A stretch of 64,000 nt of DNA from Gemmatimonadota bacterium (GTDB taxonomy: Bacteria > JAAXHH01). Shown here in pieces: positions 1-64,000 of the stretch; position 1 is the stretch's first letter, and each line of letters starts with the position of its first letter. Location of the stretch: positions 1 to 64,000 of the forward strand of contig VXRC01000001.1 of assembly GCA_009838645.1 (NCBI GenBank), given 5' to 3'. The translations under genes were made by a program, and so were the position numbers. The notes beneath the pieces are model-generated. The model had not been told where the DNA came from. It worked only from the letters and a program-made list of their open reading frames with translations, and did not search any database.

Positions 1-792
1 CACGGCATGCGCAAGGATTTCATCACCGCGCCGCTGCAGATGAGCCCGCAGGAAGGAAAGGGATTCAACGCGTGGTGGCCCATGCCCTTCAAGGAAAAGG
101 CCGTGCTGGAAGTGGAAAACCAGGGCGACGAAGGCTACTTCCATTACTTTTACATCGACTGCGAGGCCTATCCCACCGTTGACGCGGTGGCGGATCAGGC
201 GTATTTTCACGTACAGTGGCGCCGGGAGGCCGATACGAAGGGCTGGGCCTTCGAGGAAGGGCTCAAACCCGACGAATACCGGAAGGACCCGCGCTGGCTG
301 AATACGAGCGACCGGGACAACTACGTCATCTGCGACGTCGAGGGCGACGGTATCTACTGCGGCGCCCACCTGGACATCGACTGCTTTCAGCGGAACCCGA
401 ACGACTGGTACGGCGAAGGCGACGACATGATGTTTATCGACGGAGAGGCGTGGCCCCCGTCGCTGCACGGGACCGGCACCGAAGACTGGTATCACGGCGC
501 GTACGGTCCGACGACGGAGTTCCAGGCGCCGTACCACGGGATCATACTCTACAGCGGGAACCCGGACTGGAGATTCAAGGGCAAGAACACCGTATACCGT
601 TATCATATTGAAGATCCGATCCGGTTTCGGAAGAGCTTCCGCATGTCCATCGAGCACGGCCATGCGAACAAACTGAGCAACGATTACGCCAGCACCGCCT
701 ACTACTATCTTTCCGAACCACGGAGCGGCGGACCGGTCCTGTTGCCGGTCGACGAACGACTGCCGCGACCGAACGAGGAGTGGTACGGCTGA
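1..792 (+). CDS. DUF2961 family protein (GH172-like), 5'-truncated by window edge
   Basis: The frame is open from the first base, so this is the C-terminal part of a longer gene whose start lies outside the window. The visible 263 residues carry the DUF2961 signature: an HGTGTEDW motif followed by a YGPTTEF segment and aromatic-rich beta strands. DUF2961 includes glycoside hydrolase family 172 (difructose dianhydride and arabinofuranosidase-type enzymes), so a carbohydrate-active role is likely, but the substrate cannot be read from sequence. A PhyH gene follows 30 bases later on the same strand, which suggests co-transcription. Confidence 0.85.
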   Translation, partial: HGMRKDFITAPLQMSPQEGKGFNAWWPMPFKEKAVLEVENQGDEGYFHYFYIDCEAYPTVDAVADQAYFHVQWRREADTKGWAFEEGLKPDEYRKDPRWLNTSDRDNYVICDVEGDGIYCGAHLDIDCFQRNPNDWYGEGDDMMFIDGEAWPPSLHGTGTEDWYHGAYGPTTEFQAPYHGIILYSGNPDWRFKGKNTVYRYHIEDPIRFRKSFRMSIEHGHANKLSNDYASTAYYYLSEPRSGGPVLLPVDERLPRPNEEWYG

Positions 793-822
793 GGACGAGC
801 AGCCCCATTATTGGAGGTCCAG

Positions 823-1677
823 ATGTTATCACAGGAGCAGGTTGAGTTCTACCACGAGAACGGTTACATGACCGTCGACAAAGTGCTTTCCGACGCGGAG
901 GTCGCGGATCTGCAGCGGGTGACGGACGAATTCGTTCAGAAAGCGGCCGCCTTTACCGAACACACGGATTTTTACGATCTCGAGCCGGGGCACTCGGCGC
1001 ACGATCCGCAGGTGCGCCGCCTCAAAAGCCCGATCGATCACCACGACGTGTACATGCGCACCATCAAACACGACAACATCCTGGACATCGTCGCGCAACT
1101 GATCGGCGACGACATCCGGACCAACGGCAACAAGCTGAACATGAAGTCCGCCGACTATGGCAGCCCGGTGGAGTGGCACCAGGACTGGTCCTTTTATCCC
1201 CACACCAACGACGACATTCTGGCCGTGGGCGTCTGCATCGATGAGATGACCGAAGCCAACGGCGCCCTGCTGGTGATTCCGGGCTCCCACAAAGGCCCGA
1301 CTTACAATCACCACCAGGACGGAAGGTTCTGCGGCGCGGTGAACGATCCCGATTTCACCGCGGAAAACGTCGTGGCGCTCGAAGTGCCCGCAGGCGGGAT
1401 ATCCATCCATCACGTCCGGACGCTGCATGGTTCAGCGCCGAACTATTCGGGCGCACCACGGCGCTTGCTCTTGTTCCAGATGGCTGCCGCCGACGCCTGG
1501 CCGCTCACGGGAGCGGGCGACTGGGACGTCTTCAACGGCAACCTCCTCCGGGGCGAACCGACCAACGTACCGCGCATGGCCGACCTACCCGTGCGCATGC
1601 CCCTTCCCGGACCGGAACGAGGCGGCTCGATCTACGAGACCCAGTCGGTCCTCGAGAACAAGACCTGGGCCCGGTGA
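823..1677 (+). CDS. Phytanoyl-CoA dioxygenase (PhyH) family protein
   Basis: A 284-residue Fe(II)/2-oxoglutarate-dependent oxygenase of the PhyH family. The iron-binding HxD lies in the VEWHQDWSF segment, and the distal His is in the HHVRTLHGS segment, which fits the 2-His-1-carboxylate facial triad. The ATG at 823 is preferred over an in-frame TTG at 811 because a GGAGG ribosome site sits at 813-817. The substrate is unknown; bacterial PhyH enzymes hydroxylate a wide range of small molecules. The 3' end overlaps the next gene by four bases (GTGA), implying translational coupling. It is one of five PhyH genes in this window. Confidence 0.9.
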   Translation: MLSQEQVEFYHENGYMTVDKVLSDAEVADLQRVTDEFVQKAAAFTEHTDFYDLEPGHSAHDPQVRRLKSPIDHHDVYMRTIKHDNILDIVAQLIGDDIRTNGNKLNMKSADYGSPVEWHQDWSFYPHTNDDILAVGVCIDEMTEANGALLVIPGSHKGPTYNHHQDGRFCGAVNDPDFTAENVVALEVPAGGISIHHVRTLHGSAPNYSGAPRRLLLFQMAAADAWPLTGAGDWDVFNGNLLRGEPTNVPRMADLPVRMPLPGPERGGSIYETQSVLENKTWAR

Positions 1678-2129
1678 ACGAGCCCGCCCATAGCGAGTCG
1701 GAACACAGGCATCCGATCCTGTTTTTCGATGGCGTGTGCGGCCTCTGCAACCGGTTCGTCGACTTTATGCTGCAGGCCGACAGGCAGCACCGGTTCCGGT
1801 TTGCGCCGCTTCAGGGCGAAACCGCGCGACGCCTGCTGGGAATGCATAATCAGGCCGGTGGCCACGAGCCGGGCGATCCCCAGGCGGGCGATCCCCGATC
1901 TTTCATATTCCTCGATACAGACAGGCAATACGAACAGTCCAATGCCGTTTTGCACGCCCTGATACGATTGGGCGGCGCATGGCGATTGATCGCCGTGCTG
2001 TATGTTTTTCCACGTCCCCAGCGCGATTTCATCTATCACATCGTCGCGCGCAACCGGTACCGCTGGTTCGGCAGGCGCGACGCGTGCAGGATGCCCACGC
2101 CCAAAGAACGCGATCGGTTTCTTCCGTGA
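1674..2129 (+). CDS. DCC family thiol-disulfide oxidoreductase (DUF393)
   Basis: A 151-residue protein with the DCC signature near the N-terminus: a hydrophobic strand, FFDGVCGLCN with the CxxC pair, then a conserved helix. DCC proteins are small thioredoxin-like predicted thiol-disulfide oxidoreductases. It starts with GTG overlapping the stop of the PhyH gene, so it is probably translated from the same message. A central GDP-rich segment is encoded by a 15-bp tandem repeat (1852-1896) and looks like a non-conserved loop insertion. The conserved C-terminal half (YHIVARNRYRWFGRR) is intact. Confidence 0.88.
   Translation: MNEPAHSESEHRHPILFFDGVCGLCNRFVDFMLQADRQHRFRFAPLQGETARRLLGMHNQAGGHEPGDPQAGDPRSFIFLDTDRQYEQSNAVLHALIRLGGAWRLIAVLYVFPRPQRDFIYHIVARNRYRWFGRRDACRMPTPKERDRFLP
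1852..1896 (+). repeat. 15-bp in-frame tandem repeat, about 3 units
   Basis: Three consecutive 15-bp units begin at 1852, 1867 and 1882. The last two differ at one position and share the core GGGCGATCCCC. They lie inside the DCC gene and preserve its frame, adding five residues per unit. Confidence 0.75.
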
Positions 2130-2196
2130 CGGGCGACATCGATTTGTGTCCTGTACATTCGATCTGTGTCGTCCCTCTCCTCGCTACCCTCCCATC

Positions 2197-3078
2197 ATGA
2201 CCGCCAAATTCACTTCAGACAACCATCCCTTCGTTACCCCCGACGTAGTCAACGCGCTACCGAGCAAGCCCGCGGATTTCCGATCGTCTTACGGATCAAT
2301 GCCTCCTCAATACGGGGAATTGCGCATACCGGCCGGGCGTGGTCCTCATCCGGTGGCTGTGGTCCTGCACGGCGGTTGCTGGCTGTCGATTTACACTGAC
2401 CTGCGCAACGCGAATGCGCTGGCCGACGCCCTGCGGGACGAGGGCATCGCGACCTGGAACGTCGAATACCGGTGCGTGGACCAGGAGGGCGGCGGATGGC
2501 CGGGGACTTTTCACGATGCCGGGAATGCGACGGACCACCTGCGCACCCTGTCCGCGGATCACAATCTCGACCTGGACCGCGTCATCACCATCGGTCACTC
2601 GGCGGGCGGACACCTGGCCCTCTGGACGGCGGCACGCCAACGGCTGCCTGAGGAAAGCCCGCTCTGGACCGCGGACCCGTTGCCGTTACGCGGCACCGTC
2701 GTACTGGGCGGCCCCGGTGATCTGAATCGGTTTATTCCTCATGCGGACACGGAGTGCCGGCAGGGCGTGGTGACGGAACTGCTTGGATGTGCCGGCGTAT
2801 CATCCAAAGAACTTGAGAAGCGTATAGCGGGGCGATTTCGATGCGGATCGCCCATAGAAATGCTGCCCCTGGGCCTTCCGCAGGTCATGATCAGCACGGA
2901 ACACGACTGGGTGGTACCGCTGGAACTGGGTGAGGCCTACGCGGCGGCAGCCCACGCGGCCGGTGACCCTGTCGAACACGTCATCATCCCGAACGCCGGC
3001 CATCACGAGTTCATGGTACCGGGTTCCGCGACGTGGCCCACCGTACGCCAGGCCGTGCGTTCGCTGCTCGAAACCTGA
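2197..3078 (+). CDS. Alpha/beta hydrolase (esterase / kynurenine formamidase-like)
   Basis: A 293-residue alpha/beta hydrolase. The oxyanion-hole strand ends in VVLHGGCW, the nucleophile elbow is GHSAGG (Ser), an acid is expected in the TEHDWVVP segment and the catalytic His lies in NAGHHEF near the C-terminus. The layout matches the BD-FAE/kynurenine formamidase-like group (HGGxW plus GHSAGG), but the substrate is undetermined. The ATG at 2197 is chosen because the upstream extension to 2002 overlaps the DCC gene in another frame and has no homology-like content. No signal peptide is visible, so it is probably cytoplasmic. Confidence 0.85.
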   Translation: MTAKFTSDNHPFVTPDVVNALPSKPADFRSSYGSMPPQYGELRIPAGRGPHPVAVVLHGGCWLSIYTDLRNANALADALRDEGIATWNVEYRCVDQEGGGWPGTFHDAGNATDHLRTLSADHNLDLDRVITIGHSAGGHLALWTAARQRLPEESPLWTADPLPLRGTVVLGGPGDLNRFIPHADTECRQGVVTELLGCAGVSSKELEKRIAGRFRCGSPIEMLPLGLPQVMISTEHDWVVPLELGEAYAAAAHAAGDPVEHVIIPNAGHHEFMVPGSATWPTVRQAVRSLLET

Positions 3079-3118
3079 GACGACCTGCAGGTCAGGTCTA
3101 TTATCGAAAGGCCATGTC

Positions 3119-3505
3119 ATGCCCAACATCACCGTAAAACCTGACTGCAAGAACGCGCCAAAGAAGGCCCTGTTGCGGGATTTCATCTCCGCCTTCGCGC
3201 ATGCCGATATCGAAGGCGTCCTGTCGCCGATGAGCGACGATATCGTCTGGAACCTGGTGGGCGACAGCGTGATCGAAGGAAAAGAGAACGTCCGCGCATT
3301 GCTGGAAGCGATGAAAGGGGTCGGAACGAGCGACCTGGTCATCGAATCCATCATCACCCATGGCCGGGAGGCGGCAGTCAACGGCGTGATCCGATCGAAC
3401 TCGGGCCAGGCCCACGCCTTCTGCGATGTGGTTCAATTCACCAGTGCGGCGAGCATGAAGATAAAGACCATGACCTCCTACTCGATCGCCCTAGACGATG
3501 AGTAG
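3119..3505 (+). CDS. NTF2-like / SnoaL-type small protein
   Basis: A 128-residue protein whose helical start (LLRDFISAFAHADIEGVLSPMSDDIVWNLVG) and following strands match the NTF2-like cone fold, shared by SnoaL cyclases, limonene epoxide hydrolase-like enzymes and non-catalytic ligand binders. No specific catalytic set could be assigned. The ATG at 3119 is the natural start; a longer frame upstream overlaps the hydrolase gene. It lies 40 bases after the alpha/beta hydrolase and is the last backbone gene before base composition falls. Confidence 0.75.
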   Translation: MPNITVKPDCKNAPKKALLRDFISAFAHADIEGVLSPMSDDIVWNLVGDSVIEGKENVRALLEAMKGVGTSDLVIESIITHGREAAVNGVIRSNSGQAHAFCDVVQFTSAASMKIKTMTSYSIALDDE

Positions 3506-3967
3506 GCCTAGCCGACCAGAAACGCCCCGGACGAGGCGGACGCGTACCTTGCCTAGCTTCCAAAGGCCCTGCTAGAGAATACCTCGCGAGCACGGTTGTT
3601 GGAGTTGGAGTCCGGTTAAGGCAAAAACCTCGACCGATTATCGTAAAACCCGACGCGAAAAGGATATGATCATGGATTTGCTTACGTCGTATGGCACGGT
3701 GCTGAACAAAAATAGCAGCCGTTAATCTTCCAGAACAGATGGCGCCTTCGCGCTTCATTTACTGCGCTATGGCACGATGCGAAGCTGCCCAGATATTCCA
3801 TGTTGGACACAATAAAACTGCTCACAGTAACACACGGAGCCATATGTACCTCGTGATCGCCGTTCTGCTGGGCATTATGGTTAAGGTAATAGTTCGCCAT
3901 GGCCGGCTTCATCCTCTTTGTTATATTGTTACTTACATTCCCGAGATTAGTTGGATCATTCAGGTTT
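3506..3967. other. Intergenic boundary of the accessory island
   Basis: This 460-base stretch holds no convincing gene. A 19-codon frame at 3666-3725, preceded by an AAAAGGA-like ribosome site and ending in TAA, could be the stump of a gene cut by island insertion, but it is too short to identify. Sequence becomes visibly AT-richer from about 3700. No integrase, tRNA end or clear att repeat was seen here. An ORF reading 3739-4146 overlaps the helicase gene antisense and is not supported. Confidence 0.5.
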
Positions 3968-5377
3968 TCAATCAGGTAGTCTGTTCGACATCAGCATTTC
4001 ACAAAATTGCAAAGGTGTCATGTTGGCGAAGGAAACACCCTTATTGGGATCTCCGACGATTCGCCGGGCCATTTCAGCTTTTCTCTCAAGCGCCTGCACA
4101 ACAACCTCGTCGAGCGTATCTTCAGCAATCAAGCGGAGATAAGTAACCCCCAATTCCTGGCCAATACGATGGTTACGGTCTTGGCTTTGTGCATACAAAT
4201 CATATCTCCAGTTAAGCGTCTCATAGATGGCGTAGGTTGCGGCCGTCATTGTGAATCCAGTTCCGGCGGCCGCGGGGTTGGCGATGAGCAGGTTTACCTT
4301 CCCGTCCGATTGAAATGACTGGACAATGTCTTGCCTTTCGTCAGTAGGCGTACCCCCATACAAACTCACCACCCCATAGTGCTGGTATCTTTCCACAAGA
4401 TCCTCAATGGTACGTACGTAGTATGACCAGAGGATCACTTTTCTGCCACACGAGCCAATTAGCTCATGTAACATCCTATCTAATTCTTCGAACTTTGCGG
4501 GTTCGCGTTTTTCTTCTGGATTGACTAGGGCAGGATTGCTTGCAATCTGGGATAATCTTAGAAGTCGAGTGAAAGCCGTCGACGCGAAGGCCTGAAACTC
4601 CTCCCCATCCATGCTACTTACGTCCCTCACGATACCGTCACGTGTGTCACAGTAGAGTTCGCGCTGCCAAGGCGGAAGAGGGACGTATATATCCACAAAA
4701 GTTTTTGCTGGCAAATCTAAGCATTCCTCCTTGGTGCGGCGGAGCAAATAAGTGGATATCCTGGATGCAAGTTTCTCCTGTAAAATTGGGTTTTCAGTCG
4801 CATCGCCGTAGTCGATCATAAAAACATCGTAGGGTCCGAGAATGTTGTCATTGGTGACAAGGCCGATCTGGGTATGGATATCACTCGGGCTATTCGTGAC
4901 AGGAGTACCCGTCAACAGCCACCGAAAATCTGCTAAGGGGGCTAAGTATCGTGCGGAAACACTAGTGAGGGAGTATCTACTTTTGACATAGTGCGATTCA
5001 TCGAGCACCAGGACTGGATGGAGTCGGCGCATGAGTGCTCTGATCGGTGCTATCTCCCCTCTCGCCGCTTCGTAGTTTATAATAACAACATCCTCGAATA
5101 CGTTCGCTAACAGTGCACGCCTTGTCCGAGCAGATCCCTCTATTATTCTGACGGTTAAAGTTGGAGCGAATTCTCTGATCTCCCGGCTCCATGTCCGCTT
5201 CAATGAATTCGGGCAAAGTACGAGCATGTGCTCTGCACGGTTCTGATGGCGCAACTTCAAGAATGCCTCAATTGCGGTTAGTGTTTTTCCCAACCCCTGT
5301 TCAAATGCAAGGATTCCACACCTTTGCCTGACAAGGAATTCACGGCCCTCGATTTGGTGGGACATTAGTTTGGGCAC
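3968..5377 (-). CDS. SNF2-family DNA helicase/translocase
   Basis: A minimal 469-residue SNF2/RAD54-type ATPase. Walker A is FEQGLGKT (residues 25-32), the Walker B box is DESH (126-129), motif III is LLTGTPV, and the second RecA lobe has a GTPTDERQ segment and motif VI QSQDRNHRIGQ. All core motifs are present, so it should be an active dsDNA translocase. There is no accessory nuclease domain. Its start shares base 5377 with the stop of the upstream ParB-like gene, so the two are translationally coupled. Such stand-alone SNF2 enzymes occur in phage-defence and mobile-element operons. The base composition is lower in GC than the backbone. Confidence 0.93.
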   Translation of the reverse strand: MPKLMSHQIEGREFLVRQRCGILAFEQGLGKTLTAIEAFLKLRHQNRAEHMLVLCPNSLKRTWSREIREFAPTLTVRIIEGSARTRRALLANVFEDVVIINYEAARGEIAPIRALMRRLHPVLVLDESHYVKSRYSLTSVSARYLAPLADFRWLLTGTPVTNSPSDIHTQIGLVTNDNILGPYDVFMIDYGDATENPILQEKLASRISTYLLRRTKEECLDLPAKTFVDIYVPLPPWQRELYCDTRDGIVRDVSSMDGEEFQAFASTAFTRLLRLSQIASNPALVNPEEKREPAKFEELDRMLHELIGSCGRKVILWSYYVRTIEDLVERYQHYGVVSLYGGTPTDERQDIVQSFQSDGKVNLLIANPAAAGTGFTMTAATYAIYETLNWRYDLYAQSQDRNHRIGQELGVTYLRLIAEDTLDEVVVQALERKAEMARRIVGDPNKGVSFANMTPLQFCEMLMSNRLPD

Positions 5378-6591
5378 TAGCTAGACCTCCATGGCGAGTA
5401 CCGTTGGAGGCGGTGTTCGAAATCCTCCAACCCCTCTTGCAGGTCTTTATACTCATCACGGGTTATCGACTTGACATCCTTTAGGGAAGCAGATTGTAAC
5501 CCGAGTGTAAATTGACGCAGGTGTAGACGGAAAGCTCCGACGCCAGCGGGACGAGACGCCAGCAAGTCAACGCAACGTTGTAATTCGTCGACCACCTCAT
5601 CGTCGAACTCCTCGTCGCGCTCCAACGCACGTTCCAGCTGTCCATGTAGTCCTGAGATCTTGCCATTGATTCCGGTTTGGCCTGCCCGTAACTGATTTGC
5701 GATGTTGTGAGCGGCGTGGCGTTCGTGGGATTTCAAGACCTCCCATTTCTCCGGGTCTTCGCGATACTGTGCCATGTGTCTGGCATCCCGGTATTCTTTG
5801 AAGACGTCATGCCTGACCATCTCAAAGACCTCTCCTCTTAACTGCTCACCTTCGGCAGTGTTAGCTTTCACCTTCGCCCCGAAACCTGTTGCCTTGCTGA
5901 TTTCCTCCAAAGTACTAAAGTGATTAAGGGCTAACCTCTGAGCGTCGTCATCGTCGACGAACTCCACGAACTGTTTAGCGAACTTATACGCATCTCTCAA
6001 CCGGGAGGCCCAAGACGTGCTCTTTCCCATATGGGAAGCAAGTTCTGTCAAACTAAACAGGGCTGAATCACCCTCGACCTTCTCGTAGATAAACATTGCC
6101 TGTACATACCTGCCCCAATTCCTCACACCAGAACCACGAACATGAATCTGTGCGAGAAGTACTGCGTTTTCCCTTTCTGAAAAATTAGGTGGAAGAACCT
6201 TGACTTTTACCCTTCGATATCGACTTTGGTTCGGCTTTCCTTCGTATCGCCGAGACAGATCACGGAGGACTGTTACCCTGGTTGCACCCTCTATCACTAG
6301 GTATCTATGGCCTTCGCTAGGCCAAACGTAAATTGGTTCTAACTGGCCAAGATCGTCGATGGACTTTCTCAGTGCATCGTAGCCGTTAGTCCGCATCAGG
6401 GTGGCTTCCATTTCATCTTCGCTAGGAATCCCCTCTGTTAGATATGGGATGAGCCTCGGATTGTCCGACCAGAGATGGACATCGTCGAAGACGTCTAGTT
6501 CATCTGCAGGAAGCTGGTATTCCGTTCCTCCAATGTGTTCACGATAGTAATTCGGGACCGGGTTAAATTGCTTTTCACTCATCTGAGTCAT
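5377..6591 (-). CDS. ParB/KorB-like DNA-binding protein
   Basis: A 404-residue protein with a ParB N-terminal (ParB/Srx) domain: the IYVWP strand followed by LVIEGATRVTVLRDL, in which the EGxxR box fits the CTP-binding ParB motif. A helix-turn-helix-like segment (SLTELASHMGKSTSWASRL) follows near residue 180. The C-terminal third is charged and helical (probably coiled coil). It is sandwiched between the GIY-YIG gene (17-base overlap) and the SNF2 helicase (1-base overlap), so the three form one operon. No ParA partner is present. That argues against plasmid partition and for a role in loading the helicase or nuclease on DNA (inference). Confidence 0.85.
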   Translation of the reverse strand: MTQMSEKQFNPVPNYYREHIGGTEYQLPADELDVFDDVHLWSDNPRLIPYLTEGIPSEDEMEATLMRTNGYDALRKSIDDLGQLEPIYVWPSEGHRYLVIEGATRVTVLRDLSRRYEGKPNQSRYRRVKVKVLPPNFSERENAVLLAQIHVRGSGVRNWGRYVQAMFIYEKVEGDSALFSLTELASHMGKSTSWASRLRDAYKFAKQFVEFVDDDDAQRLALNHFSTLEEISKATGFGAKVKANTAEGEQLRGEVFEMVRHDVFKEYRDARHMAQYREDPEKWEVLKSHERHAAHNIANQLRAGQTGINGKISGLHGQLERALERDEEFDDEVVDELQRCVDLLASRPAGVGAFRLHLRQFTLGLQSASLKDVKSITRDEYKDLQEGLEDFEHRLQRYSPWRSS

Positions 6592-7000
6592 CTCCTATAT
6601 CCAATGATGGCACTGCCATCGGTGGTAAGTTTGAAAACAGTGGTGGAGCAGCAGGTACCTGGTCGTTGCAAATCGGGTCAAGAAGCCGAATGAGAAAAGA
6701 TTCCACTCTATAAGAGAGGAACGGACCGACTGGAGCCGCGCTAAAATAGGTGGTATCGATGTCCTGGATGCACCGGATTGATGTCTTTGCTCGAGGATGA
6801 GTTATGTGTTCCCACAGGCGACGACGGATGTTATTAGTCCTCCCAGCGTAAAACACGGGATAGCCACCATAAGCACAAGAGAACGAGTGCAACATGTATA
6901 CACCTCCGATTCCATACGGAATGCGTGACACCTCCTCGTTACATAGCAGCATCGGTCCAACCCAATCCAAAACAATTCTTGTTTCGACAAGTTCAATCAT
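6575..7000 (-). CDS. GIY-YIG nuclease domain protein
   Basis: A 141-residue protein with a complete GIY-YIG core: GVY (33-35), FYAG (50-53), the RTNNIRRRL helix with the catalytic Arg, Glu100 in the RVESF segment and a distal Asn at 112. It is little more than the nuclease domain, so DNA specificity probably comes from a partner. It is the first gene of the operon with the ParB-like and SNF2 genes, and it is divergent from the cytosine methyltransferase across about 120 bases. GIY-YIG enzymes can act as restriction, repair or homing endonucleases; which applies here cannot be told from sequence. Confidence 0.88.
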   Translation of the reverse strand: MIELVETRIVLDWVGPMLLCNEEVSRIPYGIGGVYMLHSFSCAYGGYPVFYAGRTNNIRRRLWEHITHPRAKTSIRCIQDIDTTYFSAAPVGPFLSYRVESFLIRLLDPICNDQVPAAPPLFSNLPPMAVPSLDIGDDSDE

Positions 7001-7119
7001 GATATCGACAAAGTATATACCGCCTCAGCAAAAAGCAACAGCTTTTTTTCCTGAGATGGTTAATACTATTCTTTTGTTTAGTTGTCTCAGGTGGTATATT
7101 CTGCATGGGGGGAGTGACT
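7001..7119. promoter_or_regulatory. Divergent promoter region between GIY-YIG operon and dcm
   Basis: An AT-rich spacer between divergent genes. It contains a perfect hairpin AAAAAGC-AACA-GCTTTTT (7030-7047) followed by more T, an inverted repeat CCTGAGA (7050-7056) / TCTCAGG (7085-7091), and a TATATT -10-like hexamer at 7095-7100 reading toward the methyltransferase. No equally good -35 box was found at 16-18 bases. The inverted repeats could be operator or attenuator sites coordinating nuclease and methylase expression. Confidence 0.5.
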
Positions 7120-8352
7120 ATGCAGAAAGATCAAATGGTCTTCTATGAACCGTCCATTTCACAATCCGATAACACGGATATGAGTTGTATAGATTTGTTC
7201 TCTGGGGCTGGTGGAATGGCTGAGGGATTTCGACAAGCTGGATTTAAAGTCCTTTCAGCGAACGACGCAGATCCGGCTTCAACTGAGACTTTCCGAGATA
7301 ATTTCCCAGAAGCTCGTTTCATCAAGGGCCCTATTGAACTTCTGCAACCTGAGAACTTGGTTAATGGACACAGCATAGTTGAAGGCGAAATTGATTGTGT
7401 CATTGGCGGTCCGCCGTGCCAAGCATTCAGCATAAACAACCATCGAAGATCAGCAGAAGATGATCGGGCGGGGCTGTTTCGTGATTACCTTCGAATCGTT
7501 AAAGCACTGAAACCCCGCACTCTTGTGATGGAGAATGTTCCAGGTATCCTGTCGATCAACAACGGTGCTGTCGTTAAGGAAATCGAGGAATCCCTGGCTG
7601 CACTCGGATACCAGAGCAAGACACGGATACTTTATGCTGAGGAGTACGGAGTTCCCCAGGAGCGAAGGAGGGTTTTTATTACAGCCACCAGATTGGGCTG
7701 GGATGACTCCCTAATCCCAGATGGCACCTATGGTCCAAGGCCAAAGCCATCCAAACACTCAGGGCACTTTATTCATCGATGGCGACGTTGTAACAGCATG
7801 GTGTACGGACATATGAACTCATTAACTGTCGGCGCCGCTATCGGCGATCTGCCTGAGATTGAAAACGGTGGAGGCTCTGACATGATGAAGTTTGGCAGCC
7901 CCCCGAAGACTCAGCTCCAGTTCTTATTACGAGATAAAGCGGAATACGTCTATAATCATTATACGAGGTGTTTAAGTGAGAATATGATGAAGCGGATACA
8001 GGTAGTTCCTGAAGGCGGATCTTGGAGGGACCTTCCGTGGGATCTACTTCCTGCTGGTATGAGACGGGCAAATCGTAACTCACATACGAAACGCTACGGC
8101 CGTCCGAGATCAAGATCCAGAAGCTGTACAATACTCACAAAGTGTGATCCTCACTGGGGAAGCTACATACATCCTACGCAGAATCGCACGCTCTCGGTCC
8201 GGGAGACTGCTCGAATACAGTCGTTTCCAGATCGATTCCGGTTCTACGGTGGGATTGGCTCTCAGTATGCCCAAGTTGGGAATGCCGTTCCTCCTCTTCT
8301 AGCGGCCGCCATTGCTAACTCAGTCAAGCAGCATCTAGTAAAGCGGCGGTAG
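7120..8352 (+). CDS. dcm: DNA (cytosine-5-)-methyltransferase
   Basis: A 410-residue C5-cytosine methyltransferase with the canonical motif order: SAM-binding DLFSGAGGM (I), GGPPCQAFS with the catalytic Cys (IV), ENVPGI (VI), QERRRVF (VIII) and GNAVPP (X). The variable target-recognition stretch lies between motifs VIII and IX, so the recognition sequence is unknown. The ATG at 7120 is preferred over 7105 because a GGGGGGAG ribosome site lies at 7107-7113. A Vsr gene follows after 22 bases, the classic dcm-vsr arrangement. It may protect host DNA from the divergent GIY-YIG nuclease, but a cognate restriction enzyme is not proven. Confidence 0.95.
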   Translation: MQKDQMVFYEPSISQSDNTDMSCIDLFSGAGGMAEGFRQAGFKVLSANDADPASTETFRDNFPEARFIKGPIELLQPENLVNGHSIVEGEIDCVIGGPPCQAFSINNHRRSAEDDRAGLFRDYLRIVKALKPRTLVMENVPGILSINNGAVVKEIEESLAALGYQSKTRILYAEEYGVPQERRRVFITATRLGWDDSLIPDGTYGPRPKPSKHSGHFIHRWRRCNSMVYGHMNSLTVGAAIGDLPEIENGGGSDMMKFGSPPKTQLQFLLRDKAEYVYNHYTRCLSENMMKRIQVVPEGGSWRDLPWDLLPAGMRRANRNSHTKRYGRPRSRSRSCTILTKCDPHWGSYIHPTQNRTLSVRETARIQSFPDRFRFYGGIGSQYAQVGNAVPPLLAAAIANSVKQHLVKRR

Positions 8353-8374
8353 ACCGTAGTGATGAGGCATCTGA

Positions 8375-8857
8375 ATGCCCGATATCTTCGATCCGCGTAA
8401 GCGTAGTGAGATTATGGGCAAGATCAGAAGTACGGGCACCGCACCAGAAGTCCATTTGCAGCGTATGGTTCGGGCAATACTGGGCCACCGCTGGCGCATT
8501 GAGTACAACGTGGGTGATCTACCAGGGAAACCAGATGTACTCATTCCTACCCTGTCGCTCATTGTGTTCCTCGATAGCTGTTTCTTCCATCAATGCCCGC
8601 AGCACGGACGAATCCCAGACACTAATCAAGCCTACTGGAAGCCCAAGCTGGCGAAGAACGTCAAACGCGATAGAGCTAACCGTCGTAAATTAAGGTCAAT
8701 GGGTTACAGTGTGTGGCGGTTCTGGAGCCACGATTTGAACGGTCGCCGGATTGAGGTTACATATAGCAAACTAGAAAGGCGGCTCCTGCTGCGTGTGGAA
8801 ATGTGGAATCGACTAGGGAGACCAAGATCTCCGGGAGTCACTGTAGGACGTCTATAA
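8375..8857 (+). CDS. vsr: Very short patch repair (Vsr) endonuclease
   Basis: A 160-residue Vsr family endonuclease, which nicks DNA at T:G mismatches left by deamination of 5-methylcytosine. Visible features are the N-terminal RSEIMGKIRSTGT segment, LPGKPDVL with the catalytic Asp (residue 54), a FLDSCFFHQC block corresponding to the family's HGCFWHxH block, and YWKPKLAKNVKRDR. In that block the usual His-Gly is Asp-Ser and the intercalating Trp is Phe, so activity may differ from the E. coli enzyme. It sits directly behind the methyltransferase whose damage it would repair. Confidence 0.92.
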   Translation: MPDIFDPRKRSEIMGKIRSTGTAPEVHLQRMVRAILGHRWRIEYNVGDLPGKPDVLIPTLSLIVFLDSCFFHQCPQHGRIPDTNQAYWKPKLAKNVKRDRANRRKLRSMGYSVWRFWSHDLNGRRIEVTYSKLERRLLLRVEMWNRLGRPRSPGVTVGRL

Positions 8858-8977
8858 ACCAGCTATGCGAAGGGCAATCGGCTAGACAGTCTTTACGGCA
8901 ACGTAACACAGTACCTAGCACAAATAAGGGCACTGTAGACACTGCCAAAATGTTGTAAGTGCGTACAGCAGGATTCC

Positions 8978-9217
8978 ATGGAATTCCCGGAATTACCAAA
9001 CGGAGCCCCGAAAGTGACAGAGCGCAGACCACGTCCTCAAATGCCCACATTCGTGAAGGCCTTGATTGTCATGATGATAGGCATTCTTGCCGGTGGAACA
9101 TTAAATTTCATGCTTGGCGATCAGGGCGCCGATACGCCCGCCTTTGCGATCTACGGTGGGGTACTCGCACTCGTGATCTACATCGTACAAGCGCGATTGA
9201 GAGCGCGAAAGAAGTAG
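8978..9217 (+). CDS. Small two-helix membrane protein
   Basis: A 79-residue protein with a Pro/Arg-rich polar N-terminus, two hydrophobic stretches (about residues 25-45 and 54-70) and a basic C-terminal tail (RLRARKK), consistent with a two-pass inner-membrane protein. No family is recognised. An AGGA ribosome site precedes the ATG. It lies 120 bases after vsr and just before the hisC remnant, and its composition is closer to the backbone than to the island, so it may be a surviving native gene between two insertions. Confidence 0.6.
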   Translation: MEFPELPNGAPKVTERRPRPQMPTFVKALIVMMIGILAGGTLNFMLGDQGADTPAFAIYGGVLALVIYIVQARLRARKK

Positions 9218-9295
9218 GAAGCCGGTCTGGGTACAGGTGAGACGCAGGCGGGTAGCCGGAGGGAAGCGGATTGCAACCCGGTGGGAAGCTGGGAG

Positions 9296-9600
9296 CTACA
9301 CGGCCAGCACTTCCCGTAGTGCATCCAGAAAGGCATCGTTCTCTTCGGGCAGGCAACCCGATGGTGACCCGCAGGTCTCGTTCCAGCATGGGATACCAGC
9401 TCACGTCGAGAATCAGCACACCCCGGTCAATGAGTCCGTGGAAGATCTAGGTCACAGGACGTTCCGCCTCGAAGAGTATGAAGTTGGCGTGCGACGGTTA
9501 GGGTTAATTGCCGGCAGAGGTCCCGCAGGGCTTCGAAGACCCGTTGTCTTTCCGCCCGGATCATCGACGCACGTTCCTCGATCAGCGCATCGTGACCGAA
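9296..9600 (-). pseudogene. Decayed 3' end of hisC (remnant of a divergent copy)
   Basis: On the minus strand this segment encodes, in two frames interrupted by indels, the last ~100 residues of histidinol-phosphate aminotransferase. DALIEERASMIR, RQRVFEALRDL, ERDLRVTIGLP and the final VLA-stop all correspond to the intact hisC at 15286-16350. By eye about four bases in five match the intact gene, and many differences fall in third codon positions. Homology stops abruptly near 9600, inside hisC. The copy is in direct orientation with the intact hisC, so the two copies flank the Ubl operon, the peptidase and the GNAT gene. Confidence 0.88.
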
Positions 9601-9725
9601 CCTGAATGCACCGAGCGCGTCAACTACCAGATTCCGGTCTTCTGGCTGAAGAGAGACTTCGTGGCCATGTCGACCGTAACGAAACATGTCGGTTTCCACA
9701 ATAAAACATACGCATTCCCGTGGCG

Positions 9726-9869
9726 ATGAAAGAGGAGTCCGGTGAAGAAGGCATCTGGATATTAGGAACCACTTTCCGAATCAAGCAAGGGACCGACTTG
9801 CCGGAGGCGCTACAGGAGAGGGCCTTGCGGGCACGCCTGGTGGAGTTGGAGGCTAACCGAGAAAGGTGA
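9726..9869 (+). CDS. Short hypothetical ORF (47 aa)
   Basis: An open frame of 47 codons with a charged, Glu/Arg-rich product (ends LVELEANRER). There is no recognisable family and no strong ribosome site. It lies between the hisC remnant and the Ubl promoter. It could be a gene fragment left by the same rearrangement. Coding status is doubtful. Confidence 0.25.
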   Translation: MKEESGEEGIWILGTTFRIKQGTDLPEALQERALRARLVELEANRER

Positions 9870-9989
9870 CAGCCCGCATAAGCATTGTCGGGGCAGAAGT
9901 AACCTAACGCTGGGAGATTGGCTCAGTTGACCTGCCGGTCCACAGATACTCAGCGAAAGGCATTGGGTATATGTTGAACCGAGATAAAA

Positions 9990-10037
9990 AATTGTCAAAA
10001 AGCAATTGACATGCGAATAGGCAATGACTATATTGCC
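9990..10037 (+). promoter_or_regulatory. Sigma70 promoter with overlapping operator for the Ubl operon
   Basis: TTGACA (10006-10011) and TATATT (10029-10034) are separated by exactly 17 bases, a near-consensus housekeeping promoter with transcription expected to start near 10041. An inverted repeat GGCAAT-N6-ATTGCC (10020-10037) spans the -10 element. Two further half-sites, ATTGTC (9991-9996) and ATTGAC (10005-10010), are spaced 14 bases apart. This is a plausible binding array for the XRE regulator at the end of the operon (inference). An AAAGGAG ribosome site follows at 10062-10068. Confidence 0.75.
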
Positions 10038-10075
10038 CTTCGACACTAACAACCACCTTCCAAAGGAGCGAGAAA

Positions 10076-10345
10076 ATGACGACGAGAAACAATGATCCGC
10101 AGGTCATCGAAGTCAAGACTGTCACCATTGAAGTAAACGACCATAAGGTGGAGATGCATGGCGGACCAGCGACAGGCCTTGAGATAAAGGAGGCCGCGAT
10201 CAAACAGGGGGTCAGTATTCAACTGAACTTCGTTTTACAGGTCCAACTGCCGAACGGATCAAGCAAGGTAATCGGAGATGGGGACAAGGTACCATTGACT
10301 GATCACCTCGCCTTCACCGCTATCGCCGCGGATGACAATAGCTAG
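10076..10345 (+). CDS. Ubiquitin-like protein (multiubiquitin-domain family)
   Basis: An 89-residue protein resembling a single 'multiubiquitin' (prokaryotic Ubl) domain: VKTVTIEVNDHKVEMHG as the first beta hairpin, a TGLEIKEAAIKQGV helix, then strands ending in LTDHLAFTAIAADDNS. It is the first gene of an operon with an E2-like protein, a JAB-E1 fusion and an XRE regulator, the standard setting for bacterial Ubl conjugation modules. The C-terminus has no Gly-Gly and no glycine after residue 69, unlike Ubls that are adenylated at a terminal glycine. A strong promoter and AAAGGAG ribosome site precede it. Confidence 0.85.
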   Translation: MTTRNNDPQVIEVKTVTIEVNDHKVEMHGGPATGLEIKEAAIKQGVSIQLNFVLQVQLPNGSSKVIGDGDKVPLTDHLAFTAIAADDNS

Positions 10346-10354
10346 GGACGTCCA

Positions 10355-10741
10355 ATGAAACAAGATGTAGCTACCGCGATTGAGGAGTTGAAACGAGCGT
10401 TTCCGTCCTCCGTAGTATGTAGTTCGGAGGACGGAAGCGGGGGGGCGTACGTTGTTATCGAGAATGTCGAAATCGGGGATCGGTATCAGCCATCGACCAC
10501 TTGGCTTGGAGGCCATATCACGGCGCTATATCCATACGCCGACATATATCCACACTTCATTGGAGACGACGTAAGCCGAATAGACGGTGTGCCTTTTGAA
10601 CCGCCAATTACCGCCGGAGCTCAGTTCCTCGGTCGACCGGCCTTGCAGGTGTCTCGTCGCAATAACCATACTCAGAACTATCCTCAGACAGCGGTGGCGA
10701 AATTCGTTAAGGTATTACATTTCCTAGAGGAACTCCGATGA
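10355..10741 (+). CDS. E2/UBC-like protein (prokaryotic E2 family, probably family E)
   Basis: A 128-residue protein with E2-fold features: a helical start, strands through IENVEIGDRYQP, and ALYPYADIYPHF, which resembles the YP..P segment of ubiquitin-conjugating enzymes, then a C-terminal helix. The only cysteine is Cys22 near the N-terminus. None occurs at the position downstream of the YP segment where canonical E2s carry the thioester Cys, so it may be a UEV-like scaffold or use other chemistry. It begins 9 bases after the Ubl gene and its stop overlaps the JAB-E1 start (ATGA). The family assignment comes mostly from motif resemblance and operon context. Confidence 0.75.
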   Translation: MKQDVATAIEELKRAFPSSVVCSSEDGSGGAYVVIENVEIGDRYQPSTTWLGGHITALYPYADIYPHFIGDDVSRIDGVPFEPPITAGAQFLGRPALQVSRRNNHTQNYPQTAVAKFVKVLHFLEELR

Positions 10742-12105
10742 CTGCGGAGACTTGCGACATCCTGGTGACTTCCAAGCATCACCAGCAAATCATGAAGCAT
10801 CTGTATCCCGGCGATCATGATGAGTACGGTGCGATCCTTCGTGCTGGCGTCGTGCGCAATGGATCTTCCATGCGATTGTTGGTGCAAAACGTACAGCCGG
10901 CGGAATTCGGAACCGACTACGTCCCAGGCCAATACGGATACCGGGCACTCACACCTACCTTCATTCACAGAGAAATCATCAAGTGCCGGGATTCAGGCCT
11001 GGCTTACCTCGCAATTCACAACCATGGAAGTGATCGCAAAGTCGGATTCAGTAAAATCGATATCGATTCGCATAAACGCGGGTATCCGGCGCTCCTCGAT
11101 ATTGGCCGCGGAGTTCCGGTTGGTGCTCTAGTGTATGGCCACCGATCCGTGGCCGCTGATATCTGGCTGCCAGATGGTAGCCGTCGCACGCTTGGGTCAT
11201 ACCGTATCATCGGCAACGAGATTACAAGGCTTTACTCTCAACCCCGTCGAGCTCGTGGGTCGAAAAACGAGCACGATCGTCAAGTACGAATGTTCGGCTC
11301 AGCTGGACAACAGATCCTGAATGCGAGCAAGGTTGCTGTAATCGGGCTTGGTGGTGTAGGTTCGCTAGTGGCGGAATACCTCGCACGACTTGGGGTTGGG
11401 AATCTAGTACTCATCGATCCGGAAGAAATAGAACGCAGTAATCTTAGTCGTGTAGTTGGTGCTACAAGAATCGACGTTGAAATGGGTCAGCTCAAAACCC
11501 AGATTGCGGTTCGTCACATTCGGGAGATGGCGACAGATGCCACACTGCAGCCAATCGCCTTAGACGTTTCACGGAGGTCGGTTGCTCAGATTCTGCGTGA
11601 TTGTGACTTCATCTTCCTAGCCGCAGACTCCATGCGAGCCCGGCTTGTTGTCAATGCTCTTGCCCATCAGTACCTCATTCCAACGATACAAATGGGTGCA
11701 AAGATACGGAGGGGTAATCGTGGCAGACTTGATGATGCCATGTGTGCGGTGCGAAATATCAGACCGGGTATAGGCTGCCTATGGTGTAACGGTCTGATCG
11801 ATTCGACTCAGCTTGCTATTGAGGCAAAGTCGGACCAGGAACGAAAGAATCAGGCCTACGGTGTACAAGAAGCCAACCCTAGCGTGATCACTTTAAACGC
11901 AGTTGCTGCCGCCCATGCCGTTAACGACTTTCTGTTCGATTTTTTAGATCTTAGAAAAGATGAAACGGATACAGCCTTTCAGAACTTTCATTTCCATCAT
12001 AGCAAGATACAAAACGTTATTCCGCGCCACGATAAGGAATGTAGAGAATGCGTACACAGGTTGGCTATGGGCGACGCACTCGAACTACCGGTTGTGGAAG
12101 GATGA
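10738..12105 (+). CDS. JAB (JAMM) deubiquitinase-E1 activating enzyme fusion
   Basis: A 455-residue two-domain protein. Residues 1-160 are a JAB/MPN metalloprotease with a full JAMM set: Glu29, His94-x-His96-Gly, Ser105 and Asp108. Residues 180-445 are a ThiF/E1 adenylation domain: the HDRQVRMFG arginine segment, nucleotide loop GLGGVG (203-208), Asp227, Asn235-x-x-Arg238, and two CxxC pairs (347/350 and 435/438) that probably bind zinc. One protein could therefore both activate the Ubl and trim or remove it. It overlaps the E2-like gene by four bases. Both active sites look intact. A catalytic Cys for thioester formation is not obvious; Cys336 is one candidate. Confidence 0.93.
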   Translation: MTAETCDILVTSKHHQQIMKHLYPGDHDEYGAILRAGVVRNGSSMRLLVQNVQPAEFGTDYVPGQYGYRALTPTFIHREIIKCRDSGLAYLAIHNHGSDRKVGFSKIDIDSHKRGYPALLDIGRGVPVGALVYGHRSVAADIWLPDGSRRTLGSYRIIGNEITRLYSQPRRARGSKNEHDRQVRMFGSAGQQILNASKVAVIGLGGVGSLVAEYLARLGVGNLVLIDPEEIERSNLSRVVGATRIDVEMGQLKTQIAVRHIREMATDATLQPIALDVSRRSVAQILRDCDFIFLAADSMRARLVVNALAHQYLIPTIQMGAKIRRGNRGRLDDAMCAVRNIRPGIGCLWCNGLIDSTQLAIEAKSDQERKNQAYGVQEANPSVITLNAVAAAHAVNDFLFDFLDLRKDETDTAFQNFHFHHSKIQNVIPRHDKECRECVHRLAMGDALELPVVEG

Positions 12106-12195
12106 CGTGGTATCGCTGGACTTGGAAGTTTGTGCAAGGTCAATTCAATCATTGATTCTATTTCATATAGAGTGGGACAAAAAGGGAACCTGTCA

Positions 12196-12540
12196 ATGAC
12201 TCAGCGATTAGATTTCGACTTCGCAGCTTACTTTAAAGCACTCAGCACTACCGTGACCGCTCGAAGTCTTAGTTGGAAGAAGGTAAGTGAGCAAACCGGG
12301 GTCTCTCAGTCCACGCTATCTAGGATGTCAAAGGGCCGCCAACCAGACGCAGCCAGCCTTACGGCTCTCTCTGCGTGGTCAGGGCTCAACCCCGTAGATT
12401 TCACAAAAACTCCGAGGAACGAACCTGAAGCTGTTGCTAAGGTTACCAGGCTACTACGTGCGGACCCAAACCTTGATGAGGAAGGGGCTGACGCGCTCGA
12501 AGCCATCATCACGACGGCCTACGAGAAGCTCAAGCGGTAG
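12196..12540 (+). CDS. XRE-family helix-turn-helix regulator of the Ubl operon
   Basis: A 114-residue protein with an HTH_3-like domain at about residues 20-70 (SWKKVSEQTGVSQSTLSRMSKGRQP) and a short helical C-terminus. The ATG at 12196 is favoured by an AAAGGGA ribosome-site-like stretch; a longer frame from 12130 has a weaker context. It lies 90 bases after the JAB-E1 gene in the same direction, probably in the same transcript, and is a natural candidate to bind the inverted repeat over the operon promoter. It is convergent with the small protein at 12558-12752, only 17 bases away. Confidence 0.85.
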   Translation: MTQRLDFDFAAYFKALSTTVTARSLSWKKVSEQTGVSQSTLSRMSKGRQPDAASLTALSAWSGLNPVDFTKTPRNEPEAVAKVTRLLRADPNLDEEGADALEAIITTAYEKLKR

Positions 12541-12557
12541 ACAACAAACCTCAAGAC

Positions 12558-12752
12558 TTATTTGTCACTCTTGGACTGACGCGGAGTAGATGCGGTAACT
12601 CGTAATTGAGCAGCAAGTTTCTCCCTTTGCTTGACCTTCTCAGCGATTTTAGGGACAGCCTTTTTTAAAGCGCTGCGCAACTCATCTATTAGAGTCATGT
12701 CCACTTTAGCTGGACTGCACTTCTCCAGATACTTCTTGAGTTTGTCGTTCAC
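12558..12752 (-). CDS. Small charged helical protein coupled to the cysteine peptidase
   Basis: A 64-residue, Lys-rich, predominantly helical protein (MNDKLKKYLEKCSP... LRSALKKAVPKIAEKVKQREKL). No family is recognised. Its ATG overlaps the stop of the upstream peptidase gene by four bases, a tight coupling that suggests a dedicated partner such as an inhibitor, adaptor or substrate of the peptidase (inference). It contains one cysteine (Cys12). Confidence 0.6.
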   Translation of the reverse strand: MNDKLKKYLEKCSPAKVDMTLIDELRSALKKAVPKIAEKVKQREKLAAQLRVTASTPRQSKSDK

Positions 12753-14272
12753 TTTTCACCTCCGAGTTCTGAGGTTTCTGTGATCGTGTTGAGGGGTGCC
12801 GGCGACTCTAAGACAGGGCGAAGATTAAGTTCAATTCGTGGTAATGGTCCGAGACCAGTACGAGCGAGGTCGATAGCCGTGGGGTTCATTTCTACCGAAG
12901 ACCGGTCGAATACGTAAGCGACATCTCCATTGTGCAGCAGCCACATAGGGTATCGCTCCCAATGACTAGCAGTAGCGTCGACGATCACCCGCGCAGCAAC
13001 ATGTGCTGTTTGCCATTGAGTGAAACTACAGTACTCTACTACCCACACGTATTGAGCAGTATCCAAGTGCATCATCAGTCCCACAAGGGTGTCACCTAGC
13101 TGTGAGTGGTGAACTCGGGCATCTTCTCGAAGCCTTGATATGGTCGTAATGAAGTAACGCCGAAGCTGAAGCGGTTCAGTTTGGGAACTGCACATGCGTG
13201 TTACTACATCCTCGACCTCTTTACTAAATACTTCTATCGCGTCAGCGGGATAGTAAACCTTGTCCGGTAACGCGACGACGAAAGCGTCGAACGAGTCGGC
13301 TGTGTAGTTAGAGGTATTCGACGGTGTTCCTGTTGAATTCAGTGTGACGGTGCTATATGGAAGTAGGTTATCGTCAACGGCCAGAAAGTTATCCACTTGC
13401 GACCAGACGTGCGATGACGAACTACTTGGAAGAATCGGTTTTTGCAGCCAGCTATAGCCGACGGCAACGATGGCGTGTTCCTCGGCATGCATGGCTACGA
13501 AGAGTGGAAATCCTGACTCTAGATAGGCCAACATCTGAGAGAAGAACGCTTCGTCCGAGGAGGAACTGCACTTTCCAACAACTAATGGGTAGCAGCCGGA
13601 TGCCTGAAACACACGTTCGGCTCCATCTACATTGAAGCCCAGTGAGGGCACCAATCCGCCAGGATCGAATGGGGCGACTAGTTGTGTAATGTCGTGAACG
13701 AGGTATTCTCGATGTTGCGGGAACGTCTCGCTATAATACCGAAGTATGGCCCAACAGGCCACATGGGCGCACACAGCTATATCAACATGTTGGGCCATAG
13801 AAGGAAAACCCCATATGGGGAGTTGATGGCCAAGCAGGTTGACTGTGTGAGGTGACTGGATTGCACTTCCATGTGCACCGAGTCGGATGTTTGGCGAGAG
13901 CACTGATCGCCCTAAAGTGGCGACGATGGTTGGTCTCAGTACGATGTAGCCGAAGTAGTGGTCTTGTGGACGCTCGTCCGTAGATTTGATGTCTGACTTG
14001 ACGTCGTCATACAGAACCGAACCATCAAAGAAGTGCAGACGGACACAATCTGCTCGATACTGACGACCCTTCTTTGTATAAAAGTTGTAAAACGTGCTCC
14101 GATAGTCTTTGTCTACGTATCCGTGCTCCACAAGCACGCCTTTAACTGCAGCGGTGACCTCCAGCTTGAGATGTTGACTTATCTTCTTAGGGCCGAACTC
14201 CGGGTCCAACACTTCTATGAGTTGATCGTAGTCTTGGGGTCCCTGGATTTCGATCCAATCATAAGAGGCCAA
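12749..14272 (-). CDS. C39/papain-like cysteine peptidase, multidomain
   Basis: A 507-residue protein. The central region (about 155-345) resembles peptidase C39/papain folds: Gln161 before the nucleophile, Cys168 followed ten residues later by RYY exactly as in C39 proteins, His266 in EEHAIVAVGYS and Asp300/301 in FLAVDDN. The N-terminal ~150 residues and the C-terminal ~160 residues match no family I recognise. No signal peptide or ABC-transporter domain is present, so it is not a bacteriocin exporter. It is convergent with the Ubl operon and coupled to a 64-residue protein. Its location suggests it processes, removes or responds to the Ubl, but this is untested inference. Confidence 0.65.
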   Translation of the reverse strand: MASYDWIEIQGPQDYDQLIEVLDPEFGPKKISQHLKLEVTAAVKGVLVEHGYVDKDYRSTFYNFYTKKGRQYRADCVRLHFFDGSVLYDDVKSDIKSTDERPQDHYFGYIVLRPTIVATLGRSVLSPNIRLGAHGSAIQSPHTVNLLGHQLPIWGFPSMAQHVDIAVCAHVACWAILRYYSETFPQHREYLVHDITQLVAPFDPGGLVPSLGFNVDGAERVFQASGCYPLVVGKCSSSSDEAFFSQMLAYLESGFPLFVAMHAEEHAIVAVGYSWLQKPILPSSSSSHVWSQVDNFLAVDDNLLPYSTVTLNSTGTPSNTSNYTADSFDAFVVALPDKVYYPADAIEVFSKEVEDVVTRMCSSQTEPLQLRRYFITTISRLREDARVHHSQLGDTLVGLMMHLDTAQYVWVVEYCSFTQWQTAHVAARVIVDATASHWERYPMWLLHNGDVAYVFDRSSVEMNPTAIDLARTGLGPLPRIELNLRPVLESPAPLNTITETSELGGEK

Positions 14273-14779
14273 TATGAACCTTGCCTATCGGTTGCTACGT
14301 CCTCGTTTGGGACGTCATGAAGCGCTAAAGGTACAACACCACGAAATCAGATGTCTTCACCAAGTACTGCCGGACAGTGTTCACCTCGTGGAAATGTCGT
14401 CACTATAGGTGGTTGCTATCCTGTCGCAACGCGTGCCACACGTAGTTACGAGAAACCTACCAAAAGGTTTCGGTCAAAAATGCAACGGGCCAAGTGGTCT
14501 CGTACCGTACCAGGTTGCCATCACTTGAATTGTGCATACTCGCGGTACGTTCCTATTTCCGCTGTTCCCGTTATTTCCGTCTTGCAGAAGATAACTTGTC
14601 ACTATCTTTTGCCGTTGTTAGATGAGGCTTGTGAGGAATTCATGTCCACATGATATGCTGTAAATACAGTTAGCGCAATCGTGAACTAGAAGCCAGACAA
14701 TGCTGTCTTCACAAACACCGTGGGACTAAGCTGTTAATCTCGGTGACTACCGATCAGTTTAATCCAAAGTTAACAACCG
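14273..14779. other. Intergenic region at the right end of the island
   Basis: About 500 AT-richer bases upstream of the peptidase gene. A 100-codon frame at 14351-14653 is open, but its product is compositionally random-looking (many Cys, Arg, Ser) with no ribosome site, so I do not call it. The segment should contain the promoter for the peptidase operon; no clear -35/-10 pair stood out. Composition returns to backbone level near 14760, at the end of the GNAT gene. No tRNA or integrase was seen. Confidence 0.45.
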
Positions 14780-15280
14780 CTACGTATCGAGACGCAGCGT
14801 CCAGTTGTTCCACTTGTGGTCCGGCGAGCCATCCAGGGATCGATAGAACGCCTCGGCGGCGGCGTTCCCGGACATGACCGTCCAGATGACTTCGGACGCG
14901 ACTATTGACCGGGCATGCGCAGTCACCGACGCCATCAACGCCTTTCCCACGCCCATATTCCGGGCGGAATCGACGACAAACAGCTCTTTGAGCACGAGCT
15001 TTGGCCGAAGGGTGTAGGTCCAATGGATCGGATAGGTGACCGCCATCCCAACCAGCTCATCGTCGTGTTCGGCGACGAACGCGGTGAACAGCCGCTCATC
15101 CCCAAATCCGTGCTCGAGGATGCTCTCCCGCGTCACGGCGAACTGGTCGATGTAGTCTTCGTACCGCGCCAGCCCCTTCATGAGTTCGAGCAGGCGATCG
15201 GTGTCTTCCGGAACGGCTAACCTGACGTGCATTTGGAAACGTCCGACTTCGGGGGGACTTTGGATGATCCTGGCGATCAC
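14780..15280 (-). CDS. GNAT-family N-acetyltransferase
   Basis: A GNAT acetyltransferase of up to 166 residues with RLAVPEDTDRLLELM at the start, a VLKELFVVDSARNMGVGKALM acetyl-CoA pyrophosphate loop (motif A) and a C-terminal NAAAEAFYRSLD motif typical of the SAT1-like subgroup. A GTG at 15280 leaves five bases after hisC. An internal ATG at 15232 (MHVRLAV) is an equally sensible start because GNATs usually begin with that strand. It appears to be the last gene of a hisG-hisC-GNAT operon. The acceptor substrate is unknown. Confidence 0.85.
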   Translation of the reverse strand: MIARIIQSPPEVGRFQMHVRLAVPEDTDRLLELMKGLARYEDYIDQFAVTRESILEHGFGDERLFTAFVAEHDDELVGMAVTYPIHWTYTLRPKLVLKELFVVDSARNMGVGKALMASVTAHARSIVASEVIWTVMSGNAAAEAFYRSLDGSPDHKWNNWTLRLDT

Positions 15281-15285
15281 ACGAA

Positions 15286-16350
15286 TTACGTGGCCAGCAC
15301 TTCCCGCAGCGCATCGAGAAAGGCATCGTTTTCTGCCGGCAGTCCGATCGTCACGCGCATGCCTCGATCCAACATGGGATAGCGGCTGACGTCGCGAATG
15401 AGTACGCCCCGTTCGATGAGTCCGTGAAAGATCCCGGCCACCGGTCGGTCCGCCTCGAACAAGACGAAGTTGGCGTGCGACGGATGGGGGTTGATGCCCG
15501 GCAGGTCCCGCAGGGCTTCGTAGACCCGTTGCCTTTCCGACCGGATCATCGATGCACGCTCCTCGATCAGTGCATCCTGACCGATCAGCTTCCGTGCGGT
15601 AATCAGCGAGACGATGTTGACGTTGTAGGGAAGTTTGACTTTCTCGATCTCTCGCGCCACGGCAGGATCGGCAACGAGATACCCCAGGCGAAGGCCGGCC
15701 ACGCCGAGGGCTTTCGAGAAGGTGCGCGTGATCACCAGGTTGGGATGACGGTCCAGCAGTTCAATACACGACACGCCGCCGAACTCGAAATAGGCCTCGT
15801 CCACCACGACCAGGCCCGTGGTCGCTTCGGCGATCCGCGCCGTATCTTCCGGGGTGATCATCGAGCCGGTGGGGTTGTTCGGCGAACACAGCACCACCAG
15901 CCTGACATCCGGATCGGCACTTTCCTCCACCAGCCGATCGACGTCGAAGCTCAAATCCCGCTTGAGGTGTACCGTCCTTATGTCCGCGCCTGCGATCCTG
16001 CCCATGAGGGCGTACAGGGTGAAGGTCGGCGCGGGCAGTACGACCGCATCGCCCGTCGAGACCGTAGCCTGGAAGATCGACTGGATCAGTTCGTTCGAGC
16101 CGTTTCCAATCAGGATGTGCTCGGGACCCAGCCCATGCCGCTTGCCGATGGCCGCCTTGACCTCGCCGGGAACGAATCCAGGATAGCGGCCCCAGTTGCT
16201 CGCCAGGGCCTCGTCCACGATCTCCCGCTTCAGTTCCTCGGGCACGTCGAAGGGGCATTCGTTCTGGTTGAGCTTGACCGGGCAGTCCGGCTGGACCAGC
16301 GTGTAACCGGACATGGCGCGGACGGCGGGTTTTATGCTCGAAGCGGCCAC
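15286..16350 (-). CDS. hisC: Histidinol-phosphate aminotransferase
   Basis: A 354-residue PLP-dependent class I/II aminotransferase acting in step 7 of histidine biosynthesis. Visible are the substrate-binding KLNQNECPFD start, GNGSNELI, VVLCSPNNPTGS, VVVDEAYFEF, the Schiff-base lysine in TFSKALGVAGLRLGY and the C-terminal RVTIGLP with the phosphate-binding Arg. Length is normal. It starts two bases after hisG, so the two are coupled. A diverged, broken copy of its 3' third lies 5.7 kb away at 9296-9600 in the same orientation. Confidence 0.95.
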   Translation of the reverse strand: MAASSIKPAVRAMSGYTLVQPDCPVKLNQNECPFDVPEELKREIVDEALASNWGRYPGFVPGEVKAAIGKRHGLGPEHILIGNGSNELIQSIFQATVSTGDAVVLPAPTFTLYALMGRIAGADIRTVHLKRDLSFDVDRLVEESADPDVRLVVLCSPNNPTGSMITPEDTARIAEATTGLVVVDEAYFEFGGVSCIELLDRHPNLVITRTFSKALGVAGLRLGYLVADPAVAREIEKVKLPYNVNIVSLITARKLIGQDALIEERASMIRSERQRVYEALRDLPGINPHPSHANFVLFEADRPVAGIFHGLIERGVLIRDVSRYPMLDRGMRVTIGLPAENDAFLDALREVLAT

Positions 16351-16352
16351 CG

Positions 16353-17222
16353 TCAGTAAATCACCTTGTTCAGCGGATATTCCACCAGGCCCTGGGCGCC
16401 GGCCCTTTTAAGCGCCGGGATCAGCTGCCGGATGGTGTGCTCCTCGATCATTACTTCAATGGCCACCCACTCCGTATCGGCCAGGGGGGATATGGTGGGG
16501 TTCTGCAGCGCGGGAAGCAGTTCGGACACGGCGTCGAGGTCGGCGCGTTTCACGTTCATCTTGAGACCGACCATCTCCTCGGCGAGCATGGCGCCTGTGA
16601 GCAGCAGGGCGATGTTCTCGATCTTGCGACGCTTGTCCGGATCCTGCCAGCTCGTCTTGTTCGCGATGAGTCGGTTGGTGGACACCATCAAGGTATCGAG
16701 GATCCGAAGCTTGTTGGCCCGGATAGAACCGCCCGTTTCGGTGATCTCCACGATCGCGTCCACCAGGTCCGGGGCCTTGGCCTCCGTGGCACCCCAGGAG
16801 AATTCCACCTTCGCGTTCACGCCGTGTTCCTTCAGGTAGGCTTCCGTGATATTGACGACTTCCGTGGCGATGCGCTTGCCTTCCAGGTCCTGGACGCTGT
16901 GAATGTCCGAAGCCTCGGGCGCGGCCAGCACCCACCGCAGGGGCTGCCGGGTATGCTTGGCATAGACCAGTTCCGCCACCTCCACCACGTCGGCCCCGGT
17001 CTCCACGATCCAGTCCTTGCCCGTAAGCCCCGCGTCGAAGACCTCGTCCTCGACGTAACGGCCGATCTCCTGCGCCCGGATCAGCATGATCTCCAGCTCT
17101 TCGTCGTCCACCCAGGGGGAATAAGACCGGCTGCTGACCGTGCAATGAAACCCCGCCTTACGCATGAGCTCAAAGGTGGATTCCTGCAGGCTTCCTTTCG
17201 GCAGCGCCAGTTTGACTAACAT
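16353..17222 (-). CDS. hisG: ATP phosphoribosyltransferase (long form)
   Basis: A 289-residue HisG, first enzyme of histidine biosynthesis (ATP + PRPP to phosphoribosyl-ATP). The length and the C-terminal domain ([14 protein letters not shown]... [19 protein letters not shown]) mark the long, homohexameric form with its own regulatory domain. It therefore needs no HisZ and should be feedback-inhibited by histidine. The catalytic half begins [10 protein letters not shown] and includes the GLTGKDWI segment. A GAGGAGAA ribosome site precedes the ATG. hisC follows after two bases; the rest of the pathway is not in the window. Confidence 0.96.
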
Positions 17223-17283
17223 CTCAGTGTTCTCCTCGTGACTCTTGTAGGGATCGATTCCCTGTGTTACTTTGACAGATGTT

Positions 17284-17323
17284 CAGCGCTTTCTGTATCA
17301 GTGCAGCGCTTTCTAGATCTGTT
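17284..17323 (+). repeat. 20-bp direct repeat upstream of hisG
   Basis: CAGCGCTTTCT occurs at 17284-17294 and again at 17304-17314, giving two 20-bp units; a related GCAGCGC follows near 17354. The repeats lie in the divergent spacer between hisG and the GrpB-like gene, so they may be regulatory or just part of the general short-repeat background of this genome. Confidence 0.5.
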
Positions 17324-17472
17324 CTGCACCAATGCAGCGCAATTTCGACCCAATGGCGATTCGGTTTCCGTTTATGGTCTGTCCATCTCAAAGCCGCCTG
17401 AAAATAGCACGACACGCCGGGAATGTCCATTACAAATAAGAGTGGTACCACCCATAAAAGCAGTACCCGACC

Positions 17473-18033
17473 TTGCAAAACCACCGACCCGACTCCCCAG
17501 ACCCAACGCTTCCTTTCGGACTGAACAGCGGTGAACTGCGCCTCTCTCCCTACCGCGACGAATGGCCGGCGCTTTACGAATCCGAGCAGGAGACCATCGA
17601 ATCAGCAATAGGGAATCATATCGAGGATATCCAGCACGTGGGCAGCACGGCGATCGTCGGCATGCCTGCCAAGCCGATCCTCGATATCGCGATTGCGGTA
17701 GAAGATTTCGAGATGGCCAGAGTGTGCATCGCGCCGCTCGCTGCGCTGGGGTATACGTTCAAGGGCGAGAACGGCATACCCCGCCGACACTATTTCACGA
17801 AAGGCGAGCCTTGCACACACCATATTCACATGGGCGAAGAAACCAGCGACGAGTGGGCGAAGCTGATTCTGTTTCGGGATTACCTGAGATCCGATCAGCG
17901 CGTTTCGGATGAATATGCCCGCTTGAAGTCCGCCCTGTTGGATCGTCTGGCCGGTGACCGCGTGGCATACCAGGCTGCCAAGACCGAGTTTATCAAAGAG
18001 GTGTTACAAAAGGCACGCGCAACGCGGAGTTGA
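17473..18033 (+). CDS. GrpB/UPF0157 family nucleotidyltransferase-like protein
   Basis: A 186-residue GrpB (UPF0157) protein, a family in the nucleotidyltransferase superfamily of uncertain function. Family hallmarks are LSPYRDEWPALYE, the IQHVGSTAIVGMPAKPILDIAIAV core with its HxGSTA..P.K.ilD pattern, and the HIHMGEE..EW..LILFRDYLR region. It starts with TTG at 17473 in the best-supported frame; no convincing ATG is available. It is divergent from hisG and upstream of a truncated HAD gene. Confidence 0.87.
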   Translation: MQNHRPDSPDPTLPFGLNSGELRLSPYRDEWPALYESEQETIESAIGNHIEDIQHVGSTAIVGMPAKPILDIAIAVEDFEMARVCIAPLAALGYTFKGENGIPRRHYFTKGEPCTHHIHMGEETSDEWAKLILFRDYLRSDQRVSDEYARLKSALLDRLAGDRVAYQAAKTEFIKEVLQKARATRS

Positions 18034-18071
18034 TGAACATTTTACGCTGACGCCGCATCATTACAAAAAGT

Positions 18072-18311
18072 ATGGAAACAACAAACAAGACCGCCGTAAT
18101 CTTCGACATCGATGGGACCCTGGTCGAAAGTGCCGGTTTCGAAGACGACTTGTACGTCGCCGCGGTACGAGACGTTCTGGGAGATGTGTGCATCCGCAAA
18201 ACGTGGAATACATACAGACATGTAACCGACTCAGGTATTCTGAAGACTTCTCAAGCCAGAAGGCATTCATGGAGATGCTGCATGGCCGGTAACGGAGTTG
18301 CGTCTTGCTGA
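18072..18311 (+). pseudogene. Truncated HAD-superfamily hydrolase (5' fragment)
   Basis: The first ~55 codons encode a normal HAD start (AVIFDIDGTLVESAGFE with the DxDGT nucleophile motif and a cap-domain beginning), but homology is lost near 18240 and the frame runs into the next gene as nonsense. The cap and motifs II-IV are missing, so the product cannot be an active phosphatase. Its end overlaps the start of the FtsX-type permease gene, suggesting that a deletion or insertion joined the two. Confidence 0.75.
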
Positions 18312-20707
18312 AACACTACTTCACGATCTGTGCGAGACACCTGCTCAGGCATAAACCATATGCCGCGCTCAATATCCTGAACCTGGCCGTCGGCATGGCC
18401 TGCGCGGTCCTCATCGGCCTGTATATACAAGACGAACGGGCTTATGACCGGCACCATGCGAACGCGAACCGCATCTACCGTGTCGTGAACGGGACCAACG
18501 CGAAGACGACCCCCGCCCTCGGCCCCGCCATACGTGAACTCCTTCCGGAAGTTCAGTCATTCGCCCGTCTCAGTCCGCCCTTTGGCGGGTGGATCATTCG
18601 GTATGAAGACCAATCGTACTTCGAAGACCGCGTGTTCTGGGCGGATCCCGAAGTCTTCGATGTTTTTTCCTTCCCACTGGTGCGGGGCAATCCCGAGCAA
18701 GCGCTGCAGGATCCGGGATCGGTCGTCATCACCGCGTCCATGGCGCGCAAGTACTTCGGGAACGCGGATCCGCTCGGTGAGACCATTACGCTGGATACGT
18801 ATCCTTTCACCGTCACCGGGGTGATGCGGGACCTGCCCGAGCATTCGCATTTTCAGGCAGACTTCCTTCTCGGGATCGAGGGGTCGCTCGGTATCCTGGG
18901 AAATGATTACCTGGAGCAGTGGGATTGGCCTTCCTTCTATACCTACCTGCTGCTGTCGCCGGATGCGGATCCCATCGCCTTCGCGCAGAAACTGCCGGAC
19001 GTGCTCGAAGACCGGTTCGGCGCGCGATGGGAAGCGGAAAACATCACGATGAACCCCCGGTTGCAGCCGCTGACCGACATCTACCTTTACTCCAGACTCG
19101 AGAACGAGGCCGGAGAGAACGGCAACGGCACGTACCTGCTGCTGCTCGGCGCCCTGGCCGTCGTCATCGTCCTGCTTGCCTGTTTCAACTTCATGAACAT
19201 GGCGACCGCCCGTTCGCTCACGCGTAACCGCGAGGTCGCGCTTCGGAAGGCCTTCGGTGCGAACCGGGGGCAGCTAGTCCGCCAGTTCATGGGCGAGTCC
19301 TTCGGTATCACGTGCGTCGCCATCGTGACCGCACTGATGCTCGTAGCAGTCAGTCTGCCGTTCTTCCAGGATCTCACGGGAAAGACCATCGCACTCGACA
19401 TCTTCCAGTCCTGGCAATTCTGGACGGGCATCGCCGCGGTGACCCTCCTGGTGGGGTTCGTTTCCGGCAGCTACCCAGCGTTTTTCACAGCGGCCTTCAC
19501 GCCGGCACAACACCTGAAGGGCCGGACCGGGACCGGCGCAACCCGCCACCTGGTACGCAGGCTGCTGGTCATGGGCCAGTGCATGATGGTGATCCTGCTG
19601 CTTGGCAGCACCTGGGTATTCACCGCGCAACTGGACTACATCCAGGGCAAACGGCTGGGCCTGCAGCCGGAACGGGTGCTTGTGGGACCGTCCAGTTTCC
19701 CGACCTTCGTGGATCAGTATCCGGTTTTCAAGGAAGCGCTCGAGCAATACCCCCGTATCGAAAGCGTCGGTACCACCCTGATGCTGCCCGGCCGCACGGG
19801 ACGCAAGGGTCTGCTTGCCACAACGGGAACGCGGCGGACCGACCGGCCGCAGGCGGAAGCGCAGAACCTGCTCGACTGGGCGATCACCGATGATTTCGTC
19901 GAGGTATTCGGGATGGAACTGCTGGCCGGCCGGAGCCTGTCGAGTTCGCGTCTGGCGGATCGGGAGGAAGCCGTGATGATTAACGAAACCGCCATGCGGC
20001 AGTTGGGATGGACCACGCCCGAAGAGGCCGTCGATCAGGAGATTCTGATCCACATCGGCCATCCCTGGGCGCACGATCGCCGGATCATCGGCGTGATCGC
20101 GGATTTCCACATGCGGTCGCTTCACCATCGCATCGAGCCGATGATCATCAGGCATTGGCCCCGAGAAAACCTGCCCTTCTACGCGATCCGAATCCAATCC
20201 GATGACGTAAGCGGCACGGTATCCTGGATCCAGGAAACCTGGAAGCAACAGATGCCGGACGTGCCCATGATGTATTCGTTTCTCGATGAGGATTACGACC
20301 GGCTCTACGCGGCGGAGGCGACGCTCCGCGAAGTCTTCGGCGTTTTTTCGTCCGTTGCGGTCTTCATGGCCTGTGCCGGGCTGTTCGGCCTGGCCTCATT
20401 CATGTCGGCGCGGCGTACGCGGGAAGTAGGGATGCGGAGGATTCTCGGGGCCACGGTCGTCCAGACGACGGGCCTGCTCCTGAAGGAATTCGTCTACCTG
20501 GTCCTGATCGCTACGGTACTGGCCGCGCCCATCGCCTACTTTGCCATGCGGCAATGGCTGCAGTTGTTCTCCTACCGGGCGGACGTCGGTCCCGCCGCCT
20601 TCTTTGCCGCCGGCGCGGTAGTCCTTGCCATCGCCCTGATTACAGTGAGTTTCCGTGTCGTCGGGGTGGCCCGGGCAAACCCGGTGGATACGCTGAGGTA
20701 TGAGTAG
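18305..20707 (+). CDS. MacB/FtsX-type ABC transporter permease (800 aa)
   Basis: An 800-residue permease with duplicated MacB periplasmic-core and FtsX membrane units: one TM near residues 20-40, a periplasmic domain with YDRHHANANRIYRV, a three-helix FtsX core (about 275-430), a second periplasmic domain and a final FtsX core (about 680-795) ending in ARANPVDTLRYE. The family moves lipids or peptides, or transmits force across the inner membrane, with a separate ATPase; none is adjacent. It starts with TTG, supported by GGAG at 18294-18297. A paralogue of identical length lies at 23210-25612 on the other strand. Confidence 0.92.
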   Translation: MLKHYFTICARHLLRHKPYAALNILNLAVGMACAVLIGLYIQDERAYDRHHANANRIYRVVNGTNAKTTPALGPAIRELLPEVQSFARLSPPFGGWIIRYEDQSYFEDRVFWADPEVFDVFSFPLVRGNPEQALQDPGSVVITASMARKYFGNADPLGETITLDTYPFTVTGVMRDLPEHSHFQADFLLGIEGSLGILGNDYLEQWDWPSFYTYLLLSPDADPIAFAQKLPDVLEDRFGARWEAENITMNPRLQPLTDIYLYSRLENEAGENGNGTYLLLLGALAVVIVLLACFNFMNMATARSLTRNREVALRKAFGANRGQLVRQFMGESFGITCVAIVTALMLVAVSLPFFQDLTGKTIALDIFQSWQFWTGIAAVTLLVGFVSGSYPAFFTAAFTPAQHLKGRTGTGATRHLVRRLLVMGQCMMVILLLGSTWVFTAQLDYIQGKRLGLQPERVLVGPSSFPTFVDQYPVFKEALEQYPRIESVGTTLMLPGRTGRKGLLATTGTRRTDRPQAEAQNLLDWAITDDFVEVFGMELLAGRSLSSSRLADREEAVMINETAMRQLGWTTPEEAVDQEILIHIGHPWAHDRRIIGVIADFHMRSLHHRIEPMIIRHWPRENLPFYAIRIQSDDVSGTVSWIQETWKQQMPDVPMMYSFLDEDYDRLYAAEATLREVFGVFSSVAVFMACAGLFGLASFMSARRTREVGMRRILGATVVQTTGLLLKEFVYLVLIATVLAAPIAYFAMRQWLQLFSYRADVGPAAFFAAGAVVLAIALITVSFRVVGVARANPVDTLRYE

Positions 20708-20797
20708 GGCGGCCGCATGGTGGTTTGGCGAGCCAGGGGCTGCCGATCAAGGAGTGGTTCCGGCTCGGCGAGCTTGTACCCCGTGTTCGTGCTCGGA

Positions 20798-21838
20798 TCA
20801 TAACAACCCGGCGTGGTCGAGTCGGGCCTGCAATCCCGCAATACCTTCCTCCACCAGATACGATTTCCCTTCTTCCAACCCGTAGATGACCTCGTGACAG
20901 GAAGCCATCCAGGTGTAGAATTGAAGCCTGTTCACGAAGTTGACGTCCAAAGCGCGTCGGACGCCTAACGGGCGCTGGATGTCTGATGCACGCTGACCGT
21001 CAGACCCGCGCTGACCGTTTGACCTGCGCTGATAGCAGTCTCGAATCCTGTCAACGGCCTCCATGCCGTACGTGACGTAGATACCAACGAAATCGATTGT
21101 TGGATCGCCGATGGTCACGTCTTCAAAGTCAATCAGTCCGGTCACGGTCGTCCCGTCCTCTTCGATCAAAATATGCTCACAGCCCAGGTCGCAGTGCACC
21201 AGGGCGACGTCTTCGAGCGTCGCGAGTTCTTCGTCGAGAAACCGGCTGAATCCGCGTTCGACCACTTCACGCATGCGTGAGTCCAGTAAGGGCGATATCC
21301 TGGCCCGGACAGTTTCCCTCAGCGCACGGTAGTGCTGCCGCCATGCATCAACCGTGGGTTCCACGGCACAGGCCTCGGCGACCAGCAAGGTGGGAATGTC
21401 GTGCAGCGAGGAGAGCGTCGACGCTATGGATTCGGCCACTTCATCTACGATTTTACTGCCGGTGAACGGGCGGCTGGACAGGGGACGACCCGGTATCCGC
21501 CGATATCCCGCATAGGGTTGATCACGCCAGGTTCCTACGTGCTCGAAACGCGGGACGGCGAAGTTAATCCGTGGAGCAACAACGGGCAGTATCGCCTGTT
21601 CTTTTTGCAGGTTTTCTGTGACAACACGGTTTCTGGGGAATCGAAAGATCCAGCCGGGTGTCGAGGAATCGGCGTGGTCATCGTGGGCACTGAGCCCAAC
21701 TTCGAAGGTCCAGTAAGACCAGCCTCCCGTGACGGGATGGATCCGACCGTGATCTAGTTCGCGGCTGACGAGCAGGCCTTCAACATCCGGGGTGGTCACA
21801 ACAGGGTACTGAATGATCGATCCGCCTTTTCTAGCCAA
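20798..21838 (-). CDS. Aminoglycoside phosphotransferase (APH)-fold kinase
   Basis: A 346-residue APH/choline-kinase-fold protein: catalytic-loop HCDLGCEHILI (Brenner-type HxDxxxxN-like with the metal-binding residue as His) and IDFEDVTIGDPTIDF with the DxD metal site. The substrate may be a small metabolite rather than an antibiotic. A hydrophilic stretch near residues 265-295 is made of an 18-bp in-frame repeat giving Gln-Arg-Ser/Gly-Asp units. A second, only distantly similar APH gene follows upstream at 21881. Confidence 0.85.
   Translation of the reverse strand: MARKGGSIIQYPVVTTPDVEGLLVSRELDHGRIHPVTGGWSYWTFEVGLSAHDDHADSSTPGWIFRFPRNRVVTENLQKEQAILPVVAPRINFAVPRFEHVGTWRDQPYAGYRRIPGRPLSSRPFTGSKIVDEVAESIASTLSSLHDIPTLLVAEACAVEPTVDAWRQHYRALRETVRARISPLLDSRMREVVERGFSRFLDEELATLEDVALVHCDLGCEHILIEEDGTTVTGLIDFEDVTIGDPTIDFVGIYVTYGMEAVDRIRDCYQRRSNGQRGSDGQRASDIQRPLGVRRALDVNFVNRLQFYTWMASCHEVIYGLEEGKSYLVEEGIAGLQARLDHAGLL
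20952..21041 (-). repeat. 18-bp in-frame tandem repeat (5 units)
   Basis: Five degenerate 18-bp units begin at 20952, 20970, 20988, 21006 and 21024, with a core resembling CGCTGACCGTCTGA. They lie within the APH-like gene and preserve its frame, adding six residues per unit. Confidence 0.75.
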
Positions 21839-21880
21839 GAGGGGTGGTTGTCAGAATGATGCGACAATCAACTAAGCAAT

Positions 21881-22813
21881 CTATGCAAGTGGACCCAGCA
21901 CATTCCTGAACTTCTCTACACAGAACCGGGCTTCACGCATGTCGCCGGTCTCCAGGCAATAGCACAGCCCTCCGAGTTCCCTGTAGGGGAGGTACAGTTC
22001 AATACGCGAGAGGGCGCCAGGGCCGAATTCACCGCCTTTCGCCTGGTATGCCTCGAGCATGTAGGTCACGTATTCACGACCCAGGCGCACCTGTGGCACG
22101 AAATCAAAGATTGGATCACCAAATCCCGCGTATTCCCAGTCAAGGACCCCTGCGACCCGTGGTTCATCGGTCGCATGGAACAGGATATGTTCATGCCACA
22201 GGTCACCGTGAGAAAATCGTTGAATCGGACCACCTTGTTCCCAGTCCTCGCAGTACTGTTCCCACCAGTCCTGAGCTCTGCACAGTTCGCGTGGCGAGAA
22301 GGTCGCTTTCAGGTAAGAGTGCGCGTACGACCATGTTTCCTCAGGTTGGGGAGCCGAGGATGACGGCAGTTCCGGCAGTTCGTCCTGCCTGATCGTCTGT
22401 ATGGCGAGAACCAACTCGCCCATTAAAGCAGCAATTGGCTTAACCCATGGCGAGCGCTTAAGTACCGAACCCAGGGGCGGCCCCTCGATTTTCTTCTGCA
22501 TCATGACCCCGAAAGGGAAGTCGTCCGATGCCTCGCAATAACCCAGGACCTCCGGTACCTGAACGGAAAGAAGGGACTTGAGCTTTGAAAGGATATAGCA
22601 CTCCCTTCGGTGCCCTGTCTGAGCCTTCTCATTCAACGCCACCCGGAAGACCAGGCCGGCGGGGCTTCCCACGACTACGCTTTTAAAACCCGCACCAATC
22701 CTGTGAAGGGAAAATGCGGAACTGCCGAGGTCAAAGGTACGCCTGATGCTATCGGCTAATGCGCCTTCGTCTTTCAAGAACTCTAAACATGTCATCGGTA
22801 TCAATCGTGCCAA
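21881..22813 (-). CDS. APH-fold phosphotransferase
   Basis: A 310-residue APH-type kinase with SHGDLWHEHILF as catalytic loop and VLDWEYAGFGDPIFDF as the metal-binding DxE/D motif, closest in style to the phosphotransferase-enzyme family (APH) that includes macrolide and homoserine kinases. The N-terminal lobe has FRVALNEKAQTGHRRECYIL with the ATP-site lysine region. It is in tandem with another APH gene (20798-21838) but the two differ strongly, so they are not a recent duplication. The substrate is unknown. Confidence 0.85.
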   Translation of the reverse strand: MARLIPMTCLEFLKDEGALADSIRRTFDLGSSAFSLHRIGAGFKSVVVGSPAGLVFRVALNEKAQTGHRRECYILSKLKSLLSVQVPEVLGYCEASDDFPFGVMMQKKIEGPPLGSVLKRSPWVKPIAALMGELVLAIQTIRQDELPELPSSSAPQPEETWSYAHSYLKATFSPRELCRAQDWWEQYCEDWEQGGPIQRFSHGDLWHEHILFHATDEPRVAGVLDWEYAGFGDPIFDFVPQVRLGREYVTYMLEAYQAKGGEFGPGALSRIELYLPYRELGGLCYCLETGDMREARFCVEKFRNVLGPLA

Positions 22814-22883
22814 GTTTCGTTTCTAGATTATCCAAACCTCAGTCTACTAATACATTAACAAATGATAATCCACAGGAGGCAAA

Positions 22884-23171
22884 ATGTTACCGGAGAACCG
22901 TATCCCAACCCACCCCGGCGTGATATTACTGGAGGATTTCCTGAAACCTCTGGGGGTAACTCAGGTGGCGTTTGCAAGGCATATCGGAGTGTCTGTTCAA
23001 AGGATAAACCAAGTTATCCGAGGTAAAAGAGGCGTAACTCCTGAGACCGCTTGGTTACTGTCTCAAGCACTGGATACAACGCCGGAGTTCTGGCTGAACC
23101 TACAAAGGAGTCATGAACTGGCGAAGAAACGGCCGCAGAAAAAGGTTCCGAGACTCCGAGTGGTAAGATGA
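22884..23171 (+). CDS. HigA-family addiction antitoxin-like XRE protein (orphan)
   Basis: A 95-residue HigA-type protein: PTHPGVILLEDFLKPLGVTQ start, HTH residues VAFARHIGVSVQRINQVIRGKRGVTPETAWLL, and the typical TTPEFWLNLQ tail with a basic C-terminus. An AGGAGG ribosome site precedes the ATG. No HigB/RelE toxin frame is present on either side, since upstream is an APH gene on the other strand and downstream a convergent permease. It is therefore an orphan antitoxin or a regulator. Confidence 0.88.
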   Translation: MLPENRIPTHPGVILLEDFLKPLGVTQVAFARHIGVSVQRINQVIRGKRGVTPETAWLLSQALDTTPEFWLNLQRSHELAKKRPQKKVPRLRVVR

Positions 23172-23209
23172 GTCTCATGCATGGTCTGCGTTCGGCACCC
23201 GGCTCAGTT

Positions 23210-25612
23210 TCACCCCGCCCGCAACGCATCGACGGGGTTGGCCGTGGCGGCCTTCAGCGCGTGGTATCCCACCGTCAACCAGGTAATGAAAAGCGCCGCA
23301 AGGCCGGCAGACACGAAAACCCACAGGTTCAAGTCGATGCGGTAGGGGAAGTTGTCCAGCCACACCTGCATCATGAAATATCCCGCCGAAGCACCGATCA
23401 CGAACGCAAGTGCAAAGAGCCTGGTGAATTCCTTCGACAGCAACAGGACAACGTTCGAAATCGTGGCGCCGAGGACCTTGCGTACACCGATCTCCCTGGT
23501 CCGCTGCTCCGCCATATATGACGCCAGTCCCAGGAGTCCCAGGCATGCGATCAGAATGGAAAGCACCGCGCCGGCGATGAAGACAGATCCCAGCCTCTGT
23601 TCGGCAGCGTACTGCCGCTCGAGTTCCTGGTCGAGGAAGTAGAAATCCATGTCGGGATGACCTGGATACGTTTCCCGCCACTGTGCCTGGAGGATTTCAA
23701 GCCCGCGGGAAAGGTTCCGTCCCTGTAGCCTGACCACCATAAACCGGCCTTCAACCCAATACATAACAATCATTGGCTCAATGCGTTGATGCAGCGACTG
23801 GTGGTGAAAATCGCTCATGACGCCGATGACCTCCCTGGATGGATAGGTATCGGGGGCCCCTGGATACCTGAAGGTCTTTCCAATGGGATCCTCCCATCCG
23901 AAGGTGCGCGCGGCGGTTTCGTTGATCACGACGGCGTTGTTGTCTGAGACAAATTCACGCGAAAGCGAACGGCCGGACTTGATTTCGATGTCCATAGTTT
24001 CCACGAAGTCGAAGTCCGCCCAGATCGTAGAGACCAGGGGCGACTGATCCTCGGGGAATCCTTCGGGTTGTATCAGATTCAGCGAGGTTGGTGTACCCGG
24101 CACACTGGCCGATGAACTCACGTTTACGATTTCAGGATACTGCATGACCCCGCGCTTGTAGGCAGGATAGCCGAGCACGGCCGTTTGATCGGGAAGTCGA
24201 ATGACCACGAGGTGTTTTTTGTCGAAGCCCAGCTTCTTGTGCTGTATGTAGTCCACCTGGTCAAGCACCACGGCGGTTCCAATGATCATGACGATCGAAA
24301 GCGTGAACTGGAAGGTAATCAGCGCCTTTCTCAGCATTGATTGGGAGACTCCGGTTTTCGACGCGCCGCCCACAACCGCCACCGGCTTGAATGAAGCCAG
24401 AACGAACGCGGGGTACCCGCCGGCAGCGAGTCCCGCAAACATTGCAATGGCCGCCAGGGCCGGAAGCAGCCAGGCGGATTCGTAATTCATCTCCAGCATT
24501 TTGCCGGACAACTGGTTGAACTGCGGCAGAAGCAGGTGGACCAGTCCCAGCGCCACAACCAGCGCAATAAAGGAGAAGAAGACCGACTCGCCGATAAACT
24601 GCCTGATCAGCTGAACCCGTTGAGCCCCCAGTACCTTTCGAACGCCGACCTCCTGCATTCGCCGAGCGGCGCGGGCGGTGGAAAGGTTCATGAAATTGAA
24701 GCAGGCGAGGAGCAGAATGAAAACGGCCACCGAGGAGAAGATGTAAACGTACCGGATGTCGCCGTTCGCTTCGATCTCGTTATTCAGATTCGAATGAAGG
24801 TGGATATCGGTGATAGATTGCAGATAAGGTCGCATTTCGACGCCGACGGACTCGAGGCGTTCGCCGAAGTACTTGTCCATAAACTGAGGGAGTTTTCTTT
24901 CCAGATCGTCGGCTGTATATCCTTCCTTGAGCAGGAAATAGGTATACATGGTGGAATTCAGGTTCTGTATCGTGGTCGGCTCGAAGTATATGCCCGCCGC
25001 CGCCGTGGTGGCGAAGGAGGCCAGAAAGTCCGCGTGGAAATGCGAGTTCTTCGGCAGGTCCCGCATGATCCCCGTAACCGTAAACATGTATTTGTCGTCC
25101 GCGGCGATCACTTTCCCTATCGGGTTTTCATCTCCGAAGTACTTCTCAACCATGGATTCTGAAACCACCACGGCATGGGGCTCTGCCAGGGCCGTTTTCG
25201 CATTTCCCTGAACGAGCGGGATGGTGAAAATGTCAAAGACCGATGAATCCGCCACGACAAAGTGTTTCTCGTATGCCCGCTTGTCGCTGTAACGAACGAG
25301 CCAGCGGGAATTCGCCGGCTTAAGCCGGGTGAAATGCTCGATTTCGGGGTATTCCATCGCCAGTACCGGCGCCCAGGACGGAGGGGTAAATGCCGACTCG
25401 TTGGTCTTGCCGTCCGCGGTATCGGATTTTACCAGGCGGTAGATTCTTTCCTTCTTCTCGTGGTGCTGGTCGTAGCTGAGCTCGTCCTGCACGTAGAGCA
25501 TGATCAGTATGCAACTGGTAATGCCGACGGCCAGTCCCAGCACGTTGATCGCCGAATACCCTTTGTACCTGAGCAGGTGCCTTATCGCGGTGGCCAGGTA
25601 GTTTCTGAACAT
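23210..25612 (-). CDS. MacB/FtsX-type ABC transporter permease (800 aa)
   Basis: An 800-residue permease with the same architecture as the gene at 18305: N-terminal TM, periplasmic domain with YDQHHEKKERIYRLV, FtsX core I (about 280-430, with RMQEVGVRKVLGA), second periplasmic domain and FtsX core II (about 680-795, with TREIGVRKVLGA) ending ATANPVDALRAG. No ATPase gene is adjacent. The two paralogues differ substantially, so the duplication is old. This class is abundant in Bacteroidota and related FCB phyla. Confidence 0.92.
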   Translation of the reverse strand: MFRNYLATAIRHLLRYKGYSAINVLGLAVGITSCILIMLYVQDELSYDQHHEKKERIYRLVKSDTADGKTNESAFTPPSWAPVLAMEYPEIEHFTRLKPANSRWLVRYSDKRAYEKHFVVADSSVFDIFTIPLVQGNAKTALAEPHAVVVSESMVEKYFGDENPIGKVIAADDKYMFTVTGIMRDLPKNSHFHADFLASFATTAAAGIYFEPTTIQNLNSTMYTYFLLKEGYTADDLERKLPQFMDKYFGERLESVGVEMRPYLQSITDIHLHSNLNNEIEANGDIRYVYIFSSVAVFILLLACFNFMNLSTARAARRMQEVGVRKVLGAQRVQLIRQFIGESVFFSFIALVVALGLVHLLLPQFNQLSGKMLEMNYESAWLLPALAAIAMFAGLAAGGYPAFVLASFKPVAVVGGASKTGVSQSMLRKALITFQFTLSIVMIIGTAVVLDQVDYIQHKKLGFDKKHLVVIRLPDQTAVLGYPAYKRGVMQYPEIVNVSSSASVPGTPTSLNLIQPEGFPEDQSPLVSTIWADFDFVETMDIEIKSGRSLSREFVSDNNAVVINETAARTFGWEDPIGKTFRYPGAPDTYPSREVIGVMSDFHHQSLHQRIEPMIVMYWVEGRFMVVRLQGRNLSRGLEILQAQWRETYPGHPDMDFYFLDQELERQYAAEQRLGSVFIAGAVLSILIACLGLLGLASYMAEQRTREIGVRKVLGATISNVVLLLSKEFTRLFALAFVIGASAGYFMMQVWLDNFPYRIDLNLWVFVSAGLAALFITWLTVGYHALKAATANPVDALRAG

Positions 25613-25794
25613 GACGCTGTTCCGACAAGCTCGAACGTCCCGATCGTTCCGGGTATTCGGCGTATAATGATGCGGAAGAGTTGGACCCGTTCAGTCCGTC
25701 TGTTAGACGATTCTCACCGGACAAATGTCAAATATAAATAAAACGGACTCGTGATGTGTATCCGTGATTCCCGATCGGCGGCCGTTTGCCCCGG

Positions 25795-27066
25795 CTACAG
25801 CTTGTAGTTCCCGGCGTTGATTGTAAGCGTTCCGTCTTCGTGCTCTTCGTGTTCTCCCTGCTCCCCCTGCGCCTCTTCGTCACTTTCCGCCCCTTCGGCC
25901 GCATCGTGCATCGTGCCTTCATTGACGACCGTTCTTGCTTCGACCGCGCTCATCTGGTCCGGAAAGCAGGTTATCGTACCCCAGTTGTAAACTGCGGCCA
26001 GGCGATCATAGAGGACCCCGGCGTCCACGTCTTCTTCGATGGTCACGTTTCCCGAATTGTACAATGTGGCGGTCCCGTCGATCAGATCCAGACGCGACTG
26101 GCGAAGCGTGAGGTCGGTCTCTACCACCCAAAGGGCGCCCTCATAGAAGAAGACATCGGTGTTCAGTGTATCGCATACGCCCGAAAAGACTTCGCTCAGC
26201 GGTTCAGGGCACAGGACCTTGCCCGTGCAGACGAGACTGTCGAGGGCCCGGTCCAATGCGTCTGCGTCAATGTCTTCATGAATCGTGACGTTGACGGCAG
26301 TGTAGACCTTCCTCCCCTTCCATGACCGGATGCTTCCGGCAGTCAGCAACAGGTCGCGTTCGATCACTTCATGGTCGTCTGGCACAACGGTAGTCTGCGG
26401 AGTACCGGCCCCGGGATCATACTTGGAACGAAGCACGCGAACGTTTCCCGCGCGGCAGAGGACATTGCCTCTGACGTGGACGGTATTGAGCTTCCGGTCG
26501 AGCGCGTCGTTCGGCACAGGCTCCGGAATCTTTAGATTCCCGGTGATGACCAGGTCCGCGCCATCGGCCAGCGCTGCCAGATAGACTTCATCCAGCACGA
26601 CGTCGCCGTTAATGAGTTGCGCGGAGGCCCTGTACGAAACGAGGCCGCCCATATTGGACGTCAGTTTATTCGTAATCGGTCCGGCCACGTGCTCCGGATA
26701 CAGGATATTCCCCATGTTGATGATTTCACTCCATGATTCGTCCACTCCCTCGGCGGTGACATCCGGTTCGAGCGTGATGTTGCTCATGTTCAGGATAAGA
26801 AACGGCTCTGCTTCACCGGAAAACGCATCACGGCCCATGATCTCATCTGCCATAACCGTCTTCAGCCTAACTTCTTTGGAGACTTCGATCAGGGTTCCCA
26901 TGTTATTGGAAAACATCGACAGAAAGTCCCTGGTTTCCGGCGTAACCAATACGGTGCCGGCATTGACATGCAGAATCCTGGACGCCACCTGTTCCGTGGT
27001 TTCCCGCATGTCCAGGGTGCCGCAATTGATTCGAACCGAACGGGGGGCGCGCTCGTCGAGGTTCAT
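25795..27066 (-). CDS. Repeat protein of unknown function, probable beta-solenoid
   Basis: A 423-residue protein without recognisable family. It is built from at least a dozen short repeats with the pattern (hydrophobic)-N-x-G-x-(I/V/L) followed by a helix-like DALDRAL-type stretch: VNAGTVLV, NNMGTLIE, INMGNILY, SNMGGLVS, NSGNVTI, YNWGTITC, INAGNYKL. Such spacing suggests a beta-helix or solenoid. There is no signal peptide; a Glu-rich linker lies near residues 385-410. The ATG at 27066 has an AGGAGG site. It lies 102 bases downstream of an ECF sigma factor in the same direction, so the two may be co-expressed. Confidence 0.7.
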   Translation of the reverse strand: MNLDERAPRSVRINCGTLDMRETTEQVASRILHVNAGTVLVTPETRDFLSMFSNNMGTLIEVSKEVRLKTVMADEIMGRDAFSGEAEPFLILNMSNITLEPDVTAEGVDESWSEIINMGNILYPEHVAGPITNKLTSNMGGLVSYRASAQLINGDVVLDEVYLAALADGADLVITGNLKIPEPVPNDALDRKLNTVHVRGNVLCRAGNVRVLRSKYDPGAGTPQTTVVPDDHEVIERDLLLTAGSIRSWKGRKVYTAVNVTIHEDIDADALDRALDSLVCTGKVLCPEPLSEVFSGVCDTLNTDVFFYEGALWVVETDLTLRQSRLDLIDGTATLYNSGNVTIEEDVDAGVLYDRLAAVYNWGTITCFPDQMSAVEARTVVNEGTMHDAAEGAESDEEAQGEQGEHEEHEDGTLTINAGNYKL

Positions 27067-27168
27067 TGTAATCCTCCTGTCCTTTGGTTTAGCATGCATC
27101 CGCAAACGAGAACCAGTAACTGAGGTGCCTCGGCATCATTTATCCGCGTATTCGATGACGACGCATCG

Positions 27169-27681
27169 TCAGGCGAATCGGGACCTTCGCGCACGCAGCT
27201 TCCTGATGGCCACGTGCAGGCGGAAACGCACTGTCGAAGCCGGAATTCCCGTCCGGCTGGCGATTTCCTCGCTGGTCATTCCCGTTACGAAACGCATATG
27301 AAAGAGATCGTGATCTTTCTCCGGTATGTGCCTCATAATCTCCGGTATGCTGATCGTTTCGAAAATGTGTGCATCCGTATCAGACCGCCATCCGGCGGTT
27401 TTGTGGATCGACTCCTCCTTTAGGATTTGGTGTAGTGTCCCGAGGAATGCCCTTTCTCTCCGCCGGGCACGTTGCTTGTCCACGAACAGATTGCCCATGG
27501 TCCTGAACATCCAGGCACGCCTCCGGTGGGACGACAGCGATTTGAGCAGACCCAGGTTTCTCATGGCTCGCATGAACGTCTCCTGAAGCAAATCGTCCGC
27601 GTTGTCTTTGTCCGCGGCCAGCCGTCGAGCGTGCTTCATCAGTTGAGCGGCATACGTTTCATAAAGATCATCGACAGTCAT
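27169..27681 (-). CDS. ECF-type RNA polymerase sigma factor
   Basis: A 170-residue sigma-70 family protein of the extracytoplasmic-function type. Region 2 spans DNADDLLQETFMRAMRNL and RAWMFRTMGNLFVDKQR. Region 4 contains HDLFHMRFVTGMTSEEIASRTGIPASTVRFRLHVAIRKLR with the HTH. Region 3 is absent, as expected. No classical anti-sigma gene is adjacent; the downstream partner is the repeat protein at 25795. A 17-bp repeat array lies just upstream of its start. Confidence 0.93.
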   Translation of the reverse strand: MTVDDLYETYAAQLMKHARRLAADKDNADDLLQETFMRAMRNLGLLKSLSSHRRRAWMFRTMGNLFVDKQRARRRERAFLGTLHQILKEESIHKTAGWRSDTDAHIFETISIPEIMRHIPEKDHDLFHMRFVTGMTSEEIASRTGIPASTVRFRLHVAIRKLRARRSRFA

Positions 27682-27748
27682 CCGCGAATCCGATCATCAA
27701 CCTGAGAGAAAGTAAAATCGAAGCAGTTCTAATACCCATGGCGGTCTG

Positions 27749-27884
27749 GCGTCCAGGGCGCGCTGCCGCGGGTGGCACTCCTCCGTTGGTGCCGCGCTGC
27801 CGCGGGTGGTGTTCTGTCACGGATAACGCTCCACCGCGGGTGACGGCCTCTCACGGGTGGCGCCCCGCCGCGGGTGGCCGTCTA
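27749..27884 (+). repeat. 17-bp tandem repeat array, about 8 units
   Basis: Units begin every 17 bases at 27749, 27766, 27783, 27800, 27817, 27834, 27851 and 27868. The best-conserved core, CCGCGGGTGG, is exact or nearly so at 27766, 27800, 27834, 27851 and 27868; intervening units are more degenerate. The array lies in the 360-base spacer between the divergent sigma-factor and subtilisin-HEAT genes and is not part of a credible gene. Confidence 0.8.
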
Positions 27885-28045
27885 CTATCTACGACGATCC
27901 ACGATGAGGAACCGTTTGAAAAAAGCATGTAAATCCGTGGAGACGAAACCAAAACCCGGCCAGGCAAGTCAATACAGAGCGGGACGCGGCAATCATGATG
28001 TCGTGACTGATCACGCCACCGTACGAGACTCCGCCAGGAGGAACT

Positions 28046-29707
28046 ATGTGGCCAGCTTTGCGGGATTTCCTGAACGTACCCGAAGCGTTAACGGGGAAAG
28101 GCGTCCGTATCGCCATTGTCGACGGCGATTTCCCGAATCATCCAGATATCACTACGAACCAACACCGTACTTCCCACAAAGTAATGGTGATGGATCCAGA
28201 TCCGGTTCCGAAGGAGTTTAACGTTGAATCCGGACCGTGGAAAGGCGGTGCCCACGGTCTCTGGGCCGCGGCCGCCGCGGCAAGTTCCGGCGCCGAATCC
28301 AGGGGGCTGTACAAGGGTGTGGCCCACGATGCGGATCTCTTCCTGATTGCCCAGTACTTCACCGGACAGAGCCGGCAACCGGAAAAACGAGATGAAGCGC
28401 ATCTCAGGTCCCTCGAATGGATCCGGGACAATTGGCGGAAGTATGAGATTCGTGGAGTTTTAACGGCCAGAAAAAGCGCTTTGGACGCAAGCCTTCTACC
28501 TTGGCAGTCGGACCCCGTCAGGGTATTGTGCGAGGAAATCGCGTCCGAGGGGGTTCTTATCGTATCCGGTTCGGGAAACTTATCTGACCGGACGGCCGCC
28601 ATGGCAGAAGCAGCGGCTCCTTCCGTACTTTCTGTCGGCGGGGTCGTGATTCCATCGAATGGAGATCCCGGGAGTGCGGATGTTTTTCCCGGATGCCGGG
28701 GAACGACCTTCGAAGGGAAGTGGATACCCGAAATCCTGGCGCCCGCAGCGAACATCGTGCTGCCGCATGGAACCGATAAAGAGATTGAGCACCACTACTA
28801 CGGGAAGATCGACGATCTGCCCCGTCGATACGCGCGACTGCACGGCACCTCGTTCGCCGGACCGATGGTCCTTGGCGCCGCAGCCTGTCTGTGGCAGGCG
28901 CGACCCGAATGGACGAGCCAGGAAATGAAGTCGGCCCTCATCGAATCGTCCATACAACAGCCGGGATGGACCGACCTGCGCGCCGGTCTCGTTTCGGTCC
29001 GCGCCGCCCTGGGCTCAACGCCATCGGCAACCCGTCGTGACCACGGAATCTGGCCCCGCCAGCCCTGGACCGTGTTACGCTCGCTATCCGTAGCGTCCAG
29101 ACTAGGGATGCTGGGAGATAGCGATCCGGAACACGTTGTAGCAGCCATTCTCTCTTTTGTCGGAGACGAGAACGCGCTTCCTGACAATGTATGGATACCC
29201 TTCCGGAAGTGTTTGCGACATACGGATCCCCACGTCCGAGCCGCTGGGGCGTGCGCCCTGGCCATGGGACGTTCCCTGGTAAACGCTTCCGAGATCATCG
29301 AAGCGATCAGGGACGATTCTCCTTACGTCCGCGCCGCTGCCGTCAATCTGCTGCGTAATCATTCGGATCTCTGGTCCGAATGCACCAAGGCGTTACCCGA
29401 CCTCTTCAATGATACGAACCCGGATGTCCGCTACGCGGCCCTCCAACTCGCCGTACAGATGGCGGATCCGCGAATGGCCGGTGCGATCCTGGCCGGCCTG
29501 GAGGAGGACGCTCGGGAGAATCGAATTTCGAGCTTTGAAGTCAGGAGGAATGCCCTGGAATCAATAACGGATCACCGGCTGGAGATGACGCCGCCTTACA
29601 GGCATGGAGAGCCGTTCTACTCCGACGACCTCCGTGCATCGCGGCTTGATCTTGCGCGCCGATGGAATGAGTGGATCCGGGAAGAGTGGCTGCCGGAACG
29701 TGCGTAG
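28046..29707 (+). CDS. Subtilisin-like (S8) protease fused to HEAT repeats
   Basis: A 553-residue protein. The S8 catalytic domain (1-330) has Asp26 in IAIVDGD, His70 in GGAHGLWAAA, the oxyanion Asn178 in SGSGN and Ser269 in HGTSFAGPM. The C-terminal part (340-500) contains HEAT/armadillo-like helical repeats, e.g. DPHVRAAGACALAMG, SPYVRAAAVNLL and NPDVRYAALQLAV. There is neither signal peptide nor propeptide, so the enzyme should act in the cytoplasm, with HEAT repeats recognising a partner or substrate. A GGAGGA site precedes the ATG. It is divergent from the ECF sigma gene. Confidence 0.9.
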   Translation: MWPALRDFLNVPEALTGKGVRIAIVDGDFPNHPDITTNQHRTSHKVMVMDPDPVPKEFNVESGPWKGGAHGLWAAAAAASSGAESRGLYKGVAHDADLFLIAQYFTGQSRQPEKRDEAHLRSLEWIRDNWRKYEIRGVLTARKSALDASLLPWQSDPVRVLCEEIASEGVLIVSGSGNLSDRTAAMAEAAAPSVLSVGGVVIPSNGDPGSADVFPGCRGTTFEGKWIPEILAPAANIVLPHGTDKEIEHHYYGKIDDLPRRYARLHGTSFAGPMVLGAAACLWQARPEWTSQEMKSALIESSIQQPGWTDLRAGLVSVRAALGSTPSATRRDHGIWPRQPWTVLRSLSVASRLGMLGDSDPEHVVAAILSFVGDENALPDNVWIPFRKCLRHTDPHVRAAGACALAMGRSLVNASEIIEAIRDDSPYVRAAAVNLLRNHSDLWSECTKALPDLFNDTNPDVRYAALQLAVQMADPRMAGAILAGLEEDARENRISSFEVRRNALESITDHRLEMTPPYRHGEPFYSDDLRASRLDLARRWNEWIREEWLPERA

Positions 29708-29860
29708 CGTCTCAGCCATTCATACACAAGTAAGAGACCATAAGTAGCAAGGCGACATTCAGCAGGTCGCCTGGAGCACGAAGTTCGGCCTCATCCAGGG
29801 ACTGAGTTGGTGACAAATGCCTGAGGACTTGATGTTTCAGCAACGGTCATACACTTCGGT

Positions 29861-30073
29861 TTACTGCTCAAGATTCGTAGTATCCTCATCAACAAACACC
29901 TGCTCAATCGGCATATCAAATAACCGGGAGATCCTGAAGGCCAGAGACAGACTCGGGTCATACTTGCCCTTCTCAATGGCATTCACCGTCTGCCTTGAGA
30001 CTGTCAAACGATCCGCCAATTCTGCCTGGGTCCAGTCCCTCTCGGCGCGCAATACCTTCAGACGGTTTCTCAT
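29861..30073 (-). CDS. XRE-family transcriptional regulator (YozG-like)
   Basis: A 70-residue single-domain XRE protein: MRNRLKVLRAERDWTQAELADRL, then VSRQTVNAIEKGKYDPSLSLAFRI and FDMPIEQVF, matching small regulators that accompany short membrane proteins. The ATG at 30073 overlaps the stop of the upstream membrane gene by four bases; the longer upstream reading is antisense to nothing but lies inside that gene. It probably represses its own two-gene operon. Confidence 0.92.
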   Translation of the reverse strand: MRNRLKVLRAERDWTQAELADRLTVSRQTVNAIEKGKYDPSLSLAFRISRLFDMPIEQVFVDEDTTNLEQ

Positions 30074-30450
30074 CGGTACTTCCTGTATGTGAGTAGCTGG
30101 CCAATACCCAATAGACAGATCATGGCAACGCCAACCCACATCGTGTTGAAAGAAGGAAAACCCACGTTTTCCAAAAACCCATAGCTGAAACAAAGTATCA
30201 CGGTGGTGAGGTATGCGATGATTACCGCCTGCAGATGTATATGCCGGAGCATTTCATCCATACGCCGAACCAAACGTACCACGGCCAGCATCATGAATAC
30301 GAGGGGGATCACCGGCACCACCGTAACCGGGATCCGCCAGGGTGAAACGGGGTTCTCTCTCAGAAACATTAGTGACACTACCAGCACGGCTGAATAGGCC
30401 AGCATGGAACCGCCGAATTCCAGTAAGTAGCGTAAAGAACTTTGTCGCAT
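30070..30450 (-). CDS. Four-helix membrane protein paired with XRE regulator
   Basis: A 126-residue hydrophobic protein with four predicted membrane helices: about 11-30, 39-60, 72-92 and 103-120. A short conserved-looking loop, VRRMDEMLRHIHLQA, lies between helices 2 and 3. No family name can be given with certainty; it resembles small membrane proteins that sit next to YozG-type XRE regulators. It forms a coupled two-gene operon with the XRE gene, an arrangement that recurs at 41710-42371. Confidence 0.75.
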   Translation of the reverse strand: MRQSSLRYLLEFGGSMLAYSAVLVVSLMFLRENPVSPWRIPVTVVPVIPLVFMMLAVVRLVRRMDEMLRHIHLQAVIIAYLTTVILCFSYGFLENVGFPSFNTMWVGVAMICLLGIGQLLTYRKYR

Positions 30451-30524
30451 CGTCTGCTGCCCTCCTCACTCGAAGATTGAATTTGAAATGTACTGAAGTG
30501 ATCGCCGTGTCGAGTTATTATGAC

Positions 30525-30571
30525 ATAATGTAAAATAATATATCCTTTTTATCAAGTTTTATTTACATTAT
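30525..30571 (-). promoter_or_regulatory. 10-bp inverted repeat upstream of the membrane/XRE operon
   Basis: ATAATGTAAA (30525-30534) and TTTACATTAT (30562-30571) form a perfect 10-bp inverted repeat around a 27-base AT-rich centre, in the spacer between the membrane/XRE operon and the divergent HAD gene. It is a likely operator for the XRE protein (inference). Confidence 0.6.
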
Positions 30572-30676
30572 ATATAGGGTGATCCCTACTGCCTAATACT
30601 GTACTTTAGGCTGAAGTGCGACTTTCCGATCTAAATCTGACTGTTTGGCTTTAGCCGGAGCTACCCGGGGTAAACT

Positions 30677-31369
30677 GTGAACATCACCGCAATCTCCTTC
30701 GACGTCGACCAGACCCTGATCGACACGGACCGGGTCATCATGCGATCCATGGAATCCGTTCGCGATGAACTGATCAAGCGCGTACCGGGCGAGCGAACCC
30801 GAAACCTGACGGTAGAGGAGATGTGGTCTATTCGTGACCAGGAAGAAAAAGATTACGTGGGCAAGGTGAGAGACTTTGACGAGATTCGACGTAGGTCCTT
30901 CCTCAGGATGCTCGGTCATGTCGGATACACGGGACCCGATCTCTCGACGCGTCTCAACGAAGTGTATCTGCGACACCGGTACAACGACATCAGGCCTTAC
31001 GAGGATGTCATGCCCATGCTCGATGCCCTCGGCACGCGCTTCAAACTCGGTCTGCTGTCGAACGGCAACAACTACCCGGAGTACTTCGGGTTGGAAGGAC
31101 GTTTCGACTTTGCCGTCTACGCACAGGATATCGGAATCGAGAAACCGGATCCTAGGACCTTCCAGATCGCGGCGCAAAGGGCGGGTTGTAGCCTCGACCA
31201 ACTGCTACACGTGGGCGATTCGCTGGTAACGGATGTCGAAGGCGCACAGGCTGTCGGTGCGTGCGCGGTGTGGTTGAACCGCAATCGCGCATTCAATGAT
31301 CTGGGAATAGAACCCGATTATCAAATCGCTTCATTGACCGAACTTCCTGCCCTGTTAAGTCTGGATTGA
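30677..31369 (+). CDS. HAD-superfamily hydrolase
   Basis: A 230-residue HAD phosphatase-like protein. Motif I is SFDVDQTLID (Asp nucleophile and second Asp present, but Gln replaces the usual Gly of DxDGT), motif II is the Ser in LLSNGNN, motif III is Lys in IGIEKPDPRTFQIA and motif IV is HVGDSLVTDVEGA. A helical cap lies between motifs I and II. It starts with GTG at 30677. The substrate is unknown. It is one of four intact HAD genes in the window. Confidence 0.9.
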   Translation: MNITAISFDVDQTLIDTDRVIMRSMESVRDELIKRVPGERTRNLTVEEMWSIRDQEEKDYVGKVRDFDEIRRRSFLRMLGHVGYTGPDLSTRLNEVYLRHRYNDIRPYEDVMPMLDALGTRFKLGLLSNGNNYPEYFGLEGRFDFAVYAQDIGIEKPDPRTFQIAAQRAGCSLDQLLHVGDSLVTDVEGAQAVGACAVWLNRNRAFNDLGIEPDYQIASLTELPALLSLD

Positions 31370-31423
31370 GCCTGATTCGAAACGTATTCACGTGAAATCA
31401 AGGTCAGGGAACATCATTCGGAT

Positions 31424-32005
31424 ATGCCAGATCACTTTGCCGGGCACCAGATACATCTGCAAACTGCGCGCCTGCATCTTCGTCCTTTCCGGGAGGCAGA
31501 TTTCGAGATCGCGGAGGCCTTCTACCAGGATCCCGAATTTCTGAATGCCATGGAAGGAGAACCGCCGGCCAATCCTCCGACGGCGGATTCGCTCATGCGG
31601 GTGGGCAGGATCATGGCAGAGCAAGGGTTTCTTTTTGCCATCGTGGAAAGGGCGAGCGGCCGGACGATCGGCGAGGTGTGCCTTCAGTGGATGAATCTGG
31701 ACCGCGCAAAGATTCCGGGCGAGAAGGTGATGCGCATGCCGATCGGGATTTGGGACAAGTCCTTGTGGGGCCGAGGATATGGCAGGGAAGTAGTATGCTG
31801 TTTGATGGAGTACGCGTTTGAAGTGCTGGAAATCGACCGGCTTCGTCCCTTAGATGTTTCCGTGGACAACGCCCGTTCCGTCGCGCTATGGCGGGCCAGC
31901 GGACTGAGGATCGCCTGCGAATCGTCGGACAGAAAGCTGGATTTCGAGATCACGCGGTCGGAATATGTCCGGCAACGCCCGATTCATCCCGATCAGAATC
32001 CATAA
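31424..32005 (+). CDS. GNAT-family acetyltransferase (RimJ/RimL type)
   Basis: A 193-residue GNAT of the RimJ/RimL-like group (acetyltransferase_3): LQTARLHLRPFREADFEIAEAF start, a GEVCLQWMN strand, IGIWDKSLWGRGYGREVVCCLMEYAF as the acetyl-CoA loop and LDVSVDNARSVALWRASGL near the end. It lies 54 bases after the HAD gene in the same direction. The acceptor (ribosomal protein, antibiotic or metabolite) is not deducible. Confidence 0.88.
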   Translation: MPDHFAGHQIHLQTARLHLRPFREADFEIAEAFYQDPEFLNAMEGEPPANPPTADSLMRVGRIMAEQGFLFAIVERASGRTIGEVCLQWMNLDRAKIPGEKVMRMPIGIWDKSLWGRGYGREVVCCLMEYAFEVLEIDRLRPLDVSVDNARSVALWRASGLRIACESSDRKLDFEITRSEYVRQRPIHPDQNP

Positions 32006-32060
32006 GGCAGGCTCAACGAAAGAACCCTAAAGAGCGACTCGATGGGTGAACTGATCCGAT

Positions 32061-32546
32061 CTACGCCACTCGGCTGAACGCCAGACGCTCTCCCGCGAAT
32101 CCCTCGCGCCAGACGCTCGTGCACGCCTCCACCATCTCCTCGAGATTCTCCGTAACCTCGCCAAAGCGATTACCGGGGACCAGGCCCATGTTGGGCGACA
32201 GGATCAGATTGTCCCGTCCGTAGAAGATCGCAAGATCGACCAGACCCGTACTGAACGCGGCCTCGCGCAACGATGGCACATTGACGGCGCCGGGGGGAAA
32301 GAAGAAGTAAAGCAGATCGCCGGTGATCGGCGTAACTGTGGGATTCTCCATACCGATCTCGCTTGGCGCGAAGGAAGGGACGAGGGTATAGACTTCGTTG
32401 CTCGCGTACTTGGCGTGATAGGCATCTCCCTCCTGCGGGAGGGCGTTCCACATCGCCTCGCATGTTCTGGGTGCGAGATCGTCCAGCAACCGCGCGATGC
32501 AACTCACGCAGCGTTTTCTCAAGGTCACTTCAATAAAACGATCCAT
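32061..32546 (-). CDS. DUF3830 family protein
   Basis: A 161-residue protein that fits DUF3830, a cyclophilin-like small-fold family usually found beside Asp/Glu-racemase-like genes. Visible are TCEAMWNALP, YASNEVYTLVP, ENPTVTPITGDLLYFFFPPG and IFYGRDNLI. Biochemical function is unknown. It is the last gene of a three-gene operon with a racemase-like and an acetoacetate-decarboxylase-like protein (28-base spacing). Confidence 0.8.
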   Translation of the reverse strand: MDRFIEVTLRKRCVSCIARLLDDLAPRTCEAMWNALPQEGDAYHAKYASNEVYTLVPSFAPSEIGMENPTVTPITGDLLYFFFPPGAVNVPSLREAAFSTGLVDLAIFYGRDNLILSPNMGLVPGNRFGEVTENLEEMVEACTSVWREGFAGERLAFSRVA

Positions 32547-32574
32547 GCCGATCTCCTTGGGTACCCGTCATACG

Positions 32575-33300
32575 TCATGCGATGGCTTCCATCAACCGTC
32601 CCAGACCGGACTGCTTTGTCAGACGGTTCGCAAGCCGCAGGGCTTCCCACATCGTCACCTGGTTTGCCGTCAGCACCGTCTTGCCGACTGCCGTCTCGAG
32701 TTCAGACAGGAAACCCACGGTGTGCAATGCGGTGTCGGGAATCAGGACTGCTTCCGCGTCTGAATTATCGTTAGCTCGTGCGAAGCGCAGGACCTCGTCG
32801 CGTTCAATGAGCGCGGACTCATCCCCCGTCCAGACCTCGAGACATCCCATGTGGACTACTTCGAGGCCGTCTGCCTCGAGAAAAGAGCGAAAGGCTTTTG
32901 ACAGTTCTTCCGGGTAGGTCGCGGCGACGGCAACCTTTCTGAGCCCGACGGCATTGCAGGCACTCAAGAACGCCAGCGACGTGCTCGATGTCGGAACGCC
33001 GAGCGCATCGGCCAGGTCCTGCGCCTGGCGACGCGCGCCTTCCACCCCAAAGACAAAACTCCCGCTCGTGCATGCCCACATACAGACTTCAATGTCTTGA
33101 GAACGCAACTCCTCCACCCCGGCGAGAAGGTATTCCCGGCTGCCGGTGATCTGCGTCTCGTCGATGCGATGCAGGTTCGGGCTGTCGGTATGGACCACCC
33201 GGACATCTACCGCGGGCTTCAACGCGGCGGCGAGGCGAGGATAGTCGTCCTCCGCGGAATGTAGAGGGTATAGTATCCCGACCTTCAGTGTGTCGCCCAT
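32575..33300 (-). CDS. Asp/Glu racemase superfamily protein (maleate isomerase / arylmalonate decarboxylase-like)
   Basis: A 241-residue protein with the superfamily's VGILYPLHSAEDDYPRL start and Cys77 in MWACTSGSF, the first catalytic cysteine. The second catalytic position, normally a Cys in a C-T-x-x-x-T block, reads LIPDTALHTV with Asp instead. That pattern of one functional Cys is found in decarboxylase-type members rather than two-base racemases, so isomerase activity is doubtful. It sits between the DUF3830 and acetoacetate-decarboxylase-like genes, pointing to catabolism of a dicarboxylic or keto acid. Confidence 0.82.
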   Translation of the reverse strand: MGDTLKVGILYPLHSAEDDYPRLAAALKPAVDVRVVHTDSPNLHRIDETQITGSREYLLAGVEELRSQDIEVCMWACTSGSFVFGVEGARRQAQDLADALGVPTSSTSLAFLSACNAVGLRKVAVAATYPEELSKAFRSFLEADGLEVVHMGCLEVWTGDESALIERDEVLRFARANDNSDAEAVLIPDTALHTVGFLSELETAVGKTVLTANQVTMWEALRLANRLTKQSGLGRLMEAIA

Positions 33301-33325
33301 CGGTTATGGTTTCTCGCGCAATCCG

Positions 33326-34069
33326 TTACGGCCCATCGCCCAGATAGTCGTAAACAACCCGCGCATATCCTTCGGTATAACTGCTTTCCATGTGGAAGGC
33401 ATCGCCGTATTCGAGCGGCTTGAGCGGGGTGAGGTCGCACCGCAGGGAAGCGCCGAGTTCGATGGTGCCCTTCCCCTTCGCGAAGGAGTGCACTTCCACG
33501 TCCTGTGTCGTTTCGGTGCAATCGATCAGCTGTTTGAGGGCGGACCCCGGACCGTCGGCCCGGGGTATGATCTTCAAACGCCAAGCCGGGGTCAGGGCGG
33601 GCATCGCGTCGTGGGGCGCGTCGGTTTCCATCCTGGTACGAATAGTTAATACCGGCGCACCGACATAGGAAGTCTCCGTCATCATGGACCGGTCCGCATG
33701 GGTCACCTTCAAATCCGCGTACACCTTCGGCGTTCCGTAGATCTCCCGGCCCGCGGCGATGCCGGCGGGACCGTTGTGGAAGACATAGGAGCAGTAGAAC
33801 CCGGTCTGATCCCGGAAATGGCACTTCATCACGATAAAGGACTCTTCGAAGGGGCCGTAGTGCTCACAATCCGGCACCTCCAGCCCTGAGGCCACGCACA
33901 ACCCATCTTCCGCCGCCTGCAGGGGCTCCGGGAGGAAATCCTGTACGGCGGACGGCGCGGCGTGGAAGAAGACGAACTGGAATCGCACGTTTCGATAGAC
34001 CGCCGGAAGCGGTGGGTAGAAGGGGCTTCCCGCCGGGATGTTCCAACCGTCATCGTGTTCGAGTCTCAT
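33326..34069 (-). CDS. Acetoacetate decarboxylase family protein
   Basis: A 247-residue ADC-like protein: FYPPLPAVYRN, FLPEPLQ, a CEHYGPFEES segment and GREIYGTPKVYADL with Lys115 at the Schiff-base position. In true acetoacetate decarboxylase the next residue is also Lys and lowers the pKa of the catalytic one; here it is Val. The protein may therefore be an ADC-superfamily aldolase-dehydratase or another imine-forming enzyme rather than a decarboxylase. It is the first gene of the operon with the racemase-like and DUF3830 genes. Confidence 0.83.
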   Translation of the reverse strand: MRLEHDDGWNIPAGSPFYPPLPAVYRNVRFQFVFFHAAPSAVQDFLPEPLQAAEDGLCVASGLEVPDCEHYGPFEESFIVMKCHFRDQTGFYCSYVFHNGPAGIAAGREIYGTPKVYADLKVTHADRSMMTETSYVGAPVLTIRTRMETDAPHDAMPALTPAWRLKIIPRADGPGSALKQLIDCTETTQDVEVHSFAKGKGTIELGASLRCDLTPLKPLEYGDAFHMESSYTEGYARVVYDYLGDGP

Positions 34070-34078
34070 GTCCGCGGC

Positions 34079-34139
34079 TCCAGCAACATGGTTCGGTTCT
34101 ACAGCGACACGTCTGGATCTCCAGCGACACGGTCCGGGA
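34079..34139. repeat. About 20-bp degenerate tandem repeat (3 units)
   Basis: Three units of about 20-21 bp with cores CCAGCAACATGG, ACAGCGACACGT and CCAGCGACACGG lie upstream of the decarboxylase-like gene, in the spacer before the sulfatase. Confidence 0.5.
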
Positions 34140-34329
34140 CCATGCGACTTGTCATTAACTTAAACGATTGGCATATTAGGTACAGGATGAATCCGCCAAC
34201 ATTTTCGTCAACGTCTCTGTCAACGTCTACACCTGTGATTGCTACGGCCGAATCAGTCAGCGGTTGCGAGACCATATCAACCGGAAGCGGGTGGCGCAGG
34301 ATCGTTTCCCGGACCAACATAACGTAACC

Positions 34330-35802
34330 ATGCCCAATTCCACGCCCAACATCATCTACATCCTCGCCGACGACATGGGATACGGCGACATGGGGTGCAA
34401 CAACCCCGATTCGAAGATCCCGACGCCCCACCTGGACCTGCTCGCCGAGGGAGGCATGCGGTTCACCGACGCCCACGCCCCATCGAGCGTGTGCACCCCG
34501 AGCCGGTATGCCCTGCTGACCGGCCGCTACTGCTGGCGCACGCCCCTGCAGAACAGCGTCCTTTGGCCCTACGATCCGCCCCTGATCGAGCCCGGCCGCC
34601 TCACCGCGGCGGAATTGCTTCGCGAGCAGGGGTACCGCACCGCATGCATCGGGAAATGGCACCTCGGTTGGGAATGGGCTACCCTGGACGGGAAACCCGC
34701 CCACGAGGGCACGGCGGTGGGCAGGCTGGATCGGGAACTACGGGAGGGGCGGGAACGGCAGGTCGATTTCAACGCGCCCATGCGAGGGGGACCGGTCGAC
34801 TGCGGATTCGACACGTACTTCGGCGTGGACGTACCGAATTTCCCGCCCTACACCTGGTTCGAGCAGGACCGGCTCGCCGGGGAGCCGACGGTACCTAAGC
34901 CCGACGAGATGTTCGGATGGCCCGGCATCATGAAACAGGGCTGGTCGCTCGAGGAGATGATCCCCGCTTTCATACGCCGCGCGGTCAACTACATCGAATC
35001 TTCCGGACCCGATCCGTTCTTCCTCTACTTCCCGCTCACGTCGCCCCACACGCCCATCGTGCCCAACGCGCCGTTCATCGGCCGGAGCGGTTCGGGACTC
35101 TACGGAGACTTCGTGTGCGAGGTGGACTGGGTGGTGGGCCAGATCATGGCGGCCCTGGAGCGCCGCGGCATCGCCGACGACACCCTGCTGATCTTCACCA
35201 GCGACAACGGACCGGAATGCGCCCCGGCCGCGGACGGCGGGAGCTACGAACACGCGCGCCGCCACGGCCACTACAGCATGGGAAACCTGCGCGGCGTCAA
35301 GCGCGACGTCTGGGAGGGCGGACATCGGGTCCCCTTCCTTGCCCGGTGGCCGGGTGTTGTACCCGCCGGCGCGGTCTGCGACCAGCTCACCACCCTGGGC
35401 GACTTCATGGCGACCTGCGCCGACCTGACCGACGTCGATCTAGGGGAGGACGAAGGCGAGGACAGCGTGAGCATGCTTCCGCTGTTACAGGGGAAGACCG
35501 GAGATCCGGTGCGGGATTTCGCCGTACACCACAGCTGCCACGGAACCTTCGCCATCCGCAGGGGCAACTGGGTCTTCATCGATGCGCCGGACGGAGACGA
35601 CAACCGTGAACCCGACTGGTTCAAGGAGGAGCGGGGCTATACCGCCCACGACTTCCCCGGCGAACTCTTCGATCTCGACAAAGACCTGTCGGAACGGGTA
35701 AACCGGTACGGCGACCATCCCGATCTCGTCCGGGAGATGTCGCAGTTGCTGCAAAGGGTGAAGTCGGAAGACATTGTGGAAAGGCCCTCTCCCGCGAAAT
35801 GA
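34330..35802 (+). CDS. Sulfatase (arylsulfatase type I)
   Basis: A 490-residue formylglycine-dependent sulfatase. Metal ligands are in ILADDMGYGD (Asp14/15). The maturation motif is CTPSR (Cys55, to be converted to formylglycine). GKWHLG and TSDNGPE supply further active-site and metal residues. The ATG at 34330 is preferred over the in-frame upstream start. There is no signal peptide, so the enzyme may be cytoplasmic or the start may be further upstream. The substrate could be a sulfated polysaccharide or ester; no maturase gene is in the window. It overlaps the following HAD gene by four bases. Confidence 0.93.
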   Translation: MPNSTPNIIYILADDMGYGDMGCNNPDSKIPTPHLDLLAEGGMRFTDAHAPSSVCTPSRYALLTGRYCWRTPLQNSVLWPYDPPLIEPGRLTAAELLREQGYRTACIGKWHLGWEWATLDGKPAHEGTAVGRLDRELREGRERQVDFNAPMRGGPVDCGFDTYFGVDVPNFPPYTWFEQDRLAGEPTVPKPDEMFGWPGIMKQGWSLEEMIPAFIRRAVNYIESSGPDPFFLYFPLTSPHTPIVPNAPFIGRSGSGLYGDFVCEVDWVVGQIMAALERRGIADDTLLIFTSDNGPECAPAADGGSYEHARRHGHYSMGNLRGVKRDVWEGGHRVPFLARWPGVVPAGAVCDQLTTLGDFMATCADLTDVDLGEDEGEDSVSMLPLLQGKTGDPVRDFAVHHSCHGTFAIRRGNWVFIDAPDGDDNREPDWFKEERGYTAHDFPGELFDLDKDLSERVNRYGDHPDLVREMSQLLQRVKSEDIVERPSPAK

Positions 35803-36464
35803 CCCGGTTTGTCCTCTTCGATCTGGACGGTACGCTGATCGACACGTTGAATTTGTATGTTCGGGCGGTCGTACAGACGCTGCAGGCGACCGGACACAAC
35901 CTGTTGTCCCTGGAAGAAGTACTGGCGCTCCGCCTGAATTCCGAACCGCGCCTTATGGCCCATTTCTATCCTCCGGATGAGGTTGAAGGCGCCCACCGGC
36001 GATTCCTGGAAAACTACCGAGGCCTACACGCCAGTTACTTCGATGGTGTGTATCCCGGCGTTGACGGACTGTTGACATCGCTGCGCAGTCGAGGCTTCAA
36101 ATTGGGAATCGTTTCCGGCAAGAGCCGGGGCGCCTGGGCGATCACCCGCGAACACATCCGGTTGGGCGCATTCGATACGCTGGTCTTCGATGACGATGTA
36201 TCCGCGCCCAAACCGGACAGCGAAGGTCTCGTGAAGGCGATGAGCAACCTGAGCGCTTCACCTTCCGATACCATCTACGTCGGCGATTCCGTCGGTGACC
36301 TGGAAGCTGCGACGGCCGCGGGAGTCTCATTCTTCGCGGCCCTGTGGTCAAAATCCGAATCGGAAACGCTGGCTTTCGAGCAGGCCGCTGCCGGGATCGG
36401 CCCGTATGCAGGCGTGGACCATCCCGGAGAGGTCGAGCGGTTGTTGCAGGAAGTCCGAACGTGA
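35799..36464 (+). CDS. HAD-superfamily phosphatase (PGP-like)
   Basis: A 221-residue HAD hydrolase with intact motifs: LFDLDGTLIDT (I), IVSGKSRG (II), Lys in VSAPKPDSEG (III) and YVGDSVGDLEAATAAG (IV), plus a helical C1 cap. It resembles phosphoglycolate phosphatase / PpaX-type enzymes. It is translationally coupled to the sulfatase by a four-base overlap and followed by a PhyH gene 50 bases on, so sulfatase, phosphatase and oxygenase may act on one substrate (inference). Confidence 0.92.
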   Translation: MTRFVLFDLDGTLIDTLNLYVRAVVQTLQATGHNLLSLEEVLALRLNSEPRLMAHFYPPDEVEGAHRRFLENYRGLHASYFDGVYPGVDGLLTSLRSRGFKLGIVSGKSRGAWAITREHIRLGAFDTLVFDDDVSAPKPDSEGLVKAMSNLSASPSDTIYVGDSVGDLEAATAAGVSFFAALWSKSESETLAFEQAAAGIGPYAGVDHPGEVERLLQEVRT

Positions 36465-36514
36465 CACGGCGGAGAAAGTACACGTCGGCGGAGCAGGCCG
36501 CGACGGAGCACACC

Positions 36515-37354
36515 ATGCCCGATTACAACTATCACTTCGATCGAGACGATATAGAGGCGGCCCTGGCCTGCCTGGATGAGTACGGCTTCTGCGTCATCCG
36601 GCAGCTGATCGACCGGGACATGGTCGCCGCATTGAAAGATTCCATCGACCGGCACCTGGATCCGGAGGGCGACCTGCCCCCGGCGTCCAACCGGTATCAC
36701 ATGGCCTTCGCCGAGGAAAGCGAACCCGTCTGGGACCTGGTCGACCACCCGGCCTACATGGGATTCATTCGCACTATCCACGGCACCGACGACCTCTGCC
36801 TGCATCGCTCCGCGGCCATCCTGCGCACGCCGGGCGAGAGCATGGGACGCTGGCACCAGGATCACCGGGGACATATAGAGAAACCGCGGCAGGCCAATGA
36901 CGTCCTCAACCGTTATCCCATCCCCAGCGGTTGCTGGTTCTATCTCAACGGAAGCCATCCGGATCGAAGCGGTATTGCGGTCATCGAGAAATCTCATAAT
37001 CTGGAATGGGAGGGCCCCGAAGGGTTCGTCATGGGACCGGACCGAAGTGGCCTGTACCCGGAGGGCGGTACCCCGGAAACCCCGTACGACGGCATGTCCG
37101 TCCCGGGCTGCGTCCCGGTGATTGCCGACCCCGGCGACCTGATCTGCTTCGCCGCGCTCACCTGGCATGCCAACATGGCCACCCGCGAGCGGCGCTACTC
37201 CTGCGGCATCGGTTTCCGCCCCAGAGCCTGGCGCATCGACGCGCCGTGGCCTTTGCCTGCTTCCGCCGCCGCCCTCGGCGATCGACTACCGGATCGCCTC
37301 AAGCATTTCACCGACGGTTATACGGGTTTCGACGGGGAGTGGAGGGCGGAGTAG
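36515..37354 (+). CDS. Phytanoyl-CoA dioxygenase (PhyH) family protein
   Basis: A 279-residue PhyH oxygenase: an YGFCVIRQLIDRD start, iron-binding HxD in GRWHQDHRGH, and the distal His in ALTWHANMATRERR with the 2-oxoglutarate-binding Arg nearby. The ATG at 36515 (MPDYNYHF) is the sensible start; the frame stays open further upstream into the HAD gene. It lies in the sulfatase-HAD-PhyH run. The substrate is unknown. Confidence 0.87.
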   Translation: MPDYNYHFDRDDIEAALACLDEYGFCVIRQLIDRDMVAALKDSIDRHLDPEGDLPPASNRYHMAFAEESEPVWDLVDHPAYMGFIRTIHGTDDLCLHRSAAILRTPGESMGRWHQDHRGHIEKPRQANDVLNRYPIPSGCWFYLNGSHPDRSGIAVIEKSHNLEWEGPEGFVMGPDRSGLYPEGGTPETPYDGMSVPGCVPVIADPGDLICFAALTWHANMATRERRYSCGIGFRPRAWRIDAPWPLPASAAALGDRLPDRLKHFTDGYTGFDGEWRAE

Positions 37355-37422
37355 CTGGGCGGAAACTTGTTACTGAATGTGATAGCCATTCGGATACTCA
37401 ACGCCGTTATGGAATGTAATTT

Positions 37423-38073
37423 CTACAGGACATCGAAAAGACCGGGTAGGGCTGAAACGTCGTCGATCACGGCGATGTTGGGAAGTTCATTGAATTCACT
37501 TTCAAACGTTGTACCCGTCAGTACGGCGATAAAGGGTACTCCAGCCCTTTCGGCCGTTAACGCATCCACCATACTGTCTCCTACGTAGTACACATTGCCG
37601 GTTTTCATTCGCAGGCTGGACACAGCAGTTAGCAATCCTTCTGGATGCGGCTTGTGTTCCGTTACATCTTCTCCACCAACGATGATGCTGAAGCGATCTG
37701 AAAGCCCTTCTCTCTCGAGGATATCTTCTATTCTGTACCGGAACTTGGTCGACACGATCCCCAACTCGAAACCGGTTTCAATCAATTGAGCGGTCGTGTC
37801 CTGAACACCGTCATATACCACCGTCAGATCGGCCATAATCTGGTCAGCTCGTTCGACGTAGCGGCTAACGAACACGTCGGCGTCCTCATTCCGCTTTTGT
37901 CCTGTAAGGCTTTGAAAAGTAGCCTTCAATGACAAACCGATGGTATGCCTGATCCGCTCATCATCAGCCCGGGGCAAATCCATTCCATCCAGCGCGAAAT
38001 TGACACACTCTATCACGCCTTTTGTCGAATCTGCTAACGTCAGGTCGAAATCAAATATGATTGCTCTTTCCAT
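37423..38073 (-). CDS. HAD-superfamily phosphatase
   Basis: A 216-residue HAD hydrolase. Motif I is IIFDFDLTLADS (Leu in place of Gly in DxDGT), motif II is IVSTKF, motif III is Lys in VTEHKPHPEGLL and motif IV is YYVGDSMVDALTAERAG. A helical cap domain lies between. It stands alone, convergent with the PhyH gene and divergent from the next HAD gene. It is most like phosphoglycolate phosphatase / pyrophosphatase-type members, but the substrate is not predictable. Confidence 0.9.
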   Translation of the reverse strand: MERAIIFDFDLTLADSTKGVIECVNFALDGMDLPRADDERIRHTIGLSLKATFQSLTGQKRNEDADVFVSRYVERADQIMADLTVVYDGVQDTTAQLIETGFELGIVSTKFRYRIEDILEREGLSDRFSIIVGGEDVTEHKPHPEGLLTAVSSLRMKTGNVYYVGDSMVDALTAERAGVPFIAVLTGTTFESEFNELPNIAVIDDVSALPGLFDVL

Positions 38074-38279
38074 GCGTCGCGGCGTACACCTCTTCTGATT
38101 CAGTAACCGCCTCTAAGGCTTCTCCGCATCCCTTCCCTTGAACAGTGTCCGGTAATCGCGTAGTTTTGGATATAGTAAGGTCTGAACTGCCAGCCTGTGG
38201 GCAAGCTTCTCTCCAACGTGCCAATCACTTGAATCATGGCCCAATGTAAACGCGCGATCCATTCTGAGAAAGTCTACCG

Positions 38280-38966
38280 TTGATTACAACGTTGTTCTTC
38301 GACATCGGTGAGACCATCCTGGACGCCGGATCACAAATGGACGCGTTGATGGATGTACACCGAAACGTCCTGGAGGACTTTGGCTTTCCCATATCGCAGG
38401 ACGTATACCGGCAGCTGGATGATGCGATGACCAGGTCATTCGTGCCCAGTGCGATGCATGCGATTACGTGGCATTTTGCGAATCCGGATAAAGGCCTGTA
38501 TGACGACATAACTCGCAAGATTCGTTCGCAATATGATGAAATCAGGCAGATCGAAAACCGACTCTATCCCGGTGTGGATCGACTGCTTGAGATGTTGGCA
38601 AATGATTTCACCCTTGGCCTTGCTGGAAATGCGCCTGCGTCGGTACTGAAATCACTGGATGTATTCGGCGTATTGCGCTGGTTCACACATACCGACATTT
38701 CCGGGAGTATTGGAATCAAGAAGCCGGATCAACGGTTCTTTGAGACCATACTAGCGAATGCGGACACGCAAGCGTCTGAATCGGTCATGATCGGCGATCG
38801 GCTCGATAACGACATCATACCGGCCAAGCGAATCGGCATGAAGACCATCTGGATTCGGTGGGGGCGTTACAGTATCATAGAACCTCGCACACTGGATGAG
38901 ATTCCCGATGCGACCGTGGCCGATGTGCGTGAAGTGTCTACCGCACTGCGCTCGTGGTTTGGTTGA
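38280..38966 (+). CDS. HAD-superfamily hydrolase (DxGxT variant)
   Basis: A 228-residue HAD hydrolase of the IA/haloacid-dehalogenase-like group. Motif I is LFFDIGETILDA with Gly at the +2 position where most phosphatases have Asp, a variant typical of a large HAD subgroup. Motif II is LAGNAPAS, motif III is Lys in IGIKKPDQRFF and motif IV is MIGDRLDNDIIPAKRIG. It starts with TTG at 38280, inferred because the conserved strand begins right after it. The function is unknown. Confidence 0.87.
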   Translation: MITTLFFDIGETILDAGSQMDALMDVHRNVLEDFGFPISQDVYRQLDDAMTRSFVPSAMHAITWHFANPDKGLYDDITRKIRSQYDEIRQIENRLYPGVDRLLEMLANDFTLGLAGNAPASVLKSLDVFGVLRWFTHTDISGSIGIKKPDQRFFETILANADTQASESVMIGDRLDNDIIPAKRIGMKTIWIRWGRYSIIEPRTLDEIPDATVADVREVSTALRSWFG

Positions 38967-39040
38967 CGCCCCGAACCCAGGCGGTACAGTATCCTGCTGA
39001 AGCTGCTGATGCCGGTTGCTATCGATTTAATGAGTAAACC

Positions 39041-39853
39041 ATGCGTTCCCATCCGCCCGCTTCTGATCGCCTTCCCGCACCCGTCCAGTCCCGCCTGAGG
39101 GGCTATTCTTCCGACGGCCGAAACCTCCGGACCGAATCCTGCTCCGACGTATTCCTCTACACGCATCCGCTGAAGAGCGGTCTGATCCTGAAGACGAGGG
39201 ACATCCGGCTGAGACCACAGGAATTGGACCTGCTGGCGGAGACCGTGGCCCTTACCTGGTTGCAGGACAAACTCCCCGTGCCTGAATACCGGTGTTTTCA
39301 AGTGGAAGGCGATACGCAGTACCTGCTCATGACGCAGTTGGAGGGCGTAACGGGGATACATCCGGAAGCGACCGGCGATCCAGCGCAACTCGTGGCGGAA
39401 TTCGCACGGGGTCTGCGCGAAGTACACGCACTGGATATCGGATCCTGTCCCATGGATTGGCGCATGTCGCGGTTCTTTCAGTGGGCGGAAGGGTTGATCG
39501 AAAGCGGTGCGCTGGACGACCAGTTAAAGGAAGGCGAGCACCGAACCATTCTTCTCGACAAACTGTCTGATATAAAGGAGGCCGTTCCCGAGGAGGAAGA
39601 CCTGGTCTTCACGCACGGCGACTACTGCCTGCCCAACGTCCTGTTCACGGACGGCAAGCTGACCGGATTCATAGACCTTGGTTTCGCGGGTGTCGGCGAC
39701 CGGAACCTGGATTTCGTGTCCGCGAGCTGGACGATACAGAGAAACCTGGGTGAGGAATGGGTTGACCCGTTCTTCCACGCCTATGGTCTAGAGCATCCCG
39801 ACCTGGAGAAAATGAGGGCCTGGCAGAGCGTGTTCGAATTTGTTTTTCGATAG
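39041..39853 (+). CDS. APH(3')-like aminoglycoside phosphotransferase family protein
   Basis: A 270-residue kinase-fold protein close in layout to APH(3') enzymes: TESCSDVFLYTH (nucleotide loop), LILKTRD (ATP-site lysine), the FTHGDYCLPNVLF catalytic loop with Asp and Asn, and FIDLGFAGVGDRNLDF metal site. The C-terminus ends FEFVFR instead of the usual LLDEFF. Kanamycin-type resistance is possible but not demonstrable; environmental homologues often act on other substrates. It is unrelated in detail to the two APH genes near 21-22 kb. Confidence 0.87.
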   Translation: MRSHPPASDRLPAPVQSRLRGYSSDGRNLRTESCSDVFLYTHPLKSGLILKTRDIRLRPQELDLLAETVALTWLQDKLPVPEYRCFQVEGDTQYLLMTQLEGVTGIHPEATGDPAQLVAEFARGLREVHALDIGSCPMDWRMSRFFQWAEGLIESGALDDQLKEGEHRTILLDKLSDIKEAVPEEEDLVFTHGDYCLPNVLFTDGKLTGFIDLGFAGVGDRNLDFVSASWTIQRNLGEEWVDPFFHAYGLEHPDLEKMRAWQSVFEFVFR

Positions 39854-39918
39854 GAAAAAGGCGTGCGAACGACACCCCGACGGATTCGCAGAAACCGGTA
39901 CCCACCACGGAGCCAGTA

Positions 39919-40719
39919 TTGAACCGCAATCCGTCGAGACTGCTACAATACCAGGACGCATACGCCGCCCGCTTCAAACATCGAAGCATGGCGGAAGCAT
40001 ATGAGGGCAGGCCTCCTTATCCGGATGAAACCTTCAGGATACTGCTGGGGTTGCCCGGAGTGACGGGAGGAAGCGTCCTTGACGTTGGGTGCGGTACGGG
40101 AAGGATAGCAAGATCGCTCGTCGATCACGTGGCGAGCGTCGACGCGGTCGACTTCTCCCGCGAGATGATCCGCGTGGGCAGGTCGCAGGACAAGGGCAAC
40201 CATCCCAACCTCAACTGGATTCTGGGCCGGGTCGAAGAGGTCGAGCTGACACCGGGCTACGCATTGGTGACCGCCGGAGCGAGCATCCACTGGATGGACT
40301 GGACCGTGGTGTTCCCGAGGTTTCGTGAGATACTGACCCCGGTCGGGTATGTCGCGATCGTTGAAGGAGACCGCCCTTTCAATGCGCCCTGGCGTGAGGC
40401 GGAGCGCGAACTCATACGACAGTACTCCACCAATCGTCATTATCAACAGATCGACCTGATCAAGGAGCTTGTGGATCGAAACCATCTGCTCCTGGCCGGA
40501 GACAGGAGGACGGTCCCGGTTGGCTTCTCCCAGACGGTTGAAGACTATGTCGAGTCCTTTCATTCGAGGGAGAGTATGTCCAGGGAACACATGGGTGACG
40601 AAAACGCCAGTGCCTTCGACGCCGAATTGTCCCGAATCCTCGCAGACTTTGCCGATAACGAAGGGGTTATCCAGTTCCAGCTGCAGACCCGGGTTGTCTG
40701 GGGCAGGCCGCTGGCATAG
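39919..40719 (+). CDS. Class I SAM-dependent methyltransferase
   Basis: A 266-residue Rossmann methyltransferase. Motif I is VLDVGCGTGRIARSL, followed by VDAVDFSREMI (the acidic residue after strand 2) and TAGASIHWMDW (motif IV region). Family resemblance is to the methyltransf_11/25 type, as in ubiquinone/menaquinone or small-molecule methylation. It starts with TTG at 39919, 65 bases after the APH gene, and is followed by an inositol-monophosphatase-like gene after 18 bases. Confidence 0.88.
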   Translation: MNRNPSRLLQYQDAYAARFKHRSMAEAYEGRPPYPDETFRILLGLPGVTGGSVLDVGCGTGRIARSLVDHVASVDAVDFSREMIRVGRSQDKGNHPNLNWILGRVEEVELTPGYALVTAGASIHWMDWTVVFPRFREILTPVGYVAIVEGDRPFNAPWREAERELIRQYSTNRHYQQIDLIKELVDRNHLLLAGDRRTVPVGFSQTVEDYVESFHSRESMSREHMGDENASAFDAELSRILADFADNEGVIQFQLQTRVVWGRPLA

Positions 40720-40737
40720 AAAGATGAACGTCTCCCG

Positions 40738-41577
40738 ATGAACATCCCTCACGCCCAGGTCGAGGCCCTTCTTCGCGAGGCGGCCGATCAGATTGTCATG
40801 CCGCTCTGGAAGAACCTGGGTCGGGAGGACGTCACCGAGAAGAGCGCGGGCGATTTGACAACGTCGGCCGATACCCGGTGCGAGGCCTTCCTGTCATCTC
40901 ACCTGCCCGGGTTGATCGAAGGCTCGCTGGTCCTGGGCGAGGAGAGCGTCTATGACGATCCCGACCTGTTGGCCGCACTGCAAACGGACGCGCCCGTCTG
41001 GGTAATCGATCCACTGGACGGTACGCGGTACTTCGCGGCGGGCGAGCCAAAGTTTGCTGTCATGGTCTGCCTCATTCAGTCGGGCGTGATCATTGGAGCG
41101 TGGATACTCAACCCGATTGACGGCCAGTTGACAAGTGCGGAACGGGGGTGCGGGGCCTTCCAGGGTGATGACCGCCTGGCCCGTGAATCCACGCGCCTGG
41201 TCGTCGATCCATCGCCCCTTTCCCTGGATCGCGCCCGCGGCGTGGCCATGACGTGGTACCTACCGGACGCGCTCAAGCCCACCGCCGATGCGGCGCTGGA
41301 TACCTTCCTGTACATAGAACGCACCCGGTGCTCCGGGTACAACTATCCCTCCTTCGCGAAGAATGAACTGCAGTTCCTGTTCTACTATCGTACCCTGGTG
41401 TGGGATCACGCGCCGGGGGTTCTGATCGCGCAGGAGGCGGGCGGCTTCGTGCGAAGACTGGACGGCACCGAGTATTCGCCGGTGGATGACCGCAAGGGGC
41501 TGCTGTGCGCAAACAACCCGGAAACGTGGAAATCGGTACAGCGGACGCTGGTGCCGTCAATATCGGTTGTCGGTTAG
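40738..41577 (+). CDS. Inositol monophosphatase family protein
   Basis: A 279-residue Mg2+-dependent phosphatase of the IMPase/CysQ superfamily: the GEESVYDD metal ligand block, WVIDPLDGTRYF (the DPxDGT signature) and VWDHAPGVLIAQEAGG (the WD.aa motif). The substrate could be inositol phosphate, a nucleotide bisphosphate or histidinol phosphate; sequence alone does not decide. Notably, a 168-base copy of its 3' end recurs at 42392-42559 beyond a membrane/XRE module. Confidence 0.92.
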   Translation: MNIPHAQVEALLREAADQIVMPLWKNLGREDVTEKSAGDLTTSADTRCEAFLSSHLPGLIEGSLVLGEESVYDDPDLLAALQTDAPVWVIDPLDGTRYFAAGEPKFAVMVCLIQSGVIIGAWILNPIDGQLTSAERGCGAFQGDDRLARESTRLVVDPSPLSLDRARGVAMTWYLPDALKPTADAALDTFLYIERTRCSGYNYPSFAKNELQFLFYYRTLVWDHAPGVLIAQEAGGFVRRLDGTEYSPVDDRKGLLCANNPETWKSVQRTLVPSISVVG

Positions 41578-41620
41578 GTTCCGCTACGGTTTAAGGTACC
41601 GACACCGGACAACAGCTGAT

Positions 41621-41676
41621 GTCAAAAATTCTTGACACGACTGATGATGTCTAGTATTTTTTACACCATGTCAAGT
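41621..41676 (+). promoter_or_regulatory. Promoter/operator of the second membrane/XRE module
   Basis: TTGACA (41632-41637) and TATTTT (41655-41660) with a 17-base spacer form a plausible sigma70 promoter. GTCAA-N6-TTGAC (41621-41636) is an inverted repeat overlapping the -35 element, and TGTCAAG recurs at 41669-41675, so a repressor such as the downstream XRE protein could bind here. Confidence 0.6.
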
Positions 41677-41709
41677 ATATCAGTCATTTCATCCGCTTTG
41701 GGAGACGCC

Positions 41710-42129
41710 ATGAACATGTCCTTCGAAGAGAAGAGTGTCTGGGTTGAATTCGTCAGTTACTTCATCGGCCTGGGCGGCTACCTGGTTGTCGCCGGCCGCA
41801 TGCTGTCAAACGGTGTCAGTGCCTTGCCTCCCTTCGTGCCGGTCTTCGCCGTGGCGGTCGTCTTCATCGTGGCCGTAAATATCGTAGGACACATCGTCGC
41901 GGCAGCCACCAGCCGGTCGGACGAGGTCGACGAGCGTGATCGGCTCATCGGCTGGCGTGCGGAAAGCGGGTCGTCATGGATCCTGGGCTTCGGCGTCATT
42001 GGCGCGATCACGGCGCTGATCTTTTCGGTCGGTAGCGTCTGGGTGGCTCACCTGCTTCTCATTTCGTTGTTCGTATCCGAGGTGACGAAGAACGTGTTGC
42101 AGATCGTCTACTACCGCCGGGGGATCTGA
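41710..42129 (+). CDS. Four-helix membrane protein paired with XRE regulator
   Basis: A 139-residue integral membrane protein with four hydrophobic helices: about 14-33, 42-63, 85-105 and 108-128. A charged loop, SDEVDERDRLIGWRAES, lies between helices 2 and 3; this E-R-D motif is reminiscent of DUF2178-like proteins. The ATG at 41710 follows a GGGAG ribosome site at 41699-41703; the longer frame from 41632 would overlap the promoter. An XRE gene follows after two bases. Confidence 0.78.
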   Translation: MNMSFEEKSVWVEFVSYFIGLGGYLVVAGRMLSNGVSALPPFVPVFAVAVVFIVAVNIVGHIVAAATSRSDEVDERDRLIGWRAESGSSWILGFGVIGAITALIFSVGSVWVAHLLLISLFVSEVTKNVLQIVYYRRGI

Positions 42130-42131
42130 AC

Positions 42132-42371
42132 GTGGCTAGATCGAGGATGAGCATCCGCAATCAGATCCGGATCCTGCGGTTCCGCCACGGCGAGATGACG
42201 CAGCAGCAACTCGCCGACCTGGTCGGTGTCACCCGGCAGACGGTCAACGCGATCGAGGGCGGCAAATACTCGCCTTCGCTCGAAGTCGCGTTCCGGATTG
42301 CCCACGTGTTCGGCAAGCCGCTCGAAGAAGTGTTTCAGTTTGACGACGCAGAGCCCGGGCGTCGCGGATAG
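42132..42371 (+). CDS. XRE-family transcriptional regulator (YozG-like)
   Basis: A 79-residue single HTH protein: MSIRNQIRILRFRHGEMTQQQLADLVGVTRQTVNAIEGGKYSPSL with LEVAFRIAHVFGKPLEEVF behind it. It starts with GTG two bases after the membrane gene, forming a two-gene module like that at 29861-30450; the two XRE proteins share the NAIE-GKY-PSL core. It is probably an autoregulator binding the GTCAA inverted repeat upstream. Confidence 0.93.
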   Translation: MARSRMSIRNQIRILRFRHGEMTQQQLADLVGVTRQTVNAIEGGKYSPSLEVAFRIAHVFGKPLEEVFQFDDAEPGRRG

Positions 42372-42391
42372 GCACAAGTAATCACGGACCA

Positions 42392-42559
42392 GGCGTCCTG
42401 ATCGCGCAGGAGGCTGGCGGCTTCGTGCGAAGGCTGGACGGCACCGAGTACTCCCCTGTGGATGACCGCAAGGGACTGCTTTGCGCCAACAATCCGGAGA
42501 TGTGGAAGTCGGTGCAGCGGAAGCTGGTACCGTCCGTCGAGGTCGTCGGCAAAATCTAG
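42392..42559 (+). pseudogene. Duplicated 3' end of the inositol-monophosphatase gene
   Basis: An open 54-codon segment ending in TAG encodes VLIAQEAGGFVRRLDG... and matches the last ~52 residues of the gene at 40738-41577. Nearly all amino acids are identical over the first 40, while most codons differ only at the third base. It has no start codon or upstream part. The synonymous pattern means the two copies diverged under selection as full genes before one was truncated, rather than decaying after a local duplication. Confidence 0.9.
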
Positions 42560-42585
42560 CACCTTCTCTTCTGTGGAAGTAAGAG

Positions 42586-42617
42586 AAAACGTGGCCCCGA
42601 GACATCCACGGGGCCAC
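42586..42617 (-). terminator. Rho-independent terminator for the 42677-43453 gene
   Basis: Read on the minus strand, a perfect 9-bp GC-rich stem (GTGGCCCCG / CGGGGCCAC, 42591-42599 with 42609-42617, nine-base loop) is followed by GTTTTCTC. It lies 60 bases beyond the stop of the hypothetical gene transcribed leftward. Confidence 0.75.
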
Positions 42618-42653
42618 GCCTCGCCGAGTAGGACCGGTTCACGATGCGAGGTA

Positions 42654-42689
42654 TCCCTTCACCTCGTGGCGTCCCTTCACCTCGTGGTC
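42654..42689 (-). repeat. 18-bp direct repeat spanning a gene end
   Basis: TCCCTTCACCTCGTGG occurs at 42654-42669 and 42672-42687 (18-bp period), with a weaker third unit before it. The repeat covers the stop codon of the gene ending at 42677. Confidence 0.7.
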
Positions 42690-43453
42690 TGGAACGGACG
42701 GACTGTTCCGGAGAAAGGTAACGGCGGATCAAGCCGCCAAACCCGGGATACAGACGAAACTTTTTCCAGATCGGCAAGCGTTTTGACAAACGAATCCGAC
42801 GACCTTTCAAGTTGGTCAGCGAGCTCGGTGTTTTCCTCGAAATATCCTCCCATGGATTCGGAGGACTCCGAATTCGCTGTGGATTCGTCATACACCAGCG
42901 TAAGGTTGAACAGCACCGGTTTGCTTTCCGATTTGCCGTCACTGGCGTAGATGACCGTCGGCAGTACGGCAACGATACCGACGTTCCCGTATACAGACGC
43001 GAATTCGGCCGGCGTCACGGAACTCCGGGGCCTGATGATGAATCGACTGCCATACCGATCGACGCAGAGCAGCGCTTCCTCGGGGGAACGAATGCCCAGC
43101 CTGCCGGGAATCGCGACACCGAACCGGTAAGTAATCACATCCTCCTCAAAGTCCGACGCCGGATCCGCCTCGAACTCCAGGTCCGTACCGGGACCCGCAG
43201 GGAACAGGACGACGCGTGAACGATCAAAGATCGGGTCGTTTACGGACGGAGGGTGGTTGGGGCCGTGGTGCACGGGCCGAATCAGGGATTTCGTGTTGAA
43301 GATGCCCGATGCGGGCTGCCAATACAGCGCCGGCTCCGTCGACTGCTTCACCTGCGGTGACGGCGTGGAACTGGAGAATCCGATCCAGACGACCACGAGC
43401 GTGACCGCTACTAAAGGGATCAAAAAGTAGGTAAGCAGGATTGACCGTGACAT
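42677..43453 (-). CDS. Hypothetical membrane-anchored protein
   Basis: A 258-residue protein with one N-terminal hydrophobic helix (about residues 6-25) after a short basic start, then a soluble domain, so it should be anchored in the inner membrane facing outward or be secreted. The soluble part alternates strands (VVLFPAGPGTDLEF, YRFGVAIPGRLGI, RYGSRFIIRPRS, VLFNLTLVYDES) and ends in a Ser/Glu-rich helix. No family is recognised. The C-terminus lies in an 18-bp repeat, and a terminator follows. Confidence 0.65.
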   Translation of the reverse strand: MSRSILLTYFLIPLVAVTLVVVWIGFSSSTPSPQVKQSTEPALYWQPASGIFNTKSLIRPVHHGPNHPPSVNDPIFDRSRVVLFPAGPGTDLEFEADPASDFEEDVITYRFGVAIPGRLGIRSPEEALLCVDRYGSRFIIRPRSSVTPAEFASVYGNVGIVAVLPTVIYASDGKSESKPVLFNLTLVYDESTANSESSESMGGYFEENTELADQLERSSDSFVKTLADLEKVSSVSRVWRLDPPLPFSGTVRPFQTTR

Positions 43454-43855
43454 GGGTAGCTCCCTTGTTGATGTGTGAATGAGAACAGGAAGGAACTACG
43501 GACATTTAGTCACGGAGGAGATCTCGACTGCCAGCTGCTGCTTATGACATCTGGCAACCCGTGTTTTGTGTTAGAATCGCTGTCGACGTAAATGACTGGA
43601 GATGCAGAGACAGGCAGCAGGATCTTGCGAGACAACGAGTTGACGTGCAGACCGCACAAATCCACCAACCCGTCCAAAGACAGCCTGTCCTGCAAAAAAG
43701 AGAAGCATTTGCACACCCAGATCCCGATCATGGTCTTTCCTCGCAGACTCATCGAGGTTGACGGCGTCTCTACCCTGTTTAACTACCGTGGCCATTTACA
43801 GGTTCCGGGGAAAGGGTGAACAGACGCAAACCGGACCGGGTTTTTTGTACGCCAT
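43454..43855. other. Intergenic region, no gene seen
   Basis: About 400 bases between the hypothetical membrane protein and the HTH-citrate synthase. Several short frames exist on both strands but none has a credible start, ribosome site or protein-like composition. It must contain the promoter of the leftward hypothetical gene; no clear element was identified. Confidence 0.5.
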
Positions 43856-45079
43856 TCAGGAACTGGAAATCTGCGGCGGCCGCAACCCGGTGTATCTGGC
43901 CCGCGGCCGGATGAGTTGGTCCCTTTCATACTGTTCGATCGCGTGTCCGATCCAGCCGGCCGTGCGGCCGAGGGCGAACAGGGCCATGGCGCTGCCTTCC
44001 GGCATGTTGAGGACGCGGACCAGCGCCGTGAGAGCCAGGTCGATGTTGTACCGGTCCGGGACCAGGCGATGGGTTGTTTCGATGATTTCCCGCGCAAGAA
44101 GCAGGTCCTTCGATCCCGGAAACCGGTCCTCCAGCTTGCGCAACAGCAGGCTCGCTCGCGGGTCCACGTCGCGGTAAACGGCGTGGCCGAACCCGGGTAT
44201 TTTCTCACCGATCCGCAACCTGTTGGCAATCGCCCGTTCAACGCTGCCGATAGATTCCGCCTCCTGAAACAGCGCTTCGACCCGCTCGCTGGCCGCGCCG
44301 TGCTTATATCCGCGCAGTGCGGCAAGTCCCGCGCATACCGCGCTGTAGGGCGTCGTTCCGGCCGATGCGGCGCATCGCACGGTAAAGGTCGATACGTTCA
44401 ACTCGTGATCCGCAAACAGCACCAAGGTCGTATTGATCAGCTCCGCCGCGCCATCAATCTCCGGCGCCCAGGCCCTTCGCAACGCCTGCGCGATCCCACC
44501 CATCGGGTCTTCGCCCGTGGCTACCCCTGTCATGAACCAGAGAATACGCATGCCCGTGGCGGCGACCGTGTCCCGCCGCAGATCCAGCGCGGCCAGGTCA
44601 TCCGCCTCGGCCAGGGGGAGCAGCGTCTGAAAGCGTTCGACGGGTTTGAGCTTCTTCAGTTTCAACCAGCTTTCGCGGTAGTCCCTCTGGTAGGTGTTTG
44701 AGAAAATCGGAAAAGAAAACCGCTTGTCATTCGTCCAGATCAATGCCGCGACGCGTTCGAACGATTCATTCGCCGCCAGGATCGTCGCGTCGCGCCCCCG
44801 GTAGAACAGCCGTTCATCCGTGATCAGCGTGATCGCCGATTCCAGGATCGGATCTCCCGTGTGCAGGGCCCGTTTTACCGCCCATCCCGGATTCCGGCGG
44901 GCGCGCTTGCGGGCTTTCAGCCGTTCGATGTCCTCACTGCGATACAACCGCTTCCGCCGGCCGTCGCCGCTTGCTTCAGACCGGATCATGCCGCGGCTTA
45001 CATACGCATAGAGCGTCGACGGACTGACGTTCAGCGCGGAGGCCGCTTCGGTGGATGTCATGTATCTTCTGCTGTTCAT
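43856..45079 (-). CDS. Citrate synthase family protein with N-terminal MerR-like HTH
   Basis: A 407-residue fusion. Residues 1-55 form a helix-turn-helix of the MerR/excisionase type (YMTSTEAASALNVSPSTLYAYVSRGMI, then LYRSEDIERLKARKR). The remainder is a citrate-synthase fold with catalytic-region signatures HELNVSTFTVR, GYKHGAAS, IPGFGHAVYRDVDPRA and NIDLAL (Asp present). It may be an enzyme that binds DNA or a regulator sensing oxaloacetate or acetyl-CoA. The ATG at 45079 is chosen for its GAGAGGA ribosome site. It is divergent from leuB across a spacer with palindromes. Confidence 0.9.
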   Translation of the reverse strand: MNSRRYMTSTEAASALNVSPSTLYAYVSRGMIRSEASGDGRRKRLYRSEDIERLKARKRARRNPGWAVKRALHTGDPILESAITLITDERLFYRGRDATILAANESFERVAALIWTNDKRFSFPIFSNTYQRDYRESWLKLKKLKPVERFQTLLPLAEADDLAALDLRRDTVAATGMRILWFMTGVATGEDPMGGIAQALRRAWAPEIDGAAELINTTLVLFADHELNVSTFTVRCAASAGTTPYSAVCAGLAALRGYKHGAASERVEALFQEAESIGSVERAIANRLRIGEKIPGFGHAVYRDVDPRASLLLRKLEDRFPGSKDLLLAREIIETTHRLVPDRYNIDLALTALVRVLNMPEGSAMALFALGRTAGWIGHAIEQYERDQLIRPRARYTGLRPPQISSS

Positions 45080-45109
45080 TACAACGTCCTCTCGTATCGA
45101 AAAGTTTCT

Positions 45110-45145
45110 GGGCAACCGGCCCGCCGTGGGCAACCGGCCCGCTGT
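45110..45145 (+). repeat. 18-bp tandem duplication in the citrate synthase/leuB spacer
   Basis: GGGCAACCGGCCCGC(C/T)GT occurs twice in direct succession (45110-45127, 45128-45145) with a single mismatch, close to the start of the HTH-citrate synthase gene. Confidence 0.85.
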
Positions 45146-45171
45146 GGTATGTCCCATTTCGAAAACTTATG

Positions 45172-45208
45172 TTGATTGATATTTTAATCAATATTGACAA
45201 TATGTCAA
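45172..45208. promoter_or_regulatory. Palindromic operator candidates between HTH-citrate synthase and leuB
   Basis: An AT-rich patch in otherwise GC-rich DNA holds two adjacent dyads: TTGATT-N8-AATCAA (45172-45191) and TTGACA-ATA-TGTCAA (45194-45208). The TTGACA could also serve as a -35 box toward leuB. The likely binder is the HTH of the divergently encoded citrate synthase-like protein (inference). Confidence 0.65.
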
Positions 45209-45269
45209 ATTTCCTTTTGTTAGATGCGGAAGGACCATCTGCCATCTGCCTGATAAAGGAGCATTATCC

Positions 45270-46349
45270 TTGCACCATATCGCCGTACTGCCCGGAGACG
45301 GGATCGGACCTGAGATCACCCACGAGGCCGTCAAGGTACTGCAGGCCGTGGGGGAGCGGCACCAGCTGAATCTCGACTTCACCCACCACCTGGTCGGGGG
45401 AGCGCTGCTCGATGCGCAGGGCGTCGCATTGTCCGATGAGGTCGTGGAAGTTTGCCGGCGCAGCGACGCGGTGCTCTTCGGCGCGGTGGGCGGCCCCAAA
45501 TGGGACCATTTGGACATGCAGGACCGGGCGGACCATGCCCTGATTCGTTTACGGCAGGAACTTTCCGTCTACGCGAATCTGCGGCAATTCCGGTTGTACG
45601 CGGGGCTGGAGGACGCGTCCGCGGTCAAAGTCGATCTCATTTCCGGGGGCGTTGATTTCATCATACTGCGGGAGCTTTCCAGCGGCGCCTACTACGGACG
45701 GCCGAAATTCAGCGAAGTCACTCCCAGCGGCAGAAGGGCCGTCGATACCATCGAGTATTACGATTTCCAGGTCGAGCGGCTGGCCCGTTACGGATACGAA
45801 CTGGCGCGGCAGAGACGTGGCAGACTGACCTCGATGTCGAAGTGGAATGCCCTGGAATCTTCCAGGCTTTGGCGCGATGTCGTCGAGGAAGTGGCTTCGG
45901 AATACTCCGATGTAGATACACGGCATGAAATCGTCGACGCGGGCGCCATGAACCTGATCCAGCGGCCCGCCGAATACGACGTAATCATCATGCCCAACAT
46001 GTTCGGTGACATTCTGGGCGACGAGGCGGCCGTGCTTGCCGGGTCTATCGGAATGGTCCCGTCCGCGGAGATCTCTCTGGACAGCACCTCGCTGTTTGAG
46101 CCGATACACGGAAGCGCGAATGACATCGAAGGGAAGGACATCGCGAATCCCATCGGAATGATTCTGAGCGGCGCCCTCATGCTCCGGTACAGCCTGGAAT
46201 GTCCGGATGGCGCCGACGATATCGACCGCGCCGTCGGCAGGGTGATCGAAGGTGGCTACAGGACCGCGGACATCCTGAGATCGCCCGGTCAGCAAGAGGT
46301 ATCCACCTCGGAAATGGGCGATCTAGTGGCCAGAATGTTGAGGGATTGA
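45270..46349 (+). CDS. leuB: 3-isopropylmalate dehydrogenase
   Basis: A 359-residue beta-decarboxylating dehydrogenase of leucine biosynthesis, oxidising 3-isopropylmalate with NAD+. Signs are VLPGDGIGPEI, GAVGGPKWD, the LRQELSVYANLRQFRLY segment with substrate-binding Arg residues, ELSSGAYYGRPKF, and NMFGDILGDEAA with the metal-binding Asp pair, ending with GSANDIEGKDIANPIG. It starts with TTG, supported by AAGGAG at 45256-45261. It is followed after 43 bases by a citrate synthase gene. No leuA, leuC or leuD is in the window. Confidence 0.95.
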   Translation: MHHIAVLPGDGIGPEITHEAVKVLQAVGERHQLNLDFTHHLVGGALLDAQGVALSDEVVEVCRRSDAVLFGAVGGPKWDHLDMQDRADHALIRLRQELSVYANLRQFRLYAGLEDASAVKVDLISGGVDFIILRELSSGAYYGRPKFSEVTPSGRRAVDTIEYYDFQVERLARYGYELARQRRGRLTSMSKWNALESSRLWRDVVEEVASEYSDVDTRHEIVDAGAMNLIQRPAEYDVIIMPNMFGDILGDEAAVLAGSIGMVPSAEISLDSTSLFEPIHGSANDIEGKDIANPIGMILSGALMLRYSLECPDGADDIDRAVGRVIEGGYRTADILRSPGQQEVSTSEMGDLVARMLRD

Positions 46350-46392
46350 TTACTGCGCAGGATCACACGAATTCCCTGACAGGGAGCTTATC

Positions 46393-47574
46393 ATGACTTA
46401 CTCAACCGGTCTCAAGGACGTCGTGGCGGCGGAAACCCGGCTGAGTCATGTCGATGGCGAAGCCGGCGTACTGGTCATTGGGGGATATCCACTCGAGGAA
46501 ATTGCGGAACGTGCGACTTACGAGGAGATGGTCCACCTCCTCTGGCACGGAGCGCTGCCCACCGAGGCTGCCCTCGATGGATTCACGAGTGAACTGGCCG
46601 CGAGCCGTCCGCTATCCGGGGTCACCCACGATCTGTTGCGCGGCGCGGCAAAGGAACGCCGACCCGTCATCGACGTGGTTCGCATGGCCGCGGCCTCCCT
46701 TCCTTCCATCGACGACACAGCCGACGCCCGATCCCTGGTGGCCGGCCTGCCGACCATGGTGGCGGCCTACTGGCGCCTTCTTCACGGCAAAGAACCGGTA
46801 GCACCCGAAGCCAGTCTCGGCCACGCGGCCAATCTGCTGTACATGCTGGACGGCGAAATCCCCGGCGACGACCGGGTACGGGCACTGACGACCTATCTCA
46901 ACACGGTGATCGACCACGGCATGAACGCCTCCACCTTCACGGCGCGGGTCATCGTTTCCACGCGTTCGGACTTCGTTTCTGCCGTTTCAGGTGCGATCGG
47001 CGCGCTCAAAGGACCCCTCCACGGCGGCGCACCCGGCCCCGTCATTTCCATGCTCGAAGCGATCGGCGACGCCGATAACGCCGAATCCTACCTTCGTGCA
47101 ATACTCGAATCCGGTGAACGGCTCATGGGTTTCGGTCATGCGGTATATCGCGTTCGCGACCCGCGGGCCGACGTCCTTTCACGCGCCGCCCGGACCTTTC
47201 TCGACCGGGACGACGACGGCAAGGACGACGACAAGGACGACGACCGGGACGACGACGGCCAGGTCGACTACGGCCACGATGGCCACGACGACCTGTACGC
47301 CCTGGCCGTGCACGTCGAGAAAACCGCCCTCGAACTCCTCGAAGAATACAAGCCCGGCCGGCGCCTGCAGACCAACGTCGAGTTCTATACCGCTCTTCTC
47401 CTCAAGGGCCTGGGTCTTCACCCGGACCTCTTCACCCCCATGTTCGCCGTGGGACGCGTCGCCGGCTGGACCGCCCACTGCATCGAGCAACAAGCCGTAG
47501 ACCGCATTTTTCGTCCCGATTCCCATTACTCGGGTGAAATGACCAGGCGGTGGACGCCCGTTGACAATCGGTAG
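46393..47574 (+). CDS. Citrate synthase (citrate/2-methylcitrate type) with acidic insertion
   Basis: A 393-residue citrate synthase: the TRLSHVDGEAGVLVIGGYPLEE start, HGMNASTFTARVI, LHGGAPGPV with catalytic His, GFGHAVYRVRDPRADVL and NVEFYTALLL. At the last site the usual catalytic Asp is Glu, a substitution I believe occurs in a related subfamily. Residues 273-300 are an Asp-rich insertion encoded by a 12-15 bp repeat, placed in a loop after the catalytic GFGHAVYR segment. It condenses acetyl-CoA (or propionyl-CoA) with oxaloacetate. Placement behind leuB and near a second citrate synthase-like gene suggests joint regulation. Confidence 0.9.
   Translation: MTYSTGLKDVVAAETRLSHVDGEAGVLVIGGYPLEEIAERATYEEMVHLLWHGALPTEAALDGFTSELAASRPLSGVTHDLLRGAAKERRPVIDVVRMAAASLPSIDDTADARSLVAGLPTMVAAYWRLLHGKEPVAPEASLGHAANLLYMLDGEIPGDDRVRALTTYLNTVIDHGMNASTFTARVIVSTRSDFVSAVSGAIGALKGPLHGGAPGPVISMLEAIGDADNAESYLRAILESGERLMGFGHAVYRVRDPRADVLSRAARTFLDRDDDGKDDDKDDDRDDDGQVDYGHDGHDDLYALAVHVEKTALELLEEYKPGRRLQTNVEFYTALLLKGLGLHPDLFTPMFAVGRVAGWTAHCIEQQAVDRIFRPDSHYSGEMTRRWTPVDNR
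47209..47292 (+). repeat. 12-15 bp in-frame repeat encoding an Asp-rich loop
   Basis: Four blocks of three GAC codons separated by GGC-AAG, AAG, CGG and GGC-CAG, then two weaker blocks, lie in frame inside the citrate synthase gene (residues 273-300). Confidence 0.85.
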
Positions 47575-47604
47575 CGCATTACCACGAGTAGCGCATTGTC
47601 GCGA
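47571..47604 (+). repeat. 17-bp tandem duplication at the citrate synthase stop
   Basis: GTAGCGCATT(ACCACGA/GTCGCGA) occurs twice with a 17-bp period; the stop codon of the citrate synthase gene (47572-47574) lies inside the first unit. Confidence 0.75.
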
Positions 47605-47760
47605 TTGGCTTTGTTACCGGTAATGATTGCCGCGGTACTTATCGACTTAACGCTGGCATAACGCGTCCGAATTCCGCATAATACCTCCCCGAGACATCGA
47701 TACGAATATCGGCATGATTTTGGAACGGTCACCAGGGAAATGCTGGGAAAGGAACAGCCA

Positions 47761-48651
47761 ATGGCGATGGTCGATATGAAGCAGATCCACGCCCCGGAAG
47801 ACGCGACGGACCTGCTGAGCCGCCCCGACGAACTGCGGCAGCGCGCCGCGGAGGACGGCTGCCTGTTCTTTCGACGTCTGCTCGATCCGGCGCGCGTGAT
47901 GGAGGTCCGGCACCAGATACTCGCCGTGTGCCGGGAACACGGGTGGCTCGCTCCCGGATCGGATCTCAAGGCCGGTATCGCAGATCCCGGCATCAGCGTG
48001 TTCGAAGGCGACGACCCCCGCTGGATAGCTGTCTACGACGATGTCCAGCGGATCCGCGAATTCCACGCACTGGCCCTCGACCCCGCGGTAGTCGGTATGC
48101 TCGAAGTGCTGTTTGGAGAACCTGTGCTGGCCCACAGCCGGAACATCTGCCGGCTCGTGTTCCCGGATACGAACACCCACTCGACCCCGCCTCACCAGGA
48201 CAACTACTTCATCGGCGGTTCGGACGAGACGTGGACGGCCTGGATCCCGCTGGGCGACTGTCCGGAGGAACTGGGCGGGCTCGCCGTCAACCGGGGATCC
48301 CACCGCGGCGGCATGCTGGAGACGACCGAAGGCGTGGGGCCGGGCGGGCGGCAGGTACCCGTCGAAGACGCCTCCGCGTGGGTAGGCGGTGATTATGTCT
48401 GCGGCGACGTCATCATCCTGCACAGCCTGACCATCCACCAGGGCCGGGACAACATGACGGCGGACCGTCTCCGGCTGTCGTCCGATTACCGGTACCAGCC
48501 GAGAAGCCACCCGGTCCGGGAGGATTCCCTCCAGCCCCACATGAACTGGTTGACGTGGGACCAGATCTACGAAAACTGGGATGAGGACGATCCGGTGAAG
48601 TACTACTGGAAGGACTGGGACCTGGACGTGGTCAAGCGGGAGCCGCGGTAG
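47761..48651 (+). CDS. Phytanoyl-CoA dioxygenase (PhyH) family protein
   Basis: A 296-residue PhyH oxygenase. The iron motif is PPHQDNYFIGG, followed by TWTAWIPLGD, a GGLAVNRGSHRGG loop and the distal His in ILHSLTIHQGRDN with Arg behind it for 2-oxoglutarate. The ATG at 47761 is preferred over 47740 because GGAAAGGAA lies at 47744-47752. It is longer at the C-terminus than the other PhyH proteins here, with a Trp/Asp-rich tail (WDEDDPVKYYWKDWD). The substrate is unknown. Confidence 0.88.
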   Translation: MAMVDMKQIHAPEDATDLLSRPDELRQRAAEDGCLFFRRLLDPARVMEVRHQILAVCREHGWLAPGSDLKAGIADPGISVFEGDDPRWIAVYDDVQRIREFHALALDPAVVGMLEVLFGEPVLAHSRNICRLVFPDTNTHSTPPHQDNYFIGGSDETWTAWIPLGDCPEELGGLAVNRGSHRGGMLETTEGVGPGGRQVPVEDASAWVGGDYVCGDVIILHSLTIHQGRDNMTADRLRLSSDYRYQPRSHPVREDSLQPHMNWLTWDQIYENWDEDDPVKYYWKDWDLDVVKREPR

Positions 48652-48775
48652 TCGGTCCGCGAGGCGAACCGCCGCGAATACCACGCGGACCGCTCATTGA
48701 TTTGCACGCGCCTGGTCACACCCTGCGCCAGGACATGCCCCGCACCTGGACACGCTGTCCCAGGACACCCCGGAC

Positions 48776-49831
48776 ATGCCCAATCCCCTTACAAAAACCG
48801 CCAGGCACCTGCTGCGGATGTTCTTACCCAAACCGATGGCGGAGCCGGTCGATATGTCGGGGCGTCACGTGATCGTGACCGGGGCGTCACCCGGTTCGCT
48901 CGGGTACGAAGCCGCGAGGATCCTCGCCGGCTGGGGCGCGACGGTCGTGGCGACCCGGGTCCGAGACGTGGTCCTGATGGAAGCGGCGCTGAAAGACGAC
49001 CTGCGCAAGCGCGGCACCAACGCGGACAAACTCTCGGCGCACGCACTGGATCTCTCCGACCCGCACAGCGTCAACGCCTTCGCCACCTGGTACCGCGAAA
49101 GTCACCAGGGCAAGCTCCATGTACTGGTCAACAACGCGGGCATTCACAGGAAGACCCTGGCCCCTCGCACGGAAACGCCTTTGACCGATGACGGCTTCGA
49201 GGTTCACTGGCGGACCAACTACCTCGGCGCCTTTCACCTGACCCGGGCGCTGCTGCCCCTCCTGCAACAATCCGGTCTCGAAAGCGGCGACGCGCGGATC
49301 GTCAACGTGTCCTCCGGACTCCACGACCGGGTCGGGAACGCGGATCTTTTTGGCGAGATTGCGCACCGCCACCGGTCGAATCGCGATTTGCCGCGCCGCA
49401 ACTTGACGCATGGCGATTTGCCACCCCACGATAGGCCGCGCTACCACTCCTGGGACGCGTACGGCAAGTCGAAACTGGCGATGAATCACATGGCCTTTGA
49501 AATCGAAAGACGATTCGCCGAATCACACAACCTGCACGGGGTAGCCGTACACCCGGGCGTCGTAATGACCAACCTGACCCTGCCGCAGGCGTTTCGAGGA
49601 CGGATCGGCAAGGCAGCGCATCGTATCAGTTCCGCGCTGGCCTCGCTGGTCCTGCTGTCCCCGACTGCCGGGGCGCAGACCATCGTGATGTGCGCGAGCC
49701 AGCGCCCGCTGCAAGGAGGCAAGTATTACGAGCACTGCGCCGTCGCCGAACCGAGCGTAGACAGCCTGGACGCCGACGCCTCGAAACGCCTGTGGGAGCA
49801 GTCGGTACGGTGGGTCGGGGCCATCGAGTGA
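48776..49831 (+). CDS. Short-chain dehydrogenase/reductase (retinol dehydrogenase-like)
   Basis: A 351-residue classical SDR: cofactor loop TGASPGSLG, LHVLVNNAG, IVNVSSG and the catalytic Tyr-x-x-x-Lys in WDAYGKSKLA, then AVHPGVVMTNL. The layout (long, with HPGVV..TNL) is closest to WW-domain oxidoreductase/retinol dehydrogenase-like SDRs. Between the catalytic Ser and Tyr there is an insertion of about 25 residues built from a 15-bp repeat. The upstream 100 bases contain further degenerate CCAGGACA repeats. Substrate and cofactor preference are unknown. Confidence 0.88.
   Translation: MPNPLTKTARHLLRMFLPKPMAEPVDMSGRHVIVTGASPGSLGYEAARILAGWGATVVATRVRDVVLMEAALKDDLRKRGTNADKLSAHALDLSDPHSVNAFATWYRESHQGKLHVLVNNAGIHRKTLAPRTETPLTDDGFEVHWRTNYLGAFHLTRALLPLLQQSGLESGDARIVNVSSGLHDRVGNADLFGEIAHRHRSNRDLPRRNLTHGDLPPHDRPRYHSWDAYGKSKLAMNHMAFEIERRFAESHNLHGVAVHPGVVMTNLTLPQAFRGRIGKAAHRISSALASLVLLSPTAGAQTIVMCASQRPLQGGKYYEHCAVAEPSVDSLDADASKRLWEQSVRWVGAIE
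49363..49437 (+). repeat. 15-bp in-frame tandem repeat in the SDR gene
   Basis: Units of 15 bp begin at 49363, 49378, 49393, 49408 and 49423; GCGATTTGCC recurs 30 bases apart. The product is a five-residue repeat of the type NRDLP/RRNLT/HGDLP. Confidence 0.78.
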
Positions 49832-49876
49832 CACGCCGCACACCGCGCTGCGCGTAACGTAAATCCATAATCAGCC

Positions 49877-49926
49877 CGGGGGGATCAAACCTCGGGAAAT
49901 CAAACCTCCGGGGGATCAAATCTCAG
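49877..49926 (+). repeat. About 15-17 bp tandem repeat upstream of a PhyH gene
   Basis: Three copies of a GGGATCAAACCTC-like unit follow one another just before the PhyH gene at 49938, ending close to its ribosome site. Confidence 0.7.
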
Positions 49927-49937
49927 GAAGACCCGCT

Positions 49938-50708
49938 TTGGACCACGAACTACTTGAACGAGGATTCTCACACCGCCCGCTGACGACCGCGCAACGCCAG
50001 GCGCTGGACACCGATGGCTTCCTCGTGCTGGAAGGAATCATCTCGCCGGACTGGCTCGCCAGTTTGCGTCATGCTTTCGATGACATTCATGACCGCGAGG
50101 GCGACAAGGCCGGCGAGGAGGTCGCGCAGATGGAAGGCGTACGCCGGCTTGCCGATCTGATCAACAAGGGATCGGTATTCGACGCGGTCTACCTGCAGCC
50201 CGAGCTACTGACGGCGGTCTTCCATGTCCTGCAGCGGCCGTTCAAGCTGCACTCGCTCAACGGCCACGACCCGCTGCCCGGAAGCGGACTGCAAATCCTG
50301 CACGCCGACTGGGGACAACCTGCCGAACCCGGCGGACCCTACCACGTCGTCAACTCCATGTGGATGCTCGACGATTTCACCCGGGTCAACGGTTCGACAC
50401 GCTGCGTGCCCGGCAGCCACCGAATACCAGGCCGGATTACCGACCACCTGGCTGATCGACTGGCGGACCACCCCGACCAGGTACACCTGACGGGCCGCGC
50501 CGGTTCGGTGGCCGTATTCAACGGCGGCCTCTGGCACAGCTCTTATGTCAACCGCAGCGACGCCCCCCGTCGTGCCCTGCACTGTGCCTTTATCGCCCGT
50601 GAACACCCCCAGCAGACGAATCAGCGGGAGTATCTGCGACCTGAGACGGACCAACGCCTGTCCCCGCTGGCACGCTACGTCCTGGACGTCGAGGACGGCC
50701 CACGGTAA
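49938..50708 (+). CDS. Phytanoyl-CoA dioxygenase (PhyH) family protein
   Basis: A 256-residue PhyH oxygenase: a QALDTDGFLVLEGIISPDWL start, HxD in LQILHADWGQ, a SMWMLDDFTRVNGSTRCVPGSHR core and the distal His in FNGGLWHSSYVNRS followed by RRALH. It starts with TTG at 49938, supported by AGGAAG upstream. It ends just six bases before the convergent ceramidase-like gene. The substrate is unknown. Confidence 0.87.
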   Translation: MDHELLERGFSHRPLTTAQRQALDTDGFLVLEGIISPDWLASLRHAFDDIHDREGDKAGEEVAQMEGVRRLADLINKGSVFDAVYLQPELLTAVFHVLQRPFKLHSLNGHDPLPGSGLQILHADWGQPAEPGGPYHVVNSMWMLDDFTRVNGSTRCVPGSHRIPGRITDHLADRLADHPDQVHLTGRAGSVAVFNGGLWHSSYVNRSDAPRRALHCAFIAREHPQQTNQREYLRPETDQRLSPLARYVLDVEDGPR

Positions 50709-50713
50709 TTCGA

Positions 50714-52141
50714 TTACCCAAACAGCTCCCGCACCATGCCCCGTGCCCGTTCGATCACCGTTTCGAGGCAGCCGGGGGCGAGCTTGGTCCAGTAGGTGAC
50801 GTCTTCGTTGGCCTCGTGCCCACCGCGGGGATAAGCCTCCCTTGTCGGCAGGTAGCCGACATAGTGCGACGTGAGGTGGGCCGGAAAGAGGAAGGGCGCC
50901 GGCGAGTTTACCTTGAGCGCCAGTTGCCCTTCCACGAAGGGTTCACCAGGGAGGCCGACAATACAGAGGGCGCCAACGCGAAAGGCCTGGATCTCGTAGC
51001 TGAACACGCCGTCCCGCCGCCTGCACAGTTCGACGCTCCGGGTCGATGCCGCCCGGAACCAGCGCAGATCCACCTGACCATCCGCTTCGCGCGGCGGCCC
51101 AGGATACGCGGTGAGAATCTCGTGGACTTCGCGCAGGCGCTCGTCCGGTATATCGCGAAAGGGCAGGCTGATCCTTTCGATCCTGGTATCCAGCGCAACG
51201 TCGTCCGAGAAGTTGCCCGCGAACGCCATGTCGCGCACAATACGCTCGCTCAAACCGGACAGTTCACGGCCCATCCTCAGGTGATCCGGCTGAAAATCCG
51301 GGTCGTAGGGATGCCAGGGGTTGATGTTGCCACAACACCCATTGACGACCAGCGGAACTGTGTCGGCACCGAAGGCCTGCTGCATCTCGTGGGACCAGGC
51401 GCCGGGCCAATCCGCCGACGCGGCCAGGAAGGTCTCCCGGTTTCCATACGCATTGACCGGGTGGCACGTGTAGTGCAGGAGAAAGGCCAGCGGTTTTCCG
51501 TTCATGTCCTGGACACAGCACACGCCCACCTCCGGATCTATCGGTCCTTCGAGATAGCAGACCTCAGAGTTCCCAAAGGGTTGCTGCTCCCGTCCCTGTG
51601 GCCTGGGCATGACTATGGTGCCGTCCCGGCGTATGCCGCGCCGGTTGAAAGCCAGGTCACCCGACACGCCGCGGCCCAGCCCGATGCGCGCGGGCTCTAG
51701 CCTGCCCGCCGCTTCGATCGCGGCCTCCACGGCAGCGACAGCGGCCCGGTCACCATAGGCGCGCTCGGCGCCGCGCAGATACTCCGTCTCCTCGGTGGTC
51801 TCCAGCGGAAAATCCGGATCCAGCATGAAGTAGCCGAGGCTCGGAGCGGAATGCGTCTGCGTCGCCTGGACCATGATCGCGTCCTGTTCAATGCCTGTCT
51901 GTTCGTGGATTTCCGCGCGGATCCGGTCCGTGTAGTTGCCGGTGACGATGGTGAGATCCAGGATCACCAGGCAGACGCGCCGCCCGCCCGACTCGAATAC
52001 GATGGCTTTGGCATAGAGCGGATCGATCACGGCCTGGGTCGGACGGTGGTCACCGGCCCCGCTGCCCGCCAGATGCGTTCTTTCGGGTGGGGAAATGTCG
52101 ATCATCGCCGCGCCGGCGCTTAACTGATTTGACGTATCCAT
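50714..52141 (-). CDS. Neutral/alkaline ceramidase-like hydrolase
   Basis: A 475-residue protein with the N-terminal features of the neutral/alkaline non-lysosomal ceramidase family: GAAMIDISPPE, LYAKAIVFESGGRRVCLVILDL, MVQATQTHSAPSLG (zinc-site TH.HS-like block) and a VVNGCCGNINPW segment. Many environmental members lack lipid-active data, so 'ceramidase' is a fold label only. No signal peptide is visible from the ATG at 52141, which has an AAAGGAAG ribosome site; a longer start at 52222 adds a hydrophobic stretch but lacks such a site. It is divergent from the sterol reductase-like gene. Confidence 0.8.
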   Translation of the reverse strand: MDTSNQLSAGAAMIDISPPERTHLAGSGAGDHRPTQAVIDPLYAKAIVFESGGRRVCLVILDLTIVTGNYTDRIRAEIHEQTGIEQDAIMVQATQTHSAPSLGYFMLDPDFPLETTEETEYLRGAERAYGDRAAVAAVEAAIEAAGRLEPARIGLGRGVSGDLAFNRRGIRRDGTIVMPRPQGREQQPFGNSEVCYLEGPIDPEVGVCCVQDMNGKPLAFLLHYTCHPVNAYGNRETFLAASADWPGAWSHEMQQAFGADTVPLVVNGCCGNINPWHPYDPDFQPDHLRMGRELSGLSERIVRDMAFAGNFSDDVALDTRIERISLPFRDIPDERLREVHEILTAYPGPPREADGQVDLRWFRAASTRSVELCRRRDGVFSYEIQAFRVGALCIVGLPGEPFVEGQLALKVNSPAPFLFPAHLTSHYVGYLPTREAYPRGGHEANEDVTYWTKLAPGCLETVIERARGMVRELFG

Positions 52142-52230
52142 GGTCTTCCTTTCTTCGATTTCTTCTCTTCGTTTTCCTTTCGCCGCAAGTTGATAAAGAC
52201 TAACATAAAGCATCCACATCACATTTTAGA

Positions 52231-53385
52231 ATGGGGAATTCGATCATGATCGAATGGCTGGGAGTCGAACACCTCTTCGAACTGTCCCGGACCGAAGCGA
52301 TCTGGGGATTCTTCACCCCGCTGATCGTCTACGCCGTGTTTTTCGTGATCCAGCTCATGCTTCCCGGCAGGTGGGTCCCCGGCTACGTCGTCAACCCGGA
52401 GACCGGCGAACCCCGCAACTACCGCCTGAACGGCATGCTCGTGTTCTTGATCGCGATCGTCGTGTGGGCGCTCGAACTCACCGGGCTTCCCCACGACTGG
52501 TTCTACCGGTCCTCGGTCTATGCCGTGGCCGGCGGCACGGTCTTCAGCATAATCTTCACCCTGATCGCCGTGTTTACCCAACCGGAAGGCAAGGTGAAGA
52601 ACAGGTTCCTGGCGTGGTGGTTCGGCCGCGCGCAGGAAATTTCGTTCTTCAACGAACGCATCGACGTGAAGATGTACATGTACGTGGTCGGCGGGTCGAT
52701 GCTTTCGCTCAACGCCCTGTCCGGCGCCGTGTACCACTACGAACTCTTCGGCGAGCACGCCAATCCGGGCGTCATACTCTACGCGGCCTTCTTCACCTTC
52801 TACATCATGGACTACATGGTCTTCGAGCGAGTACAGCTCTATACCTACGACCTGATTCACGAGAATGTCGGCTTCAAGCTGATCTGGGGCTGCCTCGTGG
52901 TCTACGGCTGGTTGTTCATTCTCCCGCTGTGGGGCTTGGCCGCGCACCCGAACCCCGAATTCTCGCCCGCCTGGACTAACTTCTGGCTCATCGGTGCGTC
53001 CGCTCTGTTCCTGTTCGGCTGGGGTATCTCGCGCGGCGCCAACCTCCAGAAATACACCTTCAAGCGATGGCCGGACCGCAAGTTCCTCGGCCTCATCGCG
53101 CCGAAGTACATCCAGGCCGGCGACCGCAGGATCCTGTGCAGCGGCCTGTGGGGCGTCGCCCGCCACCTCAACTACATGGGCGAGGGATTCCTTGCCCTGT
53201 CTATCGCCCTGATATTCGGCCACTTCGCGAACTTCTGGGCCTGGACCTATTTCATATTCATCGTGTCCCTGTTTCTGTACCGGCAATGGGACGACGACCG
53301 TCATTGCGCCGTGAAATACGGCGCCGAAAAGTGGGCGGAATACCGGGATCGGGTGAAGTACCGGATCGTGCCAGGGATTTATTGA
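52231..53385 (+). CDS. ERG4/ERG24-family sterol reductase-like membrane protein
   Basis: A 384-residue polytopic membrane protein with about eight to nine hydrophobic helices. The C-terminal third matches the ERG4/ERG24 (delta14/delta24(28)-sterol reductase, lamin B receptor) family: RGANLQKYTFKRWP, SGLWGVARHLNYMGE, then LYRQWDDDRHCAVKYG and YRDRVKYRIVPGIY at the very end. The conserved Asp, Cys and Lys-Tyr-Gly of the second family signature are present. Predicted activity is NADPH-dependent reduction of a sterol-like double bond in the membrane. The natural substrate is unclear because no sterol pathway genes are nearby. Confidence 0.9.
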   Translation: MGNSIMIEWLGVEHLFELSRTEAIWGFFTPLIVYAVFFVIQLMLPGRWVPGYVVNPETGEPRNYRLNGMLVFLIAIVVWALELTGLPHDWFYRSSVYAVAGGTVFSIIFTLIAVFTQPEGKVKNRFLAWWFGRAQEISFFNERIDVKMYMYVVGGSMLSLNALSGAVYHYELFGEHANPGVILYAAFFTFYIMDYMVFERVQLYTYDLIHENVGFKLIWGCLVVYGWLFILPLWGLAAHPNPEFSPAWTNFWLIGASALFLFGWGISRGANLQKYTFKRWPDRKFLGLIAPKYIQAGDRRILCSGLWGVARHLNYMGEGFLALSIALIFGHFANFWAWTYFIFIVSLFLYRQWDDDRHCAVKYGAEKWAEYRDRVKYRIVPGIY

Positions 53386-53439
53386 GCACGGGTCGAGGGG
53401 TTTGTATTCCAGGCACTTCGCGTTCCGTCAGCCATTAAG

Positions 53440-54159
53440 GTGATGCCGCCAATGGCCTCCAACAAAACACAGGAATCCCAAAGATTACTGCATTCCGTGA
53501 AGGACAAATACAATGGTCCTGAAGAACTTGATATCAGAAAAGACGAGCTTAAAAACGGTATCCGGGAGGCGGAACAGGCGTTCGCAGGAAAGTACCCGGT
53601 AAACAGTCGCCTGCTGGACATAGGATGCGCGACGGGGCGATTATGCTTCGCACTTGCGCGGCAGGGATACGACGTCACCGGTATTGATGTTGCCGAGAAA
53701 CAGATTGAACAAGCAAGGCGAACCACGAAAGCGGAACGCGTCGACGTCACGTTTCTTCAATACGAAATGCCGCTTCTGCCTTTTCCCGACGCCTCATTTG
53801 CCGCTGCATTTATGGGAAACGTTTATTGCTATGTCCCGCACCGCGCGTCACGAATCGCTTTTCTGGAAGAGATCGCGCGTGTGCTAAATCCACATGGCGA
53901 GGTTTTTCTTTCGCAGACTGTCCTGGATTCTGTACTGGAAGGTTACGAAGACATCTGCGATGATAACCACCGTAGATACGCTCCCGAATACGAGACCCTG
54001 GAAGAGGGAGACGGATTCGTGCTGGGAGCGCCGCACTATTTGCACTTCTTCTTCGCCGAAGATCTCATGGCAGAACTGGAAGCATCCCCGTTTCAGGTGG
54101 TGAGTTCAGATTTGAAGAAGTCAGATTTCAAATGTGTTTTAAGGAAGCGAAATACATGA
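53440..54159 (+). CDS. Class I SAM-dependent methyltransferase
   Basis: A 239-residue methyltransferase: LLDIGCATGRLCFALA (motif I), VTGIDVAEKQIEQAR (motif II), FPDASFAAAFMGNVYCYVP (motif IV) and EIARVLNPHGEVFLS. It is most like methyltransf_11/25 enzymes acting on small molecules. A GTG at 53440 or an ATG at 53443 or 53452 could start it. It lies 54 bases after the sterol reductase-like gene, so it may modify the same compound, but that is context only. Confidence 0.87.
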   Translation: MMPPMASNKTQESQRLLHSVKDKYNGPEELDIRKDELKNGIREAEQAFAGKYPVNSRLLDIGCATGRLCFALARQGYDVTGIDVAEKQIEQARRTTKAERVDVTFLQYEMPLLPFPDASFAAAFMGNVYCYVPHRASRIAFLEEIARVLNPHGEVFLSQTVLDSVLEGYEDICDDNHRRYAPEYETLEEGDGFVLGAPHYLHFFFAEDLMAELEASPFQVVSSDLKKSDFKCVLRKRNT

Positions 54160-54191
54160 GCCGTTCGCGGTTACATGCGTCAGAATGCACT

Positions 54192-54929
54192 TCAAACCTT
54201 CCTCGCCACGTGCCGGTCTTCGTAAATCCCTTTGCGGAACTTCTCGGGATTGAGTTCTTCGGGCATATAATGCCATGCCGTGCTGTAGCGGGTGCGGCTG
54301 CTGTGGTTGTCGTAGGCGCCGTGCAGGAGATTGGCGGAAAACAGCACGACCGTACCCGCGGGAATGACCAGGTCCACGGCCTGCGCTTCATCGACCTGAG
54401 TCCAGCTGCCATGCCTGCTTAACTGACTGCGGTGCTCGACGATCTCTCCCATCCGGTGACTGCTCGGCACCACCCGCAGGCAACCATTCTCCACGTCCGC
54501 ATCTTCCAGATAGATCCCGCAACTGACGATTCGATCCGTATCGGTACCAAAATAAAAGTTATCCTGGTGCCAGCCCGTAGACGTTCCGCCATCGGGCAAC
54601 TTCGGAAAGAACTTGGTGCCGAATACGTCGATGTTATCCCCGATCAGTACGGCCACGCGGTCTACGATCGCCGGTTCGCGCGCCAGTTCCAGCACGCGGT
54701 AGTCGACCACGCATACGCCCTGGACTTTGTGCAGCAAACCCGCTCGGGGGTCGCCCCGTTCGTCCAGTTCGAGTGCCCAGTGCGGTTCCTGCTCGGTCAA
54801 TCGGCTGCCCTGGTCGACGAGTTCATCGAATACCTGCTTGTATCTGGCCAGTCGCTCGCCCTGTATCAGGGATTCAAAAACGAGATAGCCATCTTCCCGG
54901 TACTGAATTGCTTGTTCGTCGGTCAACAT
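54192..54929 (-). CDS. Phytanoyl-CoA dioxygenase (PhyH) family protein
   Basis: A 245-residue PhyH oxygenase starting MLTDEQAIQYREDGYLVF. The HxD is in STGWHQDNFYFG, the middle loop is ENGCLRVVPSSHRMGE and the distal His is in SANLLHGAYDNHSS with Arg following. The frame continues far upstream in another gene, but the ATG at 54929 has an AAAGAGG ribosome site and begins the conserved domain. It is followed by the convergent methyltransferase end. The substrate is unknown. Confidence 0.9.
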   Translation of the reverse strand: MLTDEQAIQYREDGYLVFESLIQGERLARYKQVFDELVDQGSRLTEQEPHWALELDERGDPRAGLLHKVQGVCVVDYRVLELAREPAIVDRVAVLIGDNIDVFGTKFFPKLPDGGTSTGWHQDNFYFGTDTDRIVSCGIYLEDADVENGCLRVVPSSHRMGEIVEHRSQLSRHGSWTQVDEAQAVDLVIPAGTVVLFSANLLHGAYDNHSSRTRYSTAWHYMPEELNPEKFRKGIYEDRHVARKV

Positions 54930-55000
54930 GATGACCTCTTTGGAATGGCGGCGTTCCACTCTGCACCTCTCGCGCACGGCAACCGGTACCGGCCACGAAA

Positions 55001-55849
55001 TCAACCGCCTTGCGTTTCCTCGAGCGTCTCCAGCCAGCGATAGCCGTAAGCCGGGACTAAGGGTGATACGTCCATGCCGTCGGGACTCATGCTGAACTTC
55101 TCGACCCGCAGCCGGTAGTTGTATTCGTGCCTCGGGTGGAAGCCCACGATCTCGCCACGGTAGGGGACGCCGTTGTAGACCTTGCAGTACCCGGCATGGC
55201 CGTCCCCGCACTCGACCCTGCCCCAATCGATGGTGATCTCCTCTTCCTCTGTTCCTTCCGCCTGGGTTTTCGAGACCACGTTCGTCAGGACGTACCGGCC
55301 ATCGTTGTATCTGTTCGCCTCGAGAACATAGTGATAGCCGGCCTCGTAATCGAAGTCGTTGATGGTGTCGTCGTACGGCACGCCGTTCACCACTGGACAG
55401 AAGTCGTCGCTCCGGGAGCATAGGACGCGTGCGGGACCTACCGTCAGGGTTACCGCCGTGGAAGGCGCCGGGTTCTTCTCGAGTTGCTCCAGCAAGCGGT
55501 AGGCGTACCGGCTGGCGTCCTGCGGCGGTTCACGCCCGCCCCAGGGATCGTACTTGCCGATCCGGAGGCGATAGGTATAGCCGGTCTCGTATTCGAAACC
55601 CTCGATCGCATCGTAGAAAAACCCGCCGTCGACCACCATGCAGGTCCGCAGGCCCACGCCGTAGCACTTGGCCAGGGTGGGGCCGATGGTAACGACTCGG
55701 GTCTCGATGTACTCCTGCACGTCCGGGCCGGGCCCTGTCGGATCCGTGTCGCCGTCACAGCCGGCAAAGACGCTGGCAGTGACAAGGGCCACAATGAGCG
55801 GCAGAGCGAAGCTTTGACAGCGACGGGTTGAAGTATGTACGGATGGCAT
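55001..55849 (-). CDS. Lipoprotein with three DUF4377-like repeats
   Basis: A 282-residue predicted lipoprotein. The N-terminal signal helix ends in VFAGC, a lipobox whose Cys would be acylated. Three similar domains of about 75 residues follow, each with a strand, a C-x(6-8)-C-x-V pair, an I-x-GF-x-YE-x-GY-x-Y-x-L block and a closing helix/strand. This is the pattern of DUF4377. It should sit on the outer or inner membrane, facing the periplasm. The function is unknown. It is in the same direction as the PhyH gene 70 bases downstream. Confidence 0.8.
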   Translation of the reverse strand: MPSVHTSTRRCQSFALPLIVALVTASVFAGCDGDTDPTGPGPDVQEYIETRVVTIGPTLAKCYGVGLRTCMVVDGGFFYDAIEGFEYETGYTYRLRIGKYDPWGGREPPQDASRYAYRLLEQLEKNPAPSTAVTLTVGPARVLCSRSDDFCPVVNGVPYDDTINDFDYEAGYHYVLEANRYNDGRYVLTNVVSKTQAEGTEEEEITIDWGRVECGDGHAGYCKVYNGVPYRGEIVGFHPRHEYNYRLRVEKFSMSPDGMDVSPLVPAYGYRWLETLEETQGG

Positions 55850-55906
55850 GATGTCGTGTCCTGAATGATGTAGTGTCCTGGATGGCATGTCGGCGCTCCT
55901 GGATGG
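55839..55906. repeat. 17-bp tandem repeat (4 units)
   Basis: Units starting at 55839, 55856, 55873 and 55890 share the core GTCCTGGATGGCATG; the array spans the region around the lipoprotein start codon. Confidence 0.75.
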
Positions 55907-56086
55907 GACAACGTGAACCAGATTTCAACCTGCGACATTCCCTCTGTATCATCAAGACGATTTTGCGGCGGGATGGTTCCCCAAAGCGTGCAAATACCCC
56001 CCATATTCCTCTTGCCTGAGCACGGGTGAAACCGGTATTTTTCCTAGCTGTAAGTTCCTATATCAGACTAGTAGCGAATCCCATAG

Positions 56087-58258
<2,172 letters not shown>

Positions 58259-58312
58259 TCTTGGCGTGTGCGGGACGTGGAGTCGCCCAGCATGCCAGGC
58301 GCAGGCCGCGGT

Positions 58313-58984
58313 TCAGTAGCCCAGCACGCGGTAGTCGCCGTCCAGGACCAGGCGCGCCGACACGTACATGCCCAGCAGCCCGAAGAGCACCCAGGGTGCG
58401 TTCAGGACGCCGACATAAACGAACAGCTCGGTCCGTGTGATGAGACGCTGCCGCCTGGCCATGAAGAAGCTGACCCCGTAGACCGACGTGGCGTAGGCCC
58501 ACTGCCAGGAGAGTACCAGCCCGAGCATACCGGCCAGGACAGCCGGCATGATGTTCAAGGTTAGGGCCGCGTAGAGGACCAGGGTCGGAATCGGTGTAAA
58601 GAATCCGTTCGCGACATCGACGTTAAACCCCCAGGTGCGGCGGTCCGAGAACGACCCGTCGATCAGGGAATATGTAGCCCAGACGTCCGCCCACACCGTC
58701 GGGGAGAATATCCGCCTCAAAGGCACCCTGGTCAGCAGAAACTCGACCGCCGGTGTACGGCCCGTTTCGCGTTTCCGGGCGCGCCAGTATTCGGTGCGTT
58801 CCTCGATATAATCACGTTTGAGGAACAGGCAGATCTCCCAGTAGCAAACCAGCAGATTGGCCGAGAAAAACAGGCTCAGCAGGCTGTGTATGGCGTTGAG
58901 GTCGCTAAAGACGTAGTAGCGCGTTCCAATACCGAGCAACGTCAGGAACACGACCGCAAGCGCGGCGAACAGTCCGGGTGCCAT
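58313..58984 (-). CDS. Hypothetical polytopic membrane protein
   Basis: A 223-residue protein with about five hydrophobic helices (roughly residues 5-22, 34-53, 125-142, 146-166 and 186-206) and a long basic cytoplasmic loop between helices 2 and 3 (RDYIEERTEYWRARKRETG). No family is recognised; similar uncharacterised proteins occur in environmental bacteria. It is convergent with katG, with 54 bases between them. Upstream, 59000-59070 contains degenerate GCGCGCCTTTCCTT repeats. Confidence 0.72.
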   Translation of the reverse strand: MAPGLFAALAVVFLTLLGIGTRYYVFSDLNAIHSLLSLFFSANLLVCYWEICLFLKRDYIEERTEYWRARKRETGRTPAVEFLLTRVPLRRIFSPTVWADVWATYSLIDGSFSDRRTWGFNVDVANGFFTPIPTLVLYAALTLNIMPAVLAGMLGLVLSWQWAYATSVYGVSFFMARRQRLITRTELFVYVGVLNAPWVLFGLLGMYVSARLVLDGDYRVLGY

Positions 58985-59160
58985 CCCGATCTCCTATTCT
59001 CGGTTTGCCGTTTCGTTGAAGCGCGCCATTCCTTACTCGCGCGCTTTTTCGTCGATGCGCGCCTTTCCTTGAATCCAAGGTAACCCTCCGGATCGGATTT
59101 GTACAAGTTTCTTGGTTCGGCAATGCTTCTATACGCGGACTTGACTCTGGGAGAACCTCC

Positions 59161-60216
59161 ATGCTGATCGTCGATTCCCACCTGGACATCGCTTACAACG
59201 CCCTCGAATGGGACCGGGACCTCTTCCAGCCCATATCTAAAATCCGCGAGGCAGAAGCCGGCATGGCACAGAAGGGCCGCGGCCTGGGCGTGGTGAATTT
59301 CGAGGAACTGCGCCGCGGCGGAATCGGGCTCATGTTCGTCACGGTGAACTGCCGGATCGCTTCGATGGGCAAGCGCTTCTCCGGCGTGCGCACCCAGGAC
59401 ATCGCCTATGCTCGGTGCATGGGCGAACTGGCCTACTACCGCCTGATGGAAGCTAAAGGGGTCTTTCGACAGGTGCGCAACCGGACCGAACTCGACGCCC
59501 ACCTGGCCGAATGGGAAGCCGATCCCCTTACGACGCCGCTGGGGTATGTCCTCAGCATGGAAGGCGCGGACGGCATCGTGGGGCCCGAGCAGGTGGCAGG
59601 CTGGTGGGACGAAGGTCTCCGGGTGGTGAGCCTGTGCCACTACGGGGTCAGTTCCTATGCCCACGGGACCCAGGCGCCCGGCGGCCTGACGCCCCGTGGC
59701 CGCCCCATGCTCGAAGCCCTGGAGGCGGCCGGGATCATTCTGGATGTGAGCCACCTGGCTGAGCAGGCCTTCTGGGAAGCGCTGGCCCACTTCAACGGCC
59801 CCGTGCTGGCCACCCACAACTGCTGCCGGGCGTTGTGCGACCACGACCGCCAGCTCGACGACCGGCAGATCAAAGCCCTGGCCGAACGCGGCGGCGTCAT
59901 CGGCACGGCCATGGACATCTGGATGATCTCCCCTCTTTGGGACCCGGTCGCCATGGATAATTCGGCCATCACCTTTGAAACTGTGGTGGACCACATCGAC
60001 CATGTCTGCCAGTTGACCGGGAGCGCGCGGCACGCGGCCATCGGCACCGACGTAGACGGCGGTTACGGCAAAGAACAGTGTCCCGCCGATCTCGAGACCA
60101 TTGCCGACCTGCGCAAGATCCCCGCAATTCTCGATAGCCGGGGCTATTCGGAGACCGACATCGCCGACATCATGCATGGCAACTGGGTCCGGACGCTGCG
60201 CGCGGCGTGGGGTTGA
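59161..60216 (+). CDS. Membrane-dipeptidase-like (peptidase M19)
   Basis: A 351-residue M19 zinc dipeptidase-like enzyme. The zinc site starts with HxD (His7-x-Asp9 in IVDSHLDIAYN). GVLSMEGADGI-type GYVLSMEGAD supplies the bridging Glu, and HLAEQAFWEAL and VLATHNCCRALC supply His ligands, followed by IGTDVDGG. It has no signal peptide and may be cytoplasmic. Substrates could be dipeptides or related amides. The start ATG follows AGAACCTCC. A VCBS-repeat gene follows after 106 bases. Confidence 0.9.
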   Translation: MLIVDSHLDIAYNALEWDRDLFQPISKIREAEAGMAQKGRGLGVVNFEELRRGGIGLMFVTVNCRIASMGKRFSGVRTQDIAYARCMGELAYYRLMEAKGVFRQVRNRTELDAHLAEWEADPLTTPLGYVLSMEGADGIVGPEQVAGWWDEGLRVVSLCHYGVSSYAHGTQAPGGLTPRGRPMLEALEAAGIILDVSHLAEQAFWEALAHFNGPVLATHNCCRALCDHDRQLDDRQIKALAERGGVIGTAMDIWMISPLWDPVAMDNSAITFETVVDHIDHVCQLTGSARHAAIGTDVDGGYGKEQCPADLETIADLRKIPAILDSRGYSETDIADIMHGNWVRTLRAAWG

Positions 60217-60322
60217 CGACGAAAAGCGTCGCTTTCGTTCGCGTCCGAACCAGCCACCACGAAAATGATCGGCAGTACCAAGAGGCCGGCATTCACTCCC
60301 TGAGAAAACTTGAGGCCGCTTC

Positions 60323-61435
60323 ATGCCTGAAGCCCCCGTATTCCATCGTCACACCATCTACGAAGGCGGTCCCGCCGAGCGCATGGACTGCGTCGTGGGG
60401 GACCTCGACGGCGACGGCGTGCAGGAATTCGTCATCGCCACCCGGAATCCGGACGGACTGCACTGGTTCGGCCGCACCGATCAGGGCACGTGGGTACCGC
60501 ATCTGATGGATGACTCCTTTCCAAGCATCAGCGTCGGCACCGCCCTCGTCGACCTCACAGGGAATGGTAGACTCGACCTGATCTCCGGCACCAGTGACAG
60601 GGGCAACCACGTATTCTGGTGGGCGTGCCCCGACGATCCCACGCAGCGATGGACCCGCCGCGTGATCTTCGAGCTTCCCCATAGTAGGATCCACGACCTA
60701 CTGGTGGCGGATATCGACGGCGACGGCCGGGATCAGCTGTACGTATGGAATCCCGACGCCGGGACGATATTCTCGGTGCCGGTGCCCGAGGATCCATATG
60801 TGTCTCCATGGCCCGGCGTCAGCAAGGTAGCCACGGGCGTGAGCGAACAGGACTTCGCGGCCGCCGACGTGGACGGAGACGGGCGGCTGGAACTCATCGC
60901 CGGAACTTCGTGGTACAGGTTGCTGCCGAACGGTAATTGGGATCGGCACGTCTTCGCCGAAGGCTATGGCGGTGTGCGGGTCCGCGCGGCGGATTTCGAC
61001 GGGGACGGGCGAGTCGAAATCGCTGTGTGCGAGGTGGCCCTCGACATCGGGCAGACTTACGGACGGCTAGCGCTTTTCAGACCAGGCACGGACGTCGAGC
61101 ACCCCTGGGAGGCCGAGGTTCTGAATGACCGGTTGCTCGATGCGCACACCTTGCAGGTGGCCGACTTCGACGGAGACGGCCGGCCCGACATCTACGTGGG
61201 CGAGATGGGCCGGGGAGACTGGACGAAGCCTCACCCGCCCCGGCAACTGCTCTATCTCAGTCGCGGCGACCACATGGATGAGCACGTCATCGACACAGGG
61301 ATCGGTACGCATGAAGCCCAAGTCATCGAGCTGGACGGCAAAGTCGGCATCATCAGCAAGCCCTACCGCTGGCTCCAGGACACCGCGCCACGGCCGCAGT
61401 TGGTGGATAATTTGTATTTGTACATGCCGGAGTGA
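60323..61435 (+). CDS. FG-GAP/VCBS-repeat beta-propeller protein
   Basis: A 370-residue protein with at least six calcium-binding-type repeats of the form D-x-D-G-D-G: VGDLDGDGVQEFV, LVDLTGNGRLDLI, VADIDGDGRDQLY, AADVDGDGRLELI, AADFDGDGRVEIA, VADFDGDGRPDIY. They should fold as a seven-bladed propeller. There is no signal peptide from the ATG at 60323, which is unusual for the family. It lies downstream of the dipeptidase and overlaps the next gene's GTG by four bases, so it may be co-translated. Confidence 0.9.
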   Translation: MPEAPVFHRHTIYEGGPAERMDCVVGDLDGDGVQEFVIATRNPDGLHWFGRTDQGTWVPHLMDDSFPSISVGTALVDLTGNGRLDLISGTSDRGNHVFWWACPDDPTQRWTRRVIFELPHSRIHDLLVADIDGDGRDQLYVWNPDAGTIFSVPVPEDPYVSPWPGVSKVATGVSEQDFAAADVDGDGRLELIAGTSWYRLLPNGNWDRHVFAEGYGGVRVRAADFDGDGRVEIAVCEVALDIGQTYGRLALFRPGTDVEHPWEAEVLNDRLLDAHTLQVADFDGDGRPDIYVGEMGRGDWTKPHPPRQLLYLSRGDHMDEHVIDTGIGTHEAQVIELDGKVGIISKPYRWLQDTAPRPQLVDNLYLYMPE

Positions 61436-62196
61436 GGTGTGGCAGGCAGTATCCGGTTCAAGTTGGTAGTCCGACGAATAGATCCCAAGACGCTTTCGGA
61501 CAGCTTCTTCTAAGCTGCCTCCATGGCAACGAATCATTGGAGATCATCGAGCGCGATGATGGTTTCATTGAAGCTGGTTACGGAGACCGGTACTTCACCT
61601 CGTTTGAAGACTGGCCGTTTCATCACCTGACGGCGATGAATTACGTTGGTGGCCGGGTTCTTGATATAGGTTGCGGTGCGGGCAGCCACTCGATCTACTG
61701 TCAGGAACAAGGTTACCGTGTCTTGGGAATAGACGTCTCTCCAGGTGCCATCCAGGTTTCACGACACAGGGGGTTACGACACGGTAGGGTAATGTCGGTT
61801 ACACAGGTAGTCGCTTCGTTGGGCGTTTTTGATACGGTACTGATGCTGGGAGGCAATTTCGGCACTTTGGGAAACCGTGAGCGTGCGAGTCGGCTACTCA
61901 AGCGATTCCACAGAATGACTACACCAACAGCTCGAATCATTGCAGAATCTCGAGATCCCTATCTAACAACAGAGCCGGTTCACAGAGCGTATCACAAGGG
62001 AAACAGAAGTAGAGGTAGGATGTCTGGGCAGGTGCGCATTCGAGTTCGTTTCAAGAATCTGAAGACGCCATGGTTTGACTATCTCTTCGTGTCGAAGGAG
62101 GAGATGGCGCAGATTCTCAATGACACGGGCTGGCGTGTAAAGGAATTCCTGGATTCCGGTGGGGCCGGATATATTGGCGTACTATCGAAATCCTGA
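61432..62196 (+). CDS. Class I SAM-dependent methyltransferase
   Basis: A 254-residue methyltransferase: EAGYGDRYFTSFEDWPFHH start, RVLDIGCGAGSHSIYCQEQGYRVLGIDVSPGAIQVSR (motifs I-II), FDTVLMLGGNFGTLGN (motif IV) and FDYLFVSKEEM...WRVKEFLD at the end. It starts with GTG overlapping the stop of the VCBS gene by four bases. The base composition is somewhat less GC-rich than its neighbours, hinting at separate ancestry. The substrate is unknown. Confidence 0.85.
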   Translation: MRCGRQYPVQVGSPTNRSQDAFGQLLLSCLHGNESLEIIERDDGFIEAGYGDRYFTSFEDWPFHHLTAMNYVGGRVLDIGCGAGSHSIYCQEQGYRVLGIDVSPGAIQVSRHRGLRHGRVMSVTQVVASLGVFDTVLMLGGNFGTLGNRERASRLLKRFHRMTTPTARIIAESRDPYLTTEPVHRAYHKGNRSRGRMSGQVRIRVRFKNLKTPWFDYLFVSKEEMAQILNDTGWRVKEFLDSGGAGYIGVLSKS

Positions 62197-62218
62197 ATGC
62201 CCTTTACTGGACTTACCC

Positions 62219-62980
62219 ATGACCCAAGTACGACACGACAGACCAACCTGGCCAGGCCGGATTCCCCGCCACAAGATCGCCGAGTTATACAAGAAGGAGG
62301 CCCTCGGGATCTGTGACGAAGTACTGATCGACGATGTGGGCATCGGCCTGCTGGTGAGAATCGAGCATATCTTCCGTGCCAGGAAAGCAAACAGCGGCCT
62401 CGCGAGTTGCCCGTTCTGCCGGCGCGAAATCCCGCACGACTTCGACCCGGCGTTTCTGCTGCGCTGCCAAGCCTGTAACTGGGAGTTGGTCTGGGCCGAA
62501 TACCAGAAATCGTTTCAGGGCAAACACCTGATTGCCTCCGGCATGACCGCCTTCCTGGAGGAATACGTGGAGAAGTACAGGGTCGCGAGATCACCTCAGG
62601 AGAAACTGATCCTCATAGATACACTGATCCACCGATATCACTGGGAACTCGAAGGGGGTCTGACCGGGCCGGGAGCACGCGATCTCATCGCCGGGAAGAC
62701 CAGCGAAGTCATCGACTTTCTGAACCAACTGAGTTATGGGAGCAGAAGCAGTCCCGAGATCCTTTCCACCCGGCAGGAATGGCTGGACAAGGTGCGGAAG
62801 AGTCGGGAGCGGCATGCATCGGCCGTTGAGGAGCGGGAACTGAAGGCAGCGAAGAAAAGACAAAAGGCGGAGGATAAGAAAAGGCGAAGTATCTTGAAGG
62901 CGGAAGCGCGGCAGGCTGGACGCGCCAAGCGGAGCAACTCCGAGCGGAGCAATGCGGGAGAGGTACACGATGGTACATGA
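62219..62980 (+). CDS. Zinc-ribbon protein with basic coiled-coil tail, function unknown
   Basis: A 253-residue protein. After a helical N-terminus (HKIAELYKKEALGICDEVLIDDVGIGLLVRIEHI) comes a treble-clef-like zinc ribbon, CPFC-x(16)-CQAC (about residues 65-90), then a helical domain (EKYRVARSPQEKLILIDTLIH...) and a strongly basic Lys/Arg/Glu-rich tail. The pattern suggests nucleic-acid binding. The ATG at 62219 is preferred; an in-frame upstream start overlaps the methyltransferase. The end overlaps the HIT gene by 11 bases. Confidence 0.72.
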   Translation: MTQVRHDRPTWPGRIPRHKIAELYKKEALGICDEVLIDDVGIGLLVRIEHIFRARKANSGLASCPFCRREIPHDFDPAFLLRCQACNWELVWAEYQKSFQGKHLIASGMTAFLEEYVEKYRVARSPQEKLILIDTLIHRYHWELEGGLTGPGARDLIAGKTSEVIDFLNQLSYGSRSSPEILSTRQEWLDKVRKSRERHASAVEERELKAAKKRQKAEDKKRRSILKAEARQAGRAKRSNSERSNAGEVHDGT

Positions 62981-63425
62981 CGACGACTGCGTCTTTTGTC
63001 GCATTATCAGTGGCGAACTGGATTCCGCGGCCGTATACGAAGATGATTCTGCCCTGGCGTTCCTCGATCTTCGCCAAAGCAACGAAGGGCACGTCCTGGT
63101 CGTCCCTAAAAACCACTTCGAACAGATCTATGATCTTGACGAACACGCGGCTGCCGCTCTTGCCAGTGCAGTCTGTAAGGTCGCCCGGGCGGTTCGCCGG
63201 GTTTACGCCCCCGACGGGTTGTCGATCTGGCAGTCCAATGGTCCCGCGGCATTTCAGGAAATACCTCATGTCCACTGGCACATATTCCCCAGATACACGG
63301 ACGATGGACATCTCGTGGTCTATCCCAAAAATCTCGCCGACCGTGCGCGCCGGGAATACTCGTTGCAGTCGCTGAAGGACATTGCGGGACCCTTGAAAAG
63401 CGCGCTCCAGAAAGAAACAGCGTAA
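62970..63425 (+). CDS. HIT-family nucleotide-binding hydrolase
   Basis: A 151-residue HIT protein: the CVFCRIISGELDSAAVYEDD start, GHVLVVPKNHF and the histidine triad IPHVHWHIFPR (His100-x-His102-x-His104). Members hydrolyse AMP-lysine, dinucleoside polyphosphates or related adducts. The ATG at 62970 begins the canonical N-terminus; a GAGAGG site lies just upstream, inside the preceding gene. It probably forms an operon with the zinc-ribbon gene. Confidence 0.94.
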   Translation: MVHDDDCVFCRIISGELDSAAVYEDDSALAFLDLRQSNEGHVLVVPKNHFEQIYDLDEHAAAALASAVCKVARAVRRVYAPDGLSIWQSNGPAAFQEIPHVHWHIFPRYTDDGHLVVYPKNLADRARREYSLQSLKDIAGPLKSALQKETA

Positions 63426-63489
63426 CAGAATCAGCATCCGATCTTCACCCGTTTTCGCGGAATCAGAGAGTATACACAAGGTAGATACA

Positions 63490-64000
63490 TTGCCGTACGC
63501 TTGCTTGAACGGCTACAGTATGTTCTACGAAGTTCAAGGAGAGGGAGAGGCCGTCGTCTTCATACACGGCGGATTCCCTTCTATGGACATGCATCTTCGC
63601 GCACCGTCGATTGGTGCGTGGACCTGGGAGACCGACTTCGCGACGGCTTCACGATTCATCGCGTACGATCGCCGGGGCTGCTGGCGGTCTGCCCGTACGG
63701 AGTCGGGTTATGACCTTGAGCACCAGGCAAGAGACCTGGCCGAGTTGCTGGACCACCTCGAAGTGGATAAAACGCATGTGATTGGCTCGTCCGCGGGGGG
63801 ACCCATCGCGATCCTTTTCGCAGCGATCTACCCGGAAAGGACCCGGACCCTCGTGCTGGCTGGGACCGCCGCGAATCTCTGGCCGGACGAAGACCCGATA
63901 ACCCGGATAGTCAAAGAGCAGCTTGAAATCCTCGACAAACGGGGAGCGGAAGCTGCCTGGGACAACCGGCCGCCAGGCGTCGAGCTTTCGCTGGACGTGC
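63490..64000 (+). CDS. Alpha/beta hydrolase, 3'-truncated by window edge
   Basis: The first 170 residues of an alpha/beta hydrolase that continues beyond the window. It shows the typical start PYACLNGYSMFYEVQGEGE, the oxyanion-hole strand VVFIHGGFPSM, AYDRRGCWRS and the nucleophile elbow GSSAGG. The natural start is a TTG at 63490 with AAGGTAG at 63477-63483; an ATG at 63520 would cut the first conserved strand. The catalytic acid and His lie outside the window. The substrate is unknown. Confidence 0.88.
   Translation, partial: MPYACLNGYSMFYEVQGEGEAVVFIHGGFPSMDMHLRAPSIGAWTWETDFATASRFIAYDRRGCWRSARTESGYDLEHQARDLAELLDHLEVDKTHVIGSSAGGPIAILFAAIYPERTRTLVLAGTAANLWPDEDPITRIVKEQLEILDKRGAEAAWDNRPPGVELSLDV

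Follow-up and report, generated by a model that had tools for sequence, protein, structure and literature searches.

Genes and predicted control signals of the operon

The window, a 64,000-nucleotide stretch of DNA from a Gemmatimonadota bacterium, carries on its forward strand one tight operon encoding an 89-residue ubiquitin-like protein (Ubl, 10076-10345), a 128-residue E2-like protein (10355-10741) and a 455-residue fusion of a JAB metalloprotease and an E1 (JAB-E1, 10738-12105). The Ubl and E2-like genes are separated by 9 bases (10346-10354), and the E2-like and JAB-E1 genes overlap by 4 (10738-10741). An earlier note on this DNA had described this gap, this overlap and four open reading frames, all of which were found; its description of four tightly packed genes holds for the first three but not for the last, encoding a 114-residue XRE-type HTH regulator (12196-12540, forward strand), which lies 90 bp downstream of the JAB-E1 stop and is divergent in relatives instead. 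The recurrence of this gene order in distant phyla is more than chance would give. The operon is a member of a known group, defined as type 6e by Iyer et al. 2006 (PMC1779556) and now named Bub (PMC13373217), consisting of BubA, BubB and BubCD according to Gong 2025 and Ye 2026 as they are presented in PMC13373217. The earlier proposal of a Ubl, E2-family and JAB-E1 operon with its own regulator is supported.

The Ubl gene is preceded by a Shine-Dalgarno-like aaaggag, and its BubA-like product has a single Multi_ubiq domain (PF14452, E=1.7e-7, above the cut-off) and the C-terminal end ...ADDNS. Sequence and profile searches support both the Ubl and the E2 family suggested previously, but the E2-like protein has no conserved cysteine. 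As a single sequence this protein (P0002) matches nothing in Pfam or the PDB, and its BubB-like character emerges from its family: Prok-E2_E (PF14462) matches 5 of 11 members (best 2.6e-4), the family profile weakly matches Citrobacter BubB (9eae_C, E=0.0086), and hhalign gives a probability of 95% (3.9e-8) for the family's alignment to canonical relatives of BubB. By family profile only, the protein would be placed in the E2/RWD family as a member without the catalytic cysteine. Its predicted structure (pLDDT 37, from an alignment of two sequences) was discarded.

In JAB-E1 the JAB domain is N-terminal to the ThiF/E1 domain (ThiF 5.6e-38), a Multi_ubiq Ubl is encoded beside it, and residues 8-406 match Citrobacter BubCD (9ea4_A, E=4e-29), whereas MoeB, ThiF and eukaryotic E1s match far worse and cover the E1 half only. 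The JAMM residues E29, H94, H96, S105 and D108 and the two CxxC pairs, C347/C350 and C435/C438, are as first noted and are invariant in the clade of related loci described below. Across 21 loci the JAMM and ATP-site residues are all invariant.

The regulator is predicted to be a CapH-like repressor (HTH_3 at its cut-off). Its start is most likely ATG 12196, not TTG 12130, because this start and the bases upstream of it are conserved in a related locus, L001. Plasmid homologues that we fetched (44-51%) are paired with ImmA/IrrE proteases beside Bub or other defence-type genes, and the Synechocystis HTH/protease pair gives weak PADLOC capH and capP matches. The window protein (P0004) has no match to PADLOC capH. 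No ImmA/IrrE (CapP) protease gene is present beside the operon or on this contig, the genome's only two matches being on another contig.

Upstream of the Ubl gene, ATTGTCAAAAAGCAAT (9991-10006, forward strand) is a putative CapH-type operator with one mismatch to ATTGC-N6-GCAAT, a motif common to several intergenic regions of plasmid relatives, where it lies between the HTH and operon genes. Its quality was matched by none of 500 shuffles of the window's intergenic region, sites with one mismatch or none number only two in the whole 64 kb, and it is identical in L001; the consensus was chosen by eye from the relatives' intergenic regions before it was scored, so that for these relatives shuffling does not give an independent test of the motif. 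The putative operator overlaps the -35 box of a sigma-70-like promoter, TTGACA-17-TATATT (10006-10034, forward strand), which agrees with the consensus at 11 of 12 positions. Promoter-like sites are no more numerous in the region than in shuffles, and the call is made on quality and place.

The inserted cassette and its convergent genes

All parts of the operon, together with the convergent gene pair described below, lie inside an inserted cassette with approximate borders at 9869 and 14771, absent from five same-genus genomes. In four of these the sequences matching window positions 1-3610, about 8998-9216 and 14772 onward are contiguous, and both the cassette and a segment carrying Dcm and Vsr genes are absent; the fifth also lacks both, with a different junction. 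The left border of the cassette was set from remnant core-type DNA at 9601-9868. The region had been called an AT-rich island beside restriction-type genes. The first part is true only relatively (G+C is about 50% here and about 59% in the surroundings); as to the second, a Dcm-like methylase and Vsr are indeed neighbours, but both sit in a separate insertion (3611-8977). This second insertion, absent from relatives, encodes in addition an SNF2 helicase and ParB-like and GIY-YIG proteins, and no restriction enzyme was identified in it. On the left side of the cassette is a decayed copy of the 3' part of hisC (9297-9599, 78-91% in blocks against 15287-15584), 6 kb from the intact hisC. A 47-base repeat (74%) marks the left borders of both insertions (3564-3610 and 9805-9851); it may be an insertion site common to the two, where genes of a small family end.

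Converging on the operon from the reverse strand, an unannotated gene (12749-14272) encodes a 507-residue protein predicted to be a papain-like (C39-like) cysteine peptidase. Gln161, Cys168, Trp174, His266 and Asp300-Asp301 are invariant in six homologues, and Peptidase_C39_2 matches two members of the family (best 3.9e-5); there was no meaningful match in the PDB, and the predicted structure (pLDDT 30, again from two aligned sequences) was discarded. Homologues adjoin Bub operons in L001, L003 (Mesorhizobium) and L020 (a P. aeruginosa plasmid), and adjoin other genes in Shewanella and Hymenobacter. Two of the four plasmid records found by the peptidase sequence are Bub-adjacent, for which the chance is 1e-5 to 1e-4, taking 110 to 340 of 72,556 plasmids to be Bub-type and ignoring redundancy in the collection. 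The peptidase accompanies some clade loci only and is absent from many, and so is at most a candidate accessory component of the operon.

A second reverse-strand gene (12558-12752), which shares 4 bases with the end of the peptidase gene, encodes a 64-residue protein, a possible partner, that has a homologue at the same place in L001 (52% over 61 residues) and no convincing family match. The convergent pair (12558-14272) may belong with the operon. Open reading frames of about 55-60 codons upstream of the peptidase gene were considered as a conserved pair and rejected, their sequences being unlike and the window having no clear one. The five genes tested (Ubl, E2-like, JAB-E1, XRE and peptidase) are under purifying selection, with dN about a tenth of dS against L001.

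Relationship to canonical Bub operons

Related loci occur in a Gemmatimonadaceae MAG (85% for JAB-E1) and in one same-genus genome (46%), and others on plasmids of Rhizobium, Mesorhizobium, Mycolicibacterium, Nostoc, Rhodococcus and Deinococcus. Scans of viral contigs with the E1, E2 and peptidase gave no matches, and among the phage records listed there were matches to the ThiF half only and none to the peptidase. In a maximum-likelihood tree of JAB-E1, built without the divergent L020, 11 loci from several phyla, mostly on plasmids, form a clade with 100/100 support against ten canonical loci. By sequence, the window operon is in a branch distinct from canonical Bub, and the traits separating this clade are the absence of DUF6527, the Ubl end DDNS and the cysteine pattern.

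A profile search for DUF6527 found no match in any clade locus and matched each of the 11 canonical loci whose operon is intact, although the profile was built from nine of those 11, partly picked by annotation, leaving L031 and L032 as independent cases. L023, a canonical locus interrupted by an IS, is without DUF6527, and none is present in the whole genome to which the window belongs. The DUF6527 gene is a feature of the canonical loci examined, rather than one stated as universal for Bub or type 6e. L020 (2683-8010) is an odd Bub relative with Ubl, E1 and DUF6527, in which no JAB motif can be recognised and an E2 gene is not annotated; the gene that follows encodes the papain-like protein, here with an extra C-terminal part in common with L018.

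DDNS is the C-terminal sequence of 10 of the 11 aligned clade Ubls, whereas most canonical Ubls have TEG or NNG there, in some cases followed by a tail or by a fused E2. A C-terminal Gly, free or trimmed, is a trait of most canonical loci here and not a published criterion, and is absent too from the Ubl of the canonical-type L011. The window Ubl lacks it, having neither a Gly near its end nor a Gly-Gly tail, and DDNS is itself terminal. In a related operon of a same-genus genome (G007; L017, 5729-6270) the Ubl gene is frameshifted near its end and the other frame ends GDDNA, through assembly error or in reality.

Ubl transfer is usually described as proceeding via Gly-terminated modifiers and cysteine thioesters. 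The only cysteines invariant in all 11 clade E1s are C347, C350, C435 and C438. They make up the two CxxC pairs, which look like the zinc site of MoeB and presumably bind zinc. Among the clade E2-like proteins no Cys is invariant, and the usual thioester relay therefore has no invariant site. A further Cys, invariant in canonical E1s, is replaced by Ala or Gly in the clade (A295 here); we do not claim it as the canonical catalytic residue, since MoeB and ThiF also have a Cys at this position. C289 and C83, present in 9 of 11 clade members, may serve a lineage-specific thioester. Invariant in the clade E2-like proteins is a Ser-Arg pair (Ser100-Arg101), of which Ser100 aligns with the Ser of the canonical WSRH motif and would by that alignment lie near the E2 cysteine site, where its role may be structural. 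In a system that lacks both a conserved catalytic Cys and a Gly tail, conjugation through the usual thioester should not be taken for granted.

Proposed function and comparison with known systems

We propose with moderate confidence that the locus encodes a Bub-type conjugation/deconjugation module of a distinct sub-branch. The CapH-like repressor (12196-12540) would bind the putative operator over the -35 box, a site supported by sequence statistics, and hold the operon off, and induction, probably by DNA damage or infection if CapH relatives are a guide, would relieve this repression. The E1 half, in which the ATP-site residues are intact, would adenylate the C-terminus of the Ubl, here a Ser, and the activated Ubl would be passed on with the help of the E2-family protein. 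Because the E1 and E2 lack an invariant non-zinc Cys, the likeliest route would be via a Ser/Thr oxyester intermediate, for example on Ser100, or by direct attack of a target amine on the adenylate; an oxyester intermediate has reportedly been proposed for Bub. The JAMM half would remove the Ubl, and deconjugation seems more likely than maturation because no residues follow DDNS. More speculatively, the convergent peptidase and its small partner might be an accessory effector or regulator, possibly replacing the missing CapP protease. Within a mobile defence island, such a module would likely serve as an inducible system for defence or stress response. The earlier description of a minimal self-contained module with its own repressor survives as to module and regulator, with the changes that there may be an extra protease-like partner and that the protease with which the CapH-like regulator is normally paired is missing. 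The full combination of conjugation without a catalytic Cys in E1 or E2, a Ser-ended Ubl, a Ser ester or direct adenylate attack, and a papain-like accessory peptidase is a tentative proposal, more doubtful than the module as such.

The JAB half could instead trim the Ubl to an internal end, and the system might then be Bub-type with canonical chemistry, the Ser end and missing Cys being incidental. All the ATP-site and JAMM residues are indeed shared with canonical Bub, and trimming is implied by those canonical Ubls in which a Gly is followed by a tail or a fused E2. However, in the window Ubl there is no Gly near the end, the terminal DDNS is nearly invariant, and the clade has Ala or Gly where canonical E1s have Cys, so we regard this reading as rather unlikely. 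Another reading is an addiction system akin to toxin-antitoxin pairs, with toxicity coming from conjugation or from the papain-like peptidase and protection from the JAB half or the repressor. Iyer et al. put forward this idea for operons of the kind, and it would suit the repression signals and mobile context, but the peptidase does not accompany all clade members and we think this reading improbable. Least probable of all is a sulfur-carrier or small-molecule pathway (ThiS/MoaD or MccB-like) in which the E1 would activate the Ubl for thiocarboxylate or peptide chemistry and not for the tagging of proteins. The MoeB-like double CxxC, the lack of a conserved catalytic Cys and the relatedness of E1-like enzymes such as MccB to JAB-E1 might suggest it, but it is at odds with the missing Gly-Gly tail, the JAB fusion and E2-family partner, and the neighbouring genes, none of which was recognised as belonging to sulfur metabolism; nor is JAB-E1 the plain ThiF/MoeB pathway gene that would have undermined the earlier note, as it reaches no equivalog cut-off for a metabolic ThiF/MoeB E1 and its best match across most of the protein is Citrobacter BubCD.

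A Bub-type module in which neither a Gly end nor a conserved Cys is retained while adenylation and JAMM sites remain under selection would offer a small system for studying other routes of Ubl transfer, and an unannotated peptidase family repeatedly adjoins Bub operons. Part of the description of this clade may already be contained in Gong 2025 or Ye 2026. Antiphage protection by Bub operons had not been demonstrated according to a 2026 paper (PMC13373217). Among operons that do protect against phage, Bil (BilABCD) likewise brings Ubl, E2, E1 and JAB functions together in a single operon, but its E1 and JAB are separate proteins and its E1 and E2 are Cys-dependent (PMC11354881), whereas the window operon has neither a separate E1 with a catalytic Cys domain nor an E2 with a CEHH motif. 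Compared with CapH+CapP, the window HTH protein is a homologue of the HTH proteins that partner CapP-like proteases next to Bub operons and has a similar operator, but no ImmA/IrrE gene beside it, the two in the genome lying elsewhere. Type 6e operons (PMC1779556), such as that of Synechocystis pSYSX, are like the window operon in their JAB-E1 fusion, their one to three Ubl repeats, the Cys-less E2/RWD-like protein between them and a mobile, sporadic distribution; the window differs from pSYSX in lacking the DUF6527 gene and in its downstream regulator without an ImmA/IrrE partner. With Bub, as represented by the Citrobacter structures 9ea4 and 9eae, it shares the order of Ubl, E2-family and JAB-E1 genes and defence-type regulators nearby, but it is distant in sequence (26.8% to the canonical-type L012), its Ubl ends DDNS and is unfused to E2, A295 stands for the canonical Cys, DUF6527 is absent, and a papain-like peptidase is its neighbour.
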